A stretch of 64,000 nt of DNA from Sulfuricurvum sp. (GTDB taxonomy: Bacteria; Campylobacterota; Campylobacteria; Campylobacterales; Sulfurimonadaceae). Below, piece after piece: positions 1 to 64,000 of the stretch (positions are counted from its first letter, which is position 1; each line of letters opens with the position of its first letter). A program made the position numbers and the translations under genes. Under the pieces are notes generated by a model. It ran no database searches and was not told where the DNA came from. It saw nothing but the letters and a program-made list of their open reading frames with translations. The DNA lies in contig NZ_JAQTUH010000007.1 of NCBI RefSeq assembly GCF_028710345.1, forward strand, positions 62,001-126,000, in the 5' to 3' direction.

Positions 1-156
1 GATTTTTTTTGGGTAGTAGCGGGCATTGTTGTATTTATTGAGAGCTACGGACATATCGTTCGTTGCGTAACGGTATCCAAGGTCTTTTGCGAGAGAGAAT
101 GCGAGGGAGGTTTTGCCCACCCCCCCTTTTGTTGATGCGATAGAGATAATAGCCAT
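1..156 (-). CDS. ParA/MinD-like P-loop ATPase, N-terminal part
   Basis: Only the first 52 codons are present; the gene runs off the left edge of the window. The translation opens MAIISIASTKGGVGKTSLAF, a deviant Walker A motif (KGGVGKT, residues 10-16) typical of ParA/MinD/Soj partitioning ATPases, which bind ATP as a dimer and position DNA or protein cargo. The start is the ATG at 156, divergent from ycaO, so the two genes share an upstream region of about 80 bp. Without the rest of the gene, chromosomal ParA, MinD-like and plasmid-type ParA cannot be told apart. Confidence 0.8.
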   Translation of the reverse strand, partial: MAIISIASTKGGVGKTSLAFSLAKDLGYRYATNDMSVALNKYNNARYYPKKI

Positions 157-233
157 ACGATTCCATACAATATATTTGTGCAACTATAACCTTAATACGC
201 TATACTTGAGCTAAAACTATAAAGTGATCCATC

Positions 234-1856
234 ATGAATATTTTATCTAAAAATGCACCTCTCGAAGAGTCTATTAAAAAAATGGAAGCTGTTTTAGCGG
301 ATGTGGGATGTGAAGCACGATTTTCGGATGAGAAACACCCATTAGACAATTGCTATTCAGTCAATCTAGCCTCTATTGAGGCTCCCAGTCATATCTATTC
401 AAACGGCAAAGGGATTGTCTCCAATGCCTCCAAAGCAAGTGCGTTGGGAGAGTATATCGAGCGTCTCCAGACCAATAATTTTTTTATCGATTTTTATCTT
501 CCAGGGAGAAAATACTATCCCGATGAAGTGGTGTATGGTTTCGATGAAGCGTATCTAAGTGATGAATTACGCGCTATATATGATCCCAACAATGAACTCG
601 AAGATGAAGATTTTGTTGATTACAACAGCGATTATGAGGATAAAATAGTTTGCTTGCCTTTTATCCAGCACTCAACATTTGACAAAGTAAATATTCCCAT
701 TAATATTTTGAGCAATCTTTATGTGAGTAACGGTCTTGCGACTGGAAATACCCCTTTTGAAGCACAAGTACAAGCACTCAGTGAGATATTGGAACGGTAC
801 GCCAAAATAGAGATTATCAAAAACGGTTATGCGCTTCCACACTATCCAAATGAGGTTATAGAGCGCTATGAGCGTGTATACAACGATGTAATGGCATTAC
901 GTGCCAAAGGGTTTATTGTTGAGGTGTTAGATGCTTCGCTTGGGGGACAATTTCCCGTAACGGCTATTTCACTTATTAATCCTGAAAACTCGACGCTATT
1001 TGTCTCTTTCGGGGCACATCCGATTTTAGAAGTGGCACTGGAGCGTACCATGACGGAGTTGATGCAGGGACGCGGATTGGAGAATCTGGATGCTTTTGAA
1101 GTACCGACGTTTGATATGAGTGTGGTTTCGGACAGTTTTAATCTTGAATCCCATTTTATTGACTCTAATGGCAAGCTTGGATTTCCATTTTTAAGCAGTA
1201 AAAAAAGTTTTAAGTATGCATCATGGAACTATAAAGGGAACGGTTCGATGGATGAGTTTGACTATTTAGTCTCTATAGTAAAAAAAATGGATAAAGAAAT
1301 CTATTTTCGTGAATACGACTATTTGGGCTTTTATTCGTGCCAAATGATTATCCCTGGGCTTTCTGAAGTCTATCCGATAGAAGATATGAGCTTTAACAAC
1401 AAAAATAACGGCAAGTGGATTCGGGATATGGTACTCAATTTTGAGGAGTACGACGGTGAAGATATCCTTGATGCTATCGAGTCTCTTGAAGAGACGTTGA
1501 ATGTCGAAAAATATATTGGTGTACTCTTCGAAAACAGTTTTACGATGCAGGAGTTTAAAGCACAAATCCATTTGTTGCTAGGTAACACCGAAGAGGCGCG
1601 TTCGCTTCTCGAATTTGGAACTTCGAAGATGGGACATATCGTAGCAGAACTCATCCATATGGGGGAAGGGGATTACGAGTGGGAAGAGTACGAAAACGCC
1701 CTTTTTAATCTCTATGGGCAAGAGAAAATAAAACGGGCATTGGCGATTTTAGAGGGGGAAGAGTTTTTGATTGATATAACGCTTCATAACGATTATCACA
1801 ATATGTTAAAAATGTATGATCGGTTGGAAAAGAAGAAGGTGACATTGTCATCCTGA
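234..1856 (+). CDS. ycaO: YcaO-domain protein, E. coli YcaO type
   Basis: This 540-residue protein matches the layout of E. coli YcaO: an N-terminal ATP-binding YcaO fold followed by an extra C-terminal helical region. Residues 58-80 contain the diagnostic segment NGKG...ASALGEYIERL, with Glu73 and Glu76 as likely Mg/ATP ligands, and a second acidic helix (ALSEILERYAKIE) lies near residue 180. YcaO proteins activate amide carbonyls with ATP; the E. coli protein is linked genetically to RimO-dependent methylthiolation of ribosomal protein S12. No azole or RiPP maturation partners are adjacent, so a housekeeping role is more likely than RiPP synthesis. The last codons and the stop lie inside a palindromic repeat, so the extreme C-terminus may be repeat-derived. 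Confidence 0.88.
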   Translation: MNILSKNAPLEESIKKMEAVLADVGCEARFSDEKHPLDNCYSVNLASIEAPSHIYSNGKGIVSNASKASALGEYIERLQTNNFFIDFYLPGRKYYPDEVVYGFDEAYLSDELRAIYDPNNELEDEDFVDYNSDYEDKIVCLPFIQHSTFDKVNIPINILSNLYVSNGLATGNTPFEAQVQALSEILERYAKIEIIKNGYALPHYPNEVIERYERVYNDVMALRAKGFIVEVLDASLGGQFPVTAISLINPENSTLFVSFGAHPILEVALERTMTELMQGRGLENLDAFEVPTFDMSVVSDSFNLESHFIDSNGKLGFPFLSSKKSFKYASWNYKGNGSMDEFDYLVSIVKKMDKEIYFREYDYLGFYSCQMIIPGLSEVYPIEDMSFNNKNNGKWIRDMVLNFEEYDGEDILDAIESLEETLNVEKYIGVLFENSFTMQEFKAQIHLLLGNTEEARSLLEFGTSKMGHIVAELIHMGEGDYEWEEYENALFNLYGQEKIKRALAILEGEEFLIDITLHNDYHNMLKMYDRLEKKKVTLSS

Positions 1857-1900
1857 GCTAGACTCAGGATTTCAGATTGCGGATCTAGTCCGCAATGACG
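1847..1900. repeat. Palindromic repeat pair (REP-like family 2)
   Basis: Two back-to-back palindromes are visible: ATCCTGAGCTAGACTCAGGAT and then ATTGCGGATCTAGTCCGCAAT, framed by GTCAT at the left and ATGAC at the right. Related units lie at 3938-3996 and 46122-46152. The element overlaps the last codons of ycaO and could form hairpins that act as a transcription terminator between the convergent genes. Confidence 0.7.
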
Positions 1901-1983
1901 AGAAACTTTGTTCTGCCTCAAAGAGGCAAGCTTCAGTGCCTTAGCGGCGAGCGTAGTCAAAGGGATTCTATTCCTTTGGCGTT

Positions 1984-2967
1984 CTATTCTGTAGCATCTT
2001 TTGGCTTCAATGATTTAACATTGATACGTCGTGGAGCCCGTGCCGGAGTTGTATCGGCTTTAGGGGCTGGTTTATCAAACGATTTTTTTCCATCGTATGG
2101 TTTTTTTTCACCATAAGGCTTCTTATCCCCAAAGGCTTTTTTATCTCCATAGGGTTTCTTATCGCCATAAGGCTTTTTTTCTCCAAAAGGCTTCTTTTCA
2201 CCAAAGGGTTTCTTGTCGCCATACGGTTTTTTATCACCCTCAGGTTTTGGTTTAGAAAACTGTTTTTGCTCATCCTTCTTGGAAGTATCTCTATTTGAGC
2301 TATTCGACTTCTCGCCAAAAAAGACCGGTTTACTTTTATAAGGTGTTTGAGTCGCTTTTTCATCATCTTTACGAGGAGTACCGTCGATGTAATGGTTGCG
2401 TTCACGGCTTTTTTTCTCAAAAATCGGTTTACCGTTGGCATCTTTACCTAAAAACTTCGGTTTCTCTTTCTCTTTTTTAGCCCATCTCTCTTTTTTGAGT
2501 GCCTCTTCCTCTTCGCGTGCGGCGCGTCGTGCTTTGGCTTCGGCTTTGTGCTGATTGTCTACTGCGATACCGAAACTGGGCTCAAATCCGGCGATTGATT
2601 CTTGGATGATGGTGCGTCCGAGGAGTGTTTCAATAGCGTAGAGGTGTTTTTGATCTTCAGAACCGAGTAAGATGAGTGCCATTTCTCGTGCATGGGCAAA
2701 ACGGGTCATGTAGATGATCGCTTTGTCGGGAAGATCGTAACTGATGAGAATATCGTATTGATTTTTCTCAGAAGGACTCATCTCTCCATCTGAGACAACC
2801 GTTACATTGGTTGTCTTGGTGAGGAGAATGGATTGGGTATTGTTAGCGGTTGCAACAAGAATCTTTTTTTCAGGGTATTGAGCAATGAGAAAATGTAGAA
2901 GCTCAGTTTTGCGCTCCGTGTTACAAGGGTGGATACGGTGATTTTTACGTTGGATTTCGCTTGACAT
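1984..2967 (-). CDS. Orphan helicase C-terminal (RecA2-like) domain protein with basic repeat tail
   Basis: Residues 1 to about 130 resemble the second RecA-like lobe of DEAD-box RNA helicases: IHPCNTERKTELLHFLIAQYP, then YDILISYDLPDKAIIYMTRFAHA at the place of the usual DLP...YxHRxGRxGR segment, and LLGSEDQKHLYAIETLLGR. There is no first lobe: no Walker A, no DEAD box and no Q motif. A charged linker rich in K, E and R follows, then about eight hexapeptide units of the KKPYGD/KKPFGE type, and a basic tail RAPRRINVKSLKPK. RhlE/DeaD-type helicases often carry such basic tails that bind RNA. A plausible role is RNA binding or as a partner of a helicase, but catalysis is not expected. It is convergent with ycaO and divergent from the exported-protein gene at 3135. 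Confidence 0.72.
   Translation of the reverse strand: MSSEIQRKNHRIHPCNTERKTELLHFLIAQYPEKKILVATANNTQSILLTKTTNVTVVSDGEMSPSEKNQYDILISYDLPDKAIIYMTRFAHAREMALILLGSEDQKHLYAIETLLGRTIIQESIAGFEPSFGIAVDNQHKAEAKARRAAREEEEALKKERWAKKEKEKPKFLGKDANGKPIFEKKSRERNHYIDGTPRKDDEKATQTPYKSKPVFFGEKSNSSNRDTSKKDEQKQFSKPKPEGDKKPYGDKKPFGEKKPFGEKKPYGDKKPYGDKKAFGDKKPYGEKKPYDGKKSFDKPAPKADTTPARAPRRINVKSLKPKDATE
2092..2240 (-). repeat. 18-bp coding tandem repeat (KKPYGD/KKPFGE units)
   Basis: On the minus strand an 18-nt unit encoding Lys-Lys-Pro-(Tyr/Phe)-Gly-(Asp/Glu) is repeated about eight times in the 3' third of the orphan helicase-domain gene. Copies differ mostly at third positions and by conservative changes, so the array is not freshly expanded, but its length may vary between strains. 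Confidence 0.8.
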
Positions 2968-3080
2968 ACATGTCCTTTAGGGGTGTAACCTCAGATAGTG
3001 TGAGGGATGCCGTTTTGCGACACAATTTTGATTGCGACATTATAGCGAGTTATTGCTTATAGGGTTTTTGTGCCCCTTTA

Positions 3081-3089
3081 TGCTACAAT
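3081..3089 (+). promoter_or_regulatory. Extended -10 promoter element
   Basis: The string TGCTACAAT is an extended -10 box (TGn-TACAAT) about 45 bp before the GTG start of the exported-protein gene. There is no good -35 hexamer at 17 bp; the upstream DNA is T-rich, which is usual for Campylobacterota sigma-70 promoters. Confidence 0.5.
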
Positions 3090-3134
3090 AATTGGATAAA
3101 AAAAGGCATATTCGTATGCAAAACGGGAGAATGT

Positions 3135-3929
3135 GTGAAAAAACTTTTAATGTTAGTAGTGATGGCATTAGCCATTACAGGGAGCGGTTTTGCCGCTGAA
3201 ATGGTTTCTACGTATAAAATTGCGGCTTATGTGGATGTGGAGAGTGCTAAATCAAAACTTTCTGCTGAAGGGTTTGAAGTAGTCGGGACACTCAAAGCAA
3301 CGGATGCGGGAACAACCATCTTGTACACCAATGCAGCTATGAAAGCCGAAGCGGCAAAAGAGAATCGTGCATTTAATGCGGTTGGACGCATTTTGGTGGA
3401 TGATGAGCGTAAGCAAATTTCGATTGCTAACCCATTGTATTTTGGTGCGGCATTTATGCAAAAAGATTTTAAACAATCGGCGAGTTTAAAAGTATTGAAT
3501 TCACTCAAAAAAGCGTTTGGTTCGTTGAAGGATTCTGAAGATGCGTGGGATGCAAAAGGGCTTGCTAATTATCACTTTATGATGGGTATGCCCTATTATG
3601 AAGATATGGATACGGTAGGTTCAGGTTCTACTGCTGATTTGGTAGCCAAAGCGAAAGCGGCTAAGGGGACAGTCGTTCAAGTAGGAGCTGATCGTTATGT
3701 TGCATTCGTTGAGTTGGATAAACGTACCAGTGGTTTTGTTAAAAAAATCGGATCACAAAACGGAGAGATTTTACCGTATGCTGTTTTGATTGAGGGGGGA
3801 CAAGCTAAAGCATTAAATGCCAAATATTACATTGCGATTAGTTACCCGCTTTTAACGATGACAGAGTTTATGGGAATCTCAACAGTGCCTGATGCGATTA
3901 CCAAAGGTCTTCAAAAAATCTTCAAATAA
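3135..3929 (+). CDS. Exported protein of unknown function
   Basis: This 264-residue protein begins with a clear Sec signal peptide (MKKLLMLVVMALAITGSGFA, cleavage expected after FAA). The mature part is mixed alpha/beta with no cysteine pairs and no motif I recognise. An N-terminal module of about 60 residues (YKIAAYVDVESAKSKLSAEGFEVVG) recalls DUF302-like alpha/beta folds, but only weakly. The GTG start at 3135 is chosen because it has a GGGAGA Shine-Dalgarno about 7 nt upstream and opens the signal peptide; the overlapping ATG at 3131 is out of frame. It is a single gene followed by a palindromic repeat. A periplasmic location is well supported; the function is not. Confidence 0.75.
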   Translation: MKKLLMLVVMALAITGSGFAAEMVSTYKIAAYVDVESAKSKLSAEGFEVVGTLKATDAGTTILYTNAAMKAEAAKENRAFNAVGRILVDDERKQISIANPLYFGAAFMQKDFKQSASLKVLNSLKKAFGSLKDSEDAWDAKGLANYHFMMGMPYYEDMDTVGSGSTADLVAKAKAAKGTVVQVGADRYVAFVELDKRTSGFVKKIGSQNGEILPYAVLIEGGQAKALNAKYYIAISYPLLTMTEFMGISTVPDAITKGLQKIFK

Positions 3930-3937
3930 ATCTACTG

Positions 3938-3996
3938 CGTCATGCCGAACTGGATTCGGCATCTCATCTCAGATCCCGTATCAGGTACGGGATGAC
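3938..3996. repeat. Palindromic repeat pair (REP-like family 2)
   Basis: Two palindromes, ATGCCGAACTGGATTCGGCAT and ATCCCGTATCAGGTACGGGAT, sit between the convergent ends of the genes at 3135 and 4003, framed by GTC and GAC. They have the same design as the pair at 1847-1900 and probably serve as a bidirectional terminator or a dispersed mobile palindrome. Confidence 0.7.
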
Positions 3997-4002
3997 AATT
4001 AA

Positions 4003-4770
4003 TTAACGATATGCTTTAATTCCCAGCAGTTTATCAAGTGTAGTAAACGTATAACCGATAGAGTGCAATGTCTCGATAATCATCTCCAGTGAAGCAACGC
4101 TGGTACGGTTTCGATGCATCAAGATTATATCGCCGTTGCGAATGTTACCAATGACGTTGTTGGCAACTGCGTAAGGGTCTTTGAGTGTCCAATCAAGAGA
4201 ATCGAGTGACCATAAAATGGTGGTATATCCCGAACCATTAACGGCATTTACCACTTGGGTATTGATAGAGCCGTATGGTGGACGCATTAGTAATGGGTAT
4301 TTCCCTGTAATTTCTTCGATACGAGACGCGGTACGCTCTAGTTGTAGGATTGTTGTATTATTCTCAAGGTTTGTCAATCGCGGATGATTAAAAGTATGAT
4401 TTAGAACCAAATGCCCCTCATTAAACGCCCGTTTAACAGAAGTAATATTCTCATCATTCATGGTCGCACCAATCATAAAAAAGCTCGCTTTAACCCCATG
4501 TTTATCCAAAATATCGAGAAGAAGATGGGTGTTGTTCTCATCGGGTGCATCATCGAAGGTTAATGCTATGATTTTTTTGGTGCTTTCCCCATTGACAAAG
4601 ACATTGGTATACTCTCCGTGTTGAATAGGTGCTACGGTATCGGTGCGCCATTGTTCTAAGAATTGGGTCATATTGGCATCGAGCAGGGGGGACGTACCGC
4701 GAATGTCATAGACAGTATCACCCAAAAGGGTGGTCGAAAATATAAAAATCAACATATAGAAAAGTTTCAT
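4003..4770 (-). CDS. Polysaccharide deacetylase (NodB / CE4 family), exported
   Basis: A 255-residue CE4 esterase. From the chosen ATG at 4770 it opens with a signal peptide (MKLFYMLIFIFSTTLLGD). Motif 1 is TFDDAPDENNTH with Asp73 and Asp74, motif 2 is NHTFNHP with the metal-binding His125 and His129, and motif 3 is RPPYGS near residue 160. Family members remove N- or O-acetyl groups from chitin, peptidoglycan or exopolysaccharide with a bound metal. An in-frame ATG at 4779 is an alternative start that only lengthens the leader by three residues. The gene follows the ABC-2 transporter genes on the same strand but is separated by about 40 bp, so co-transcription is possible. The substrate cannot be told from sequence. 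Confidence 0.85.
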   Translation of the reverse strand: MKLFYMLIFIFSTTLLGDTVYDIRGTSPLLDANMTQFLEQWRTDTVAPIQHGEYTNVFVNGESTKKIIALTFDDAPDENNTHLLLDILDKHGVKASFFMIGATMNDENITSVKRAFNEGHLVLNHTFNHPRLTNLENNTTILQLERTASRIEEITGKYPLLMRPPYGSINTQVVNAVNGSGYTTILWSLDSLDWTLKDPYAVANNVIGNIRNGDIILMHRNRTSVASLEMIIETLHSIGYTFTTLDKLLGIKAYR

Positions 4771-4808
4771 CGTAACCATTTTTTGTAAAATTGTGGGAAT
4801 TATACCCT

Positions 4809-5945
4809 CTAATCGAGGGTCTTTTTGTAAAACTTGACCGCGAAAAACATCATGACGGTGCAAATCACCATGAGTGGCCAGATGTTTGGCCATAATGTAG
4901 CAAAATCGCTCCCTTTGAGAACCACGCCCCGAATGAGACGATTAAAATAGGTGAGGGGGAGGAGTTCTCCTACGTGTTGAGCCCATGAGGGCATTCCTGA
5001 AAAAGGGAACATAAAGCCTGAGAGCATGATGCTAGGGAGAAAATAGAAGATGGTGAGTTGTAACGCCTGTAACATATTTTGGGCTAACGATGAGATAGTA
5101 ATACCGATGGTGAGATTAACCGCGATAAAGAGTAAGGCGACACCATACGCTAAAAAAATAGACCCGTTAAACGGGACATGAAAGACAAAGTACGAGGCGC
5201 ATAAAATAAGGGTGGCTTGAAGGAGTCCGATAATAATATAGGGGATGATTTTACCCGTCATGATTTCGAGAGGTTTTGCGGGGGTTGAGAGGAGATTTTC
5301 CATCGTTCCCCGCTCCCGCTCACGGGTGATTGCCAGTGCTGTCATCATAGTGAGGGTCATCGTCATCAGTGTCCCCATGAGCCCTGGAATGATGTTGTAT
5401 TGGTTGATGCCATCAGGATTATAGAGGCGGTGAACTCGCACATCAAAAGGTTTTTGAAGCGTCGCAAACCCAGAGAGAGGACCTGTTAAATCTTTTTTTG
5501 CCACCTGTGTCGCTATCCCCTCGATCGATAACAGTGCGGTTGAAACGGTTACGGGGTCAGTGGCATCGGCTTCGAGGAGGAGGGAGGGTTTTTCACCCCG
5601 TAAAAGTTTTCGGCTAAAATCAGAGGGGATGGTGAGGATAAAGAGTATTTCCCCTTTTTGTAATGCTTCTTGGGCTTCGCTTGGTGTTGTGTATTGGGGC
5701 ATAATCTTATAGTATTGCGATGTTTGCATTGCGGATGCCATGGTTCGGGTAAATTCGCTTTTATCATACGAGATGATAGCGGTGGGGAGGTGTTTTGGGT
5801 CGGTGTTGATAGCAAAACCAAAAAGGGCGAGTTGGATGATGGGTATGACAACCATCATGGCAAAGGTAATACGGTCCCGTTTGAGTTGTAAAAACTCTTT
5901 GATGATGATTCCCCACCATCGTGAGAAGCTGAAAGGGCTAACCAT
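4809..5945 (-). CDS. ABC-2 type exporter permease (YhhJ/YbhR-like)
   Basis: About 379 residues with the ABC-2 permease layout: one N-terminal membrane segment (MMVVIPIIQLALFGFAI), a large periplasmic domain of about 150 residues, and five or six C-terminal membrane segments, including the signature region TRERERGTMENLLSTPAKPLEIMTGK. It would be the membrane half of an efflux or export pump together with the ATPase at 5938 and the HlyD-type protein at 6848. The ATG at 5945 is chosen because GGGG sits 6 nt upstream; ATGs at 5951 and 5966 are possible. The start overlaps the end of the ATPase gene, showing translational coupling. Confidence 0.87.
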   Translation of the reverse strand: MVSPFSFSRWWGIIIKEFLQLKRDRITFAMMVVIPIIQLALFGFAINTDPKHLPTAIISYDKSEFTRTMASAMQTSQYYKIMPQYTTPSEAQEALQKGEILFILTIPSDFSRKLLRGEKPSLLLEADATDPVTVSTALLSIEGIATQVAKKDLTGPLSGFATLQKPFDVRVHRLYNPDGINQYNIIPGLMGTLMTMTLTMMTALAITRERERGTMENLLSTPAKPLEIMTGKIIPYIIIGLLQATLILCASYFVFHVPFNGSIFLAYGVALLFIAVNLTIGITISSLAQNMLQALQLTIFYFLPSIMLSGFMFPFSGMPSWAQHVGELLPLTYFNRLIRGVVLKGSDFATLWPNIWPLMVICTVMMFFAVKFYKKTLD

Positions 5946-6855
5946 TGTCATCCCCAAAATTATCATCAGTATGTTTCATCAGATAGATAAAAACATCTTC
6001 GAGCGATGTCGGAATGGCTCTAAAGTTGAGACCTTTGAGTGCCGTTTCGATGGATTGCGGATTTAGTCCGCTCACATGGAGAGTGGTGCCAAAAATAACA
6101 CTTTGTTCGATTGCACCATGGTGTTCAAGATCTTTTGAAATACTCATGAGATCTTCTCCTCGTATTTCGTAGGTTGATAACCCTTGTTTGGCAATAATGC
6201 TCTGAGCACTCCCCTGAGCGAGGAGATTTCCATAGGCAATATAGGCGAGTTTATGACACCTCTCTGCCTCATCCATGTAGTGCGTACTAATGAGTACGGA
6301 AACCCCTTGTGAAGCAAGAGAGTGCAACTCTTCCCAAAAATCACGGCGTGCACTGGGATCGACCCCTGCGGTAGGTTCATCGAGGAGGAGCAATCTGGGA
6401 TGGCGGAGCATACAGGCGGCGAGTGCGAGTCGCTGTTTCCATCCCCCTGAGAGTGATCGTGCCAGTTGGGATGCTCTGGAGGTGAGTCCAAGGTTCTCGA
6501 GTGCTTCATTCACCACATTTTTACGATTTGCCAGCTCATATACCCGTGCCACAAAATCGAGATTTTCGCGGATACTCAAATCTTCCCAATAGGAGAATTT
6601 TTGGGTCATGTATCCTACTTCCCGTTTTATCGCATCACTTTGGGTGAAAATATCGTATCCGAGGCAGTGCCCCTCTCCGCTATCAGGGGTTAAAAGTCCG
6701 CACATCATCCGAATAGCGGTTGTTTTTCCGCTACCGTTAGGTCCTAAAAAGCCGACGATTTCCCCGCGTTTTACTTGGAGAGAGAGATTTTTGACGACGT
6801 GTTTATCTCCGAAATATTTGTTCAGCCCCTGAACATCGATAGCATACTCATTCAA
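5938..6855 (-). CDS. ABC transporter ATP-binding protein (drug/lipid exporter type)
   Basis: A 305-residue nucleotide-binding subunit with Walker A GPNGSGKTT (residues 38-46), signature LSGGWKQRLA near 140, Walker B LLLLDEPTAGVDPSAR, and an H-loop in STHYMDEAERC. The C-terminal extension of about 80 residues ending in LEDVFIYLM is typical of ABC-2 exporter ATPases such as YbhF or CcmA-like proteins. It would power the neighbouring permease. Its start overlaps the end of the HlyD-type gene by 8 bp, so HlyD protein, ATPase and permease form one operon. Confidence 0.9.
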   Translation of the reverse strand: MNEYAIDVQGLNKYFGDKHVVKNLSLQVKRGEIVGFLGPNGSGKTTAIRMMCGLLTPDSGEGHCLGYDIFTQSDAIKREVGYMTQKFSYWEDLSIRENLDFVARVYELANRKNVVNEALENLGLTSRASQLARSLSGGWKQRLALAACMLRHPRLLLLDEPTAGVDPSARRDFWEELHSLASQGVSVLISTHYMDEAERCHKLAYIAYGNLLAQGSAQSIIAKQGLSTYEIRGEDLMSISKDLEHHGAIEQSVIFGTTLHVSGLNPQSIETALKGLNFRAIPTSLEDVFIYLMKHTDDNFGDDNG

Positions 6856-7798
6856 ATGACACTTCCACAGGTTGTCCCGGATGGAGCAAAGCGGCGTATT
6901 GTCTATCCGGATACGCTTCGATCATGTAGATGAGTTTATCTTTGGTCTCATTACTGTAGATGATGGGCGGGGTGTATTCTGCTTCGGGTGAGATGTAGGT
7001 GATACGGGCTGGAATCTTTTTGTGATCAGCACGAGAAGTGATGGTGATAGGTTGATGGATAGCGAGTTTTTCGATGATGGCTTGGGGGACAAAAAATCGT
7101 ATTTTAATATTTTCAGGGGGTAATAGACGGACAATTATCCCCCCCACAGGTACAAACTCCCCCTCACGGTAGAGGGTATCGAAAACCAAAGCACCTTTGG
7201 GAGATTTGAGTGCTTTTTCAGTGACCCTCCATTGCGCTAAATCGAGTGCAGCTTGGAGTTGTTTCAGCCGATTTTTTTGGGCAATAATCTGATCGTTTCG
7301 TTTGGAGAGCTTGGCAACGGTGAGGGTGTTTTGTAACTCTTTGACTTTGGCGGCAGTGCTGAGTGAGAGTGCGGTTGTAGTATCAAATTCGACTTTTGAA
7401 ATAGCATTGGAGTTATACAGACGGGTGTTTTGAGCAAGTTGGAGTGAAGCATTTTCAGAAGCGGCTTTGGCTTGAGTAAGTTGTGCTTCGAGGACGTGAA
7501 TCTCTTCTGGGCGTGACCCTTTTTGGTAATCATCGAGAGTTGCTTGTGCAATGGCAAGTTCAGAAGAGGCTTGTTCAAACGCTAATGATTCGTTGGCATG
7601 GTCGAGTAAAAAGAGATTAGTGTTTTTGGAGATTGTATCTCCCCGTTTGACAAAAAGTTTTTCGAGTTTACCGCTTTGGGTTGAGGAGATATTGACGTAT
7701 TCCCCCTCAGCGTAGCCTTGATAGGTTTGGGATGATTTTTCATTGCATCCACTGAGTGAGAGTAGGGTTAAAGAGATAAAAAATGGTAGGTATTTCAT
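6848..7798 (-). CDS. HlyD-family periplasmic adaptor lipoprotein (YbhG-like)
   Basis: About 316 residues. The ATG at 7798 is chosen because it gives a lipoprotein signal peptide with lipobox LSLSGC. The rest follows the membrane-fusion protein plan: a biotinyl-lipoyl half domain (GKLEKLFVKRGD), a long alpha-helical hairpin (residues about 75-190, rich in A, Q, E and K), the returning lipoyl half (SPKGALVFDTLYREGEFVPVGG), and a beta-barrel domain. It would bridge the inner-membrane ABC-2 exporter to an outer-membrane channel; no TolC homologue is adjacent. An alternative start at 7834 overlaps the peptidase gene and would spoil the signal peptide. Confidence 0.87.
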   Translation of the reverse strand: MKYLPFFISLTLLSLSGCNEKSSQTYQGYAEGEYVNISSTQSGKLEKLFVKRGDTISKNTNLFLLDHANESLAFEQASSELAIAQATLDDYQKGSRPEEIHVLEAQLTQAKAASENASLQLAQNTRLYNSNAISKVEFDTTTALSLSTAAKVKELQNTLTVAKLSKRNDQIIAQKNRLKQLQAALDLAQWRVTEKALKSPKGALVFDTLYREGEFVPVGGIIVRLLPPENIKIRFFVPQAIIEKLAIHQPITITSRADHKKIPARITYISPEAEYTPPIIYSNETKDKLIYMIEAYPDRQYAALLHPGQPVEVSFE

Positions 7799-7817
7799 AA
7801 AGAAGATTATAGCGTTT

Positions 7818-8834
7818 TTAGTGTTGTGAATCATCCTCTTTTATAAATGGTTTGATTCGTGTTAGTGTATCGGGGTGACTGGAAAAAATAGAGAGCGATT
7901 CGTTGGCATCTTTATCGATTCGATTTAAAATATCGGCAAAGTAGTGAGGAGGAATATGGGCTTTATGTAGTGATGTTAGGGCAAATGCATCGGCTTCTTT
8001 TTCCATATCACGTGAGTACCCTTGCTGTAATAGCAGTGCAGGGATACCGGCAGCGAGATCGGAGAAATTACTAATATCACCGGTAATCATAACCAATAAA
8101 ACTCCCGAACCCATCCCTTGCAGTACCATCCGTAATGTATGACGTCCGCGAACATGCCCAAGCTCATGTGCTAATACGGCAATAATCTCATTGTCATGGT
8201 GTGCTTTTTGGATGAGCTGATCGGTGATCACGATGGTATTTCCCGGAAGGGCAAAGGCATTGGCTCCGATAGTCTCGGAATTACGGAAGAGGAGACGGTA
8301 TGAGGGGCATTCCGTAGCGGTACAAAAATGTTCAAGCTGATTGGTAATCTCTTGTGTACGATTTGAAGAGAGGAGAGTAGGGCTTAAATAAATCTTCTCC
8401 ATCGTACTGAGCGTATCTTCACCTAAAGAGCGCTCAGTAGAAACACTCAACGCCATTGCCGATACTTTAGCGATAAAAGGGACTCCCCACACCAAACCCG
8501 AAGCCACAATTGCGATAGTAATCACAAGTGCGCTAGTGGCATATAAAAGTTTGTTTTCCAAATGACGGGCGAAATATTCGGGCGATTTGTGTCGAAGTGA
8601 TTGTTCTATGAGTTTTAGAAGCTGATGGTCGGTGGTGTGAATTTCCCCACCGTTTGGGAGATAGATAATGGAGCGTGCATTACCGACGGAAGGGTCAATT
8701 TTGAGTGTTGAGAGATCGAAGGTGATGGTATCGGTATCGCTTTGTAGCTGAATAATCCCTTCTAGGAGAGAAATCGTGACGGGTTGTAGACGAGAGCTAA
8801 GCCCGTCGAAATACTCTCCTTGATAGAGAATCAT
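7818..8834 (-). CDS. M48-family zinc metallopeptidase, membrane bound
   Basis: A 338-residue protein with a soluble N-terminal beta domain, a membrane segment around residues 98-120 (YATSALVITIAIVASGLVWG), and the peptidase core with HELGHVRGRH, the HExxH zinc motif of M48. The third ligand Glu lies in the helix GYSRDMEKEADAFAL. BepA/Oma1-like M48 enzymes remove misassembled envelope proteins. Its start overlaps the stop of the DUF898 gene (ATGA), and this pairing of DUF898 with an M48 peptidase suggests joint work in the membrane. The gene for the HlyD protein follows closely. Confidence 0.87.
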   Translation of the reverse strand: MILYQGEYFDGLSSRLQPVTISLLEGIIQLQSDTDTITFDLSTLKIDPSVGNARSIIYLPNGGEIHTTDHQLLKLIEQSLRHKSPEYFARHLENKLLYATSALVITIAIVASGLVWGVPFIAKVSAMALSVSTERSLGEDTLSTMEKIYLSPTLLSSNRTQEITNQLEHFCTATECPSYRLLFRNSETIGANAFALPGNTIVITDQLIQKAHHDNEIIAVLAHELGHVRGRHTLRMVLQGMGSGVLLVMITGDISNFSDLAAGIPALLLQQGYSRDMEKEADAFALTSLHKAHIPPHYFADILNRIDKDANESLSIFSSHPDTLTRIKPFIKEDDSQH

Positions 8835-9874
8835 GCGATACCGATGTCCATGTCAAATAAATCGGATATTTCAGAACCCGTAGCGTTAATATTTTCACTT
8901 GATTGGGTGACAAAATTATCAAGATTATTACCGTAAACTTGGAGACGATGGATTCGATATCGGGTGATTCGAACCATTGCAAACGGGATATAAAGACCGA
9001 CTGTTAAAGCGATAAGCACCAGATTAGAGAGATAAATCCAAATAAGATCGCGTGCCCGTTGAGCAGAGGTAAAACGAATCTCTCCCAATTCGAGGTGATT
9101 GTAAAAGAGATTGGCTTTTCGTGCTTGGATAAAAGCGGTGAGAATAGGTATCGTTAGGTATAAGGTGGTAACTCCTCCTATTAAAAATCCTGCCATAGAA
9201 GCCATTGCTAACTCTTTGGGAATCCCCATTGCTATCATTCCATAGGCCCTGAAAGCACCAAAGCCTAAAATCCCAAAAGGGATTAACAAAAGAGCTAATG
9301 CGATGAGGTAAACACCCCAAAACGGTTTCATCGTTCCAGTATAAATCGTCGCTGTTTGACCGTAAGAATAATTTGATGCCAAATAGCGCACTTGACGGTA
9401 AGCAGTATAGGGGAGTGAAAGCCCGAGTGTAAAAATCGTTGTAATAGGTAGTAGTAGATAAACAACCGCCGCTTCTCCTACCGTACCTGAAAAATGGAGA
9501 CGTAATCCGCGATAGGCACTTTGACGAGCGGCAAAACGTAATGCCATGACGATAATCCATGGAGATGCAATACCGAGAACCAGCATCATCGATCCGGAAA
9601 TGAGTGGTGAAATATTACTGCTAATGACATAAATAATCAAAAAAGTAGCGGCAATCAAACGCCCTTTGAGAATTTGCATAGGGGTTGCTAAATAGGAGAA
9701 TGGGTTGTTATCCAATAACGTATGACTGTAAAACCACCGTTTTGTACGTACTTTTGCCCATGCAGAGTAAATTCCGAGTGTGATTAAACTAAGGGCGATA
9801 TTAACAATCCAAATTCGGAAATATTCACCGCCGTGTCCTGTAAATTCGAGAGGGTAGTTTTTGGTTGCTTTCAT
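8831..9874 (-). CDS. DUF898 (YjgN-like) polytopic membrane protein
   Basis: A 347-residue integral membrane protein. The opening LEFTGHGGEYFRIWIVNIALSLITLGIYSAWAKVRTKRWFYSHT is the hallmark of the DUF898/YjgN family, and the repeat of the same theme near residue 260 (GLYIPFAMVRITRYRIHRL) shows the internal duplication known for it. About eight membrane segments are visible. The biochemical role is unknown. It is the first gene of a tight set: DUF898, M48 peptidase, then the HlyD/ABC exporter, all on the minus strand. The AT-rich region 9875-9949 upstream should hold its promoter. Confidence 0.85.
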   Translation of the reverse strand: MKATKNYPLEFTGHGGEYFRIWIVNIALSLITLGIYSAWAKVRTKRWFYSHTLLDNNPFSYLATPMQILKGRLIAATFLIIYVISSNISPLISGSMMLVLGIASPWIIVMALRFAARQSAYRGLRLHFSGTVGEAAVVYLLLPITTIFTLGLSLPYTAYRQVRYLASNYSYGQTATIYTGTMKPFWGVYLIALALLLIPFGILGFGAFRAYGMIAMGIPKELAMASMAGFLIGGVTTLYLTIPILTAFIQARKANLFYNHLELGEIRFTSAQRARDLIWIYLSNLVLIALTVGLYIPFAMVRITRYRIHRLQVYGNNLDNFVTQSSENINATGSEISDLFDMDIGIA

Positions 9875-9949
9875 GCAGATACTTTCAAGGTAAAGATGGT
9901 GTTATTTATTAAACAAAATAACATATAGAACGTTAGTATATAGAAAAAT

Positions 9950-9969
9950 ATCATATTTTGCAATATGAT
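9950..9969 (-). terminator. Possible intrinsic terminator
   Basis: Inverted repeat ATCATATT/AATATGAT with a 4-nt loop, followed on the minus strand by ATTTTTCTAT. It sits just after the frameshifted gene at 9990-10707. The stem is AT-only and weak, so it could also be incidental. Confidence 0.4.
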
Positions 9970-9989
9970 TATACAAACGAGGGATCGTG

Positions 9990-10707
9990 CTAGTCTAGCT
10001 TGGATGATGGGTTATCAGAAGTTAGTAATCCATATTTTGAAAAATATTGTTCCATCATTTCATCCCCCTGAACCTCTCGCTGTAAAAGCCTTAAACGTTG
10101 AAAATTTTTATCATCACCGTCATACGAGACATCTGTATAACCTCTTGGAAAGCCTGCTGCCTCTTCAATATCTTCAATCGACCATCCGAGTAGCGCCAAG
10201 CCTTTTTCTGTAAAAATGGCTCTTGGATCAACGTATACCCAATAATCTCTATAACACTGTTCAATCACTTTCAGTATTTCTAGAAAATACTCTTCAGCTA
10301 ATCTCGTAACCTCACCCAGAGGTGCATCTTTGAGATCTTCGATATCGACGAAATACGATAGATGCTTAATCTTTCCATCCCTAATCATACCTGTATGACT
10401 GACTGGCACCGTACCCACTTTTTGCATATGGTTTCGGAGGCTTACAAAATACTTCGCTAGCTTATTTTTTTAGGTTTTCCTGATGGGGAATATACCATGT
10501 ATCAAAGTTTGGATACTTAGACATAACAGCTTGCAAAGAGAAGGTGATACTTCGTGCTGCGGATGTGAATGCACTGAGAATATATGAAAACTCATCATAG
10601 TTACCTTGTACCTCTTGAAGTTTCTTAAGAAAGTAGTCGGCTTCGCCAACCTTCGCTGCAACAATATAAAATCCTTTTGATGGAAATTGAAATTTTTTAA
10701 CGGCCAC
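9990..10707 (-). pseudogene. Frameshifted gene of unknown function (two ORFs that join)
   Basis: The 81-residue reading frame starting at 10707 (MAVKKFQFPSKGFYIVAAKV) ends at a TAA right after a run of seven A residues (minus strand, 10465-10471). If one A is removed, translation continues without a stop as ...HQENLKNKLAKYFVSLRNHMQK into the frame of the 145-residue ORF at 9990-10427. A single protein of about 239 residues therefore seems to have been interrupted. It is mostly helical and has no motif I recognise. The cause could be a real mutation, a sequencing or assembly slip in the homopolymer, or recoding by +1 slippage. The gene lies immediately downstream of the repeat copy at 10728-10880. 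Confidence 0.7.
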
Positions 10708-10727
10708 TTCTCGCTCCTTGCGTCTGT

Positions 10728-10880
10728 TAACTATTTATTCATACCAAAAATCTACCATTTTGCTAGAAATTTATTAGATAATCGAACATTCAAACTGACA
10801 TATTTTCAAATATTTTACTCTATTCCTCTTAAAAGGATTTCCGCAACGCTCTAACTGCAGGCTCAATCTCCTCCATCTTA
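10728..10880 (-). repeat. Diverged direct repeat, copy A (PdxR 3' end plus downstream DNA)
   Basis: This stretch aligns with 17428-17640. Matching blocks include TAACTATTTATTCATACC against TAACTATTTTTTCATACC, TAGAAATTTATTAGATAATC against TAGAAATTTACAAGATAATC, and GCAGGCTCAATCTCCTCC shared exactly. Copy B has about 55 extra bases in the middle. Similarity stops abruptly at the TAACTAT end, where the two copies lead into different minus-strand genes. Confidence 0.75.
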
Positions 10881-11290
10881 AACCCCCAAAATCACATCCT
10901 TATCGCGTCCCATTCTCCCCCTGAATACTCTTTTGCTGCGTAGAGTTTGATCCCCGCTTCTTCGGCATATTTACGTAAGTGATCGTAATCGATTTCGGAA
11001 GAAGGGCGGATATTGATCGAGAGACCTCCCCCTTCGCTGAGTATGAGTATCGAATCACCTAAGTATTTGATGAGGCTTTGTTTCATCAGGTCGTGTTTCT
11101 TACGGTTTAGGTTTCGCACCCGTAGCAGATGACGTTCCCAATGCCTCTCACGCATGAACAGCTTCAACGTCTTTTGGGTCATGAGGCTGACACGGGAAAA
11201 AGTGCCGTGAAAGGAGCGGTATCGATCCATCAGATGACGAGGCAGTACGATATATCCGACACGCAAAGTAGGGCTAAAAGTGCCTGACAC
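10829..11290 (-). pseudogene. 3' remnant of a PdxR/MocR-type regulator (aminotransferase domain)
   Basis: The translation SGTFSPTLRVGYIVLPRHLMDRY corresponds to the segment after the PLP-binding lysine of MocR/PdxR proteins (GntR-type DNA-binding domain fused to an aminotransferase fold); the expected FSKTL is FSPTL here, so the lysine is missing. The reading frame continues through EGGGLSINIRPSSEIDY to GGEWDAIRM, then meets an in-frame TGA at 10892, after which the same frame reads FWGFKMEEIEPAVRALRKSF to a TAA at 10829. The N-terminal two thirds are absent. It is a decayed gene fragment. The same tail occurs at 17556-17632. Confidence 0.75.
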
Positions 11291-11409
11291 CTTTATTATA
11301 TTTTTTAGTAATCAAAATTGAATTTAATGTATACTACTGAATGTGTCATTCTGTGTATTAAGTAATATGGGTAAAAATTTTAAATAGTAAATTGATAGGG
11401 CAATGACAA

Positions 11410-13158
11410 ATGCAAAGTAAAATTGATTTTACAAAACAATTGCAAGTTGAAAATGATCTTCGTTATGAACGTGGGTTTACCCAGAATATTTTAGATACGG
11501 TTGAAGCTATTATTGTTGCTATAGAACCAAACGGTAAGATTATCCTTATCAACCGAAAAGGGTGTGAATTATTGGGATACAGTGAAATTGAATTAATCGC
11601 TCAAGATTGGTTTGAGATGTGTTTACCTCCAACTATTGATAAAAATTTCATTCGTCAACTTTTTCGAAAAACATTATCCGGTGATTTAGAAGAGTCTAAG
11701 TATGCTGAAAACTTGGTTATCACACGTTCAGGAGAGGAACGTTTGATTGCTTGGCATAACAGTACAATGCGAGATGTTGAGGGAAATATTATCGCCAGCC
11801 TCTCTGCTGGAGAGGATATTACGGAACGTAAAAAAGCAGAAACGGCACTTGAACATGAACGAGGATTTTTAAAAACATTGATTCAAACAATCCCAGATCT
11901 GATTTGGCTTAAAAATGTAGGTGGCGTTTATCTTAGCTGTAATCCACGTTTTGAGGATTTTTTTGGTGCCAAAGAGGCAGAGATTGTTGGGAAAACCGAT
12001 TATGATTTTGTTGATAAAGAATTAGCCGACTTTTTCCGTGAACATGATCGTATCGCGATGGAGAAACAAGCCCCGTCGATGAATGAAGAGTGGGTGCCAT
12101 TTAGCAATGATGGTCATAGGGAATTACTGGAGACAACTAAAACGCCGATGCTCGATTCAAAGGGAGAATTATTAGGGATTTTAGGAATCGGTCATAATAT
12201 CACTGAACGTAGATCAGCAGAGGAACGGCTTGAGTTGTTTGCCAATGTTTTTACTCATGCACGTGAGGGGATATTGATAACGAATAAAGAGTGTAATATT
12301 CTCGAAGTCAATGATGCGTTTACACGGATTACAGGATACAGCTACGAAGAAGTTAAAGGGTGTAACCCTAGTATTTTGAAGTCAGGTCGGCAAAACAAAG
12401 AATTTTATAGTTCATTGTGGGATAATCTAACTCAAAAAGGACATTGGCGCGGAGAGATATGGAATCGTCGTAAAAATGGTGAGATTTACGCTGAGATGCA
12501 AACCATTAGTGTCGTTCTTGATCCTCATGGGGAAATTCAGCAATATGTGGCGTTGTTTTCGGATATCACTAATCTTAAAGAGAATGAAGAACGGTTAGAG
12601 CGTATAGCCCATTATGATATATTGACAGGGTTACCAAATCGTTTGTTATTGGCGGATCGTTTGCAACAAGCCATGCTACATGTTCATCGGCGTAAAGAGC
12701 AGTTGGCGGTCGTTTATCTGGATTTAGACGGTTTCAAAGATATCAATGATCGTTATGGGCATGGTGTCGGAGATCAATTTCTGATAGCGATATCGGCTAA
12801 TTTGAAACATGCATTGCGCGAAGGAGATACAATCTCTCGCATCGGTGGAGATGAATTTGTAGCGCTCTTATTAGATGTCAAAAACTGGGAGTCCAGTATC
12901 ATAATGTTAGAGCGTTTGTTGGATGCGGCATCAAAGCCTATTGTATTGGGAGATGAGATACTAAAAGTAACTGCAAGTTTGGGTGTGACTTTTTATACGA
13001 GGAAGGATAACATTGATGCCGATTTGTTATTACGTCATGCAGACGAGGCAATGTATCAGGCTAAACAATCAGGCAAAAATCAATATCAAATTTACCGACA
13101 AAAAGTAAATCACTCATCTTCGTATGATGTAGTAAATCATGTTCCGGTTGAGAATTAA
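11410..13158 (+). CDS. Diguanylate cyclase with three PAS domains
   Basis: A 582-residue soluble protein with three PAS domains (about residues 20-145, 155-275 and 280-400), each ending in a PAC-type DITERKKAE/NITERRSAE/DITNLKENE linker, and a C-terminal GGDEF domain. The active-site loop is intact (RIGGDEF, near residues 476-482), and RxxD (REGD) five residues before it matches the product-inhibition I-site, so c-di-GMP synthesis with feedback is expected. There is no EAL domain and no membrane segment; the PAS domains would sense a cytoplasmic ligand or redox state. The ATG at 11410 is kept, but no strong Shine-Dalgarno is visible. It directly precedes the ODP-kinase-HD-GYP operon, which would degrade the same messenger. 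Confidence 0.9.
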   Translation: MQSKIDFTKQLQVENDLRYERGFTQNILDTVEAIIVAIEPNGKIILINRKGCELLGYSEIELIAQDWFEMCLPPTIDKNFIRQLFRKTLSGDLEESKYAENLVITRSGEERLIAWHNSTMRDVEGNIIASLSAGEDITERKKAETALEHERGFLKTLIQTIPDLIWLKNVGGVYLSCNPRFEDFFGAKEAEIVGKTDYDFVDKELADFFREHDRIAMEKQAPSMNEEWVPFSNDGHRELLETTKTPMLDSKGELLGILGIGHNITERRSAEERLELFANVFTHAREGILITNKECNILEVNDAFTRITGYSYEEVKGCNPSILKSGRQNKEFYSSLWDNLTQKGHWRGEIWNRRKNGEIYAEMQTISVVLDPHGEIQQYVALFSDITNLKENEERLERIAHYDILTGLPNRLLLADRLQQAMLHVHRRKEQLAVVYLDLDGFKDINDRYGHGVGDQFLIAISANLKHALREGDTISRIGGDEFVALLLDVKNWESSIIMLERLLDAASKPIVLGDEILKVTASLGVTFYTRKDNIDADLLLRHADEAMYQAKQSGKNQYQIYRQKVNHSSSYDVVNHVPVEN

Positions 13159-13262
13159 TGGAAAATATTTTCATTGCTATGCATTTAATTTAATGAAATT
13201 TGTTATACTACCTATTTAGTGCCTTCATTTGTTTCGAACATAATCTCAAAAAAAGGACGGTT

Positions 13263-14042
13263 ATGGAAAATTTATTGTCAGAACTTAGTATTGGTGGGGT
13301 ATCAACTCCCCCTATCAAGCTTTTTGAAAATGGTGATCATTCGATCTGGTGGGTAGGGATAAATGAGAATACGGCATTTAGGAGCAATGTATACCTCATA
13401 AAAGATGGTGATGAAGCGGTACTGGTCGATCCTGGGCATCGAGCTTACTATGAGTCAGTCAAGGATGCTGTATCCAAGATTATAGACCCTAAAAATGTAA
13501 AAGCCCTTGTCCTATGTCATCAAGATCCCGATGTGTGTGCGGCAATGGTTGATTGGTTAGATTTTAATCCCTCAATCAGAATTATATCTACCCCCAGAAC
13601 GCACGTACTTCTTCCCTATTATGGTAAAGGGGATTATGAGAGGTTTGATGCTTCAGATGATACGGAGTTTGCGTTTGGTGAGAGTGTTCTGAAATTTATA
13701 GAGTGCCCATTTATGCATTTTCCAGGAGCTTTTGCCACGTATGATCCGCTAAGCGGCTTTTTGCTCTCCGGAGATGTGTGGGCGGCTATCGATTCGGATT
13801 GGAAGCTGGTAACGGATGATTTTGAAGGGCATATTTCGGGGCTGGATATTTTTCATAAAGATTATATCGCTTCCAATATAGCGTGCAGGGGATTTGTGGA
13901 AAAACTCCAAAACGTCTCAATCGAAGCGATACTTCCGCAACACGGCTCCATCATCTCTAAACCTGATGTTCCTGCTGCTATCGAGTATCTGGAAAATCTA
14001 AATTGTGGACTGGATATTTTGTATCCGCATTTGGGGATTTAA
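13263..14042 (+). CDS. ODP-like metallo-beta-lactamase-fold diiron protein (putative oxygen sensor)
   Basis: A 259-residue MBL-fold protein of the flavodiiron-like type without a flavodoxin domain. The diiron ligand set is visible: His86-x-Asp88-x-Asp90 (CHQDPDV), His152 (FMHFPGAF), Asp171 (LLSGDVW) and His227 (LPQHGS). Family members called ODP bind oxygen at the diiron site and act as sensors in chemotaxis or kinase systems. The ATG at 13263 has AAGGA about 6 nt upstream; a longer TTG-started frame from 13200 lacks support. The stop is immediately followed by the histidine kinase gene at 14043, and that kinase has no sensor domain, so the ODP is a natural candidate for the input module. A hydrolase role cannot be excluded from sequence alone. 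Confidence 0.82.
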   Translation: MENLLSELSIGGVSTPPIKLFENGDHSIWWVGINENTAFRSNVYLIKDGDEAVLVDPGHRAYYESVKDAVSKIIDPKNVKALVLCHQDPDVCAAMVDWLDFNPSIRIISTPRTHVLLPYYGKGDYERFDASDDTEFAFGESVLKFIECPFMHFPGAFATYDPLSGFLLSGDVWAAIDSDWKLVTDDFEGHISGLDIFHKDYIASNIACRGFVEKLQNVSIEAILPQHGSIISKPDVPAAIEYLENLNCGLDILYPHLGI

Positions 14043-14951
14043 ATGTCTGATGATGTCATTGAGCTTCAACGACAAGTCACTATCTTAAAACAGGCGGTAG
14101 ATCAGAGTCAGCGCATCCATAAAAGTTATGATAATGCCCTTTTGCTCATCAAGCAAAAGGATAAAGAACTCAAAGAGAGTTATGCCAAACTCCAAGAGAT
14201 GCAAGAAGAGATAATCCAAAGAGAAAAAATGGCCTCTTTGGGTTCGCTTGTCGCAGGTGTAGCCCATGAAGTCAACACTCCGTTGGGTGTCTCTATCACC
14301 TCTGCATCGATGATTCAGGAGAGTTGCAACAAAATTAGACGCTCTTTTGAGTCTGAAGAATTAACAGAAGAAGATTTAAAAGAGTTTTTGGATGGATCAA
14401 TCGACGCGTGTAGTTTGTTGTTGCAAAATTTGGAAAATGCCGCACGGCTTATCCGAGGGTTCAAGCAAATATCGGTGGATGAGACGAGCGATCAAAAACG
14501 AGAATTCGATGTTAAACAATATTTGGAAGAGATTATCCGAACTCTCAAGCCACAGCTCAAAAAAAGTGTCGCTACCGTAGAGTTAGAGTGTCCTGAAAAT
14601 ATTATCGTGAACAGCTATGCCGGCTCTTTTGCGCAAATCTTTTCTAACCTTATCCAAAATTCACTTTTGCATGCGTTTGAGGGGAAAGATAGTGGTAAAA
14701 TAGTGATTAAAGTGATCGATAAAGGGGATCGTTTAGATATTGAATATATCGATGATGGTATCGGTATCGATGAGAGTGTAAAAGATAAAGTTTTTGAACC
14801 GTTTGTAACGACCAAAAGGGCGCGAGGTGGTAGTGGTTTGGGGCTGAGTATTGTCTATAACCTTATCAGCAGTTCATTTGGCGGTTCGGTGAAGGTAGAG
14901 AGTGAAAAAGGGTGCGGTGTGCACTTTTATATTACCTTATTAAAGAGTTAA
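14043..14951 (+). CDS. Soluble histidine kinase
   Basis: A 302-residue kinase with an N-terminal coiled coil (residues 5-60), a dimerisation/phosphoacceptor helix MASLGSLVAGVAHEVNTPLG with His75, and a HATPase_c domain with N box NLIQNSLLHAF, G1 box DDGIGID, F box FEPFVTTK and G2 box GGSGLGLSIV. There is no membrane segment and no PAS, GAF or other input domain, so signal input must come from a partner; the adjacent ODP-like protein fits. The downstream response regulator starts 2 bp after the stop. The ATG sits one base after the preceding stop, showing tight coupling in one operon. Confidence 0.9.
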   Translation: MSDDVIELQRQVTILKQAVDQSQRIHKSYDNALLLIKQKDKELKESYAKLQEMQEEIIQREKMASLGSLVAGVAHEVNTPLGVSITSASMIQESCNKIRRSFESEELTEEDLKEFLDGSIDACSLLLQNLENAARLIRGFKQISVDETSDQKREFDVKQYLEEIIRTLKPQLKKSVATVELECPENIIVNSYAGSFAQIFSNLIQNSLLHAFEGKDSGKIVIKVIDKGDRLDIEYIDDGIGIDESVKDKVFEPFVTTKRARGGSGLGLSIVYNLISSSFGGSVKVESEKGCGVHFYITLLKS

Positions 14952-14953
14952 TC

Positions 14954-16450
14954 ATGGGATTTTTAAAAAAACGGGATGTTACGGATGAAAAACAAATATT
15001 AGGTACGTGGAAAGTGCTTATCGTAGATGATGAAGCCGCTATCCATGATGTGACAAAGCTTGCACTCAAAGGGTTCGAATTCGCCCAAAAAGAGATCGAA
15101 TTTTTGCAAGCGATGAGTGCACAAGAGGCAAAAGAGATATTACGAAATCACAATGATATTGCTTTGATTTTACTAGATGTGGTTATGGAGAGTGATGATG
15201 CGGGGCTTGAGCTCGTCACCTTTATCCGACAAGAGATTAACAACAATATCATCCGAATTATTTTGCGTACCGGTCAACCGGGACAAGCTCCTGAGAAGTA
15301 TGTCATCGATCACTTTGATATCAATGATTACAAAGAAAAAACAGAGCTTACCCAAACCAAACTTTATACCTGTGTTCGAACAGGGATTCAAGATTATGTT
15401 AGATTGACCGAACTACAAGCACAAAAAGAGGCTCTTTCGTACTTGGCAAAATCGGCAGTCAATATTTTTACCATCGATTCGTTTGAAAACTTTTTTAACC
15501 ATACCTTAGAAGTATTGACAAAATTTATCTCGCTTGTCGATAACTCCAATACGATGCTCTCGGATGCGTTTGCAGTGTTTCCCGTGGATGATCTGGGGGG
15601 ATATAAAGTGTGTATCAACTGCGGCAAATATTGTTCAGCAGGAGAGAAACATAATATAGAGCCAGTTATCAAAGAGGTATTAGAGAGAATCAAAGAAGAT
15701 AATAAACTCTTTTTTTTGGATAAAGAGAGATTTGTAATACCGATCAAAGATGCTGAGGGGACGATGGCTATCGTTTTTGCTTTTGGAGATTTCAGATTGA
15801 ACGGTTATTTCGTCGATTTATTGGGGTTGATGGCGCTTCAGATTAGCATATCCTTTAAAAATATTGACCTCTATGATATTCTCTCAAAAGATCATACTGA
15901 GACGATCAATATTTTAGCGGTAGCCTCCGAATACAAAGATGAATCTACTGGGGAACATATCAAACGCATTGAGAATATGACGCTGCTTTTGGCATTGGAA
16001 CTAGGGTTTAGTGAAGAGGAAGCAACACGCTACAGTAGAGCAGCTATTTTGCACGATATTGGCAAGATTGCGGTTCCTGATAGTATTTTACAAAAGCCTG
16101 GAAAACTCGATGAGGAAGAGATGCGTATTATGCGTGTCCACACCGAGCGGGGTAAATCTATTTTACACAGTGATAAGCGATTTGCACTCGAAGCTGAAAT
16201 AGCACTCACCCATCACGAAAAGTATGATGGAAGCGGATATCCACATGGTATACAAGGTGAAGATATACCACTTAGTGGCAGAATGGTGTCGGTCGTGGAC
16301 GTGTATGATGCCCTAGTAAACGCGAGACCGTATAAAACTGCATGGGAAAAATCTAAGGCAATCGATTATATCAAAGAAGAAGTTGGAAAACAGTTTGATC
16401 CGCACATCGTCGAGGCATTTGTACGTTTGTACGAAAGCGGAAAAGTATGA
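14954..16450 (+). CDS. Response regulator with DUF3369 and HD-GYP domain (c-di-GMP phosphodiesterase)
   Basis: About 498 residues. The receiver domain has DDE (residues 25-27), phosphoacceptor Asp75 (ALILLDVVM) and Thr/Lys switch residues further on. A central DUF3369 segment follows (about 155-310), then an HD-GYP domain: LHDIGKIAVPDSILQKPGKL, HHEKYDGSGYP and DVYDAL. HD-GYP enzymes hydrolyse c-di-GMP. The ATG at 14954 directly follows the kinase stop. The design predicts that phosphorylation by the neighbouring kinase controls c-di-GMP breakdown, opposing the diguanylate cyclase at 11410. Its TGA overlaps the ATG of a broken NTF2-like gene (ATGA), so that gene was once the fourth member of the operon. 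Confidence 0.9.
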   Translation: MGFLKKRDVTDEKQILGTWKVLIVDDEAAIHDVTKLALKGFEFAQKEIEFLQAMSAQEAKEILRNHNDIALILLDVVMESDDAGLELVTFIRQEINNNIIRIILRTGQPGQAPEKYVIDHFDINDYKEKTELTQTKLYTCVRTGIQDYVRLTELQAQKEALSYLAKSAVNIFTIDSFENFFNHTLEVLTKFISLVDNSNTMLSDAFAVFPVDDLGGYKVCINCGKYCSAGEKHNIEPVIKEVLERIKEDNKLFFLDKERFVIPIKDAEGTMAIVFAFGDFRLNGYFVDLLGLMALQISISFKNIDLYDILSKDHTETINILAVASEYKDESTGEHIKRIENMTLLLALELGFSEEEATRYSRAAILHDIGKIAVPDSILQKPGKLDEEEMRIMRVHTERGKSILHSDKRFALEAEIALTHHEKYDGSGYPHGIQGEDIPLSGRMVSVVDVYDALVNARPYKTAWEKSKAIDYIKEEVGKQFDPHIVEAFVRLYESGKV

Positions 16451-16587
16451 TCGATACAGCATTTGCAGAGCGTTTCGCCCATGAGTGGGTCGAGGCGTGG
16501 AACAGTCATGATTTGAGTGCGGTTTTATCGTATTACAGTGATGATTTGCCTCGCTCCCAATCTCTAGCTTGGGAGCGTATATGTTAG
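16447..16587 (+). pseudogene. NTF2/SnoaL-like gene truncated by a REP element
   Basis: The frame opens MIDTAFAERFAHEWVEAWNS and continues HDLSAVLSYYSDDL, the standard N-terminus of nuclear transport factor 2-like (SnoaL) proteins, where the helix EWVEAWNSHDLxxVLxxYSDD leads into the sheet. After about 34 residues the frame enters the REP element at 16551 and ends at TAG at 16585-16587. The remaining roughly 90 residues of the fold are missing. The start overlaps the stop of the HD-GYP gene (ATGA), so this was the last gene of the ODP-kinase-regulator operon before a rearrangement. Confidence 0.75.
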
Positions 16588-16622
16588 TTTGCATTCCCAA
16601 CGAGGACGTTGGGAACGAGGGA
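16551..16622. repeat. REP/BIME pair (family 1)
   Basis: Two imperfect palindromes face each other: TCGCTCCCAATCTCTAGCTTGGGAGCG and CATTCCCAACGAGGACGTTGGGAACGAGG. CTCG stands at the outer edge of both. The same module recurs at 45399-45471, 58244-58338 and 59221-59295, beside the RAYT transposase at 59329. Here it marks the breakpoint of the NTF2-like gene. Confidence 0.85.
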
Positions 16623-16709
16623 TATTTAGCTATTGACATTTAACGCCTATCCCATATGTTATGTTATATGTTGGGAGAGAAACGAGGAGGGGGAACACCT
16701 GCCCATCTG

Positions 16710-17150
16710 TTAGGATTCATTGAAGTAATGTATAAACCTAACTTCAAATGTCCAGATTCCATTGGTGAGCCCTTTGTACCAAAAGTCATCAAATGATGAT
16801 TTTGACATATCTGCTTGACCTTTGAGATGAAAAGTTGCGGACTTGCCTTGATATTTGATTGATAGAAGCAATTTATCAATAAAGTGGTTGATATATGGGC
16901 CTTCTCGGATATCTGCAACGTCGTAATATAATCCAATGCATGGGCCTTTGAATTCATATACATCAGTTCCTTTTCGCTTTTGTTCAATCGGAAACATCAA
17001 TGAGTTGAATGTATAAATAGTAATGGCTTCACTACCCTTTAAGTGAATATTGAATGCACGTGGGGCAATGTAAACTCCATTGATATCAAAGGAAGTTTCA
17101 TCATTAATGCGTGCTGTTCCTATACCGATCTCATTGTCTTGGATTTTCAT
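16710..17150 (-). CDS. Protein of unknown function, cassette-like
   Basis: A 146-residue soluble, beta-rich protein with no signal peptide and no motif I recognise (MKIQDNEIGIGTARIND...). The ATG at 17150 has AGGAAG 5 nt upstream. The next gene upstream on the strand is the small coiled-coil gene at 17230, separated by a strong inverted repeat at 17173-17210. The two genes have little in common with their neighbours, are oriented together against the surrounding operons, and are flanked by TAAC/GTTA-type ends, which recalls integron gene cassettes. That reading is tentative. Confidence 0.65.
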   Translation of the reverse strand: MKIQDNEIGIGTARINDETSFDINGVYIAPRAFNIHLKGSEAITIYTFNSLMFPIEQKRKGTDVYEFKGPCIGLYYDVADIREGPYINHFIDKLLLSIKYQGKSATFHLKGQADMSKSSFDDFWYKGLTNGIWTFEVRFIHYFNES

Positions 17151-17172
17151 AAAACTTCCTAATGTTTAAAAT

Positions 17173-17210
17173 GATCAAGCAAAAAGCCGCCGGAGGGTTT
17201 TTGCTTGATC
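17173..17210 (-). terminator. Long inverted repeat: terminator-like or attC-like hairpin
   Basis: A perfect 13-bp inverted repeat (GATCAAGCAAAAA / TTTTTGCTTGATC) encloses a 12-nt loop. The inner part, AAAAA-CCCTCCGGCGGC-TTTTT on the minus strand, looks like a bidirectional intrinsic terminator. The wider context on the minus strand, CTAACAACTC before and ACATTAGG after the stem, also resembles an integron attC site, although the R' box has ATTAG instead of GTTAG. Confidence 0.55.
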
Positions 17211-17229
17211 TCCTTTGAGTTGTTAGCAC

Positions 17230-17406
17230 TTATTCCATTTCTCTGATTGCTTGCTTGATATCCCTTAGTGCTCGGTCTAGCTCATCTTCTGCATCGCGAA
17301 GCTTTCTTCGTGCATCGTCATCAGCATCTCGCTTAGCTCTATGAACGGAATCAAGTGCTTGTTGTATTGAACGCTTGGCTCTTTCCAGTTTTTGTACTAT
17401 TTCCAT
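17230..17406 (-). CDS. Small charged coiled-coil protein
   Basis: A 58-residue protein opening MEIVQKLERAKRSIQQALDS and ending IKQAIREME. It is almost wholly helical, with heptad-like spacing of L, I and A and dense K/R/D/E, so a coiled coil or an oligomerising helix is likely. The start ATG at 17406 has GGATGAGG just upstream. It is the gene immediately downstream of repeat copy B (17428-17640), in the same relation that the frameshifted gene at 10707 has to copy A. Function unknown. Confidence 0.65.
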   Translation of the reverse strand: MEIVQKLERAKRSIQQALDSVHRAKRDADDDARRKLRDAEDELDRALRDIKQAIREME

Positions 17407-17427
17407 ATCCTCATCCTTTTCTAATGC

Positions 17428-17640
17428 ATAACTATTTTTTCATACCCAAAATATACTATTTTGATAGAAATTTACAAGATAATCGGACATTTAAAATGTT
17501 CTGATATTAGAAATATCAAACCAAAATTTTACATACTGACATATTTTAAAACATTTTACACTGTTTTTCTTAATACAATTTCCGCAAACGCTCTAACCGC
17601 AGGCTCAATCTCCTCCATCTCGAACCCACCGTATTCCACT
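17428..17640 (-). repeat. Diverged direct repeat, copy B (PdxR 3' end plus downstream DNA)
   Basis: This is the second copy of the sequence at 10728-10880, with an internal addition of about 55 bases (around 17497-17550). Similarity begins at TAACTATTTTTTCATACC and runs through the PdxR-like tail. Both copies lie directly upstream of short minus-strand genes of unknown function. Confidence 0.75.
17556..17632 (-). pseudogene. 3' remnant of PdxR/MocR-type regulator (second copy)
   Basis: The minus-strand frame reads GGFEMEEIEPAVRAFAEIVL and then RKTV before a TAA at 17556-17558, the C-terminal end of a PdxR/MocR protein. Only about 25 codons survive. Compared with the copy at 10829 it keeps the normal GGF and lacks the in-frame stop. 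The 5' junction near 17633-17650 abuts a fragment of an unrelated plus-strand gene. Confidence 0.65.
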
Positions 17641-17644
17641 TCTT

Positions 17645-17783
17645 TGTCATAATAGAAGATCAAAATTTACCAAAAGAGCGGTACGATACACTTATCAAAC
17701 ACATAGAAGCGCGAAACGGCATAATGGACAAAGAAACAATCCAGTTGATGCAACAATTTCAGAAACAAGCGGATGACAGATGA
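17645..17783 (+). pseudogene. 3' fragment of an unidentified gene
   Basis: An open frame with no start reads FFVIIEDQNLPKERYDTLIK and then HIEARNGIMDKETIQLMQQF before ending QKQADDR-stop. The stop overlaps the ATG of the methyltransferase gene (ATGA), the sign of a former operon partner. The 5' part is replaced by the PdxR tail remnant. An internal ATG at 17724 could still give a 19-residue peptide. The parent family is not recognised. Confidence 0.5.
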
Positions 17784-18598
17784 ATAACGACGAACAAACC
17801 ATTAAAGAGAATATCAAAAATACTTTTGACAATGTAGCCAAAAGCTATGATAGAAATCAGCAATTTATACTATCAGCCAAAAAAATGGTCGATATGATCC
17901 ATTCTGAAAACGATAATTTGAATATTTTAGATTTATCAACGGGGACAGGTCATATCGCGATAGAACTTGCCAAAAAGTTTCCTAATGCAAATATTTACGC
18001 TGTCGATATTTCCGAAGAGATGCTCAATATAGCCCGATTAAAGACAAAAGAGCACGGGATAAACAACATCACCTACTTGGTTCAAGATGTAGAAAATCTT
18101 GATTTTGAAGATATAAAGTTTGATTTCATTACGTGCGGATACGGGCTGTTCTTCTACCCAAATATGGAAAGAGTTGTAATCGATATTTCTGAGCGATTGA
18201 GTGATGAGGGGAAATTCATTTTTTCAACCTTTACGGATCAAGCTTTTCAGCCGTATTCCAAAATATTTTTAGAATTGTTAGAGCGTCATTACAATATCGC
18301 ACCGCCCAAGCGGATAGAAAAAAGACAACTCTCTACGCAAGATGAAATAGAAACGTTATGTGCTCATATCGAATACAATAGTTTGGAAATCCATGATATT
18401 GAGATTGTGTTTCCGATGGAGATTAATGAATGGTGGCAACTCCTTAACAGTACGGGATACAAGGGGTTATTAAATCAGTTGGAATCCAATTATCCTCAAT
18501 TTGAAAAAGAATACATAGAGCATTTGCAATCAATTTCAAAAGACAACTGTATCGATTTTAATGCGAATAGTCTGATTTCTGTTGTTAAAATGAGATAA
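17780..18598 (+). CDS. Class I SAM-dependent methyltransferase (UbiE-like)
   Basis: A 272-residue protein with motif I ILDLSTGTGHIAIELAKKFP (residues about 50-69), motif post-I IYAVDISEEML and a motif-II-like stretch FDFITCGYGLFFYPNMERVV. The fold matches UbiE/BioC-like methyltransferases. The C-terminal 90 residues are helical and may form the substrate lid. The start overlaps the stop of a truncated upstream gene, and the DUF3995 gene follows 1 bp after the stop, so the two are co-transcribed. The substrate is not evident. Confidence 0.85.
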   Translation: MNNDEQTIKENIKNTFDNVAKSYDRNQQFILSAKKMVDMIHSENDNLNILDLSTGTGHIAIELAKKFPNANIYAVDISEEMLNIARLKTKEHGINNITYLVQDVENLDFEDIKFDFITCGYGLFFYPNMERVVIDISERLSDEGKFIFSTFTDQAFQPYSKIFLELLERHYNIAPPKRIEKRQLSTQDEIETLCAHIEYNSLEIHDIEIVFPMEINEWWQLLNSTGYKGLLNQLESNYPQFEKEYIEHLQSISKDNCIDFNANSLISVVKMR

Positions 18599-18599
18599 A

Positions 18600-19022
18600 A
18601 TGAGTGTTATAACCATTTTTACTATTATCGCATTATGTCTGATTGGATTGCTCCATTTTTATTGGGCGATGGGTGGTAAATTTGCAGCTTTACAAGCGAT
18701 ACCGACAGAGAATGGCAAGCCATTGATAAATCCGGGAAAAATAGCTGCTGTTATGGTAGGATTGGCATTATTTGGATTTGCTTTTGTCGCCTATATCCTC
18801 TATTTTTATGATTTGAGTACGTCGCATTATCGGGATTATTTTATCATTAGCGGATGGATTTTATCGGGTATATTTACCCTTCGAGGTATCGGAGAGTTTA
18901 ATGCAGTCGGATTGTTTAAAAAAATAAAATCATCTGAATTCGCCTATTATGACACCCGTTTTTACACCCCATATGCGTTATTTATGGGGTTGGTATTCGC
19001 TATTTTGGCGTATGGAGCATAA
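18600..19022 (+). CDS. DUF3995 membrane protein
   Basis: A 140-residue protein with four membrane segments. The opening with LLHFYWAMGGKFAALQAIPT, followed by a second helix beginning at NPGKIAAVMVGLALFGFAF and a late ILSGIFTLRGIGEFNAVGLF segment, matches DUF3995. The family function is unknown. It is coupled to the methyltransferase gene. Confidence 0.8.
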   Translation: MSVITIFTIIALCLIGLLHFYWAMGGKFAALQAIPTENGKPLINPGKIAAVMVGLALFGFAFVAYILYFYDLSTSHYRDYFIISGWILSGIFTLRGIGEFNAVGLFKKIKSSEFAYYDTRFYTPYALFMGLVFAILAYGA

Positions 19023-19080
19023 TGTAGCCAAAAATCTAAACAATACTATCCGATGATTTTTTTTTCTATATAAAAACTAT

Positions 19081-19155
19081 AAAAGTCAAATTTGCGGCGA
19101 AGCATTTGATCACACATCTTAAAGAGGGACAAATGAAGGTTCTGGTATAGGATTG
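19081..19155 (+). pseudogene. Relic of an hsdR 3' segment
   Basis: The frame reads KVKFAAKHLITHLKEGQMKV then LV-stop-DC, aligned codon for codon with residues near 1016-1040 of HsdR at 28080-31367 (31127-31201). About four fifths of the bases match; several differences are silent, and the CAG of HsdR is a TAG here. The relic directly abuts a relic of the flavoprotein 3' end. It lies just outside the island's left junction and points to an earlier, related insertion. Confidence 0.75.
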
Positions 19156-19161
19156 TAGCTT

Positions 19162-19230
19162 CTATTTTATGGCATTATTTTCAAGATGCCCCGCCAAATA
19201 CCCGCTTGAGAATGACTAGTGTAGGAATAA
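19162..19230 (-). pseudogene. Relic of a flavoprotein gene 3' end (left island junction)
   Basis: On the minus strand the frame reads SFSSGYLAGHLENNAIK-stop, corresponding to SFSSGYLAGHLGNKATI-stop at the end of the intact flavoprotein gene (31561-32823). The codon before it is TAG where the intact gene has TGG. The relic carries the att-like core at 19186-19212. Confidence 0.7.
19186..19212. other. Putative att core, left
   Basis: The 27-base segment beginning ATGCCCCGC and containing AAATACCCGCT matches 31585-31611 at 25 positions. It falls in the coding 3' end of the flavoprotein gene or its relic, about 150 bp from the integrase start. A tyrosine integrase using the 3' end of a conserved gene is a known strategy; the exact crossover is inferred. 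Confidence 0.55.
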
Positions 19231-19322
19231 AATACATAAAAATATTTCCTTCTATAAACGCCTATTATCTGGTATCATACATCTATCAAAATCTATAAGA
19301 ATCTATATTTTTATATGAAAAG

Positions 19323-19342
19323 GGAACACCTAAAGGGACACC
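19323..19342 (+). repeat. Integrase-arm-like repeat, left
   Basis: GGAACACCTAAAGGGACACC lies just before the integrase start and matches 31504-31523 at 19 of 20 positions. Within each site the 9-mer GGAACACCT-type unit is itself repeated at about 11-nt spacing, and a further single unit lies at 31432. Such direct repeats at both element ends are typical arm-type binding sites of phage-like integrases. Confidence 0.55.
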
Positions 19343-19363
19343 CCTCATTTTAGGAGATGAATA

Positions 19364-20473
19364 ATGGCAATTGATACTAAGCTGTACATTAATAAGGTGA
19401 AGCAAAATTTATGGGCAGATAAGGGATATGATGTCTTTTACTATAATTTTAAATTCAATGATAAAAGGTATCGCGGATTAATTAATTTATCGGATAAAGT
19501 AGCATGGAATAAAAAGGATCGTATAGCTCATGCCGAGATGGAGTTATTGAAGATCCGAAAAAAACGCGAAGACAATATCACTGATGATAGACTTACGCTC
19601 AATGCAATGATGGACAAACATTTACTTTACCACGAAGAGGGTAGGTGGAAAACTGAGAAGCGTAAATTCTATGATTACAATGTTCGTAATGATATACTCG
19701 GCAGGATGGCAATCAAAGATATTAAAGCGGTTCATATACAAGAGGTAATGGCAAAGCTAAAAGATAGAGGACTTAAGCCTAGAACAGTTGGTAGGCTCAT
19801 CGAGGTTTTGCGTCCGGTGTTTAAACAAGCAATAGATAATAGAGTTCTTGAATATGATCCAATGGTGTTTATTAAAATTAAGCGTAATAAGACGAAGAAG
19901 ATCGTAGTAAATGCAACCCAAGAGCTGAAAAAGATTTATGATGCTATTAATAATGAGTTTTTCCATGATCCGTTTTGGTTGGCATATTTTAGTTTTGCAA
20001 TGCAGGGGAGACGGCGCACTGAAATCATGATGATAAAGTGGGAAGATGTAAGTTTTGAGCATAACTATTATGTGCTGCGTGATACTAAGAATGATGAAGA
20101 GCAAAAGATATATTTACCTGAGCGGATTAAGCTTTTAATCTCTGAATTTAGAGGCAGGGGAGAATATGTGTTTACCTCTGGTTATACCGGAACCCATATT
20201 ACGGGAATACAGCACCATATTGATAAGCTTAAAAAGCGTCTCGAAAATCCGGCATTTTGTTTACACTATCTTCGGAATGTAATCGTTTCAGCTATGGCAG
20301 AGCAGGGGCTAGAGAGTATGCACCTATCCGGTGCATTAGGACATAATGATCCGAACACGATTAAGAAATATTTGACAATGAATTATCTCCGAAGCTCAGA
20401 GATGGCAAGCGATGTGATCGATACTATTGTGAATGTGAAGAAAGAGGAAGTAGTTTTAGATTTTTGTATTTGA
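19364..20473 (+). CDS. Tyrosine recombinase / phage-type integrase
   Basis: A 369-residue site-specific recombinase. An N-terminal arm-binding and SAM-like core-binding region (about residues 1-165) precedes the catalytic domain, which holds the expected residues: Arg in GRRRTEIMMIKW (near 214), His301 and Arg304 in LHYLRN, His327 in LGHNDP and the nucleophile Tyr336 in IKKYL. It has GGAG about 7 nt before the ATG. Its place next to the att-like and arm-like repeats marks it as the enzyme that moved the island. The extra alpha-helical insert of integron integrases is not seen. Confidence 0.92.
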   Translation: MAIDTKLYINKVKQNLWADKGYDVFYYNFKFNDKRYRGLINLSDKVAWNKKDRIAHAEMELLKIRKKREDNITDDRLTLNAMMDKHLLYHEEGRWKTEKRKFYDYNVRNDILGRMAIKDIKAVHIQEVMAKLKDRGLKPRTVGRLIEVLRPVFKQAIDNRVLEYDPMVFIKIKRNKTKKIVVNATQELKKIYDAINNEFFHDPFWLAYFSFAMQGRRRTEIMMIKWEDVSFEHNYYVLRDTKNDEEQKIYLPERIKLLISEFRGRGEYVFTSGYTGTHITGIQHHIDKLKKRLENPAFCLHYLRNVIVSAMAEQGLESMHLSGALGHNDPNTIKKYLTMNYLRSSEMASDVIDTIVNVKKEEVVLDFCI

Positions 20474-20518
20474 TTATGTAGAAATTTGGACTTAAGTTTC
20501 AAGTTTGAAATCATTTTT

Positions 20519-20690
20519 TGGTATAATTTTGAAAGCTTTAGATGATAAAAAAGTTCCATTCTTCGCGATGGATACACTCGGTTCATCTCTTAATATCTCA
20601 CTGTAAATCCTATGAGATAGAAGCGATTTGACAAGGGTAGGGATAGCGTAAGGGTTTGTCGGCTTACTCGTTGTAATCCCTACTGGGTAA
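20519..20690 (+). ncRNA. Candidate structured RNA with its own promoter
   Basis: A perfect extended -10 (TGGTATAAT, 20519-20527) is followed by about 155 nt that contain no gene but three successive hairpins. Hairpin 1: AGATGA/TCATCT (20540-20545, 20583-20588) with inner stem TCCAT/ATGGA (20555-20559, 20568-20572). Hairpin 2: TATCTCA/TGAGATA (20594-20600, 20613-20619). Hairpin 3: GTAGGGAT/ATCCCTAC (20637-20644, 20676-20683) with inner stem GTAAG/CTTAC. It sits between the convergent ends of the integrase and the winged-helix gene. It matches no RNA family I know; a plain terminator region is the main alternative. Confidence 0.45.
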
Positions 20691-20701
20691 TGAATAATGT
20701 T

Positions 20702-21364
20702 TTATTGGTACAAGCCTCTATCTGAAACTTCTTTCTGTTTTATCTCCGCAATTCGATTCAGATAATTTTCACACCAATCACTAAAAGCAAGCAACCAATT
20801 ACGGTATTGTCTGTCGACTTTTAAATAATACTTTACAAAGCGATTATATTCAACATGAGGTATCTTTTTTTCATCACATTTTTTATATGCTGCATTTTGT
20901 AGCTGTTCTAAATATTCATTACTACATTCATCCAACATACATTTCTTTGATAGAGAGAATGGATGTATTTTTCTCTCTATTTTGTTTTTTTGTTTTGATT
21001 TACTACCAACTATTTCGCCTACATTTGGCATTTTTTCAGATTTCATTTTATTCTTCCACTCTAATCCTTTTGCGGTTAGACAGTAAGCAGGAGCAGTATT
21101 TTTATTGATACTTTTGATGATGTCTTTATCTTCAAGTTCTTTTATACATCGTGATATAGTAGAGATACTGCCAAGAAAAGGTAACTCTGAAAGAATTTTT
21201 TCACGGTATAAAAGATAATACATATTTTTATCATCGATATTATCTGATTTGCAAGGAGTTGCCCAATTTTCTAAATTGGCAAAAACGTGCATCACATGGA
21301 TAGTTCTTAATTTTAACTTCCATTCATTGACTTTTTGATAATTGGTATACGCTCCCCAAATCAT
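20702..21364 (-). CDS. Winged-helix protein with C-terminal extension
   Basis: A 220-residue protein. Residues 1 to about 110 contain a winged-helix-like unit (KILSELPFLGSISTISRCIKELEDKDIIKSI...AYCLTAKGLEWKNKM). This region is clearly paralogous to the whole 113-residue protein encoded just upstream. A linker rich in K, S and E leads to a helical C-terminal domain with many aromatic residues (YNRFVKYYLKVDRQYRNWLLAFSDWCENYL). The layout resembles replication or regulation proteins of phages and plasmids (a wHTH N-domain with a variable C-domain), but no specific family is recognised. Its ATG overlaps the stop of the upstream paralogue (ATGA). Confidence 0.7.
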   Translation of the reverse strand: MIWGAYTNYQKVNEWKLKLRTIHVMHVFANLENWATPCKSDNIDDKNMYYLLYREKILSELPFLGSISTISRCIKELEDKDIIKSINKNTAPAYCLTAKGLEWKNKMKSEKMPNVGEIVGSKSKQKNKIERKIHPFSLSKKCMLDECSNEYLEQLQNAAYKKCDEKKIPHVEYNRFVKYYLKVDRQYRNWLLAFSDWCENYLNRIAEIKQKEVSDRGLYQ

Positions 21365-21702
21365 TTCGATTCACCGTTCAATAGCTTATTCCATCTTTGA
21401 CCTTTTTCAGTAAGTGCATAAGCTGTATGGGTGTAATCAATATCTGGCAATGAAATAGATTTGATTACACCTTTTTTTTCCAAACCTAAAATTCCGCGTT
21501 TTATGCAAGATGTACTTTCAAGAATAGGTAATTCATTCAAAATGTTTCGTCTGCTTAAGACGTGATACGTATTAGCATCTTGAAAAATCTGATTAGGACT
21601 ATACTTTTCCATTTCAGAAAAGACTGCCATTAACATACTTTCGTTCATATTGAGTTTCCAATCACGTATATTGTGATAATCTAAATATGCCATTTCTATC
21701 AT
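21361..21702 (-). CDS. Small winged-helix protein, paralogue of the next gene
   Basis: A 113-residue protein made of the winged-helix module alone: RDWKLNMNESMLMAVFSEME, then RRNILNELPILESTSCIKRG, LEKKGVIKSISL and AYALTEKGQRW. It aligns along its length with the N-terminal half of the 220-residue protein that follows. The pair is divergent from the repressor gene at 21846, so the repressor is likely to control it. DNA binding is a sound inference; the role is unknown. Confidence 0.7.
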   Translation of the reverse strand: MIEMAYLDYHNIRDWKLNMNESMLMAVFSEMEKYSPNQIFQDANTYHVLSRRNILNELPILESTSCIKRGILGLEKKGVIKSISLPDIDYTHTAYALTEKGQRWNKLLNGESK

Positions 21703-21845
21703 TTCTATTTATCCTTGTAAAAATATAGTCGTTTATTTTGTAAGTGCTTTAAAGACACAAATATGCTAAAATAAACTTCATACCTTGATATTGTATATTA
21801 TTTTGTAAATAGTGTCAATTATATTGTTAGTAAATAGGAGTGCTT
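21703..21845. promoter_or_regulatory. Divergent promoter/operator region
   Basis: This AT-rich gap separates the winged-helix genes from the repressor gene. TTATTTTGTAAGTG (near 21734) and TTATTTTGTAAATAGTG (near 21799) form a spaced direct repeat, and CTTTAAAG is a small palindrome between them. These are candidates for repressor-binding sites, as in phage immunity regions. Confidence 0.4.
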
Positions 21846-22262
21846 GTGGAAAATATAATTAGTCAAATTGAAAGACTGAAAAAAGTATATATCTGTAAAA
21901 CAGATTCAGACCTTTCTCGTATACTAGGTGTGGATAAAAATACTGTATGTGTTTGGAAAAAAAGAAATTCAATACCTGCCTATATTTTTAAAAAAATTTC
22001 TGAAGATAAAAATATATCGATAGATTGGCTATCACGTGGTATCGGTAGCATGTACATTCATGATGCGAATGAAAGTTTTCTCAAAGATGTATCAAAAATC
22101 GAGTTTGCACTTAATGGACCGATTAGCATGGACCTTTTAAAAAATCTTTGTGAAAATGAAGAGATTGTAAAATTGATTGAATTATTACCTCATGCTCCAA
22201 AGCCTTTTATTGAACAAATAATTATTCGTCTTGAAGAATTTGAAAAGCTTTCAAAGCTCTAA
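21846..22262 (+). CDS. Phage CI-like repressor (N-terminal HTH domain)
   Basis: About 138 residues. The N-terminal 65 residues (DSDLSRILGVDKNTVCVWKKRNSIPAYIFKKISEDKNISIDWLSRG) match the bacteriophage CI repressor helix-turn-helix family, in which DWLxxG ends the domain. No S24 peptidase domain follows; the C-terminal 70 residues are helical and probably for dimerisation. The GTG at 21846 is chosen because AGGAG lies 5 nt upstream; the GTG at 21840 has no room for a ribosome site. It probably governs the divergent winged-helix genes and perhaps the integrase. A strong hairpin at 22279 ends the transcript. Confidence 0.8.
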   Translation: MENIISQIERLKKVYICKTDSDLSRILGVDKNTVCVWKKRNSIPAYIFKKISEDKNISIDWLSRGIGSMYIHDANESFLKDVSKIEFALNGPISMDLLKNLCENEEIVKLIELLPHAPKPFIEQIIIRLEEFEKLSKL

Positions 22263-22278
22263 AAAAAATTCTTTTATA

Positions 22279-22308
22279 TATAGTCTTTTTATTTATAAAA
22301 AGGCTATA
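22279..22308 (+). terminator. Hairpin terminator after the repressor gene
   Basis: Arms TATAGTCTTTTT and AAAAAGGCTATA pair over 12 positions with one G-T mismatch around a 6-nt loop. It lies 17 bp after the repressor stop. Confidence 0.55.
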
Positions 22309-22461
22309 GGATAATTAGTTATTAGTATTGGGTGCAAATATGAACGACTGTCGATCATTTTTGACTTTATTTTTATCCAAAAATGAATTACTTTAATTCG
22401 CCGTCATTTGAATTTTTGCAGTCAATTTACAATTAACCCCTATAGTGTCTGAGAACATATA

Positions 22462-22481
22462 GGGGGTGGGGAAGTACCCCC
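22462..22481. other. GC hairpin in an otherwise AT-rich gap
   Basis: GGGGGT and ACCCCC form a 6-bp stem with an 8-nt loop in the 260-bp gap before the broken sbcC. There is no T-run, so it is not a classic terminator. I see no gene in 22309-22526; the breakpoint with sbcC lies at its right end. Confidence 0.4.
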
Positions 22482-22526
22482 GCCTCAAATTGGCACAAAA
22501 ATAAATTCAAAAATGATTGATATTAA

Positions 22527-23381
22527 CTACATCGTGTAATGGGTCTGGTGAGCGGTGAGGGTTTTTAGCTCAGTTTCGAGTTCACCTAGCTGTTTTTGAT
22601 GGAGTGTTAGGGTCTGTTGAGCTTTTTCGAGTGCGTCCAGTTTCTTTTGCCGTTCTTCTTTGGCTTTTTGGTGCGTTTCTACGAGAGCTTTGGCGGCTTC
22701 GTAGGCGGTTTTTAGCTTTAGGGATTCCTCGGTGAGGGTTTTGAGGGTCGCTTCGAGGGTTTGGGAGAGGGCGGTTTTGGTAGATAGATCATCGCGGTGT
22801 TGTTTGAGAACGTCATCACTGAGTAAAAACCCCGAAGTGCTTTTGATATCGCGGTTAAGCTCCCGCAGCTCCTCGCGAATCATCTCCTCGATTTTATCGA
22901 TCTTCTCCAGTCCCAGCAATCGGCGCATCATCGCCTTGCGCTCGTCGTTTTTCATGGAGCTGAGAGCCGTCAGCTCCTTTTGGGAGGCGAATACCGTATG
23001 TAAAAATGCCTCTTTCCCCATCCCAAGCAGTTTCGTTACGGCGGTCGTCACTTCCCGGGCACCGGTAACGATACTCTCATCTCCCTCTTTGAGGTTTGCG
23101 TAAGCGGTGAGGGCTTTGCCCCGAAACTCGCGGATAGCGGTGTAGCTTTTCCCTTCGATCTCGAAGTTAAGCTCGACTTTGACGCTTCCATCACTTCCGG
23201 CAGTAGGAATTAATTTTTTGTCCGTTCGGTTTTCACCGTAGAGGGCGAAGAATACCCCATCAAAGATTGTCGATTTACCCCGTCCATTACGTCCGAGTAT
23301 CCCGCATAGACCACTCTCAAATGTGATCTCATACGAGGCGTAGCGTTTGAAGTTCTGTAGTTTCAGCGATTCAAGCGTCAT
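22527..23381 (-). pseudogene. sbcC: SbcC, N-terminal third only
   Basis: The frame encodes about 284 residues: MTLESLKLQNFKRYASYEIT, Walker A GRNGRGKSTIFDGVFFAL, the Q-loop region FASQKELTALSS and the first part of the coiled coil, then stops at TAG just after AHQTHYTM. SbcC normally has 800-1100 residues, with the zinc hook and a C-terminal lobe bearing the ABC signature, Walker B and D-loop, all missing here. It therefore cannot form an active ABC ATPase alone. The ATG at 23381 has GAGG 6 nt upstream and lies within the end of sbcD, the normal operon arrangement. The break coincides with a drop in GC toward the repressor side, so it is an insertion or deletion junction. Confidence 0.85.
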
Positions 23382-24501
23382 TATTGACCTCGTCATAGCG
23401 TGCAAAGAGTGTTGCTACTTTGGAGTTTAGACGTGTGAACTCTTCGGGTGTAGAACTCTGCTCTTCCAAGAACGCACCGAAATACTCCTGCAACGAGGCG
23501 GCATTTACACTCTCCGTCGCGGCGGAGGATTCGGTACGTCGGAACTTGCGCTGGATTTGAACATTGAGTGCGGTAGGGAAACACGCCTCGATATCGCGGT
23601 TGGCAATGTCGATCGATTGGGTGGCACTCAGGTTTTCTAGGGTGATGGAGAGCAATGCCCCCTCAACGTCCAAGGATGCACCACGTGAGCGTAGGGCGTC
23701 GAATATGTCCTCTGACGTCTGCGCATCGACACGGAGGCGGTGGCTGGGACGGAGGGTGATAGGGTGAAATGTCACATCAAGACTCTCGCCCAAAGTAACG
23801 AGGGCGTATCCTTTGTCGTTACGGGCATCGCTGCTGCTGGTTCGTTCGCTCGATCCTGCATAATAGACGTTAGGGTGTTTGCCGACCTTTCCGAATCCGT
23901 GCCAGTGTCCGAGAGCGACGTAATCCATTCTCTCAAACAGCTCCTCTTTCTCACGCGGATAAACCCGCTCACCGTACTCCTCCATCATAAACTGCGCCCC
24001 GACGGAGCAGTGAAGCATCATGATGTTATGTTTATCCTCATCTACCAAAGCTTCGCACTCCTCAATCGCCGTGAGATTGGAGAGTTCATCGTTGATGTGG
24101 GGGATACAATGGAAGTTGATATTATCAAATATCACTTTCTCATAACGCTCTTCGAATACGGGATAGATATGATCGAGTGTCCGCAGTGCGGCGAGGATTG
24201 GGGAAGCGGAGCGGGTGCGCGGGGTGGAGTGGTTCCCTGCAATGATAATTGTCGGAATCTGAGTGACACTGAGCCGTTTTAGCTGTGTAAGACAAAAGCT
24301 GATGGCACGGTTGGATGGATGAGGGCGGTGGAAGAGGTCGCCGGTGTGGATGACGTAATCAGGTTTAGTTTCTAATATCGCATCGATCACCTGAGTAAAG
24401 GCATCGTAAAAATCGGCTTCACGTTGGTTGATACCAGATTCATTGACGATCTCAAGATCGTTAAACCCCAAATGGGTATCTGAGAAATGGAAAATTCTCA
24501 A
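23371..24501 (-). CDS. sbcD: SbcD exonuclease subunit
   Basis: A 376-residue calcineurin-like phosphoesterase of the SbcD/Mre11 type. Metal and active-site motifs are DTHLGFND (residues 8-15), GDLFHRPHPSN, AGNHSTPR, MLHCSVG and LGHWHGFGK, all intact. It cleaves DNA hairpins and ends as part of SbcCD with Mn2+. The partner sbcC is truncated in this operon, so SbcD here may be inactive, act alone, or pair with an SbcC encoded elsewhere. GC is higher than in neighbouring genes of the island's left part. It is divergent from hsdM across 175 bp. Confidence 0.88.
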   Translation of the reverse strand: MRIFHFSDTHLGFNDLEIVNESGINQREADFYDAFTQVIDAILETKPDYVIHTGDLFHRPHPSNRAISFCLTQLKRLSVTQIPTIIIAGNHSTPRTRSASPILAALRTLDHIYPVFEERYEKVIFDNINFHCIPHINDELSNLTAIEECEALVDEDKHNIMMLHCSVGAQFMMEEYGERVYPREKEELFERMDYVALGHWHGFGKVGKHPNVYYAGSSERTSSSDARNDKGYALVTLGESLDVTFHPITLRPSHRLRVDAQTSEDIFDALRSRGASLDVEGALLSITLENLSATQSIDIANRDIEACFPTALNVQIQRKFRRTESSAATESVNAASLQEYFGAFLEEQSSTPEEFTRLNSKVATLFARYDEVNNDA

Positions 24502-24678
24502 CGCGAGCCTTTAGATGAAATATATTATTAAGACACAATAATAGTTTTTTGCTTAAAGGTTTGTATATAGAATGATAAAAATTAACAATAAGCTAAAGAT
24601 ATTAGTTTTTTTATGATGAATCTGTTAAAATCTATAATCAAACAAATATATACATGAATTCAAGAATCAAGGTATCCA

Positions 24679-26769
24679 TTGACCACAGAAGCTATCAAAC
24701 AACTAGAAAACGATCTTTGGGCAGCAGCCGATAATCTGAGAGCTAACACCGATCTAAAATCGACCGAATACGCCACCCCCGTTTTGGGTCTCATTTTTCT
24801 CAAATTTGCCGACAACAACTACCGACGTGCTGAAAAAGCGATCAACGACGAGTTCGCCAGAGTCTCCGGTACCCGTATGGAAATGCCAATTTCACAGATA
24901 GCCATCAGCAAATGTGGATTTTATCTCCCTGATCATGCACGGTATGACTATCTGCTCAACCTCCCCGAACAAGAAGATGTCGCGAAACGGATCAAAGAGG
25001 CGATGCAAGACATCGAGAAATACAAACCCGAACTCGAAGGGGTGCTACCTAAAGATGAATACGCCCCGCTAACCCGCACCGACAAGACGATCCCCTCGCA
25101 GTTACTGAAAAACTTTTCGAATATTCCGCGCGATGCCAGCGGGGATATGTTGGGGAAAATCTATGAGTTTTTCCTCGGAAAATTTGCCCTCGCAGAGGGG
25201 CAGGGGGGCGGAGCGTTTTTCACCCCGACATCGGTTGTTAAAGTGATGGTCGAGATGATCGAGCCGTACAAAGGGACGGTTTACGATCCCGCGTGCGGTT
25301 CTGGGGGGATGTTCGTGCAGTCACAGCATTTCGTCGAACAGCACCGAGCCGAACTGGATGCACTGGGCGAAGAACATGAGGAAGATCAGCTTTTTGTCTA
25401 CGGTCAAGAGAAAACCCTCGATACAGTGAAACTCGCGAAAATGAACTTGGCGGTTAATGGTCTGCGCGGTGAGATCAAACAAGCCAACAGCTACGCCGAA
25501 GATCCGTTTGACGGATTCGGCAAGTTCGACTACGTGATGGCGAATCCGCCGTTTAACGTCGATGATGTCCCTATTGCCACGATCGAGAGTGATCTACGCT
25601 TTAACACCTACGGAATCCCGCGCAACAAAGGGAAAGTGAAAAAAGGGGAAGAGGGGAAAGAGACCGTCCCCAATGCCAACTATCTGTGGATCAACCTGTT
25701 TGCGACGTCGCTCAAAGAGAAAGGGCGAGCCGCGCTGGTAATGGCAAACTCCGCCTCGGATGCCCGTCACTCCGAAGCCGACATCCGCCAAAGCTTGATC
25801 GAGAACAATCTCATCTACGGGATGCTAACCCTGCCGTCGAATATGTTCTACACCGTCACGCTCCCTGCGACGTTATGGTTTTTTGACAAGGCAAAAAGCA
25901 ACGATAAAATCCTCTTTATCGATGCTCGCAATATCTTTACCCAGATCGACCGCGCCCACCGTGAGTTCAGCGAAGAGCAGATACAAAACATCGCCATCAT
26001 CAGCAAACTCCACCGAGGCAATCGAAAAGCGTTTGTCCGTCTCATCGAGCGTTATTTCGAGAGAGGGATGGAGCTGTTGATCGAAAACGAGACTCAGGTT
26101 ATGCCTGTGAGTACACAGCTTCTCAGTGTCCTCGATGACGAGGCGGGGAAACTCGCCGTAGGCGATCTGGTGAAACAGTGGAGCGCACTGGATAAACTCC
26201 AGAGTCTCTACCAAGCGCACCGCAAACGTGACACGAAACTCAAAAGCGACACAGAGATCGATGGTCTAAATCGTGCACAGCATATACTGCGCGAAGCGTT
26301 CGATCCTTTTTTCCTCTCATTGCACGCGGGGCTAAAACAGCTCGACAAGATCGTAAGAGCACATGAGAAACTCAAAGCGGAAGCGGCGCAAAAAGAGGGG
26401 AAACGTGCCATGGCGGATCGAGAGATCAAAAAGCTCAAAGATGCCCTCGAACAGCTCCACAAAGAGGTAAAAACCGCCGAGAGTTTTTACCGTCATATCC
26501 ACTGGCTCCAAGAACGCTTTCCCGAAGCACGCTACGAAGACGTAACGGGGCTGTGCAAGCTCGCTACACCGGATGAAGTCAAAGAGCAGGATTATTCGCT
26601 CAATCCGGGGCGGTATGTTGGGGTTGTGATCGAGGAAGATGGGAAAACAGAGGAAGAATTTATTGCAGAAATTGTTGATTTAAATGGTCAGTTGGAAGAG
26701 TTAAATAAGTTCTCAAAAAATATTGAACAAATTATACATAATAACATTCATGAATTGATCGGTGAATAG
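24679..26769 (+). CDS. hsdM: Type I restriction-modification system, modification subunit HsdM
   Basis: A 696-residue N6-adenine DNA methyltransferase. The N-terminal HsdM_N domain (LENDLWAAADNLRANTDLKS, LIFLKFAD) is followed by motif I DPACGSGGMF (from residue 203) and motif IV NPPFN (from residue 289). After about residue 470 there is a long helical extension with a coiled coil (AHEKLKAEAAQKEGKRAMADREIKKLKDALEQLH, split here only for description), making the protein longer than the usual 500 residues. The start is a TTG at 24679. It forms M2S with HsdS for methylation and R2M2S for restriction. hsdS starts 3 bp after the stop. Confidence 0.93.
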   Translation: MTTEAIKQLENDLWAAADNLRANTDLKSTEYATPVLGLIFLKFADNNYRRAEKAINDEFARVSGTRMEMPISQIAISKCGFYLPDHARYDYLLNLPEQEDVAKRIKEAMQDIEKYKPELEGVLPKDEYAPLTRTDKTIPSQLLKNFSNIPRDASGDMLGKIYEFFLGKFALAEGQGGGAFFTPTSVVKVMVEMIEPYKGTVYDPACGSGGMFVQSQHFVEQHRAELDALGEEHEEDQLFVYGQEKTLDTVKLAKMNLAVNGLRGEIKQANSYAEDPFDGFGKFDYVMANPPFNVDDVPIATIESDLRFNTYGIPRNKGKVKKGEEGKETVPNANYLWINLFATSLKEKGRAALVMANSASDARHSEADIRQSLIENNLIYGMLTLPSNMFYTVTLPATLWFFDKAKSNDKILFIDARNIFTQIDRAHREFSEEQIQNIAIISKLHRGNRKAFVRLIERYFERGMELLIENETQVMPVSTQLLSVLDDEAGKLAVGDLVKQWSALDKLQSLYQAHRKRDTKLKSDTEIDGLNRAQHILREAFDPFFLSLHAGLKQLDKIVRAHEKLKAEAAQKEGKRAMADREIKKLKDALEQLHKEVKTAESFYRHIHWLQERFPEARYEDVTGLCKLATPDEVKEQDYSLNPGRYVGVVIEEDGKTEEEFIAEIVDLNGQLEELNKFSKNIEQIIHNNIHELIGE

Positions 26770-26772
26770 TAA

Positions 26773-28047
26773 ATGATAGGAAATAAAAGTATTTTTGATT
26801 ATAAGATAAAAAACTTTTGTGCTGTTGGTGATGGAGCTCATGCAAGTATAGAAAGACAAATGAATGGTGTTATGTATTTAACATCAAAAAATTTTAAAAA
26901 AAGTGGAATCGATTTATCAAAAGTTGATTACATCAGCGAAGCGGATTTTGAAAAATACTTTGAAAAAAATAAATCTGCTATTGTTAAACCTTCTGTAGGT
27001 GATGTTGTATTTGGAATTATTGGATCGATTGGTACTCCATATGTCATGCGTCAGACAGACAGATTTGGATTATCAAGTAGTGTTGGAATTATCAGACCTA
27101 ATCAGGATATTTCTCCAAAATATTTATATTATTTTATGACTTCTTCTCCATTTCAATTGGCTGTAGAGGCAATGAAAAGTGGATCAGCACAAGGCTTTCT
27201 TAGTCTAGAAATGATAAGAAATTTACCTCTGATTAAGTATGATATAAAAGTTCAACAAAAAATCGCCGCTATCCTCTCCTCTTACGACGATTTGATCGAA
27301 AACAACCAACGACGCATTACCCTCCTCGAAAAAATGGCAGAGGAGATTTACCGCGAATGGTTTGTCCGTTTCCGCTTCCCCGGATATCAAAGTGCCGAGT
27401 TTGAAAAAGGGATTCCGAAGGGGTGGAATGTCAAAAAAATAGGGGATATATATAATACATCTTCAGGTGGAACTCCATCACGTAAAAATTTGAATAATTA
27501 TGGTGGTGATATTAATTGGCTTAAAACTGGAGAGTTGAAAAATATTTTTGCGTTTGGAAGTGAAGAAAAAATAACATTACTAGGTTTAGAATCATCTTCA
27601 GCAAAAATATTTCCTGTCAATACAGTGATTATTGCAATGTATTGTGCAATGGCTGATATAACTATTCTTGCCGAAGAATCTTCAACAAATCAAGCATGTT
27701 GTGCATTTTTACCAAAACATAAATATCTCAGTCATGTTTATACGTATTATTTGATTAAATTTGCTCAAAATCATATGATTCAATTCGCGCATGGTGCGGC
27801 TCAACAAAATTTGAGCCAAGATTTAATTAAAGGATTTAAAATTTTAGTTGCTAAAGAATCAATCATTCGTGAATTTACTGAAAAATTAACTCCAATTTTT
27901 GATCAAATTCAATCAATAGCGAAATGTAATTCAAATCTTATAAAGACTAGAGAGCTTCTTTTACCTCGTCTTATCTCCGGCAAACTCTCCGTCGAAAATC
28001 TGGACATCCAGTTTCCGCCGAGTATGTGCGAAGATGGCGCGGCGTAA
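26773..28047 (+). CDS. hsdS: Type I restriction-modification system, specificity subunit HsdS
   Basis: A 424-residue DNA-recognition subunit. Target-recognition domain 1 covers about residues 1-160, a conserved helical spacer follows (IAAILSSYDDLIENNQRRIT, EEIYREWFVRFRFPGY), then domain 2 (about 215-385), and the second conserved helix region (LLLPRLISGKLSVENLDI) closes the repeat. The variable domains are strikingly AT-rich, while the spacer and the C-terminal tail have the high GC of hsdM and hsdR, a pattern expected from domain exchange. The recognition sequence cannot be read from the protein. Confidence 0.92.
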   Translation: MIGNKSIFDYKIKNFCAVGDGAHASIERQMNGVMYLTSKNFKKSGIDLSKVDYISEADFEKYFEKNKSAIVKPSVGDVVFGIIGSIGTPYVMRQTDRFGLSSSVGIIRPNQDISPKYLYYFMTSSPFQLAVEAMKSGSAQGFLSLEMIRNLPLIKYDIKVQQKIAAILSSYDDLIENNQRRITLLEKMAEEIYREWFVRFRFPGYQSAEFEKGIPKGWNVKKIGDIYNTSSGGTPSRKNLNNYGGDINWLKTGELKNIFAFGSEEKITLLGLESSSAKIFPVNTVIIAMYCAMADITILAEESSTNQACCAFLPKHKYLSHVYTYYLIKFAQNHMIQFAHGAAQQNLSQDLIKGFKILVAKESIIREFTEKLTPIFDQIQSIAKCNSNLIKTRELLLPRLISGKLSVENLDIQFPPSMCEDGAA

Positions 28048-28079
28048 CCATATCTTGAGGAAAACACACTAGGCGGTAC

Positions 28080-31000
28080 ATGATGGCAAAAAACTTTATC
28101 TCCGAAGACGATATCGAACAGGCGATTTTACAAAAGCTCAACACGCATTTCGGCTTTGAACTCCTCAACTGTTATACCGCCAAGCCCGAAGAGTTGCGTG
28201 ATAACTCCAAACGCGCCGATAAACGCGATGTCATCCTCGCTGATCGCCTCACATCCGCATGCCTCCGCCTCAACCCCACCATCCCTGCAAACATCATCGA
28301 GAGTGTTGTCGAGAAGATTATGGATCGTCGCGGGGCGATGTCCTCTATCGCCGCTAACCGTGAACTCGATAACCTGATCCGAAACGGTGTCCCCGTGAGC
28401 TATGATGATGCACAGGGGGTTAAACAAAACGAGAGCGTCCGTTTGATCGATTTCAACGATTCACGAACCGCTGAGGGGGCAAATGAGTATCTCGCCGTTT
28501 CACAGCTCTGGATCAAATCGACAGGACAATCACCTAAAGCTGCCTACCGACGACCGGATGTGATCTTGTACGTCAACGGGTTGCCGATCGTGTTTATCGA
28601 GCTGAAAAACTCCAACGTCAAACTCCGATCTGCGTATGATGATAACCTCACCAACTACAAAAACGATATTCCTCAGCTCTTTCATACGAACGCGTTTTGT
28701 ATCTTTTCCAATGCTATCGAGACGAAAGTGGGGAGTTTCACCGCAGGGTGGGAACACTTCTTTAACTGGCTACGGGTCGATGATGAAAAAGAGAAAGTGG
28801 ATCGTAAACAGATCGCCCGTGAGGGGACGAGTCTGGAGTATGCGGTGGCGGGGTTGTGTCAGCCCTACAAGCTGCTCGATTATGTTGAAAACTTCATCCT
28901 CTTTCACAAAGAAAACAGCAAGATTATCGCCCAAAACCACCAGTTTATCGGGGTCAATAATGCGTATGAACGGTTTTTGAACCGTAAAGAGCTGGATGGA
29001 AAACTGGGGGTTTTCTGGCATACGCAGGGATCGGGGAAAAGCTTTTCGATGATCTTCTACGCTCGAAAGATATTTCGCAAGGTGACGGGGAATTTCAGCT
29101 TCGTCGTTGTCACCGACCGCCAAGACCTAGACGGTCAGATATACCGAAATTTTGTTAACACGGGGACGGTAACGAAACAAGATGCCGCCCAACCCAAAGA
29201 TGCCGAAGAGATGCGTAAATTTCTAGGGCAGAATAAAAAAGTGGTCTTCACCCTGATCCAAAAATTCCGTTACGACAAAGGGAAAAAATATCCACACCTC
29301 TTTAACCCCGATGAACGCGAAATCATCGTTATCGTCGATGAGGCACACCGTACCCAGTACAAATCTCTCGCCGAAAATATGCGCGCTGGACTCAAAGGGG
29401 CGCATTTCCTCGCTTTTACGGGGACACCGCTGTTAGGTAAAGAGCGCAAAACGAACAGTTGGTTCGGGGGATACGTCTCGGAGTATAATTTTCAACAGGC
29501 GATGGAGGATGAGGCGACGGTACCGCTGTTTTATGAGAAGCGGGTTCCTGAAATGTTGATCCAAAACGATGATCTGGGTGATGAGTTTTACGAACTGCTC
29601 GAAGATGAAAACCTCGACGAGGCTCAACAGCAAAAACTGGAGCGAAAGTTCGCCCAAGAGATGGAGGTGATCAAGCGTGATAGTCGTTTGGAGACCATCG
29701 CCAAAGATATCGTTTATCATTTCCCGCGTCGGGGGTATATGGGCAAGGGGATGGTGATTTCACTCGATAAATTTACCGCCGTTAAAATGTATGACAAAGT
29801 ACAGCGTCTCTGGAAAGAGGAGATCAAAAACCTACGGGGGCTTATCAGCAGATCGACCAGTGAGATCGAAAAAGAGCGGCTCAAAAAAATGCTCGAGTAC
29901 ATGAAGTCGGTCGAGATGGCAGTGGTGATCAGTGATCCCAAAGCCGATGAAGAGCGATACGAAAAAGCGAAGCTCGACATCAAGCCACATATCAAACGGC
30001 TGGAATCGCTCGATCAGCACGGGCACGACATCGAGTACAACTTTAAAGACCCTGAGAATCCTCTACAGCTCGTGTTTGTGTGCGCGATGTGGCTGACGGG
30101 GTTTGATGCTCCGAGCGTCTCAACTCTCTATCTCGATAAACCGATGAAAGATCACACCCTCATGCAGACGATAGCACGGGCAAACCGTGTTGCCTCCCAC
30201 ACGATACGAGGATATAACGGACAGTTGGTCGAGAAGAAAAACGGGGAGATTGTCGACTATTACAACGTCTTTCGAAATATGAAAAAGGCGTTAAAAGATT
30301 ATGCCCAAGGGGAAGAGGAGGACGAGGAAAAATCGCCTGTCCAAGAGAAGGGGGAACTTTTCAAGCTCCTCGATGATGCGATAGCCCAAGCCATCGGTTT
30401 TTGCCGTGAGCGAAATATCAATTTAGAATCGATTCTCGAAGAGAACAACACGTTTAAAAATATCGAAAACTTCCAATCCTATGCCGATATTTTATTGAGT
30501 AAAGACGAGTGGCGCAAATCGTTTTATGTGTATGACAACACGGTGTCGGCTCTGTATGAAGCGTGCAAGCCTGAGATATTCTCCCAACCGCCTCGTCTGA
30601 TGATCGCTGTCATGCAGTATCTGCGCGGGGTAATCGATTCGCATATCGAAAAAGCCGATATCGACGAAGTGAGTCGCAAGATCGCCGAATTACTTGATGA
30701 GAGTGTTGTCGTCGATAATGCCGAGAAGTTTGCGATTAAAGAGCATCAAGCCGAATATCAGATCGTCCAAAAAGGGAAAGTGTGGGATTTAAGCAAAATC
30801 GATTTTGAAAAGCTTAGAGCCGATTTCGCCGTGGTTCAATACAAAAATATCGAAATCGCCGAGATGCGCGCTTTTATCGAAGATAAACTCCGTCAAATGT
30901 TGGAACAAAACCACACCCGAATCGATTTCGCCCAAAGGCTCCAAGAGATTATCGATAAGTACAATTCTGGGGGATCATCCACCGAAAATTATTTTGATGA

Positions 31001-31367
31001 TTTGGTGAAATTTACCGAGAGTATGAAAGAGGAAGATGAGCGCCATGCACGCGAAGGGTTGAGTGAAGACGAACTCGAACTTTATGACGTACTGAAAAAA
31101 GAGAAGCTGACCAAAGCAGAAGAGCAAAAAGTGAAGCTAGCGGCCAAGCATTTGATCACACGGCTCAAAGAGGGGCAGCCTAAGGTTCTGGTACAGGATT
31201 GGTGGAAAGACACGCAGAGTAAAGAGATCGTCAGAGATACCGTTCGTAAAGTTTTGAACGAAGATTTACCTGAGAGTTATGATCGTGTCATTTTTAACGA
31301 AAAAAGCGAGAATGTTTTTGAGATGATCTTAGGGTTTGCGGCACAAGGTCAGAGATGGGCGGCGTAG
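28080..31367 (+). CDS. hsdR: Type I restriction-modification system, restriction subunit HsdR
   Basis: A 1095-residue motor and nuclease subunit. The N-terminal PD-(D/E)xK nuclease shows RRPDVILYVNGLPIVFIELKN (near residues 157-177). The SF2 translocase has Walker A TQGSGKSF (near 316), DEAH box VDEAHRTQY (near 419), motif III FTGTPLL and later motifs including FVCAMWLTGFDAPSV and QTIARANRV. A helical C-terminal domain docks to the M2S core. No frameshift or stop is seen, so the system looks complete. The ATG at 28080 begins 33 bp after hsdS. A relic of the same C-terminal segment is found at 19081-19155. Confidence 0.93.
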   Translation: MMAKNFISEDDIEQAILQKLNTHFGFELLNCYTAKPEELRDNSKRADKRDVILADRLTSACLRLNPTIPANIIESVVEKIMDRRGAMSSIAANRELDNLIRNGVPVSYDDAQGVKQNESVRLIDFNDSRTAEGANEYLAVSQLWIKSTGQSPKAAYRRPDVILYVNGLPIVFIELKNSNVKLRSAYDDNLTNYKNDIPQLFHTNAFCIFSNAIETKVGSFTAGWEHFFNWLRVDDEKEKVDRKQIAREGTSLEYAVAGLCQPYKLLDYVENFILFHKENSKIIAQNHQFIGVNNAYERFLNRKELDGKLGVFWHTQGSGKSFSMIFYARKIFRKVTGNFSFVVVTDRQDLDGQIYRNFVNTGTVTKQDAAQPKDAEEMRKFLGQNKKVVFTLIQKFRYDKGKKYPHLFNPDEREIIVIVDEAHRTQYKSLAENMRAGLKGAHFLAFTGTPLLGKERKTNSWFGGYVSEYNFQQAMEDEATVPLFYEKRVPEMLIQNDDLGDEFYELLEDENLDEAQQQKLERKFAQEMEVIKRDSRLETIAKDIVYHFPRRGYMGKGMVISLDKFTAVKMYDKVQRLWKEEIKNLRGLISRSTSEIEKERLKKMLEYMKSVEMAVVISDPKADEERYEKAKLDIKPHIKRLESLDQHGHDIEYNFKDPENPLQLVFVCAMWLTGFDAPSVSTLYLDKPMKDHTLMQTIARANRVASHTIRGYNGQLVEKKNGEIVDYYNVFRNMKKALKDYAQGEEEDEEKSPVQEKGELFKLLDDAIAQAIGFCRERNINLESILEENNTFKNIENFQSYADILLSKDEWRKSFYVYDNTVSALYEACKPEIFSQPPRLMIAVMQYLRGVIDSHIEKADIDEVSRKIAELLDESVVVDNAEKFAIKEHQAEYQIVQKGKVWDLSKIDFEKLRADFAVVQYKNIEIAEMRAFIEDKLRQMLEQNHTRIDFAQRLQEIIDKYNSGGSSTENYFDDLVKFTESMKEEDERHAREGLSEDELELYDVLKKEKLTKAEEQKVKLAAKHLITRLKEGQPKVLVQDWWKDTQSKEIVRDTVRKVLNEDLPESYDRVIFNEKSENVFEMILGFAAQGQRWAA

Positions 31368-31503
31368 AAGAATTAGCTACTTATGAAGCAAAAATGATAA
31401 GAATTGTGAAAGAGAATGTAGTTAGGTAATGGGAACACCTAATTTGATTTTACTGTTTTTCTTTTTACAAATAAAGCAATTATTGAATTATTTGGACTCA
31501 AAA

Positions 31504-31523
31504 GGAACACCTAAAGGAACACC
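31504..31523 (+). repeat. Integrase-arm-like repeat, right
   Basis: GGAACACCTAAAGGAACACC, 19/20 identical to 19323-19342, between the hsdR stop and the flavoprotein 3' end. A further GGAACACCTA lies at 31432. The rest of 31368-31560 holds no gene. Confidence 0.55.
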
Positions 31524-31560
31524 TAGTATTTTAATGCTAATTAATATATGCTATAAAGCC

Positions 31561-32823
31561 CTATATTGTGGCTTTATTTCCTAAATGCCCCGCTAAATAC
31601 CCGCTGGAGAAGGACCATTGCAAATTATATCCACCGCATGGTCCATCGAGGTTCATCACCTCACCGCAAAAGTAAAGCCCTCGTAAAATTTTACTCTCCA
31701 TCGTATCGGGAGATATCTCTTTTAGCGACACCCCGCCTCGGGTAATCATCGCCATCTTGAACCCATCATGTCCGATGACGGTTAGTGGAGTCCATGCGAG
31801 AAGTTTGATGAGGCGATCACGTACAGCACCTGAAAGTTTATTAAATCCGCTTTGCGGATCGGCGTCTGCCAAGATGCATAAAGCACGTCCTACTGATTCG
31901 GGGAGGAGTGTTTGTATATGTGTTAATATTGACTGCTCAGGATGTTTGTGTATCTCATTTTTGATGTGGTTGAGGAGTTGATCTTCGTTCATCCCTTTGG
32001 TCATATTGATTAGTATTGGAACTCCACCGTGTTTGGAAAGATAGGGGTTAATCTCACGGGCAATATCGAGAACCACTGGCCCTCGAATACCTGTAGAGGT
32101 AAAGATAAGATCCCCTTTGGCACGAATATTTTTGGCTTTTGGGAGATCGATTTTGATTTCGACTTTAGGAATTGTATCGGCACGGCATCCTTCTCCCCAC
32201 ACCTCCTTGGTTTTGAGAGGCATCATAGCAGGGTAGAGATCGGTGATGGTGTGACCCGCTTGGGATGCGAGTGTAAATCCATCCCCCTCTGCTCCCAGTT
32301 GCGGATACCCTAAACCTCCCGTCGCGATAATGACATTTGGAGCGCTATAAGTTGTTGTCGCGGTACTAACACCCGAAACGCTCTCTCCATCACTCACGAG
32401 TGACTCTACCCTCTCTGAACATACTACGGTGATTCCAAGGCGTTTCATCTCCTCTTCGAGGGCAGTGATGATGGTGAGTGCACTGTGACTAATCGGAAAA
32501 ACACGATACCCATCGGGGGCATGACTCTTCACACCGATTTGGGCAAAAAAAGAGATAAGGGCTTTATGATCCAGTGCGTTTAGTGCAGGGGTCATAAAGC
32601 GACCGTCCCGACCGAATCGCTGCATAAAATCTTCATTGGAGAGGGTATTGGTAAGATTGCACCGACCACCGCCGGTTGCTTTGAGTTTAGCACCGATGTG
32701 TTTGAGCTTTTCGAGTAATACTACACGCTTTCCCAGTCGGGCGGCAGTGATTGCGGCAATCATTCCTGCCGCACCGGCACCGACAACGATGAGATTATAT
32801 GAGGTTTGAGAGGTGTTTTGCAT
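31561..32823 (-). CDS. HI0933-family FAD-dependent protein (YhiN-like)
   Basis: A 420-residue flavoprotein. The N-terminal FAD-binding motif is VVGAGAAGMIAAITAARLGK, followed by LLEKLKHIGAKLKATGGGRCNLTN, the family hallmark. A second nucleotide-contact region is VIIATGGLGYPQLGAEGDGF, and the C-terminal FAD motif is FCGEVMNLDGPCGGYNLQ. Members are annotated as aminoacetone oxidase or BaiN-type reductases, but their substrates are mostly unknown. Its 3' end is the probable integration site of the island to its left. The small gene at 32830 lies 6 bp upstream, probably in the same transcript. Confidence 0.9.
   Translation of the reverse strand: MQNTSQTSYNLIVVGAGAAGMIAAITAARLGKRVVLLEKLKHIGAKLKATGGGRCNLTNTLSNEDFMQRFGRDGRFMTPALNALDHKALISFFAQIGVKSHAPDGYRVFPISHSALTIITALEEEMKRLGITVVCSERVESLVSDGESVSGVSTATTTYSAPNVIIATGGLGYPQLGAEGDGFTLASQAGHTITDLYPAMMPLKTKEVWGEGCRADTIPKVEIKIDLPKAKNIRAKGDLIFTSTGIRGPVVLDIAREINPYLSKHGGVPILINMTKGMNEDQLLNHIKNEIHKHPEQSILTHIQTLLPESVGRALCILADADPQSGFNKLSGAVRDRLIKLLAWTPLTVIGHDGFKMAMITRGGVSLKEISPDTMESKILRGLYFCGEVMNLDGPCGGYNLQWSFSSGYLAGHLGNKATI
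31585..31611. other. Putative att core, right
   Basis: Matches 19186-19212 at 25 of 27 positions and lies within the last codons of the intact flavoprotein gene. The gene keeps its normal end, as expected when an element carries a replacement 3' end. Confidence 0.55.
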
Positions 32824-32829
32824 AGAGGT

Positions 32830-33042
32830 TCAAATATCGGTAATACGAACCAATGTGAGGTACTGTTCGCTTTCTAAGATATTCAAAGAGATGCCGAATT
32901 TTTGGGAGAAATGTTTACGTTGACCTTCGGTGAGTTCCGAGAGATGAATTTTGTAGTAGTGATGGTTGTTATCACTGCTCTTTTGCATACGGTAGGTATT
33001 AATCTCTTCAGGAGAAGGATCGTAGTGGATATATTTTTGCAT
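32830..33042 (-). CDS. Small protein of unknown function
   Basis: About 70 residues, opening MQKYIHYDPSPEEINTYRMQ and ending LESEQYLTLVRITDI. Charged, soluble, no recognised motif. The ATG at 33042 is chosen; a further in-frame ATG at 33060 is possible. A TATAAT box lies only about 8 bp before the ATG at 33042, so the transcript may be leaderless or nearly so. Confidence 0.6.
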   Translation of the reverse strand: MQKYIHYDPSPEEINTYRMQKSSDNNHHYYKIHLSELTEGQRKHFSQKFGISLNILESEQYLTLVRITDI

Positions 33043-33082
33043 GGAATTATTATAGCACACGAGATGCTATAAATGAGAGGGC

Positions 33083-33361
33083 TTACCCTCTTGCAGTTAC
33101 TTCGAGCAAATGGTAGCCAAATTGGGTTTTGATCGGACCATATAGGACACCGACATCGCCGTTGAATACCGCTTTGTCAAACTCTGGAACCATTTGACCA
33201 GGGGTAAAACGTCCTAAATCTCCCCCTTTGCGTCCCGATGGGCATTGGGAGTTGTCTGCTGCTGCTTCGGCAAAAGAGAGACCCTCTTCAATCTGTTTTT
33301 TGAGTTCATTACACTCTGCTTCGCTACTGACTAAAATATGTCGTGCGGTTGCCCATGCCAT
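33083..33361 (-). CDS. Parvulin-type peptidyl-prolyl isomerase (PpiC-like)
   Basis: A 92-residue single-domain parvulin: ATARHILVSSEAECNELKKQ, then the glycine-rich PSGRKGGDLGRFTPGQMVPE and the end FGYHLLEVTARG. These match PpiC over the full length, without a signal peptide, so it acts in the cytoplasm. It catalyses cis-trans isomerisation of prolyl bonds. It is likely its own unit, between the pot operon and the small gene. Confidence 0.9.
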   Translation of the reverse strand: MAWATARHILVSSEAECNELKKQIEEGLSFAEAAADNSQCPSGRKGGDLGRFTPGQMVPEFDKAVFNGDVGVLYGPIKTQFGYHLLEVTARG

Positions 33362-33428
33362 GATGATCCTTTTATTGTTTTTGAAATTTTACTCAAATAA
33401 CTGACTGAAATAAAGGGGATAAGCGGGA

Positions 33429-34454
33429 TTATTTTCCCGCTTTGAAACGTTCCCAATATTTTTCATAGACTTTGACAGCACTACCGATATCGGTTTGAAA
33501 TTCGCTATTCGTTAAATCTTGCGCAATAGGGTAGATGATACGATTGGCTTGAACCGCTTTTGGGAGAAGTTTTACCGATGCAGCGTTTGGAGAAGCATAT
33601 CCAATCTCTTCGGAGATGATTTTTCCGATTTCCGGTCTGAGGATAAAGTTGATAAATTTATGGGCGTTGTCAATGTTTTGAGAATTTTTAGGGATGACCA
33701 AAGAATCTACCCACAACATAATCCCCTCTTTAGGATAGACGTATTTGAGATCGGGAGACTCTTTATTTGCCATGTAGTTTTCACCGTTAAAGTTCATTCC
33801 AAGTTTTACCTCTTCGCTGAGATAGACCTGTTTTGGTGATTCAGAATTGAACACTTTGACATTAGGGCGGAGAAGAAGAAGTTTTTGGTATGCTTGCTCA
33901 ATGTGTTTTGGATCGGTATCGTTCGCACTGTATCCTAAAACTTTGAGTGTCATACCGAATACTTCGCGTAAATCATCGGTGAGAAGAACCGATTTTTTGT
34001 ATTTCGGATTCCACAAATCGCCCCATGATGTGACCGCATTTTTACCGAGTAATGCCGAGTTGTAAGAGACTCCGGTACTTCCCCATAGATAAGGGATAGA
34101 GTAATCATTTTTAGGATCAAACGGTTTATAGAGCAACGTTTTGTCGAGGTTGACAAAATTGGGGAGTTTTGTTTTATCGATAGGTGCGAGTAGCCCCTCT
34201 TTTGCCATTTTGCTCACAAAATAGGTGGAGGGGACAATGATGTCGTAACTGCTTTTTTTATCGGTTTTGATTTTGGCGTACATCGCTTCATTGCTGTCGT
34301 AGGTGGAATATTTAACTTTAATTCCACTCTCTTTTTCAAACTGTTTAATAACTTTTGCGGGTAGATACTCGCTCCAATTGTATACATATAAAACATTGCT
34401 CGAACCAAACAGGTAGGTGCCCAGTAGCAACAAGCCTAGTAAGATTTTTTTCAT
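33429..34454 (-). CDS. potD: Spermidine/putrescine-binding periplasmic protein PotD
   Basis: A 341-residue solute-binding protein with a signal peptide (MKKILLGLLLLGTYLFGSSN) and the PotD opening LYVYNWSEYLPAKVIKQFEK. Typical later segments are YDIIVPSTYFVSKMAKEGLL and IPYLWGSTGVSYN. It delivers polyamines to PotBC. Its ATG overlaps the potC stop. The stop lies in an inverted repeat (AAGCGGGA/TCCCGCTT, 33421-33443) that may act as the operon terminator. Confidence 0.9.
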   Translation of the reverse strand: MKKILLGLLLLGTYLFGSSNVLYVYNWSEYLPAKVIKQFEKESGIKVKYSTYDSNEAMYAKIKTDKKSSYDIIVPSTYFVSKMAKEGLLAPIDKTKLPNFVNLDKTLLYKPFDPKNDYSIPYLWGSTGVSYNSALLGKNAVTSWGDLWNPKYKKSVLLTDDLREVFGMTLKVLGYSANDTDPKHIEQAYQKLLLLRPNVKVFNSESPKQVYLSEEVKLGMNFNGENYMANKESPDLKYVYPKEGIMLWVDSLVIPKNSQNIDNAHKFINFILRPEIGKIISEEIGYASPNAASVKLLPKAVQANRIIYPIAQDLTNSEFQTDIGSAVKVYEKYWERFKAGK

Positions 34455-35218
34455 TTTGTTTTCTCCCTGATTAAAAATTGAGATAGTGCGACAATAAGAA
34501 TCGTAAAGCCGAACATAATAGCAGATAATGCATTAATTTCGGGGCTGACACCGAGACGAACCATAGAAAATATTTTGATAGGGAGTATCTCAAAATCGGT
34601 TCCGCTGACAAAAAAACTGATGATGACATCATCAAGCGAGAGGGTAAAACTGAGTAAAAATCCCGCAATGACGGCTGGGAAAATGTTGGGGAGGATGATG
34701 AGTCTGAAAATATCAAATTCATGAGCTCCCAAATCACGGGCTGCTTCGATGATGTTTTTATCAAAGCCGCTTAAACGGCTCATCACCGTAACGATGACAA
34801 AGGGGAGAGAAAAAGAGATATGGGCTATCAAGAGGGAGTTGAATCCAAGCTCGATATTGAGTAAGACAAACAAAAGCAATAAAGCAATACCCATCACAAT
34901 CTCAGGTGAGATGATGAGGACAAAAACAATAGAGTTGAGAAACTTTTTGCCAAAAAAGGTATAACGAAAAAAAGCGATAGCTCCAAGAGTCCCAAGCAAG
35001 GTTGCGATGAGAGAGGAGCTTGTAGCCACCATGATGGAGTTGATAGCCGCATCTAATAATTCCTCATTGAGGAAAAGTTTATCGTACCATTTGAGGGTAA
35101 AACCGGTCCAATTTAAAGAGTATTTGGAGTTATTAAACGAATAGAGTATCAAAATAAAAATCGGTACATATAAAAAGAGAAAGATAAATCCAATATAGAG
35201 TCGTTTAAAAAAGTTCAC
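34451..35218 (-). CDS. potC: Spermidine/putrescine ABC transporter permease PotC
   Basis: A 255-residue inner-membrane permease with six membrane segments and the EAA-type cytoplasmic loop IIEAARDLGAHEFDIFRLIILPNIFP. The SLDDVIISFFVSGTDFEILPIKI region is characteristic of PotC. It overlaps potB by 14 bp and potD by 4 bp, in the order potA-B-C-D on the minus strand. Confidence 0.9.
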   Translation of the reverse strand: MNFFKRLYIGFIFLFLYVPIFILILYSFNNSKYSLNWTGFTLKWYDKLFLNEELLDAAINSIMVATSSSLIATLLGTLGAIAFFRYTFFGKKFLNSIVFVLIISPEIVMGIALLLLFVLLNIELGFNSLLIAHISFSLPFVIVTVMSRLSGFDKNIIEAARDLGAHEFDIFRLIILPNIFPAVIAGFLLSFTLSLDDVIISFFVSGTDFEILPIKIFSMVRLGVSPEINALSAIMFGFTILIVALSQFLIREKTK

Positions 35219-36089
35219 TGTTTCTCTTTTTTGTCAATTTATCGGCTAATGAATAGAGCCAAATCAAACCTAGCATTAATAAGGTAAGAAGAACACTAGC
35301 AACACTTCCAAACGGCCAATCTCTAAAAGTTAAAAACTGATTTTTAATAAAGTTCCCGATAACCAGATTATTGGCTCCACCGAGTAAGTCGGAGATGAAA
35401 AACATACCCAAAGAGGGGAGAAATACCAAACTGATACCGGCGATAATCCCCGGTGAGACGAGGGGGATAATGATACGGAGCATGACGGAGGTTTTATTCG
35501 CACCCAAATCATGAGCCGCTTCGATCAGACGTTTATCAAACTTTTCAAAAGAGGCATAGAGCGGCAAAATCATAAAAGGCAAGAGTGTATATACCATACC
35601 GATAATCACGGCAACATCGGTATAAATAATCTCAAGCGGTTCATTGATGAGCCCTATACCCATAAGGGCGGCATTCAAAACACCTTTGGTTTTTAAAATA
35701 ACCACTAACGCGTAGGTTCGAACCAATGAACTGGTCCAAAAAGGGATGATGGTTAAAACGAGTAAGGCAGAAGTGTATTTTTTAGAGACTTGTGAGAGGA
35801 AATAGGCAAACGGGAATGCCAAAATCAGACACAGAATCGTTGAGATAATAGAGAGTTTAAAAGAGATTAAAAAAACATCCAAATAGAGTGGATCGAAGAT
35901 TTTAATATAACTCTCAAAACTGAAAATATAGAGGATAAATTCTTCATCTCCACGGGTTAAAAAACTGGCAATAAAGACCAATAAAAAAGGCAATAAACCA
36001 AAGACGATAAGCCATGATGAGATAGTGAATATGGAAAAATTTCCAAAAAAACCGATTTTAGTCTTCAAGGATACTTTCCCATCCGTCAT
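35205..36089 (-). CDS. potB: Spermidine/putrescine ABC transporter permease PotB
   Basis: A 294-residue permease with six membrane segments and the EAA loop LIEAAHDLGANKTSVMLRIIIPLVSPG. PotB-type features include FWTSSLVRTYALVVILKTKG and FFISDLLGGANNLVIGN. The annotated ATG at 36089 overlaps potA by 32 bp; a TTG at 36068 would give a shorter N-terminus and is also plausible. Confidence 0.88.
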   Translation of the reverse strand: MTDGKVSLKTKIGFFGNFSIFTISSWLIVFGLLPFLLVFIASFLTRGDEEFILYIFSFESYIKIFDPLYLDVFLISFKLSIISTILCLILAFPFAYFLSQVSKKYTSALLVLTIIPFWTSSLVRTYALVVILKTKGVLNAALMGIGLINEPLEIIYTDVAVIIGMVYTLLPFMILPLYASFEKFDKRLIEAAHDLGANKTSVMLRIIIPLVSPGIIAGISLVFLPSLGMFFISDLLGGANNLVIGNFIKNQFLTFRDWPFGSVASVLLTLLMLGLIWLYSLADKLTKKRNSELF

Positions 36090-37140
36090 GCCAATAAATA
36101 TAGAGCTTTTGCCCCTCTTTATAATCTAGTGCATCACTCTCTTCGTTGTAAAATTCACTCGCAAAAATAATTTTTCCACTGACAAGTTCGATGACTAAAT
36201 CAATGGTCACCCCTTTATAAATAATCTCTTTGAGTTCCCCTTCAAAATAGTTGGTTGATTTTATATCTTCGAGGTTCCGTTCGCATCGGAAATCTTCGGG
36301 ACGTATTAAAATCGTAAAATTTTTAGCAGAAGTTTTAGAGATAAAATGCTCTAATGCCATCTGTTTTCCTTCTACTTCAAACAACGCTTGATCGGCATCG
36401 ATTAATGAGCTATCGAGTAAATTTGTCTGACCGATAAAATTGGCAACAAAAATATTTTTAGGATTCTCATACACCTCTTTTGGGGTAGCGATTTGCTCTA
36501 TTACCCCATGATTCATGACCACAATACGATCACTCATGCTCAGTGCCTCTTCTTGATCGTGGGTAACAAATACAAAAGTAATCCCAAGCTTACGCTGCAT
36601 CTGTTTGAGTTCAATCTGCATCATTTTACGAAGTTTGAAATCCAGAGCACTCAAACTCTCATCGAGCAGTAAAATAGAGGGTTTATTGACGATGGCTCTG
36701 GCTATGGCGACACGTTGCTGTTGCCCTCCGGAGAGCTCATTGACCATTTTTTGTCCGAACTGTTCGAGTCGAACCAATGAAAGGGCATTTTGAACTTCGC
36801 TTTGAATCTCCTCTTTCGGAACTTTTTTCATTTTTAATCCAAATGCAATGTTGTCATAAACATTGAGATGGGGAAACAATGCATAACTTTGAAATACGGT
36901 GTTAAAGCTCCGTTTATTAGGGGGAAGCTGAGAGATATCTTTTTTTTCAAAAGTTAATAGACCGCTGTCAATCTCTTCGAAACCGCCGATAATACGTAAC
37001 ATGGTTGTTTTTCCACAACCGCTTGGTCCTAATAGGGTTAGAAATTCGCCGTTATATATATCTAAATTGATATTTTTGAGTACAGAATTACCTTCATAGG
37101 ATTTATGTATGTTTTGAAGTTGTAGTAAAATTTTGTTCAT
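36058..37140 (-). CDS. potA: Spermidine/putrescine ABC transporter ATPase PotA
   Basis: A 360-residue ATPase: Walker A GPSGCGKTT (about residues 38-46), signature LSGGQQQRVAIARA, Walker B LLLDESLSALD and H-loop THDQEEAL. The usual DEP of Walker B is DES here, which keeps the catalytic Glu. The C-terminal 120 residues form the TOBE regulatory domain. It is the first gene of potABCD and energises polyamine uptake. Confidence 0.9.
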   Translation of the reverse strand: MNKILLQLQNIHKSYEGNSVLKNINLDIYNGEFLTLLGPSGCGKTTMLRIIGGFEEIDSGLLTFEKKDISQLPPNKRSFNTVFQSYALFPHLNVYDNIAFGLKMKKVPKEEIQSEVQNALSLVRLEQFGQKMVNELSGGQQQRVAIARAIVNKPSILLLDESLSALDFKLRKMMQIELKQMQRKLGITFVFVTHDQEEALSMSDRIVVMNHGVIEQIATPKEVYENPKNIFVANFIGQTNLLDSSLIDADQALFEVEGKQMALEHFISKTSAKNFTILIRPEDFRCERNLEDIKSTNYFEGELKEIIYKGVTIDLVIELVSGKIIFASEFYNEESDALDYKEGQKLYIYWHDGWESILED

Positions 37141-37191
37141 AAGGGGTATTTTATCAAAACTGATAAAGAAAGCAATGGAAATTTATCTTAA

Positions 37192-37353
37192 TTAATATAT
37201 TTTGACAATATCAAAACCGCCCGAAAGGTCTGTCAGTATATAAATAATTATCCCTTCTAAGATTCCTGCGAGTGTTCCAACCAACAACCCATCTCGTATT
37301 ATTTCATACGAATAGGGTGCATCATATTTTTTTAGTATTAGTGACTTTTGCAT
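37192..37353 (-). CDS. Small single-span membrane protein
   Basis: A 53-residue frame opening MQKSLILKKYDAPYSYEIIR with a hydrophobic segment LLVGTLAGILEGIIIYIL and the end TDLSGGFDIVKIY. AAGGAG lies 6 nt before the ATG at 37353, which strongly supports translation. It sits between potA and a winged-helix gene, as its own unit. Function unknown. Confidence 0.6.
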   Translation of the reverse strand: MQKSLILKKYDAPYSYEIIRDGLLVGTLAGILEGIIIYILTDLSGGFDIVKIY

Positions 37354-37483
37354 AATGAACTCCTTTAGTGAGTTTTATGTAGCCTGTTTCTTGAGCAATA
37401 AACACATCGAAAATATAGTACACCCAAAGTGCTAAAAAGAATATATAAAAACAAAAATAATTTTTATCTCAATACTCCCCTTA

Positions 37484-37828
37484 TTAAAATGCTTCAGCAC
37501 CTTTTTGGGTTAAAATTAAAGTTACACCATCCTCTTTTATCTCGATGATTCCCTCATTTTTTAGTTCATCCATCGCTTTGGTAAACGCTTTATCTTGTTT
37601 TGGACCTATTTTTTTCAAAACGGCATTAATGACGTCTTGTTTGGTCATGATATGACCTTCAACTGCACGGCTCGCTTTAAACCAGTTTATAAAGAGTGCT
37701 TTGATCTCATTTTTTTGAGTTGTTTCGATGTTCTCTTTTTTGGGAGGTGCTTTGCGAGCGAAATTTTGATGAGAATGTTTAGAATCTCGTTTTGGAAGAG
37801 ACTTTTTATGGGTATTGGTAGGTTTAAT
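37484..37828 (-). CDS. Basic winged-helix-like protein, apparently with an ATT start
   Basis: An open frame of 114 codons ends LILTQKGAEAF at TAA TAA (37484). The C-terminal half (MTKQDVINAVLKKIGPKQDK, AFTKAMDELKNEGIIEIKED) has winged-helix spacing; the N-terminal half is basic (KPTNTHKKSLPKRDSKHSH). A stop lies just four codons upstream of the chosen start, and no ATG, GTG or TTG occurs before codon 61. An AAGGA sequence sits 6 nt before an ATT codon at 37826-37828, so initiation at ATT is the best reading, known for a few genes such as infC (which uses ATT). The alternative is a 54-residue protein from the internal ATG. Confidence 0.6.
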   Translation of the reverse strand: MKPTNTHKKSLPKRDSKHSHQNFARKAPPKKENIETTQKNEIKALFINWFKASRAVEGHIMTKQDVINAVLKKIGPKQDKAFTKAMDELKNEGIIEIKEDGVTLILTQKGAEAF

Positions 37829-37951
37829 GGGTGATCCTTAATGTTGTACAATTCATTTTAATATTGTATTGAAATATATTTAAACACGGCTATAATATGT
37901 GTAAATAGGAAATATATTAGCAAAAAATTGTTAGAAAGGGGTTGCACGAGC

Positions 37952-38647
37952 ATGAAAGGTAAAATATTAGATTTTAACAGTGAAATGAAAAGTGGGCATG
38001 TTCGAGATGAGAATGAACATAAATATCCTTTTTTTATAGGTGATTGTAAAAATCCGCAAAAAATTAAACTTGGTGCTAATGTTGATTTTGAGCATGACGG
38101 TGAAAAAGCTATCACTATTACTATTAATGATAGTGTGGATGATACGACAATTCAAGAAGAGAATAAAAGTAAAAAATTATTAGCGGTAAAATCAAAAAAA
38201 AATATTTCAATCCTTTTAATAGCAATAGTCATATTAACATTAGGTGCTCTAATCGCTATTCTTGTCCTCTCCGATATCCAAAATAAAAAATTTAAAGATG
38301 TTGAAAAGCGATACGAAAGTGAAATCAATAATATAAAAAATTTTCTTAACAAAGAGGATTGCTCTAGTGCCGTAGACCAATACAAACAAGCGAGTAATAC
38401 ACGGAATGATCTTTATAAATATGGACGTTACTACAGTATTGAATCGCATGCTGAGCACGCACACGCGATCGATATTGCCGAATGTTTTGTCAGCCAGAAT
38501 GATTTTACTAATGCTGTTGAAATGTTAGATATAAAAACTACAAACAGTATTGATTATCTTAACCGTGCCGCAATTATTTATGCAAAAGCGGGTGATTCTG
38601 CACGTGCACAACAAGCACGTAATAAAGTGAGAGAGATTATTCCTTGA
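37952..38647 (+). CDS. Cold-shock-like domain membrane protein
   Basis: About 231 residues. The N-terminal 60 residues (MKGKILDFNSEMKSGHVRDE, HKYPFFIGDCKNPQKIKLGA) resemble an OB-fold cold-shock domain of the kind fused to DUF1294 proteins. A charged linker leads to one membrane helix (NISILLIAIVILTLGALIAILVL), then a coiled coil and a helical region with TPR-like spacing on the far side. The ATG at 37952 is preferred to the upstream TTG at 37928, which lacks a ribosome site. Role unknown; nucleic-acid binding at the membrane is possible. Confidence 0.7.
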   Translation: MKGKILDFNSEMKSGHVRDENEHKYPFFIGDCKNPQKIKLGANVDFEHDGEKAITITINDSVDDTTIQEENKSKKLLAVKSKKNISILLIAIVILTLGALIAILVLSDIQNKKFKDVEKRYESEINNIKNFLNKEDCSSAVDQYKQASNTRNDLYKYGRYYSIESHAEHAHAIDIAECFVSQNDFTNAVEMLDIKTTNSIDYLNRAAIIYAKAGDSARAQQARNKVREIIP

Positions 38648-38715
38648 TGTTGAGGGTGATTGGTTACTTTTCGTAGGTATTATTCCACGTAAAGATTTGA
38701 CATACAGGTGGAAAA

Positions 38716-39183
38716 ATGAAAAATGTAGTAATTGTAGTGCTTGGTTTTGCAATCGCGATCCAATTTATCCGACCCGATTTTACAAATCCCGCCGTCGATG
38801 AGAAGATTGCACTCAATGGTGATCCAAAAGTTATGAGTGTACTCAAAACGTCGTGTTATGATTGCCATTCGAGTGAAACGCAATACCCTTGGTATCAAAA
38901 TATTGCCCCTGTTTCATGGATTATGTCGGATCACATTACCCAAGGGCGTAAGGCTCTTGATTTCTCAAATTGGGCAAATATTGACACAAATATGAGATTA
39001 AAACGTTTAGAACGTGCGAAACAGATGATAAGTAATGATTTGATGCCGAAACACGAATATCTTTTGATGCATAAAAATGCTGTTTTAAATCATGAAGAGA
39101 AACAGTTGCTTGAAGAATTTTTCGATGCACAAATCAAAGCATTGGGTGGCTCTCTCAGCGATGTGAAAGAGTTTAATATTTAA
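38716..39183 (+). CDS. Haem-binding domain protein with CxxCH, membrane anchored
   Basis: A 155-residue protein with an N-terminal signal anchor (MKNVVIVVLGFAIAIQFI) and the motif SCYDCHSSETQYPWYQNIAP, which matches the Haem_bd family (c-type cytochrome-like, CxxCH). VSWIMSDHITQGRKALDFSNW is the second conserved part and may hold the distal ligand. It would carry one covalently bound haem in the periplasm. It has no cytochrome partner adjacent. Confidence 0.85.
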   Translation: MKNVVIVVLGFAIAIQFIRPDFTNPAVDEKIALNGDPKVMSVLKTSCYDCHSSETQYPWYQNIAPVSWIMSDHITQGRKALDFSNWANIDTNMRLKRLERAKQMISNDLMPKHEYLLMHKNAVLNHEEKQLLEEFFDAQIKALGGSLSDVKEFNI

Positions 39184-39434
39184 AATGGATTTTGAACGCT
39201 TTCGGGTGTTTTTATCTCCAGTTTATCGGGTAAATTTTTATCTCGTCTCAGTGCTTCTATGGAAGCATCGATAATCCGTTTGAGCTTCAATGCCGATTCA
39301 AGCCCGTGTAGGTCTTTCGTAATATCTAAAGAGCCGTACAGAGATATCCGATCCAGACGATTTTCTACCGTGAGATTATCGATTTGGAACGAATCAACTT
39401 CATTTTCGTATGCCATAAAAGATTGTGTGGGCAT
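39180..39434 (-). CDS. Small conserved-looking protein of unknown function
   Basis: An 84-residue soluble protein, opening MPTQSFMAYENEVDSFQIDN and rich in D, E, L and K. No motif recognised. It starts just after the stop of the nuclease gene (2 bp gap), so it is in that transcript. Its stop overlaps that of the convergent haem protein. Confidence 0.6.
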   Translation of the reverse strand: MPTQSFMAYENEVDSFQIDNLTVENRLDRISLYGSLDITKDLHGLESALKLKRIIDASIEALRRDKNLPDKLEIKTPESVQNPF

Positions 39435-39435
39435 T

Positions 39436-40266
39436 TTAAAATATCCATTTCAAAAGTTTTTCGATCAAATAAATTATATCTTTATTTGAAAGATTGTTGT
39501 ATGAACCGCCATTTCTATCTTGTGGATCAGGTAAATCCATTGCACTCTTTTTAGCGGATTGGCTCATTTTAGGGAAAAGTTTTATTCCGCTCATCTGTTC
39601 AATTTCGGCAATACTAACTACTTCAAAATCGTTGCTCACTGCATTACTTACGAGATAGGCTCCCCCTTGATTGCTTGAGGGATCATAGATCGCTTTATAA
39701 AGTTTGGAGGGTACTAAAACTCTTCCACCAATCTTTTTCACTTGTGAACCGCTAAAAATCGGTCCTGTGATAACGTATAGTTCACCTTTTTGGTTGGTTA
39801 GATGACGTGTTGCACCCTCTATCGCCGACCATATGCCACGGTTATTTTCAGAGTTTTGCGGAACCATGTTGGCGAGGGTAAAACATTCATGCTGTGCTTG
39901 TTTATTTCCCATATCGGCAGCGGGTGCTAAGTGTCCGCGATCATATCCCGATCGGGCATAATCGATGAGCTCTGCGCGATCATCGGCATTCAACTGATCA
40001 TCAGGATGAAAATCGTTGCTACGTTTGCTTTTATGACGCAGTCCCTCTTTTGTGAGATGTTCGGCACTCCATAGTGGTGTACGAGAAATTCCTGAGTGCA
40101 TTAGTGCAAAGCTACTGTAGCATAGCTCTTGGGTTTTAGGTTGCAGTTTCGTATTGAGAATCTCGGGTGCTTCGTTACCGTAATAGAGTCCGTCACATTG
40201 TGTCGGGGCAGAAAATAAGAGGGACGAGAGGAGAATAGGGCTAATTAAAGTGAGAAATAATTTCAT
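39436..40266 (-). CDS. DNA/RNA non-specific endonuclease, exported
   Basis: A 276-residue nuclease of the NUC1/Serratia type with a signal peptide (MKLFLTLISPILLSSLLFSA). The active-site motif is DRGHLAPAADM, with the catalytic His in RGH, followed by the metal-binding Asn in NMVPQNSENNRGIWSAIEG. It would act in the periplasm or outside the cell on any nucleic acid, perhaps for nutrition or DNA turnover. It is 10 bp downstream of the DUF1566-type gene on the same strand. Confidence 0.9.
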   Translation of the reverse strand: MKLFLTLISPILLSSLLFSAPTQCDGLYYGNEAPEILNTKLQPKTQELCYSSFALMHSGISRTPLWSAEHLTKEGLRHKSKRSNDFHPDDQLNADDRAELIDYARSGYDRGHLAPAADMGNKQAQHECFTLANMVPQNSENNRGIWSAIEGATRHLTNQKGELYVITGPIFSGSQVKKIGGRVLVPSKLYKAIYDPSSNQGGAYLVSNAVSNDFEVVSIAEIEQMSGIKLFPKMSQSAKKSAMDLPDPQDRNGGSYNNLSNKDIIYLIEKLLKWIF

Positions 40267-40275
40267 GGATGAATT

Positions 40276-41157
40276 TTACCGAATTTTTCGATAGCATCGT
40301 ACATTTAACTGTTCATCTTTATGGGTAACTGCCATATTTTTTTGACGGCTTGTACCGCCTGAATAGTCAAAAGATATTTGCCACCCTTGATTAGCATCAT
40401 TTTCAGATGAAGTCCAATAGGGGGTATTTGAAATATTTTTTAAACCCGTTTGTCCAAAGAAGAGGGCAAATAGAAGTTCTTTATCCGGTAAATTCCAATC
40501 ATTGTAGCCGTTTAAAGTGAGTTCTTTACAATAATTTATTGCATTATTATAATTTTTTTTGATACTTATTGTATCGTTGTTATCTTGCCACATGATTGTA
40601 GGCTGGGGTGAGTCTTTTGCAATATAGAGACCTGTGATGTCATCTATTTTGGCTGCTTCAACTTTATTAGGTGTTAATTGAGGATATATCCATTTTTCAA
40701 GCAAAGGAAGTCTCTCTTTTGCTTGGTTGTTTTCGTAAAATATTTTAGCCTCATCGGTGATACTATAGGATAGCCAGATATCGGATAAATCACTTTTTGC
40801 AAGATGAGTAAAGGTATTGTAATCATTATTATGGATACTTTTTAATACCATGACTTGTAATAAACGGATAATTTCAACGTACTCTTTTTCAAGAGAACGT
40901 AAAGATTTGAGGTATGCATCTTTTTCTTCCAAAGTAATAGTTTCTTTGGCTTCCATATATAAACCTTGTTGGAGTACCGATTCGCTTTTACTAGTATAAA
41001 GAGTGATTTTTGGTTCTAGTGTTTTATCCTCTGCAAAAGTTTCAAATTTAGAGTTTGCATCATAAAGCTTATCTCCTAAAAGAGAATAAAGAGTAGGGGT
41101 GCTTTGGGCAAAAAGAGATGTTGCGATGATAGAGAATAAGAAATATTTGAAATTCAT
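40276..41157 (-). CDS. Exported protein with DUF1566/Lcl-type C-terminal domain
   Basis: A 293-residue protein with a signal peptide (MNFKYFLFSIIATSLFAQ). The N-terminal two thirds are helical. The C-terminal 90 residues follow the DUF1566 pattern seen in Lcl-like adhesins: NAINYCKELTLNGYNDWNLP, then YWTSSENDANQGWQISFDYS and NVRCYRKIR. Such domains occur in surface proteins that bind glycans or other envelope proteins. Role here unknown. Confidence 0.72.
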   Translation of the reverse strand: MNFKYFLFSIIATSLFAQSTPTLYSLLGDKLYDANSKFETFAEDKTLEPKITLYTSKSESVLQQGLYMEAKETITLEEKDAYLKSLRSLEKEYVEIIRLLQVMVLKSIHNNDYNTFTHLAKSDLSDIWLSYSITDEAKIFYENNQAKERLPLLEKWIYPQLTPNKVEAAKIDDITGLYIAKDSPQPTIMWQDNNDTISIKKNYNNAINYCKELTLNGYNDWNLPDKELLFALFFGQTGLKNISNTPYWTSSENDANQGWQISFDYSGGTSRQKNMAVTHKDEQLNVRCYRKIR

Positions 41158-41242
41158 ATTAAACCCTTTTGTGATGTTATGAGAATTGACATATTAGGGA
41201 ATTAATTTTAGCAGAAATATAGTTTTAAAATCTATTCCTCCA

Positions 41243-41596
41243 TTAACCGTCTAAAAAATCTTCCCATTTTAAAGGATTCCAATGTGAAAAAGCGAGAGAG
41301 ATATTAGATGGTTGCGGAGGAATCGGCATAGCCGGTGGGATTGAAGGAATCGGTGGAGTAGGGGTGATCTCTGGTATCGGAAGCGTCGGATCGCTGGATG
41401 CATCATCCATGAATGCTATATACTGCCCTCGTGTATCACGAAAAATTCCATTATAGATAATACCGAGGTGTTTGGCATCGTAGGTAAAAATATGATTATC
41501 ACGAATAAATGCTCTGTAACTGTTTGTACGGTCATAGATGATCCCATTATCAAGCCATCCGATAGTTCGTCCATGGCGGTTAAATATAGGTTGCAT
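41243..41596 (-). CDS. 4-fold beta flower domain protein
   Basis: About 117 residues. The first 70 residues show a short repeat in which a Gly- or Asn-rich turn is followed by a hydrophobic strand: NRHGRTIGWLDNGIIYDRTN, DNHIFTYDAKHLGIIYNGIF, DTRGQYIAFMDD. This is the plan of 4-fold beta flower proteins. A proline-rich linker (PIPEITPTPPIPSIPPAMPI) and a short tail (NPLKWEDFLDG) follow. The ATG at 41596 has GGAGAAG upstream. Cytoplasmic; function unknown. Confidence 0.7.
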   Translation of the reverse strand: MQPIFNRHGRTIGWLDNGIIYDRTNSYRAFIRDNHIFTYDAKHLGIIYNGIFRDTRGQYIAFMDDASSDPTLPIPEITPTPPIPSIPPAMPIPPQPSNISLAFSHWNPLKWEDFLDG

Positions 41597-42065
41597 TAGG
41601 GCTTCTCCTTTAATCATAATTTTCAGGGAATCAATTGTATCGTATATTTCTCTTAAATAGATAAATATTTATTAGTATTTTTAAACACTAATGATTTGTG
41701 TAATATACCATAAAAGTCATATTATGGTCATAAATAGTCAATTTAATATGACTGATATGTGACTTTATAACATTTATTTAAGGATATAAGTCTTAAACTG
41801 TTTATCTGTTTTAACACTTACATAAATATCGAATGTGTATTTAGGTAAAGAGAATAGCTCTTTATACGCATGTGCATCACATTGACTCAGGTGAAGACAT
41901 ATCTGTATCGGTTACGGATAATATAATGGGACCATCGTGTCAGAGAATGATGATAAAAGTGAAGAGCAATTAAAAGATGTGTTAAAGCTTGGTGAATGTA
42001 AATACTATTTAGATGAAAAATCATTCTTTTCTTTCATCTAAATTATCCTTTGAAAAGGGGAGACA
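41597..42065. other. Intergenic region without a confident gene
   Basis: AT-rich. A 9-bp inverted repeat AGTCATATT (41715-41723) / AATATGACT (41745-41753) encloses further GTCAT and GTCAA copies at about 12-nt steps, an operator-like layout. A GTG-started frame of 34 codons at 41937-42041 has a TATAAT nearby, but no ribosome site, and I do not call it. Confidence 0.4.
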
Positions 42066-42296
42066 ATGTTTAACAATTCAATGGCATATATAGAAATGAC
42101 ATTATCCAACAGTCATGATAATCATCAGTTTTATATTGATGCAGATGATATGAAAGAGTTGATGGATAGTGCGTATGAAGTTGTTTCAAATACTTTTGAT
42201 AAGATTGAAAAGTTTGATATTACTTCATTTAACTCCAATGTAATCAATATTGATCATTTCAGTACATTGATCGGTATGCGATTTAACAATGCTTAA
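42066..42296 (+). CDS. Small protein of unknown function
   Basis: A 76-residue acidic soluble protein opening MFNNSMAYIEMTLSNSHDNH. A strong AAGGGGAG lies 4 nt before the ATG. No motif recognised. A hairpin at 42328-42355 follows, shared as terminator with the convergent DUF2059 gene. Confidence 0.65.
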   Translation: MFNNSMAYIEMTLSNSHDNHQFYIDADDMKELMDSAYEVVSNTFDKIEKFDITSFNSNVINIDHFSTLIGMRFNNA

Positions 42297-42327
42297 GAGT
42301 TTATGACTCAGAATCCACGTGTATATC

Positions 42328-42355
42328 CGTTTTTGCCTTTATGAGTAAAAACGGG
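42328..42355. terminator. Bidirectional hairpin terminator
   Basis: CCGTTTTT and AAAAACGG pair over 8 bp around a 12-nt loop between convergent genes; A- and T-runs on both sides suit termination in both directions. Confidence 0.5.
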
Positions 42356-42361
42356 TAAAAA

Positions 42362-42865
42362 TTATTTACTTGCTTCTTTCATATCAATTAGAAATTGCTG
42401 TTGTACTTGTTGTAGTTTAGGCATCATTTCCAAGCTTACTTTTTGCACTTCTATCATTGTTTTTTGCATTAAAGTAGGCATCTTGTTGATGAGTGCTTTT
42501 CCGGCAGGTGTTTTGTAAAATACGATTATCCCATCGATTTCTTCTTGGCTAAAGGTCTCTTTGTAGAGACGGATGTACATTGGTTCGAGCTTTTCCCATG
42601 AGACTTCATCTTGCATAACTATCAACATGTTTTTCTTCATCTTTTCAATTGCTTTCATTTGTTTGGGAGTAGGATTTTTACCTACAAGAATCTGCTGAAT
42701 TGATCGATTAATCATCGTCTCTGATTGTTCTTTGATTGTATCAACGAGTTTACGTGCTTCTGCAACTTCTAAAAGCTCTTGTATAGAACTATCACTGGCA
42801 GGTGCTGCCATCAGGGTTGCGGATACGATCAAGAGAGAAAGGATGATACGTTTAAAGTGAAACAT
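42362..42865 (-). CDS. DUF2059 exported protein
   Basis: A 167-residue protein with a signal peptide (MFHFKRIILSLLIVSATLMA). The mature part is helical and matches DUF2059: the central YKETFSQEEIDGIIVFYKTP then AGKALINKMPTLMQKTM is the family's most conserved stretch. Periplasmic; function unknown. Confidence 0.85.
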   Translation of the reverse strand: MFHFKRIILSLLIVSATLMAAPASDSSIQELLEVAEARKLVDTIKEQSETMINRSIQQILVGKNPTPKQMKAIEKMKKNMLIVMQDEVSWEKLEPMYIRLYKETFSQEEIDGIIVFYKTPAGKALINKMPTLMQKTMIEVQKVSLEMMPKLQQVQQQFLIDMKEASK

Positions 42866-42948
42866 AATGGGAACTCCGTTGGTATTGTGTGGAAATTTTG
42901 AGTGTCATTATAACAAAAATACATAGTTTTATATATAAAATATTGTTT

Positions 42949-43596
42949 TTAATCACCTCCGCATCCACCCCCACAACTGCCACCATCACCGCTATCACTG
43001 CCTGAATCGCCTCCGCAACCACTACTGCATCCGATATCACTCGTACAATAACCATCACCGTATGCGGGAGAAGCAGGATCGTTGCAATCAAGAACATAGT
43101 GATAGCCATCGGAGATGAGAAGGAGCGCATCGATACCAAATATCATCGGCAGTCGATCGGGTTTTTTAGGATCGATTTTTTCGTTGGTGCAGGCGAGCCT
43201 CCATGCCCTTTTTATCCCCTCTTGTGCCAGTGTAGGTGTTTTCATCGCCTCGGTCGGTGTATGGTGCAAAAAACGTCCTAATCCGCGATCACAAAACTCT
43301 TTGTATGTACGGGTAAAGAGGATAAACTCATGCCATGCGACATCGACAACTTGTGAGGGCATAGAGACCATGGTTTTACCTGCACGATGGGTCATAAAAA
43401 AATATTCACGCAGAGTATCGAAAACCAAAGTGATATTGTCATCACTCAGATGGGGATAGCGTGCTTGAACTTTTTTACGCAATGCTGGATGAAAACGGTA
43501 CGTTTCGAGGTATTTCAGTCGGGAGGTTTTGATAGAGTAGTTATAGATCAAAAGTGCGACACTGAGTAGAACAAGAGCGATGATGATTTTTTCCAT
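42949..43596 (-). CDS. Membrane-anchored protein with Gly/Ser/Cys-rich tail
   Basis: A 215-residue protein: an N-terminal membrane helix (MEKIIIALVLLSVALLIYNY), a helical domain with MPSQVVDVAWHEFILFTRTY KEFC, which recalls the conserved D-x-x-WHxF core of glycine-rich-domain (GRDP-like) proteins, and a tail with alternating C, G, S and D (GCSSGCGGDSGSDSGDGGSC). The tail carries about seven cysteines in 30 residues and might bind metal or be cross-linked. Function unknown. Confidence 0.7.
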   Translation of the reverse strand: MEKIIIALVLLSVALLIYNYSIKTSRLKYLETYRFHPALRKKVQARYPHLSDDNITLVFDTLREYFFMTHRAGKTMVSMPSQVVDVAWHEFILFTRTYKEFCDRGLGRFLHHTPTEAMKTPTLAQEGIKRAWRLACTNEKIDPKKPDRLPMIFGIDALLLISDGYHYVLDCNDPASPAYGDGYCTSDIGCSSGCGGDSGSDSGDGGSCGGGCGGD

Positions 43597-43667
43597 CTCA
43601 ATTATCTTTTTAATAATTATAGCGTGTTTAGATGGTGATTAAATGAGCTGTAGTGTGCATGAGGTAT

Positions 43668-43700
43668 TTCCCACGTGAGAGAGAACGTGGGAATGAGGGG
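43668..43700. repeat. REP-like palindrome (family 1 variant)
   Basis: TTCCCACGT and ACGTGGGAA pair over 9 bp and are followed by TGAGGGG, the same flank (GGGAAnGAGG) as family 1 REPs. It sits just after the lipoprotein gene and may end its transcript. Confidence 0.55.
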
Positions 43701-43703
43701 GGA

Positions 43704-43859
43704 TTATTCCGTTTTCGCTTTGACGGATGTTGCCCCTTTGTTTACTTCCCCTTTACTCCATGTTGTTGCATTGGAGGTATCTTCTTTCATCCCTTTCCAG
43801 GTAGCCGAGCATCCTGTGCAGAGTAGTAATGCGATAGCGATAAGTAGTGTACGTTTCAT
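43704..43859 (-). CDS. Small entericidin-like lipoprotein
   Basis: A 51-residue frame with a lipoprotein signal peptide: MKRTLLIAIALLLCTGCSAT, lipobox LCTGC, then a charged hydrophilic tail ending VKAKTE. GGATC lies 6 nt before the ATG at 43859. Size and layout match entericidin-type or other small outer-membrane lipoproteins; sequence does not fix the role. Confidence 0.72.
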   Translation of the reverse strand: MKRTLLIAIALLLCTGCSATWKGMKEDTSNATTWSKGEVNKGATSVKAKTE

Positions 43860-43964
43860 GTTGATCCTTTTTTCGAATGAATTTAGATTATTGTATCATT
43901 TAAAATAACATATAATGTTAAATATTGTAACTAGACGTGGGAGGAAAGAATTTGAAATATAAAT

Positions 43965-44001
43965 AGTCTGCATTGCCACTCAGGAGAGTGGGAAAGAGGG
44001 A
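43965..44001. repeat. Degraded REP (family 1)
   Basis: TAGTCTGCATTGCCACTC-AGGA-GAGTGGGAAAGAGGGA keeps the AGTCTGCATT lead and the GGGAAnGAGGGA end of the intact family 1 unit at 45430-45471 with a shortened stem. Confidence 0.6.
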
Positions 44002-44050
44002 TGAATATATTATGCATATCATAAAATATTACTAATTTTTAGGGGATTTT

Positions 44051-44440
44051 ATGGCTGTTATGATTACCGACTTATGTATAAATTGTGACGCGTGTATCGA
44101 TGAATGTCCTGCGACCGCGATCGTCAGTGCTGATGATTCCCCGCTGAGCAGTGGAGAATACACTTACGTTAAGCCTGAAAAATGTATCGAGTGTGTGGAC
44201 TCTGCCGTACCGAAATGTGCCGATGTGTGTCCGACCGAGGGGTGCATCGTGTGGGATATGCCTTATACAGCTGAATATAACGACCATTTTGTAAACAGTG
44301 GCGAGTATGTGATCCGTGTTCATAAGAGCAAAGGGCTGATGTCTCCTGAAGTGAGTCCGATGCCGTGGCGTGAGAGTATCAGCATGGAGCAAAGAGAAGC
44401 TCGTGTGAGTGTCGGGGAGACGTTGAAGCTTTATAATTAG
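44051..44440 (+). CDS. 2[4Fe-4S] ferredoxin (YfhL-like)
   Basis: A 129-residue ferredoxin. The first cluster motif is CINCDACIDECPATAI (CxxCxxCxxxCP), the second KCIECVDSAVPKCADVCPTEG, with the longer spacing common in YfhL/Alvin-type ferredoxins. A C-terminal tail of about 50 residues follows. It would transfer single electrons at low potential in the cytoplasm. AGGGG lies 6 nt before the ATG. Confidence 0.9.
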   Translation: MAVMITDLCINCDACIDECPATAIVSADDSPLSSGEYTYVKPEKCIECVDSAVPKCADVCPTEGCIVWDMPYTAEYNDHFVNSGEYVIRVHKSKGLMSPEVSPMPWRESISMEQREARVSVGETLKLYN

Positions 44441-44488
44441 GGGTGTCTTTTCACGTTATAATCTTCAGAGACGATTATAGGAGAGCAA

Positions 44489-44869
44489 ATGAGCACAATA
44501 ATCATGCTGTTCGTATTACCGCTGGGGATTATCGTCTATTTTTGGGATCGCCGAAATTACGCACAGAGTCTTGAAATGTTTAGAGAGTATTGTGTCCAGA
44601 TGAACCATGCCGATTTCTCCGAGAATGAAAAAATGGATCGCATTGATGAGATGTTTTATCAAAACGGTTACACCCGTATCGAGCGTGATGATTCCAGACT
44701 TGTTGTAGAGAAAAAACATTTTAATATCGGAGTACTATTTATCTGTTTGGGGGCTTTGACCTATTTTGGACTATTTATCTATCTGATTTACTACCGTTTT
44801 TTTCTCAAAGCACGGAGGGTGATTGTGGATTTGGATGGGAAGGAAATTATGAGGGAAGGGAAAAGTTGA
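44489..44869 (+). CDS. Small membrane protein of unknown function
   Basis: A 126-residue protein with one N-terminal membrane helix (IIMLFVLPLGIIVYFW), a soluble middle of about 55 residues, and a second helix (FNIGVLFICLGALTYFGLFI YLIYY). GGAG lies 7 nt before the ATG. No family recognised. Confidence 0.65.
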   Translation: MSTIIMLFVLPLGIIVYFWDRRNYAQSLEMFREYCVQMNHADFSENEKMDRIDEMFYQNGYTRIERDDSRLVVEKKHFNIGVLFICLGALTYFGLFIYLIYYRFFLKARRVIVDLDGKEIMREGKS

Positions 44870-44927
44870 GAAGTTTTTGGATTGATTTTGTATAATGATT
44901 TGAATAAATTGAATAAAGATTTTTGAA

Positions 44928-45173
44928 ATGCAGCAAATTAACTGGAATAAATTTAAATTTTATAAACAAGAACGATCATCCCAGCTAGGAATGGATAATT
45001 TTCAGTTATTGATCGAGTTCATTCGTGGGTATTACCATATTGTGAATCTTGATGATATCTTTGATATTCTTGAAAATGATGATCTTTCACGCCAAATGTT
45101 AGAGAAGAGAGAGATTAAAAACTCTCTCAATTTGGAAAATTATCTGTACCGTTTACAGTTATCGGCAAAGTAA
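44928..45173 (+). CDS. Small protein of unknown function
   Basis: An 81-residue soluble protein opening MQQINWNKFKFYKQERSSQL, helical, with no motif recognised. A TATAAT box lies about 35 bp before the ATG. The 330 bp after it hold no gene, only two REP elements. Confidence 0.55.
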   Translation: MQQINWNKFKFYKQERSSQLGMDNFQLLIEFIRGYYHIVNLDDIFDILENDDLSRQMLEKREIKNSLNLENYLYRLQLSAK

Positions 45174-45242
45174 TCTGAAAAAGATATTATTTATTTCTTT
45201 GATCCTGCCGTAAATCTTTTCGATCACGAGCTCTGTCTTTTT

Positions 45243-45292
45243 CTCGCTCCTAAGCTCCAGCTTGGGAGTGTATATTATTAGTAACGAGGGAA
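45243..45292. repeat. REP/BIME remnant (family 1)
   Basis: CTCGCTCCTAAGCTCCAGCTTGGGAGTGTAT is intact, but its partner is reduced to GTAACGAGGGA: the palindrome between GT and AACGAGG is deleted. Confidence 0.75.
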
Positions 45293-45398
45293 CTGTGTAT
45301 TGTAGAAATATTAATAAAATAAGTATAAAAAAATAAAAATAAATTGAAAAAGTGGAATGATAGAGAGATCACAGTGCTTTAGGCATAATACGATTTTT

Positions 45399-45471
45399 CT
45401 CGCTCCCAAGCTCCAGTTTGGGAGTGTATACCATTAGTCTGCATTCCCAACGAGGACGTTGGGAACGAGGG
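45399..45471. repeat. REP/BIME pair (family 1), intact
   Basis: Contains both units in head-to-head order: CTCGCTCCCAAGCTCCAGTTTGGGAGTG and CATTCCCAACGAGGACGTTGGGAACGAG, separated by TATACCATTAGTCTG. The clearest copy of the family in the window. Confidence 0.85.
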
Positions 45472-45503
45472 AAAGATTTCAATTGAAGTAAAAATATATA
45501 GGT

Positions 45504-46055
45504 ATGTTTATGGAAGCGATATTAACTTTAAAATCAAAAAATATTCCAAGATATTATTCATCAATGATTTATGGACTCCCTGTTAGTCTCATTCTTCTTG
45601 TTTCAATAATTGATGACGCCAGTTTTAATAAAATTTTTATATTTTTTTTAGTGTTAGTTGGCTATCTGTATTATTTATCAACGTTTGATAAAAAAGTATT
45701 TAATGATGTTGAAATGTGCGAGACAATTAAAGTCTTTCAAGATCATATTCTTATTAATTCTCAATATAAGTTAGAGATAAAAGATATACAATGTAAAAGA
45801 AAATTTGGACCCTCTTATCCTCCCTCTGCTCGTTTAGTTTATCCTTTTTATGACTTTATTGAGATAAAAGACACAAATGACAGAATACTTTACGAGATTT
45901 ATTTTAAAGTCATTTGGCATGATGTATTCGATTATTCTTCATACAAATTTGTTGAACTAATAAATAGTCTTAAATTTAGGGTAGAAGCTATAGATAAAGG
46001 CAATGAAATGGTTACTAAGCTAAAACAACAATATAAACTAGCTGATGAGGGATAG
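45504..46055 (+). CDS. Membrane protein of unknown function
   Basis: A 183-residue protein with two membrane helices (YGLPVSLILLVSIIDD; IFIFFLVLVGYLYYLS) followed by a soluble domain of about 115 residues rich in aromatic and charged residues. It is very AT-rich. An ATG at 45510 is an alternative start. Lying beside REP elements and unlike its neighbours in base use, it may be acquired. Confidence 0.6.
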   Translation: MFMEAILTLKSKNIPRYYSSMIYGLPVSLILLVSIIDDASFNKIFIFFLVLVGYLYYLSTFDKKVFNDVEMCETIKVFQDHILINSQYKLEIKDIQCKRKFGPSYPPSARLVYPFYDFIEIKDTNDRILYEIYFKVIWHDVFDYSSYKFVELINSLKFRVEAIDKGNEMVTKLKQQYKLADEG

Positions 46056-46121
46056 GTATTCTATATTTTTACGCTCTATCTGAAAAAAAATAATTTTATC
46101 TTAAATATTCGTGATTTTTAA

Positions 46122-46152
46122 AGCTGGATTCCCGATCAAGTCGGGAATGACG
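46122..46152. repeat. Palindromic repeat (REP-like family 2)
   Basis: GGATTCCCGATCAAGTCGGGAATGACGG is a single palindrome of the family seen at 1847 and 3938, placed between convergent genes. Confidence 0.65.
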
Positions 46153-46168
46153 GGGAAGAGGGGATACC

Positions 46169-48049
46169 TTACAGCGCCTTAGCCATAATACGGTTAAGTC
46201 GTGCAATAAACCCTGCGGTATCCGCTAACGTTTCACCTTCATAAAGTTTTGCTTGATCGAGCAACACATGCGCCGCATCGTCGATGAGGTTCATATCAGC
46301 TGAATCGCTAAGTTTTTTAATCAACTCATGGTTCGGGTTGATTTGTAGGATCGGTTTCGGAGCTGGGAAATCTCCGCCCATTTGCCCGAACTGTTTCATC
46401 ATCTGCGCCATCATGTACCCTTGGTCTTCTTTATCGACTCTCAAGCACACCGCAGAATCGGTGAGATCAAACGTCGTTTCGACTTTCGATACGTTCTCTC
46501 CCAAAGCGTTTTGGAGCTGACCAACGAATGATTCCATCCCTTTAGCTTTCTCTTCGTGCTCTTTTTTCTCCTCTTCAGACTCTTCGAGTTTTGCATCCGA
46601 GACGTTTACGAATTTATAGTCGTTGTACTCGGTTACCATCGGGAATACGATGGTGTCGATCTCTTCGTTGAGGACGAGGACATCGATCCCTTTTGATTTG
46701 AAACGCTCTAGGGCAGGGGAGTTTTTGAGCATTTGGAGAGACATTTTGGCAGAGATATAATAGATCTCTTTTTTCTCAGCATCGACACCCTCGACGAATT
46801 TACTAAACATTACCGGCTCGGCAGAGTTTAAAGTATTGAGTTTGAGAAGCTCTAGGATACGCTCACGGTTGCCCATGTCGCTGTAAAGTCCCTCTTTGAG
46901 GACGTTTCCGAACTCTTTGTAGAACGCGTCGTATTTATCAGCGTCATTTTCAGCTACTTTTGCGAGTTCGCCCAACACTTTTTTAACCGATGCGTTTTTG
47001 ATTTTTGCCATAACGCGGTTACTTTGGAGGATTTCACGGCTGACGTTCAATGGAAGGTCGGCAGAGTCGATCACCCCGCGTAGGAAGCGGAGGTAAGTCG
47101 GCATAAGCTCTTTTTCATCGTCGGTGATAAAGACACGGTTGATGTAGAGTTTGATACCGCTTTGGTAATCGACGCGGTACAAGTCCATCGGTGCTTTTGA
47201 GGGGACGTAGAAGAGGGTGGTGTATTCTAATGTACCCTCCGCGCGATTGTGCATCCAGAGTAACGGCTCGCTGGAATCATGAGCGATACTGGAGTAGAAA
47301 TCTTTGTACTCTTCGTCGGTGATCTCTGATTTACTGATCGTCCACAATGCGTTGGCTTTGTTGATTTGTTTGTTGACAAGTTCGTTGTGACCTTTTTCCT
47401 CACCCTCGGCTGGGGCTACCCACTCCTCTTTGTCCATGTAGATCGGGAAAGGGATGTGGTTGGAGTATTTTTTAACGATGCTATCGATACGGTGAGTCTC
47501 TAAAAACTCGCTCTCATCGTCTTTGAGGTGCATGATGATGGTTGTACCGTGACTGTCGCGTTCTGCTGGTTCTAGGTCATATTCTGACCCCGCCATTGAG
47601 CTCCATTTGTAGGCTTGCTCTTCTCCCGCTTTACGAGAGATAACTTCGACTTTATCGGCTACCATAAACGACGCATAGAAACCGACACCGAACTGCCCGA
47701 TAAGGTTCGAATCTTTTTTCTGATCGCCTGAGAGTTTCTCTAAGAACGCTTTGGTTCCTGATTTCGCGATGGTTCCGAGGTTCTCTACGAGATCCGCTTC
47801 GTTCATCCCGATACCTGTATCACTGATCGTGAGGGTTTTGCCCTCTTTGTCGATGATGATGTCGATACGAGGGGCGAAGTTGACCCCTTTGTAGGCTTCG
47901 TCGGTGAGGACGAGCATGTTGAGTTTATCGAGTGCGTCGGAGCTGTTGGAAACCAACTCGCGGACGAAAATCTCTTTGTTCGAGTACAAAGAGTGGATCA
48001 TGAGATGCAAGATTTGTGAGACTTCAGTCTGAAACTGATGTTTTGCCAT
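46169..48049 (-). CDS. htpG: Chaperone HtpG (Hsp90)
   Basis: A 626-residue bacterial Hsp90. The GHKL ATPase motifs are RELVSNSSDALDKL, SDTGIGMN, GQFGVGFYASFMVAD and the later DSHGTTIIMHL. Middle-domain segments such as RVFITDDEKELMPTYLRFLRG and DLPLNVSREILQ are conserved. It is a dimeric ATP-driven chaperone in the cytoplasm. It stands alone, about 100 bp from truA, with AGGATAG-like ribosome site before the ATG. Confidence 0.96.
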   Translation of the reverse strand: MAKHQFQTEVSQILHLMIHSLYSNKEIFVRELVSNSSDALDKLNMLVLTDEAYKGVNFAPRIDIIIDKEGKTLTISDTGIGMNEADLVENLGTIAKSGTKAFLEKLSGDQKKDSNLIGQFGVGFYASFMVADKVEVISRKAGEEQAYKWSSMAGSEYDLEPAERDSHGTTIIMHLKDDESEFLETHRIDSIVKKYSNHIPFPIYMDKEEWVAPAEGEEKGHNELVNKQINKANALWTISKSEITDEEYKDFYSSIAHDSSEPLLWMHNRAEGTLEYTTLFYVPSKAPMDLYRVDYQSGIKLYINRVFITDDEKELMPTYLRFLRGVIDSADLPLNVSREILQSNRVMAKIKNASVKKVLGELAKVAENDADKYDAFYKEFGNVLKEGLYSDMGNRERILELLKLNTLNSAEPVMFSKFVEGVDAEKKEIYYISAKMSLQMLKNSPALERFKSKGIDVLVLNEEIDTIVFPMVTEYNDYKFVNVSDAKLEESEEEKKEHEEKAKGMESFVGQLQNALGENVSKVETTFDLTDSAVCLRVDKEDQGYMMAQMMKQFGQMGGDFPAPKPILQINPNHELIKKLSDSADMNLIDDAAHVLLDQAKLYEGETLADTAGFIARLNRIMAKAL

Positions 48050-48148
48050 ATGACTATCCTTAAAGGTTAAATTTTGAACTGTGATTGTAACGAAATAGTA
48101 TTAATAATGCAAGTGCTATCAAATAAGTTTAGTGTTAATGACTAAAGT

Positions 48149-48877
48149 TTAGTATTTAATATGTGTTAAATACAAACCGTTGTGCGGAGCGATATCGGTA
48201 GAGTACCGTTTGACACAGTTTAACTGCTCAATTAACTGCTCTTTCGTTGCTTTCCCCGCCGAGATACGGAGTAAAAAACCGACCATCAGACGGATTTGGG
48301 AACGTAAAAATCCATTTCCCTCGAAAACGAGGACAAAGTATCCTTTGTGCGAGTAGGCATAGGCGTGGTAGATGATACGGGTGAAGTGATCCATATCGTT
48401 ACCGCTTTTTTTGAACAGTTCAAAGCTGTGTGTCCCTTCGAAACATTTGATGGCATCGGTAATGAGTTCACGGTTCACATGGGGAACGAACGTGATGAAG
48501 TTATCCTCGAAAGGGTTAGTCGTCCCCTCTTTGATAATGTAGCGGTAGACGCGACGTTTGGCACTGTACCTCGCATGAAAATCATTCTCGACAAACTCGA
48601 TTTTTAAAATGCGAATCGAAGCGGGGAGTTGGAGGTTGAGCATCTCCAGTAGCCGTTGTAAGTCACTCCAAAACAGTGGGAGATCGATGTGCATCACTTG
48701 ATGTGTGGCGTGAACACCTCGATCGGTACGACCTGAGCCTTTGGGTGCGGAGTTGATTTTAAGCCGTTTGAGGGCGATGATGAGGGTGCCGATAACGGTT
48801 TCATGAGTAGTGGGTTGTTGTTGGGAACCCATAAATGCCGAGCCGTTATAACTCAGGGTGATTTTAGCACGGTTCAA
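48149..48877 (-). CDS. truA: tRNA pseudouridine(38-40) synthase TruA
   Basis: A 242-residue pseudouridine synthase with the catalytic Asp in GSGRTDRGVHATHQ and later conserved FHARYSAKRRVYRYII. It isomerises uridines 38-40 in the anticodon arm. It overlaps the LptF/LptG gene by 4 bp, in an operon that runs back to glmU. Confidence 0.95.
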   Translation of the reverse strand: MNRAKITLSYNGSAFMGSQQQPTTHETVIGTLIIALKRLKINSAPKGSGRTDRGVHATHQVMHIDLPLFWSDLQRLLEMLNLQLPASIRILKIEFVENDFHARYSAKRRVYRYIIKEGTTNPFEDNFITFVPHVNRELITDAIKCFEGTHSFELFKKSGNDMDHFTRIIYHAYAYSHKGYFVLVFEGNGFLRSQIRLMVGFLLRISAGKATKEQLIEQLNCVKRYSTDIAPHNGLYLTHIKY

Positions 48878-49899
48878 AAGCGGTTTCCTACGAGACGTTT
48901 ATAGATAAAATAGGTACCAACTAGCCACAAAAATGAAACCACAAAAATGGCATTAAAGGCAAGCCATTTTTGTACCGTGATGGCTACCGTATAAAAAATC
49001 ACAATAGAGACAAAAATCCATAAATAGATCCACCGTTTTTGGTGACGGGCATGGACGACTCCCAATGCGACAATAAGAAAGAGTGAGAGGAGAGGGAAAC
49101 AACTTAGAAGGCTATTGGTAACGAGTAGAGAATTTCGAAATTTTTGATCAATAGGTGCGGCGAGCCAATAGTCCTGTGTATTAGTATAAGCGACTTGATC
49201 TTTGGTGATTGAATCGTTGATGGTTAAGGTTTGATATTGCATACGGCGATATATTTCATTATCGTAGGTATACCCTTCTCCATTTTTTAGATGAAGTTGC
49301 AGTTGCCCCTGATTATTGGATAGTTCGGCATTGCTGGCTAATAAGAGAACTTCTTGATCTAAGTTTTTGTTAAATAATACAATGTCGCCATAGCTATGTT
49401 CTGCATTGTCGCTTTTGTTGATAAAGAGCATCCAATCGCCAAAATTATGTCCAAATTCGGATGCACTGAGGTTGAATTTAGCTTCTGCTTTTTTTTGAGC
49501 GAGAAAGTTTTTGGAAATCGATTTAATATAAGGGGTCACAACAATAAAATCGGTTAGCAATAGGATACTTAATAATAGTGAGGGGATAGCAAGTATCCGA
49601 ATCAAAAAAGTAGGAGAGATACCCAACGAAAAAACTACCACCATCTCATTGTCATTCGAGAGGCGATAGAGGGTAAGGATTGCTGCGATAATAAATGAGA
49701 TAGGGAGCGTGTAAAACAACAATTCAGGGAGTACAAATAGGTATAGTTTCCCCATTTCACCGAGTGTAAGCTGGATAATTGCGGTATAGGTGGCTAATTT
49801 GATTAAAAAAATAACCGATGCAATCACGAACAACGGGATAAAGATCGAGAAAAATAAAACGTTGAGATGGGAGTAGATATAGCCGCGTAATTTACCCAT
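48874..49899 (-). CDS. LptF/LptG-family permease
   Basis: A 341-residue protein with the YjgP/YjgQ plan: three N-terminal membrane helices, a periplasmic domain (about 120-245, LptC-like jelly roll) and three C-terminal helices. GEMGKLYLFVLPELLFYTLP and LSNDNEMVVVFSLGISP are conserved in the family. It would be one of the two subunits of the LptB2FG transporter that extracts lipopolysaccharide from the inner membrane. Confidence 0.87.
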   Translation of the reverse strand: MGKLRGYIYSHLNVLFFSIFIPLFVIASVIFLIKLATYTAIIQLTLGEMGKLYLFVLPELLFYTLPISFIIAAILTLYRLSNDNEMVVVFSLGISPTFLIRILAIPSLLLSILLLTDFIVVTPYIKSISKNFLAQKKAEAKFNLSASEFGHNFGDWMLFINKSDNAEHSYGDIVLFNKNLDQEVLLLASNAELSNNQGQLQLHLKNGEGYTYDNEIYRRMQYQTLTINDSITKDQVAYTNTQDYWLAAPIDQKFRNSLLVTNSLLSCFPLLSLFLIVALGVVHARHQKRWIYLWIFVSIVIFYTVAITVQKWLAFNAIFVVSFLWLVGTYFIYKRLVGNRF

Positions 49900-50644
49900 A
49901 TAAACCTACTAAATAAGCTGTTACATAGGTATCAAACATCAGGACAATCCACGTTGCCATCGCTAGAAACGGAATAAATGGGAGTTGTTGAGAATTTTCA
50001 TCCTCTTTGTTTTGGGTAAGTAGTAATGCAGGTAATGCTAAAAGGGCGGAGAGAAAGATAGCTACAAGGGCAAGTTTTACCCCTAAGATAGCCCCCATGG
50101 TAGCGGCAATCATGATATCGGCTTCTCCCATCGCCTCTTTTTTAATAGCGTAGGAGAGGTAAAAACGGAGCAATGTAAATCCACCGGCAAAGAGGAGGGC
50201 ATTGGTAAAGTTATAGCCCACTTGTCCGAGAGAAGTTGCACTCAATATTGCAAATGTTAATGCTGAGAGATTGAGACTATCAGGTACCATTTTGTAGTAA
50301 AAATCGATCACCGAGAGGGAGAGTAAGAGGGTAAAAACCAGCGCAATACCAAACGCTTGGAAAGTAACTCCCAATTTGAGTGCGGTAAAAATAAAGATAA
50401 GTCCTGCCAAAGTTTCAACGATAGGGTATTGTACAGAAATTTTCTCACCGCAAAACCCACATTTCCCCCGTAAAAAGAGCCATGAGAGGATAGGTACATT
50501 GTGCCAAGCTCGAAGAGGAGTATTACAGCTCATACAGTGTGAAGCGGGAAAAGATACACTCTCATCACGTGGTGTACGGACAATCAATACATTCATAAAC
50601 GAGCCGATAGCGGCACCCAAGATAAAAATAAATAACCATTCCAT
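49892..50644 (-). CDS. Prepilin peptidase (A24 family)
   Basis: A 250-residue membrane enzyme. The N-terminal domain has the two CxxC pairs (CMSCNTPL, CGFCGEK), followed by about seven membrane helices. Candidate catalytic aspartates lie in IDFYYKMVPD and GEADIMIAA. It cleaves and can N-methylate type IV prepilins or pseudopilins. No pilin gene is nearby. It touches the uppS start and overlaps the LptF/LptG gene by 8 bp. Confidence 0.9.
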   Translation of the reverse strand: MEWLFIFILGAAIGSFMNVLIVRTPRDESVSFPASHCMSCNTPLRAWHNVPILSWLFLRGKCGFCGEKISVQYPIVETLAGLIFIFTALKLGVTFQAFGIALVFTLLLSLSVIDFYYKMVPDSLNLSALTFAILSATSLGQVGYNFTNALLFAGGFTLLRFYLSYAIKKEAMGEADIMIAATMGAILGVKLALVAIFLSALLALPALLLTQNKEDENSQQLPFIPFLAMATWIVLMFDTYVTAYLVGLYG

Positions 50645-51324
50645 TAGTTCACTCCTCCAAAACGACGTTCAATTTTTTTAAATTGCGAGATAATTTGACC
50701 GAGTTCGTCACTCGTAAACTCAGGCCACAGTGTATCGGTGAAAAAGAGTTCCGCATAGGCTGATTGCCACAACAAAAAGTTGGAGATGCGGTGATCTCCT
50801 CCTGTTCGGATAAGTAAATCGACATCTATTTCACAATCAAGATGTGCTGTGAGTGACTCTATCGTAATCGATTCATTCGATGTTTGTAGTGTGTGAACCG
50901 CACGGAGTATCTCATCGCGTCCTCCGTAATTGAGAGCGAGATTTTGGACTAATCCGGTGCACCCTTCGGTTTCTTCACGCACCGATTCGATGGTTTGGTG
51001 CAATGAAGGTGAAAAAACAGATAAATCACCGATAGGGTGAAAACGGATGTTGTTGTCGAGATAGGTTGGAAGCTCTTTTTTGAGATATTTTTCCAACAGT
51101 TTCATTAAAAACTCAACTTCAAGCTTCGGGCGTTTCCAATTTTCGGTGCTAAAAGCATAGAGGGTGAGATGGGTGATCTCAGGATGTGCCGCACAATAGG
51201 TGGTAATGGTGCGTACGGTTTCAGATCCCTTCTCATGTCCTGCACTACGGTTTTTCCCCTGAGCTTCTGCCCATCGTCCGTTTCCATCCATAATGATTGC
51301 GATATGGCGCGGTTGATTACTCAT
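50644..51324 (-). CDS. uppS: Undecaprenyl diphosphate synthase
   Basis: A 226-residue cis-prenyltransferase: HIAIIMDGNGRWAE with the catalytic Asp, then LYAFSTENWKRP and the C-terminal DLLIRTGGDHRISNFLLWQSAYAELFF. It makes the lipid carrier for peptidoglycan and O-antigen. In one operon with coaBC and glmU. Confidence 0.95.
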   Translation of the reverse strand: MSNQPRHIAIIMDGNGRWAEAQGKNRSAGHEKGSETVRTITTYCAAHPEITHLTLYAFSTENWKRPKLEVEFLMKLLEKYLKKELPTYLDNNIRFHPIGDLSVFSPSLHQTIESVREETEGCTGLVQNLALNYGGRDEILRAVHTLQTSNESITIESLTAHLDCEIDVDLLIRTGGDHRISNFLLWQSAYAELFFTDTLWPEFTSDELGQIISQFKKIERRFGGVN

Positions 51325-52601
51325 AAGGATTCGGCTTGTTGTACTATTTTTTCGGCAAGGTCAAATTTGTTGTGGCGACCCAAATCAATTTCATCCTCTT
51401 TGGTGATGAACGTAATGCTATTTTTGTCTCCGCCAAAACTTTTTGCATCTTCGAGAAGGTTGTAACACACCGCATCGACCTCTTTTGTCATTAGAAGTGC
51501 TTTGGCATTGTTTAGCCCCTCTTGACTATCCATCTCCGCTTTAAAGGCTATGGTGGTAACACCCTCTCGATCTTTGGTAAGTGTACTTAAAATATCTGAT
51601 GTTTGTTTGAGCTCAACTTGCCACTTTTCCCCTAACATCGATTTTTTGAGCTTCCCTTGTTGCGGGAATGCGGGGGTAAAATCCGCAACGGCGGCAACCA
51701 TAAACAAAAAGGGGCGTTTTTGTATGAGTTGAATCGATTCGGTGGTGTTGAGTGAAGGTTTAGAGAGTTTCCCTTTTTTAGCAACGCGGAGGGCATCTTG
51801 GGTATATTCTAACATCTCCTTGGCATCGTCTACTTCTATCGTGTAGATACTTTTTGGGAGTCCATCGTTACCTTTGGTTGTGATGTAGCAGACATCGGCA
51901 CCTTTGAGATAGAGTGAGAGAGCAATAGCTTTTGCCATTTTTCCCGAAGAGAAGTTAGAGATATAACGCACTTCATCGATTTTTTCTCGTGTTCCGCCAC
52001 CGGTAACCACAACGCGCCGATCTTCCCAAAATGGCTCTTTGAGTAATATTTTTGCCGTCTCAAAAAATATATCTATCGGTTCTGCCATCGCACCATCCCC
52101 GACTACTTGACACGCTAACTCTTTGGTCTGGGTGTTGAGTATCTCATAATTAGCGATAGCGAGCATTTTCATGGATGCTTGGATCATCGGATTATGGATC
52201 ATATTGGTGTTGGCTGAGGGGGCGAGTAATTTTACACCTGAAAATGCGAGGGCACATTGGGTGAGGATGGTATCGGCGATGCCGTTGGCGAGTTTGGCGA
52301 TGGTATTGGCGGTCGCGGGGGCGATAACCATAATATCAGCGTTTTGGGAGAGTTGGATATGGTTAAAATCATCTCCTGCCCACGATTCGTTTGTGTCGTC
52401 CAGTACACGATTTCGACTCAGTGCTTCAAAACTGAGCGGTTGGACAAACTTTTTAGCCGCAGGGCTCATCACTACATGCACCTCTGCTCCTGCTTTGATG
52501 TAGAGGCGGAGGAGTTCGAGCGATTTGTACGCTGCAATAGAGCCTGTCACACCAAGGAGAATTTTTTTACCTGCCAAAAGGTTGGAAGGGATATTCATCA
52601 T
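51321..52601 (-). CDS. coaBC: Bifunctional phosphopantothenoylcysteine decarboxylase/synthase CoaBC
   Basis: A 426-residue fusion. CoaC part: GVTGSIAAYKSLELLRLYIK, FMN-binding, with NTNMIHNPMIQ near 130. CoaB part from about residue 185: VVTGGGTREKIDEVRYISNFSSGKMA and later AAVADFTPAF. It converts 4'-phosphopantothenate with cysteine and then decarboxylates the product in coenzyme A synthesis. It overlaps glmU by 4 bp and uppS by 4 bp. Confidence 0.94.
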   Translation of the reverse strand: MMNIPSNLLAGKKILLGVTGSIAAYKSLELLRLYIKAGAEVHVVMSPAAKKFVQPLSFEALSRNRVLDDTNESWAGDDFNHIQLSQNADIMVIAPATANTIAKLANGIADTILTQCALAFSGVKLLAPSANTNMIHNPMIQASMKMLAIANYEILNTQTKELACQVVGDGAMAEPIDIFFETAKILLKEPFWEDRRVVVTGGGTREKIDEVRYISNFSSGKMAKAIALSLYLKGADVCYITTKGNDGLPKSIYTIEVDDAKEMLEYTQDALRVAKKGKLSKPSLNTTESIQLIQKRPFLFMVAAVADFTPAFPQQGKLKKSMLGEKWQVELKQTSDILSTLTKDREGVTTIAFKAEMDSQEGLNNAKALLMTKEVDAVCYNLLEDAKSFGGDKNSITFITKEDEIDLGRHNKFDLAEKIVQQAESL

Positions 52602-53902
52602 TTCCCTTTGCCGAAAAATTTGGTGAAAAATCCGGCTACTTTACGGATCGGGGTACGGCTGAGGATGAGGATATCACTCTCATATTTCCCCGCTGTGACG
52701 GTGGTTCCTGCGGCGATCATGACGTTATCGGCTATCTCAACAGGTGCTACGAGTTGGGTATCGCTTCCGACGAAGACATTTTTACCGATGATGGTTTGGT
52801 ATTTTTTGACTCCATCGTAGTTGCAGGTAATCGTCCCCGCACCGATGTTGGTCCCCTCATCGATAGTCGCATCACCCAGATAGCTCAAATGTCCCGCTTT
52901 GACTCCTGTGAGGGTTGATTTTTTAACCTCGACGAAATTCCCGATATGGGTGTTTTCTAAAACGCTCAAAGGTCGAAGATGTGCCAATGGCCCTACGTCG
53001 GAATTCTTGACGATGGACTCTTCGATTACACTGTGGGCTTTGATATGGGAGTTAGAGATGAGGGTCTCTCCGCAAAGACGGACACCGTTTTCGACGATAC
53101 ATTCACCCTCGAATTTCACCCCCTCTTCGAGATAGATCGTCTCAGGCAACTGCATAATAACTCCCGCATCCATCCACGTGCGGCGGAGCCGATCCATCAT
53201 AATCATCTCGGCTTGTGTGAGATCGTTTTTGGAATTGACTCCCTTAAACTCTACCTCTTCGACATAGAGAGGTGCAATGGATAGACCGTCATTTCGCGCC
53301 ATCTCAATGACGTCGGTGAGGTAGTATTCCCCTTGGGCATTGGCGTTTGAAAGACGGGGGATATAGGTTTGCAGTACGTGATGTTTGAACGCATAAACCC
53401 CCGCATTGACGGTGTTGATCGCTTTTTCGCTCTCCGAAGCATCTTTCTCTTCGACAATACGCAATACTTGGTTGTTTTCGATGACGACACGCCCATATCC
53501 TGATGGATTATCGAGGGGGATAACGGACATTACGATGTCGGCTGGATTGGCGAGGAATTTTTCGATAGAGGTGCGCGCAACTAAAGGCATGTCACCGTTT
53601 AGAACCAAAACATCCTCATAGCGAGGTTTGACCCCCATCATCGCTCCCCCTGTTCCGGGGAAGTTTTCGGCATCTTGGGTAACAAATATCAATCCTGCGA
53701 AATGCTTTTCCATAGCCGCAGTGACAGCTTCTTTTTGGTGGGCGACGACGACGATGACATCATCGGTGATCTCTCGTGCGGCCTTGATACTGTAGTAGAG
53801 CATCTCACGTCCACAAATCTCATGGAGTACTTTAGCTTTCGGTGATTTCATCCGAGATCCCTTACCGGCGGCTAAAATGACAATAGAGAGAGAATAAGAC
53901 AT
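52598..53902 (-). CDS. glmU: Bifunctional UDP-GlcNAc pyrophosphorylase / GlcN-1-P acetyltransferase GlmU
   Basis: A 434-residue protein. The N-terminal nucleotidyltransferase opens with LAAGKGSRMKSPKAKVLHEI; the C-terminal left-handed beta helix shows hexapeptide repeats and NIGAGTITCNYDG. It makes UDP-GlcNAc for envelope synthesis. First gene of the glmU-coaBC-uppS-prepilin peptidase-lptF/G-truA run. Confidence 0.95.
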   Translation of the reverse strand: MSYSLSIVILAAGKGSRMKSPKAKVLHEICGREMLYYSIKAAREITDDVIVVVAHQKEAVTAAMEKHFAGLIFVTQDAENFPGTGGAMMGVKPRYEDVLVLNGDMPLVARTSIEKFLANPADIVMSVIPLDNPSGYGRVVIENNQVLRIVEEKDASESEKAINTVNAGVYAFKHHVLQTYIPRLSNANAQGEYYLTDVIEMARNDGLSIAPLYVEEVEFKGVNSKNDLTQAEMIMMDRLRRTWMDAGVIMQLPETIYLEEGVKFEGECIVENGVRLCGETLISNSHIKAHSVIEESIVKNSDVGPLAHLRPLSVLENTHIGNFVEVKKSTLTGVKAGHLSYLGDATIDEGTNIGAGTITCNYDGVKKYQTIIGKNVFVGSDTQLVAPVEIADNVMIAAGTTVTAGKYESDILILSRTPIRKVAGFFTKFFGKGK

Positions 53903-53983
53903 GCATGCTCCAAAAAAATAGATTTCTTATTTTAGCAGATTTTCACTACAATCATCTTAGGTTTATAGTAAGGGTAAAAAGTA

Positions 53984-54817
53984 ATGAGTATAGAAGCACA
54001 CCAAAATATCTCTATGCCGCCTCTGATGTATGGGACAGCATGGAAAGAAGAGAGAACTGCCGATCTTGTCGAAATGGCGGTAAAAAGCGGGTTTCGCGGG
54101 ATTGATACCGCTTGTCAGCCCAAGCACTACAATGAAGCGGGAGTCGGGGAGGCGTTGCGCAGATTATTTGAACAGGGATTCTCTCGCAATGAACTTTTTA
54201 TCCAAACAAAATTCACCCCTCTTAGTGGTCAAGATCCACAACGTATCCCCTATGATCCTCGTGCAGAGTTAGAGATTCAGGTGGTACAATCGTATCAACG
54301 CTCTTTGGATAATCTGGGAGTAGAGTTTATCAATTCATTGGTTTTACACTCTCCACTTTTTCCCTATTCGCAACTTATCCGTGTATGGAACGCGATGGAA
54401 GAGAGTGTATCTCATGGTGGAGTGGGGCAAATTGGGATTAGCAACTGTTATGATCTTGAGCTGTTGCAACGACTCTATAGGGATGCGACGATCAAACCTT
54501 CTGTGGTACAAAACCGTTTTTATCAAGAATCCGATTATGACAAAGAACTTCGTGAATGGTGCAATGAGATGGGGATACGCTATCAGAGTTTTTGGAGTTT
54601 GACGGCGAACCCACATATTTTGAGAAATGAGATTATCATCACTTTAGGAGAAAAATATAGCCAAACCCCTGCACAGATATGGTATCGATATCTCCATCAA
54701 TGTAACATCGTCCCATTGATTGGTTCAACCTCTCAACATCATATAAACGAAGATTTACGTATTTTTGATTTTACATTGAGCGATGATGAGGTAGAAACGA
54801 TTACATCGCTTTTATAA
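53984..54817 (+). CDS. Aldo/keto reductase
   Basis: A 277-residue NAD(P)H-dependent reductase of the AKR superfamily. The tetrad appears conserved: Asp in FRGIDTACQPKHYNEAGVGEA, Tyr in the same segment, Lys in FIQTKFTP and His in SLVLHSPLF. Its physiological substrate is not evident. Single gene divergent from glmU. Confidence 0.88.
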   Translation: MSIEAHQNISMPPLMYGTAWKEERTADLVEMAVKSGFRGIDTACQPKHYNEAGVGEALRRLFEQGFSRNELFIQTKFTPLSGQDPQRIPYDPRAELEIQVVQSYQRSLDNLGVEFINSLVLHSPLFPYSQLIRVWNAMEESVSHGGVGQIGISNCYDLELLQRLYRDATIKPSVVQNRFYQESDYDKELREWCNEMGIRYQSFWSLTANPHILRNEIIITLGEKYSQTPAQIWYRYLHQCNIVPLIGSTSQHHINEDLRIFDFTLSDDEVETITSLL

Positions 54818-54882
54818 CACCTTTAAATTAGAATTAGAGTAAGTGTGTGCTATTATCTACTCTTTAATTTCGGGAGCGTTAT

Positions 54883-55617
54883 TTGGGCCGTATAGCAGTT
54901 ATCTTTTTTTTATTTCCATTGCTTCTTTGGGGGGCTAATTCACCCGTTCCGGCGATGAGTTTTAATCTTGGAGCTCCCGATACACCGCAACAAATGGTGA
55001 GTTCACTCAACGTATTGTTGATGCTCACGATTCTTTTCCTCGCACCGAGTTTGGTGCTGGTCATGACTACTTTTACCCGTTTTGTCATTGTTTTTGGTTT
55101 TTTACGTCAAGCATTAGGGACACAACAAGTCCCTCCGACACAGTTACTCGTTATGCTCGCACTTATCCTTACCGTTTTTGTGATGGAACCAGTAGCGACG
55201 AAAGCGTATGATGAGGGGATAAAACCTTACAGCGAAAATAAAATCAGCTACGATGAAGCGTTCACTAAAACCACCGATCCGTTTAAAAATTTCATGGTGC
55301 GCAATACACGTGAAAAAGATTTAGCCCTCTTTTTACGGATTCGTCATATGGAAAATCCCCAATCGATTAAAGAAGTTCCGTTGACGATTGTTATCCCCGC
55401 TTTTGTCATTAGTGAACTCAAAACAGCGTTTGAAATCGGGTTTTTACTCTTTTTACCGTTTCTTGTCATCGATATGGTTGTAGCCTCTATCCTCATGTCG
55501 ATGGGGATGATGATGTTGCCTCCTGTCATGATCTCGATGCCGTTTAAGATACTGGTTTTTATCATGGTTGATGGGTGGAATCTCCTCATCGGTAACTTGA
55601 TTGCCAGTGTCAAATAA
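54883..55617 (+). CDS. fliP: Flagellar export apparatus protein FliP
   Basis: A 244-residue membrane protein with a cleavable signal peptide and four membrane helices. Diagnostic stretches are LAPSLVLVMTTFTRFVIVFG, RQALGTQQVPPTQ and MMMLPPVMISMPFKILVFIMV. It forms the core of the flagellar type III secretion pore with FliQ and FliR. The start is a TTG at 54883 with GGGAG 7 nt upstream. No other flagellar gene is adjacent. Confidence 0.95.
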   Translation: MGRIAVIFFLFPLLLWGANSPVPAMSFNLGAPDTPQQMVSSLNVLLMLTILFLAPSLVLVMTTFTRFVIVFGFLRQALGTQQVPPTQLLVMLALILTVFVMEPVATKAYDEGIKPYSENKISYDEAFTKTTDPFKNFMVRNTREKDLALFLRIRHMENPQSIKEVPLTIVIPAFVISELKTAFEIGFLLFLPFLVIDMVVASILMSMGMMMLPPVMISMPFKILVFIMVDGWNLLIGNLIASVK

Positions 55618-55626
55618 GGAGTAAGC

Positions 55627-56742
55627 ATGCAATGCGATTATTTCGGTATTTGTGGCAGTTGTAGGATTTATGAATCAGGGTATCATGGACAACTGAGCTC
55701 TAAAACAGAAGAAATAGAAGAACATTTTTCCCCTTATTTCAGTGGTAAAATTGGTATATTTGAGTCCAAAGAGGAGCATTATCGCTCTCGCGCCGAGTTT
55801 AAAGTCTATCATGATGATGAGGGGTCGTTTTATGCGATGAATCGTGCTGATAAGCAAGGGGTAGTGAAAATCTCCTCATGTTCCATCGTCCATGAGAATA
55901 TTGCCCGTGTTATGCAACCATTACTGGAATCTATTCGCTCAGCCGGTATTGCTCATAAACTTTTCGGGATTGATTTTCTCACCAGTAGTAGCGGTGAAGT
56001 GTTGGCTACACTGATTTATCACAAAGCACTGGATGAGTCATGGAGTGTGAGTGCTCGTGAAATCGAATCCAAATTAGGTATATTTATCATCGGACGAAGC
56101 CGTAAACAAAAGATTGTATTGACCCAAGATTACGTCACCGAGACTTTGCATATTTTTGGACGAGATTACCGTTATATCCACATCGAAAACAGTTTTACTC
56201 AGCCTAATGCACTCGTTAATGAAAAGATGATTTCATGGTCGATGGAGCAGCTAGAAGGTGTTGGGGGAGATTTGCTTGAACTTTATTGCGGTGCAGGGAA
56301 TTTTACTATCCCCTTTGCTACAAAATTTGATCGCGTTTTGGCAACAGAAATTTCCAAAGCCTCGATTAGTGCCGCAAAACGGAATATGGAACTCAATGGG
56401 GTAAGTAATATCGATTTTGTTCGCCTATCTGCCGAAGAGTTTACTCAAGCACTCGATGGAACACGCGAATTTCGTCGGCTAGAGGGATTAAAAGTTGCCG
56501 ATTATCACTTAAAAACCCTTTTCGTCGATCCACCTCGCGCAGGTTTGGGAGAAGAACCGTGTGCCTTTGCCGCGCGGTTCGATCATCTCCTCTACATTTC
56601 CTGTAATCCCGAAACACTGTTGCGCGATTTAGAACTTCTAAGCCAAACACATGAGGTAACAGCGATGGCACTGTTTGATCAATTTCCCTATACCCACCAT
56701 TTGGAAATGGGGGTCAAATTGACTCGTAAGGGGCATTTATGA
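55627..56742 (+). CDS. trmA: tRNA (uracil-5-)-methyltransferase TrmA
   Basis: A 371-residue SAM-dependent RNA methyltransferase. The N-terminus MQCDYFGICGSCRIYESGY resembles TrmA of Campylobacterota. The SAM motif is LLELYCGAGNFTIPFA, and the catalytic Cys is in YISCNPETL after FVDPPRAGL. It makes m5U54 in the T loop. A GGAG lies before the ATG; it follows fliP by 9 bp and its stop overlaps the next start. Confidence 0.9.
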   Translation: MQCDYFGICGSCRIYESGYHGQLSSKTEEIEEHFSPYFSGKIGIFESKEEHYRSRAEFKVYHDDEGSFYAMNRADKQGVVKISSCSIVHENIARVMQPLLESIRSAGIAHKLFGIDFLTSSSGEVLATLIYHKALDESWSVSAREIESKLGIFIIGRSRKQKIVLTQDYVTETLHIFGRDYRYIHIENSFTQPNALVNEKMISWSMEQLEGVGGDLLELYCGAGNFTIPFATKFDRVLATEISKASISAAKRNMELNGVSNIDFVRLSAEEFTQALDGTREFRRLEGLKVADYHLKTLFVDPPRAGLGEEPCAFAARFDHLLYISCNPETLLRDLELLSQTHEVTAMALFDQFPYTHHLEMGVKLTRKGHL

Positions 56743-58121
56743 GAATACTATTGCTTTCATTGTGTACTGCAAGTTTGTTGTGTGCAACGACAAACGATCC
56801 CCAAGCTATTTTGGGGGAAGTGACTAAACTACGTCAAAAATATGAAGAGTGCCGAACATCATTGGAGAGTGGGAACGGTAACTCTAAAACACTCCAAGAG
56901 TACAGTAAAAAAAATAAGTCACTTGAACTAGAATTGTCCCAAAAAAATGGAGTTATCAAAAGTTTAGAACAAACCCTTACGGCACGTGATCGTGCCTTGC
57001 GTGAAACCACTGAGAAAAATAAAAATCTAATCTCACAGCTCCATAGCGATAAAGTCTCTTTTCAAGAGCGCGAAATGCTTAAACGCTCTTTAGTTACTGC
57101 CAAAACAGAGCTTGCCGAAGCGCAAAAAGCTCTCAAACAAGCTGGAACAGCTAAAGTCGTCTATAAAGACCATCCCGTGACAACGGAAAAGATTGTGGAA
57201 AAAATCGTCTACAAAGATCGTCCTGTAGTTACCGAAAAAATTGTAACTAAAACAGGTGAATACACTGAAAAACTTAACCAGTTGCAACGTGAACTCGAAT
57301 CGGCACACGCAACGATTGCCAATCTCAAAGCATCTTCTAAATCACCGCTCAAAGAAAAAATAGTCGAGAAAGTGGTGTATAAAGATCGTATTGTTGAAAA
57401 AGTGGTGTATAAAGACAAGCCGATTGAGAAACCCAAAGTGGTTGAAAAAGTAGTCTATAAAGATCGCCCTCAAGAGAAAATTGTAGAGAAAGTAGTTTAT
57501 AAAGAGAAACCGATCGAAAAACCTAAAAATATTGATAAGCTAAAACCTGTAGAAAAACCTGTTGCCAAAGTGGAACAACTCTCCCCAAAACCTAAAACTA
57601 TTGATAAACTCAAAGTTAACGGAAAAATAGTTACCGATGAAGAGGGGGGTGTATTTAACCCCAAAACAAAAACTGTTATTCATGCGCAGGCAATTACTCC
57701 ACAAATACCGCTTCCATCAAAACCACAATCCCCTGTAAAAGGTTTGGAGGATGAGAGACAACGCCAAATTGATAAGTTAGCTTTGGAACGTGAACGTTTG
57801 CTTGCTCATCAAACCCCTGTTGCTAAACCGCAACCGCAACAACCGCCTGTGGTTTCTAAAGAAGCTGTCTCTTCGGCAGTAAAAACATCATCTTCTACTG
57901 TAAAGCGAAGTACCCCATCCGCTTATCGTATGGCAACTAATGCCGGTATTTATAACGCTATTAACGGAACAAAAATCGATATGTGGGAGTCAGGACGTTC
58001 ATTTACCTCAGGCACAGCAAATAATGGCTGGGTAAAGATTACGGGGTACTTTGTGAATCGTGTGTGGACGAGAGCGGATGAAGAGTTGTGGGTAAAAGAG
58101 AGTGACGTTATCAAACGATAG
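56739..58121 (+). CDS. Periplasmic coiled-coil protein with VVYKD repeats and SH3-like C-terminus
   Basis: A 460-residue protein: signal peptide (MRILLLSLCTASLLCA), a coiled coil (about residues 25-130), a region with at least eight EKVVYKD/EKIVYKD units, several joined to KPIEKPK, then a Pro/Lys-rich part, and a C-terminal SH3-like domain (GIYNAINGTKIDMWESGRSF, WVKITGYFVNRVWTRADEEL). The plan suggests an envelope-spanning spacer with a cell-wall-binding end. Its stop codon region (KESDVIKR-stop) is duplicated after the RAYT gene at 59910-59936, which shows where the RAYT segment was inserted. Confidence 0.75.
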   Translation: MRILLLSLCTASLLCATTNDPQAILGEVTKLRQKYEECRTSLESGNGNSKTLQEYSKKNKSLELELSQKNGVIKSLEQTLTARDRALRETTEKNKNLISQLHSDKVSFQEREMLKRSLVTAKTELAEAQKALKQAGTAKVVYKDHPVTTEKIVEKIVYKDRPVVTEKIVTKTGEYTEKLNQLQRELESAHATIANLKASSKSPLKEKIVEKVVYKDRIVEKVVYKDKPIEKPKVVEKVVYKDRPQEKIVEKVVYKEKPIEKPKNIDKLKPVEKPVAKVEQLSPKPKTIDKLKVNGKIVTDEEGGVFNPKTKTVIHAQAITPQIPLPSKPQSPVKGLEDERQRQIDKLALERERLLAHQTPVAKPQPQQPPVVSKEAVSSAVKTSSSTVKRSTPSAYRMATNAGIYNAINGTKIDMWESGRSFTSGTANNGWVKITGYFVNRVWTRADEELWVKESDVIKR

Positions 58122-58134
58122 CTTTAAAACCCAT
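58095..58134 (+). repeat. 40-bp direct repeat, left copy
   Basis: It covers the last codons of the coiled-coil gene and 13 bp beyond. It matches 59910-59949 at 39 of 40 positions (C at 58122 against G at 59937). Confidence 0.85.
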
Positions 58135-58137
58135 TAC

Positions 58138-58168
58138 TCGTTCCCAACGTCCTCGTTGGGAATGCATA
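58138..58168. repeat. Single REP (family 1)
   Basis: TCGTTCCCAACGTCCTCGTTGGGAATGCA, the second-half unit of the BIME, immediately after the left 40-bp repeat. Confidence 0.85.
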
Positions 58169-58243
58169 CATCAATTTTATCCCCTCTAAAGCTATAAATC
58201 ATTATCATCTTTTAACAAATAAAAATAGATGGTGATTTTTCCC

Positions 58244-58338
58244 CTTGTTCCCAACGTCCTCGTTGGGAATGCATAACGTCAGATAAAAGTTTAGTAACTA
58301 AAGGCTATACACTCCCAAACAGGAGTTTTGGAGCGAGT
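58244..58338. repeat. REP/BIME pair (family 1)
   Basis: TTGTTCCCAACGTCCTCGTTGGGAATGCA, a longer than usual spacer of about 35 nt, and CTATACACTCCCAAACAGGAGTTTTGGAGCGAG. Confidence 0.85.
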
Positions 58339-58353
58339 GAAAAGGAGTGCTGC

Positions 58354-59175
58354 ATGAAAATTTTATTTGGATTAATTATCGTTATTCTGACAGTGATAAA
58401 TCTTGATTTGCTAGGACCTGTGTTGATATCCTACTGGCTTACAATTCTTTTGATATTCATAGCAATCAATGCAACCTATTTTTTTGTTGCTACTAATTCT
58501 CACAAACCGTATTCTCCTGAACGTCGGAGTGTTTTGTTGGTCAGTAAATGGATTTTATATGCAGCTTGGATGTTTGTTGCTACCATTATTGCTTTTGTAC
58601 TTTTGCTTATGTCTGCTTCTAGGAATAGCACAGAAATTGGTATTGTTAAGATCGATAAAAGACTCAATGTTATAATGAAAGATAATGTTCCCTGTTTTTA
58701 TATCGATTCATCTAAAGAGATTGATGAGTTTGAAATTGGCTATATTGTTGGATTTAAATACATAAAGATTAAGGATTCTTACTTTTATGAAGATACTTGG
58801 AGAGTTACACACTATAAGTTAAAGCTTCATATTCCCTTAACTTCGATTGTGGGCAAGGATCAGTGTATACCATATGGGTTAAATAATGAGATTCATACCA
58901 AAGAGCATAAAAAATTAGAAACAAATGTTCTATATAAAATAGCGATAAATGGAGTGAGAAAAGTTGGCGGTGTTGATCAAATAATGGCAGATTCATATTT
59001 TTATCTATCTAAAAATCCAAAAACGGGTAACAGTGAAATTAGTTTAGCTTCTCAGGAGCAAATCAATATTTTTGAGAAACACCTTATGCTAAAACTTTTT
59101 CCATCAGAAGATAATAATATCGTTAAAGAAACGGATGAATACAATAGTACCATAAAAACAAAGGATCAAAAATGA
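58354..59175 (+). CDS. Membrane protein of unknown function inside the RAYT segment
   Basis: A 273-residue protein with three N-terminal membrane helices (LFGLIIVILTVINLDLL; YWLTILLIFIAINATYFFV; WILYAAWMFVATIIAFVLLL) and a soluble C-terminal domain of about 165 residues. AAGGAG lies 8 nt before the ATG. AT-rich and without recognised motif. It is flanked on both sides by REP pairs, so it was carried in or trapped with the RAYT segment. Confidence 0.65.
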   Translation: MKILFGLIIVILTVINLDLLGPVLISYWLTILLIFIAINATYFFVATNSHKPYSPERRSVLLVSKWILYAAWMFVATIIAFVLLLMSASRNSTEIGIVKIDKRLNVIMKDNVPCFYIDSSKEIDEFEIGYIVGFKYIKIKDSYFYEDTWRVTHYKLKLHIPLTSIVGKDQCIPYGLNNEIHTKEHKKLETNVLYKIAINGVRKVGGVDQIMADSYFYLSKNPKTGNSEISLASQEQINIFEKHLMLKLFPSEDNNIVKETDEYNSTIKTKDQK

Positions 59176-59220
59176 GAAAATTAACATCCGGTGAAATAGG
59201 TATGTTGCAACAATATTTTT

Positions 59221-59295
59221 TCCTCGTTCCCAACGTCCTCGTTGGGAATGCAGACTAATGGCTATACATTCCCAAACTGGAGTTTGGGAGCGAGA
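59221..59295. repeat. REP/BIME pair (family 1), 34 bp upstream of the RAYT gene
   Basis: CCTCGTTCCCAACGTCCTCGTTGGGAATGCA and CATTCCCAAACTGGAGTTTGGGAGCGAG in head-to-head order. With the unit at 59876 it brackets the transposase gene. Confidence 0.88.
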
Positions 59296-59328
59296 GTGGG
59301 AATAATAATATAATTGGAGAATAAGACA

Positions 59329-59862
59329 ATGGGACGAAGCAGATATAAAATATATGAGCCGACACATCCTCATTTTATTACCTGCACGGTATTGCATTGG
59401 ATACCAATTTTCACCCGTACTGATAGTGTTCAAATACTGATTGATAGTCTTAACTATTTGAAAGAAGTTGATAATCTAAAAATCTATGCTTATGTGATTT
59501 TGGAAAACCATTTGCATATGATTATTCAAAGTGATGACCTTGATAACAGTATAAAAAAATTCAAAAGTTTCACTGCAAAAGAGATATTAAAACTACTCCA
59601 TACCCATAATGTCAAAATGATTCTCGATCAGTTAGCTTTTTATAAAAAAGCTCATAAAACAGATAGCAAATATCAACTATGGCAAGAAGGATCAGCTCCT
59701 AAGTTGATTCAAAGTGATGCTATGATGATTGAGCGAATAAACTATATTCATAATAACCCAGTAAAAAGAGGCTATGTGGATGAAGCGAAGTATTGGCGTT
59801 ACTCAAGTGCTAGAGATTATGAGGGAAACGAAGGGTTGATTGAGGTGGAGCGGTTTTGGTAG
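59329..59862 (+). CDS. REP-associated tyrosine transposase (RAYT, Y1 superfamily)
   Basis: A 177-residue single-strand DNA transposase of the TnpA-REP type. The HUH metal site is ENHLHMII (His61 and His63), the probable nucleophile is Tyr139 in INYIHNNPVKRGYV, and the family ending WRYSSARDYEG follows. RAYTs are domesticated relatives of IS200/IS605 TnpA that recognise a tetranucleotide beside a REP hairpin and are thought to spread REPs. The ATG at 59329 has GGAG 9 nt upstream; a TTG at 59314 would add five residues. REPs lie 34 bp before and 14 bp after the gene, the classic REPtron layout. Confidence 0.92.
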   Translation: MGRSRYKIYEPTHPHFITCTVLHWIPIFTRTDSVQILIDSLNYLKEVDNLKIYAYVILENHLHMIIQSDDLDNSIKKFKSFTAKEILKLLHTHNVKMILDQLAFYKKAHKTDSKYQLWQEGSAPKLIQSDAMMIERINYIHNNPVKRGYVDEAKYWRYSSARDYEGNEGLIEVERFW

Positions 59863-59875
59863 AGATTGTATATGA

Positions 59876-59911
59876 GTCTGCATTCCCAAGCTGGAGCTTG
59901 GGAACGAGGAA
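59876..59911. repeat. REP after the RAYT gene, chimeric
   Basis: GTCTGCATTCCCAAGCTGGAGCTTGGGAACGAGG has the outer arms of the CATTCCC unit but the AGCTGGAGCTT loop of the other unit, so it is a recombinant of the two types. Confidence 0.85.
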
Positions 59912-59949
59912 AGAGAGTGACGTTATCAAACGATAGGTTTAAAACCCAT
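59910..59949 (+). repeat. 40-bp direct repeat, right copy
   Basis: 39/40 identical to 58095-58134. The left part repeats the last eight codons and stop of the coiled-coil gene; the right part overlaps the last codons of the rhodanese gene on the minus strand. Confidence 0.85.
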
Positions 59950-60451
59950 CGTATGGTAATTTTGCCTCTTTCCATCCGAACATAAATCCGTTTTCGAGAT
60001 TATATGCTTTAATCCCCTCTTTAGCGAGAAGGTTGGCAGCAGCGCTTGAGCGTGGACCGCTTCGACAGACGAGAATGACGGCATCGACTTTACGCATTTT
60101 CATCGCCTTCATAACATCGGGAACGAAGTTTTGGTTGAAAACCTCTTTAGCATCGTAGAGTTTTTGGACATCTTTATGCTCTTTTGTTTTACTGGTTTTG
60201 ATCTCAAATTCCGAACTTTTTACCCTCTCTTCGATAGAGTGAGGTATATAGGTCCACTCATAAGCGGGAATATTGATAACCCCTTCACCATGACCGGTAT
60301 AAATATATTCAAGAGTAGTTCGAACATCGACGATAATCGCCGTCCCTTTTTTTTGCATCTCAAATGCTTCGGTTGCGGTGAGATCACCTTCATACACATC
60401 TTCAGCTCCAAGTGCCGCGCACATAAGCAAGATGAGCAGTAATTTCTTCAT
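59939..60451 (-). CDS. Exported rhodanese-like protein
   Basis: A 170-residue protein with a signal peptide (MKKLLLILLMCAALGAEDVY) and one rhodanese domain: LTATEAFEMQKKGTAIIVDV at its start and the active-site loop VILVCRSGPRSSAAANLLAK with the catalytic Cys. It may carry sulfane sulfur in the periplasm, which suits a sulfur-oxidising host. The ATG at 60451 is chosen for the signal peptide; a start at 60472 is possible. The last codons overlap the right 40-bp repeat. Confidence 0.88.
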   Translation of the reverse strand: MKKLLLILLMCAALGAEDVYEGDLTATEAFEMQKKGTAIIVDVRTTLEYIYTGHGEGVINIPAYEWTYIPHSIEERVKSSEFEIKTSKTKEHKDVQKLYDAKEVFNQNFVPDVMKAMKMRKVDAVILVCRSGPRSSAAANLLAKEGIKAYNLENGFMFGWKEAKLPYDGF

Positions 60452-60556
60452 GCATAAACTCCTAGTTACCAATTAATATCACAATTATATCTAAAAAGTG
60501 AATTAACATTAATAATGAAAAAATTGGGTATTATTTGAAAAAAGTGGTGAGAATCT

Positions 60557-62455
60557 ATGCTTAAAAGTATTAGGATTGTTTATGTAAGTGATTGGGCCAT
60601 CTCCGATCAAGAGCTATTAGACCAAGACCCATTTTTAAAAGTTTTAAACGAGTGTCATGCTGAAGTGACTATTCGTAGTAATTTCCCCGAGTCATTTACA
60701 CAAATTGATCTTTTAATTTTACATCCGATGCAGATGAATTTGGAGATATTTGAGGTTATTAGTAAAAGCAAACTCTCTAATCCTGCTATTAAAACAGTCG
60801 TTATTTCAAGCGCACACGGGAGCGATCTTTTTTTACGTGCTATCGATGTCGGTGTTGATAAATATCTTCTTAAGCCACTTCTACCGAGTGCCGTTCAAAA
60901 GGTAGTTGAACGTCTGACTCACCAATCGATTGAAGCGAAGAATGCACAAAAAGCGTACAAACAAATTAATCTGATGTTTGGTGCGATTTCTAAAACGGCA
61001 TTGGTCATACGTATCCGTAAAAACGGGATGATTTCGGAAGTTAATTCTTTATTAAGCTTGTTAGTTGGATTAGAATCTACAGCGATGGTAGATCATTATT
61101 GGCTCCGATTTGTAGAACGCCGTTTTTGGATTTATCTTAGGACATTAGTTCGTGCACGATTAGAAGCGGGTGAGATTTATCGCGGTATTATCGAACTTAT
61201 TGGTAAAGAGAAACAAACGATTACAGTAGACTCAACGATTTATGCGGTTCTTGATGGTTATAATCGGATCGAAGAGATTGTTTTTATCGGTCATGATGTG
61301 AGTGAGATGAAAAGGGCTATTTTAGAGAGTATGAAACAGCTTATCGATTATGATACCTCTTTGGCAGTTTTGTTTGATCACAATTATGAAGCAATCATGG
61401 CGAATAAAAAGTTTTTAAAAGCGAATAATTATAAAAGTTTTGATGAACTCATTCATAGTTGTGATTTATGTTCATGGATGGTCGAAACGAATGAAGGACT
61501 GGAACCTATTTTGAGTACACAGTGCTCACAAAAAGAGAGTTTGGAATTTATCGTTAAAAAGATTAAAAAAGGGCATATTCAGGGGCGTATCATTTCGATA
61601 GGTGTGAATAATATCAAGACATACTATACTGTCCACATGAGTTCTATGAGTAATCCTCTGATACAAAATGAACACTATCATATCCTCTATTTTGTGGATG
61701 TTAGCGATATTGAACGTCATAAAGAGGACAAGATTAACGATGCTAAACTGATGAGTGTTGGACGTTTAGCCGCAGCGATTACCCATGAAATCAACACACC
61801 AGTTACGTATATCAAAGGTAATCTTGAACTATTGAAATGGGAATGTGAAGATAAAATTAGTGATGCGGAAGAGCTATTTAGACCTATAGATGAAGGTATC
61901 TCACGGATAGAATCGATTGTGAAATCAATGTATGAGTTTGCAGGAACGGGTAAAGAGGAGATACAGCCATTCAATGTGCATATGACATTGATTTATGCAC
62001 TGCGTATCATATTGAATCGTGCAAAGCATATTGTCACAATACGTATCAATGGAGAAGCTTTTAATTTATCCACCCAATATGATCCACTTAGTTGTAAAAC
62101 AATGGGTATCTCGACCCGTTTGGAACAAGTGTGGATTATTATCATCAATAATGCACTCGATGAATTTGAAAAAGGGGAGATACCTTACGAAGATAGAGAA
62201 ATTAATATTACACTTAACTACAATGAAGATGATATTGTAGTAAAATTAGCCGATAATGCCGGAGGGATACCTGAATCGATCTTAAATGGAATTTTTGATT
62301 TTGCGGTAAGCGGTGTTAAAAAGCAAAGTATGGGTATCGGGCTGAATGTAGCCAAAGCGATTATTGACAAACACGGTGGAGCAATCTATGTCAATAATGA
62401 GAAGCAAGGTGCTGTATTTGAAATTCATTTAAAAAAATTTAAGGGAGAATCATAA
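60557..62455 (+). CDS. Histidine kinase with N-terminal pseudo-receiver and PAS-like domains
   Basis: A 632-residue soluble protein. Residues 1-120 have the receiver fold, but the phosphoacceptor position is His56 ([10 protein letters not shown]) rather than Asp, while the switch Lys106 is kept (KYLLKPLLP), so this domain probably does not take phosphate. Two PAS-like regions follow (about 140-255 and 265-390). The HisKA helix has [20 protein letters not shown], and the ATPase domain has [26 protein letters not shown] and [11 protein letters not shown]. It overlaps the chemoreceptor gene by one base, and a response regulator follows. Confidence 0.88.
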
Positions 62456-63777
62456 TGTTTTTTGGAAAAGAAGCGGCGAAATATAAAGAAGAAGCAGATA
62501 CTTTACGGGTTGAGAGAGATAGATTAAAAGAGGAACTAGCTTTATATAAAGAGATTGCCGCATTGAGTCTTAATGAAGCGGTGATGGTTTTAAATGAGCG
62601 AAATGAGGCGATTTTTTACAACTCTAAAGCTGACTTAATAACGAACAAAGATGCAGTCATTAGAGAACTGACCAAAGAGTCAAAAGAGATCGTTGTCGGA
62701 GAGTGTGAAGCTTCGGTTGTGAGCAAAAAACTGAGTAACGGCATCAAAGGCTTTATTCTTACAAAAGCATCTATAATCGGAGGCGAAGATGGTGGATTGC
62801 TTGAGATGCACCAAAAGAGTATTAAAGGGGCATTGGATGCGACTCAACATGTATTTATTGATATTTTAGATAAACTCAAAGAGATGGTTGAACAGTCGAA
62901 TGAAACGGCTCGAGGTTCTGATGAAGGGCTCACAATAGCCAAACATGTTGATGAAGATATGGGTAAACTAGCCGAATTGATGGAAGGTACTCTCTCGACA
63001 ACCGCCAATCTTGTCAATCGATCACATGAAGTTTCGAGTGTTGTTGCATTGATTAAAGATATCGCCGATCAAACCAATTTGCTGGCACTAAATGCTGCTA
63101 TCGAAGCGGCGCGTGCAGGGGAACACGGTCGAGGATTTGCTGTTGTTGCCGATGAGGTGAGAAAACTGGCGGAGCGAACCCAAAAAGCGACCAAAGAGAT
63201 TGAGATTGTGATTCAATCGATGCAACAAGATACCAGTGAGATCGAAACCGCTACCGAAGAGCTTTCAGGAATTGTGACAAGTACGAAAGGTGAAGTGAGT
63301 CAAATGTCTGATCGGATGGAAAGTTTTCAGCGCAACTCCTCTCGAAGTGTATTTGAAATTATGGATATCAGTAACTATATTTTTAGTAATTTGGCAAAAA
63401 TTGACCATGTTATCTATAAAAATAATGTGTACGCTTTCTTATTCGGTCAAGAAAATGCCTTTAAAGCGGTTGATCATCATTCGTGTCGTTTAGGAAAATG
63501 GTATGAAAATGGTGTTGGTAAAGAGCAATTTGGAATGCTTAAATCGTACAGTCGATTAGAAGGTCCACATGCGACGGTTCACTCAAATGCGAATGCGTTG
63601 ATTGCCGATTGCGGTGATGGACATAAACTCTGCTCACGCACACAAATCGAACAACGTATCAGAACCATTGAAGCAGCCAGCAAAGAGGTGTTTGAAGCAT
63701 TGGATATTCTGGTCGCTGAAAAAAATGAACAAATGATGAGCAGCGCTATTAATAATCTGTTTGGAGGGAAAAAATGA
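62455..63777 (+). CDS. Soluble methyl-accepting chemotaxis protein with CZB domain
   Basis: A 440-residue cytoplasmic chemoreceptor. The N-terminus is a coiled coil (residues 5-38) and a PAS-like segment ([20 protein letters not shown]). The signalling hairpin carries [20 protein letters not shown] and [20 protein letters not shown]. The C-terminal part, [20 protein letters not shown] followed by [12 protein letters not shown], matches the CZB zinc-binding domain (His/Cys ligands). CZB receptors sense zinc or oxidants such as hypochlorous acid. It is translationally coupled to the preceding kinase and to the following regulator, so it may serve that phosphorelay rather than only the flagellar motor. 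Confidence 0.92.
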
Positions 63778-64000
63778 TCCGTTTAATGATTGTCGATGAT
63801 GAAACGTCGATTGGAACTATGTTGGAAAAAGCACTTGTACGTTCCAAAGATATTAGTGTAACCTATTTTGATAATCCTGTGACTGCACTATCGCGATTTC
63901 GCAAAGGTGAATACGATGGGGTATTGCTCGATATTATGATGCCCCAAAAAGATGGTATAAGTGTTCTTGAAGAGATTAAAGCTAAAGATCCTGAATGTAT
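63774..64000 (+). CDS. Response regulator, N-terminal part
   Basis: The start overlaps the chemoreceptor stop (ATGA). The 75 visible residues form a receiver domain: [20 protein letters not shown] with the acidic pair, and [15 protein letters not shown] with the phosphoacceptor Asp. The output domain is beyond the window. It is the likely target of the kinase at 60557. Confidence 0.88.

Follow-up and report, generated by a model that had tools for sequence, protein, structure and literature searches.

REPtrons, the closest well-described systems, combine an HUH-Tyr protein carrying HLH and YIHxNP motifs (the RAYT) with inverted flanking palindromes and scattered doublets of the same palindromes (Nunvar 2010, PMC2817692; Bertels and Rainey 2011, PMC3116915; Corneloup 2021, PMC8266576). 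In published work RAYTs are treated as domesticated and without mobility; our search covered the open-access literature, and an earlier report of mobility may exist. TIRtrons, or TIRYT genes (Di Nocera 2013, PMC3733652), are RAYT-like genes between inverted repeats that are unrelated to GTAG REPs and in some cases make up repeat families; the part of that paper considered here mentions neither insertion events nor empty sites, and neither a target bias nor target duplications. IS200/IS605 elements have a related Y1 HUH transposase and palindromic ends, and make no larger target duplications (PMC2817692).

The window, i.e. the whole stretch of 64,000 nt that was analysed and to which all coordinates refer unless a contig or locus is named, contains a RAYT locus that shares with REPtrons the HUH-Tyr protein, both motifs, the inverted flanking palindromes and the scattered doublets. 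It differs from them in the feet of its palindromes, which are CTCG/CGAG and TGCA and not GTAG, and in that several units of its kind are found per genome, sharp-ended and with flanks that are unrelated. Its RAYT-like gene is bounded by inverted repeats of non-GTAG type, as in TIRtrons. The preliminary description of the locus had set its target duplication apart from the behaviour of IS200/IS605; this is right for the 40 bp found here and does not extend to the simple RAYT units of the clade, which insert without duplication. The unit is a RAYT element by profile and motifs, yet it lacks the GTAG tag, belongs to a multi-copy kind and is accompanied by a long duplication. It thus departs in defining features from classical REPtrons and from IS200/IS605 alike, and is, as judged from its sequence, a mobile element of the RAYT/TIRtron kind.

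Composition of the inserted unit

The RAYT gene (59329..59862, plus strand) encodes, as had been proposed, a TnpA-REP transposase; its length is 177 aa. It scores 99.2 bits against NF047646, the NCBIfam model of the REP-associated tyrosine transposase (cut-off 80), with the HLH motif at 61-63 and the tyrosine at 139; H61, H63 and Y139 are near-invariant among 41 homologues. No solved structure was found to match it by sequence, and a search of plasmids gave distant RAYTs only. That the RAYT has a palindromic family of its own is borne out by the REP query CTCGTTCCCAAS, with 14 matches in the genome versus 0 for the reversed control. These nevertheless differ from classical REP palindromes: in the window and in 36 units the feet are CTCG/CGAG and TGCA, and the GTAG (GT[AG]G) tag is lacking at the REP foot.

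The unit spans 1.8 kb, from the CTCG outer foot (58137) to the CGAG outer foot of the inverted REP (59908), in the order REP, 68-bp stretch, REPIN, passenger gene, REPIN, RAYT, REP. Its left end is the outer left REP (58137..58168, plus strand), with the CTCG foot outside and TGCA inside, the ends being set by the limits of pairwise homology. The 68-bp stretch that follows (58172..58239, plus strand) is 84% like a stretch elsewhere in the genome, at G000:C5:137330, also near a REP. Before the passenger gene lies a REP pair, or REPIN (58244..58337), with similar REPINs at C1:448575 and C8:12914. The passenger gene (58354..59175, plus strand) codes for 273 aa with N-terminal membrane segments; it has no Pfam or PADLOC match and a weak, sub-threshold match to NF045616, and no donor copy was found in the window's own genome. 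The RAYT lies between inverted REPs, namely a second REPIN (59223..59294), 34 nt before its start, and the outer right REP (59879..59908, plus strand), which is the right end of the unit, has its CGAG foot outside and starts 16 nt after the RAYT stop. Of the two spacings given in the preliminary description the first is correct and the second, 14 bp, is not. The best explanation of the segment is a composite mobile unit made of a RAYT and a passenger gene between two inverted REP palindromes. A RAYT with its REPs had been named as the thing that moved; what moved is a composite with cargo, the 273-aa gene having gone unmentioned.

The duplicated target and its empty sites

The unit is bracketed by the direct repeat already noted in the preliminary description, 40 nt long and identical at 39/40 positions (98%), with the left copy at 58095..58134 and the right copy at 59910..59949, 1815 apart. 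The chance expectation for such a pair is about 4e-12, and it is the sole repeat of its kind within the 64-kb window. Comparison with empty sites leaves a 2-nt filler, TA (58135..58136), between the left copy and the outer REP, and one nucleotide, G (59909..59909), between the end of the unit and the right copy. The left copy includes, as had been stated, the last codons of the upstream coiled-coil/SH3-like gene (56739..58121, plus strand; stop 58119-58121), whose C-terminus, WVKESDVIKR followed by the stop, is conserved in relatives. The right copy includes the last codons and stop (59939-59941) of the convergent rhodanese-like gene (59939..60472, minus strand), and the end and stop of this gene are present in both copies. 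Since the two 3' ends lie within the duplicated 40 bp, neither flanking gene has lost its end.

In eight same-genus genomes the repeat is single and the insert absent; this is the empty site that had been put forward as the test of insertion. The coiled-coil and rhodanese genes are directly joined through one copy in G002, G009, G011, G013 and G019; G008 has the same tail (AAAGAGAGTGACGTTATCAAACGATAGGTTTAATACCCATCG) despite a deletion of, or in, the coiled-coil gene; G015 and G016 have one copy and a short unrelated spacer. Thus the window segment is an insertion that duplicated its target. The relatives comprise one genome per species, several being metagenome assemblies. The converse arrangement, a bare 40-bp duplication without the RAYT segment, which the preliminary description held would speak against insertion, was seen in none of the relatives examined. 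The sole mismatch between the copies is a G in the right copy, likewise present in G008, so that the left copy probably mutated after the event.

In other genomes the same site holds 1 to 7 kb of unrelated sequence with no REP adjoining the junction and no repeat. The trmA/rhodanese site is thus a hotspot; no duplication was found at four REP-free inserts there.

Simple RAYT units and long duplications elsewhere

Contig ends interrupt two or more additional RAYT copies in the window's genome: C8 and C17 have near-identical 5' parts, C7 and C14 near-identical 3' parts. Their flanks diverge at or near the REP feet, and a comparison of direct repeats gave no pairing across the gap for these contig-end copies. 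Searching species genomes returned 59 related loci, almost all from Campylobacterota. Two loci of one Sulfurovum MAG are 92.5% identical over 695 bp, from CTCG to CGAG, with nothing in common outside, and in many cross-genome pairs of RAYT loci homology ends at the CTCG/CGAG feet or no more than a few bases from them. The own-genome copies and the 695-bp Sulfurovum duplicate do not fit a RAYT that is single-copy and not self-mobile.

The flanks of 36 units are biased. On the left they are pyrimidine/T-rich, with T at -3 in 26/36 (p 2.5e-7, binomial), and on the right purine/A-rich, with a purine at +2 in 33/36 (p 4.6e-8, binomial). No short target duplication was seen at the simple units (direct 4-nt repeats at the junctions, 0/36), and long repeats were found around none of about 30 simple units; duplication is therefore not the general outcome of RAYT insertion. 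Simple REP-RAYT-REP units are, on these comparisons, mobile across Campylobacterota, with sharp CTCG/CGAG ends, unrelated flanks, a biased target and no target duplication.

The repeat scan around RAYT genes covered 600 nt downstream at first and was then widened to 5 kb. The apparent uniqueness of the window case in the 600-nt scan was overturned by the 5-kb scan: long duplications recur, and the scar, called rare in the preliminary description, is not a one-off. In G009, another Sulfuricurvum, a RAYT and a homologue of the passenger gene (34%) form a REP-bounded insert at the 3' end of dgkA, within a perfect 25-bp repeat that contains the dgkA end and stop. The dgkA site is empty, with one copy and no insert, in at least 20 relatives, among them the window's own genome. 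In a third species (G012), a 3.74-kb insert containing membrane-protein genes and REPs lies at the trmA/rhodanese site within an 83-bp repeat (95%), the left copy of which is followed by one base and then by a REP. Its single-copy state was deduced from genomes where trmA directly meets the rhodanese gene, e.g. L029 and L036. No RAYT was found in the G012 genome, which indicates that a RAYT inside the insert is dispensable.

Two further cases are candidates; supporting single-copy relatives exist for three cases only (window, G009 and G012). Upstream of trxA in G007, a 46-bp repeat surrounds a RAYT and a DUF4160/DUF2442 pair; its right copy is native to trxA, and mnmG and trxA are unlinked in most relatives. 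At the 3' end of gatB (L064 3056-6608), a 77-bp direct repeat encloses a 3.4-kb insert that comprises a RAYT unit, a reverse transcriptase of retron type (PADLOC RT_III-A) and a partner ORF of 337 aa. The repeats of the window, G009, G007 and gatB score 25 to 62, versus a maximum of 14 for mismatched locus pairs taken as the null. Control loci totalling 401 kb yielded no comparable repeats except tandem pilin-like paralogues near priA. Other repeats were rejected as target duplications: those of L071 are the start of paralogous genes, and those of L084, L060 and L055 are REP clusters or tandem units. Separately, at L096 5908-7860, a 23-29 bp sequence that seems to come from the downstream gene's 3' end is present three times, its copies flanking in a row a RAYT fragment and a Fic gene.

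Junctions and possible routes of insertion

The insert of the window has a junction of the RAYT type on its right only: its right junction stands at the 98th percentile of the target bias and its left junction at the 54th. Elsewhere high values were obtained, likewise for junctions at a REP foot, with the left junction of G012 (98th), the left junction of G007 (95th) and the right junction of gatB (89th), the values of the last two being somewhat flattered since these units belong to the set that defines the bias. The opposite junctions of the cargo inserts score poorly, as on the left in the window, or are without a REP; in G009 neither outer junction fits the bias well. One good junction of RAYT type and one poor one suggest that one join is made by the RAYT and the other by repair, after 25 to 83 nt of target have been copied.

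We infer for the RAYT a catalytic role, and for the second join a step of extension and repair, as follows. The RAYT, an HUH-Tyr enzyme acting by single-strand cleavage, would join the right REP end to an A-rich target (GGGTA^AAAGAGAG). The 3' end of the target at the cut would be extended by about 40 nt by a host polymerase, and this extended end would then be sealed to the opposite end of the unit by host repair, with TA left behind as filler. Of the two repeat copies, the first would then be the newly made strand and the second the one already present. For one of the junctions, repair or template switching, both named in the preliminary description, would be our best guess. The reading as a whole, i.e. 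that a composite REP-bounded unit was inserted where two convergent genes meet, with a 40-bp duplication, the RAYT making one join and repair the other, is the one we prefer, at a probability somewhat above one half (about 0.55).

The best surviving alternative, in our view unlikely, dispenses with RAYT catalysis: a replication fork would switch template through microhomology, copy a REP-rich donor and return 40 nt upstream, the REP hairpins serving as switch points. Filler bases, repeat lengths varying from 25 to 83 bp, the absence of a RAYT from G012 and a possible microhomology, AAAG, at the right junction (elsewhere in the genome RAYT right ends read GAGGAAAG) would all fit such switching. 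It does not account as well for inserts that end within 1-3 nt of the REP feet at most junctions examined, for the frequent match of one junction per insert to the target bias of RAYT units, or for the REP-free inserts that occupy the same site without repeats.

We consider a little less probable again that replication slippage first made a tandem duplication of about 40 bp (with TAG as filler), into which the REP-bounded unit inserted cleanly at TTA^GAAA between the copies. Simple RAYT units do insert without duplication, the filler is split as TA, unit, G, and the site ACCCATTA|GAAAGAGA scores best in the reconstructed tandem, by a narrow margin. The tandem without insert is nevertheless found in no relative, and recurrence of the arrangement, which weakens this explanation, would require an exact prior tandem every time, of 25 and of 83 bp at the other sites.

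It is improbable that another recombinase, acting in trans, places cargo islands at gene 3' ends through att repeats and that the REPs and the RAYT arrived later. The inserts do resemble genomic islands in that they carry accessory-type genes (a retron RT, a DUF4160/DUF2442 pair) and have flanking repeats that include gene 3' ends, restoring them as island attachment sites do. Unlike islands they share no att core, the repeats being unrelated in sequence between sites and 25 to 83 bp long; no integrase gene is among the listed ORFs of the window, G009 and G012 inserts; and REPs abut the repeats, the window unit being REP-bounded. A misjoining of the repeat copies by the assembler is highly improbable: other RAYT copies of the genome do break contigs (C7, C8, C14 and C17), but this insert is internal to a 189-kb contig, a single base distinguishes its repeat copies, overlaps of about 130 bp at contig ends imply that the k-mer exceeded the 40-bp repeat in length, and the same architecture is found in independent assemblies.

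To return to insertion by one RAYT join and one repair join, a broader proposal can be built on it, which we regard as tentative and would sooner bet against. The REP ends of Campylobacterota and the RAYT may form a one-ended gene-capture machine, in which one REP end is joined to a preferred target and the other end falls where the neighbouring DNA happens to end; accessory genes (immunity-like membrane proteins, the DUF4160/DUF2442 pair, the retron) would thereby be moved and duplications of 25-83 bp left at gene 3' ends. The similar 25- and 83-base duplications in two related species suggest a repeatable gene-moving route, and these insertion events suggest that RAYT/REP elements may transfer accessory genes between genomes. 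These loci bear on how REPs and RAYTs spread, since they provide insertion events with empty sites, exact ends, a target bias, a recurring scar and a multi-copy clade; they are also natural substrates for tests in vitro and in vivo.

REPs occur at other sites as well. The priA linker contains an in-frame REPIN of the same family as those of the unit (G000:C1:260823-260893, L125). In other genomes of the genus (L126-L144) the PriA linker holds different in-frame palindromic repeats, e.g. one coding SVRPEPVEGFMVRQAHHER; the linker is thus a landing pad for several palindrome families. The frdA/frdB spacer (G000:C4:169035-169110; L009, L155-L179) holds a REPIN, and various other palindromic repeats in relatives. 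Both sites, hypervariable and open to several palindrome families, offer no clean target and were rejected as empty-site controls. Within the window, at 16550-16620, a SnoaL-like ORF is truncated by a REPIN, with unrelated sequence beyond. The window's genome also has, at L119 1868-2511, a repeat of 69 bp that includes a gene 3' end and brackets a small gene beside a degenerate REP; the arrangement looks like a tandem gene remnant. At G000:C7:119-209, a 50-bp unit, which includes the REP on the right of a RAYT copy, forms a twofold tandem repeat.
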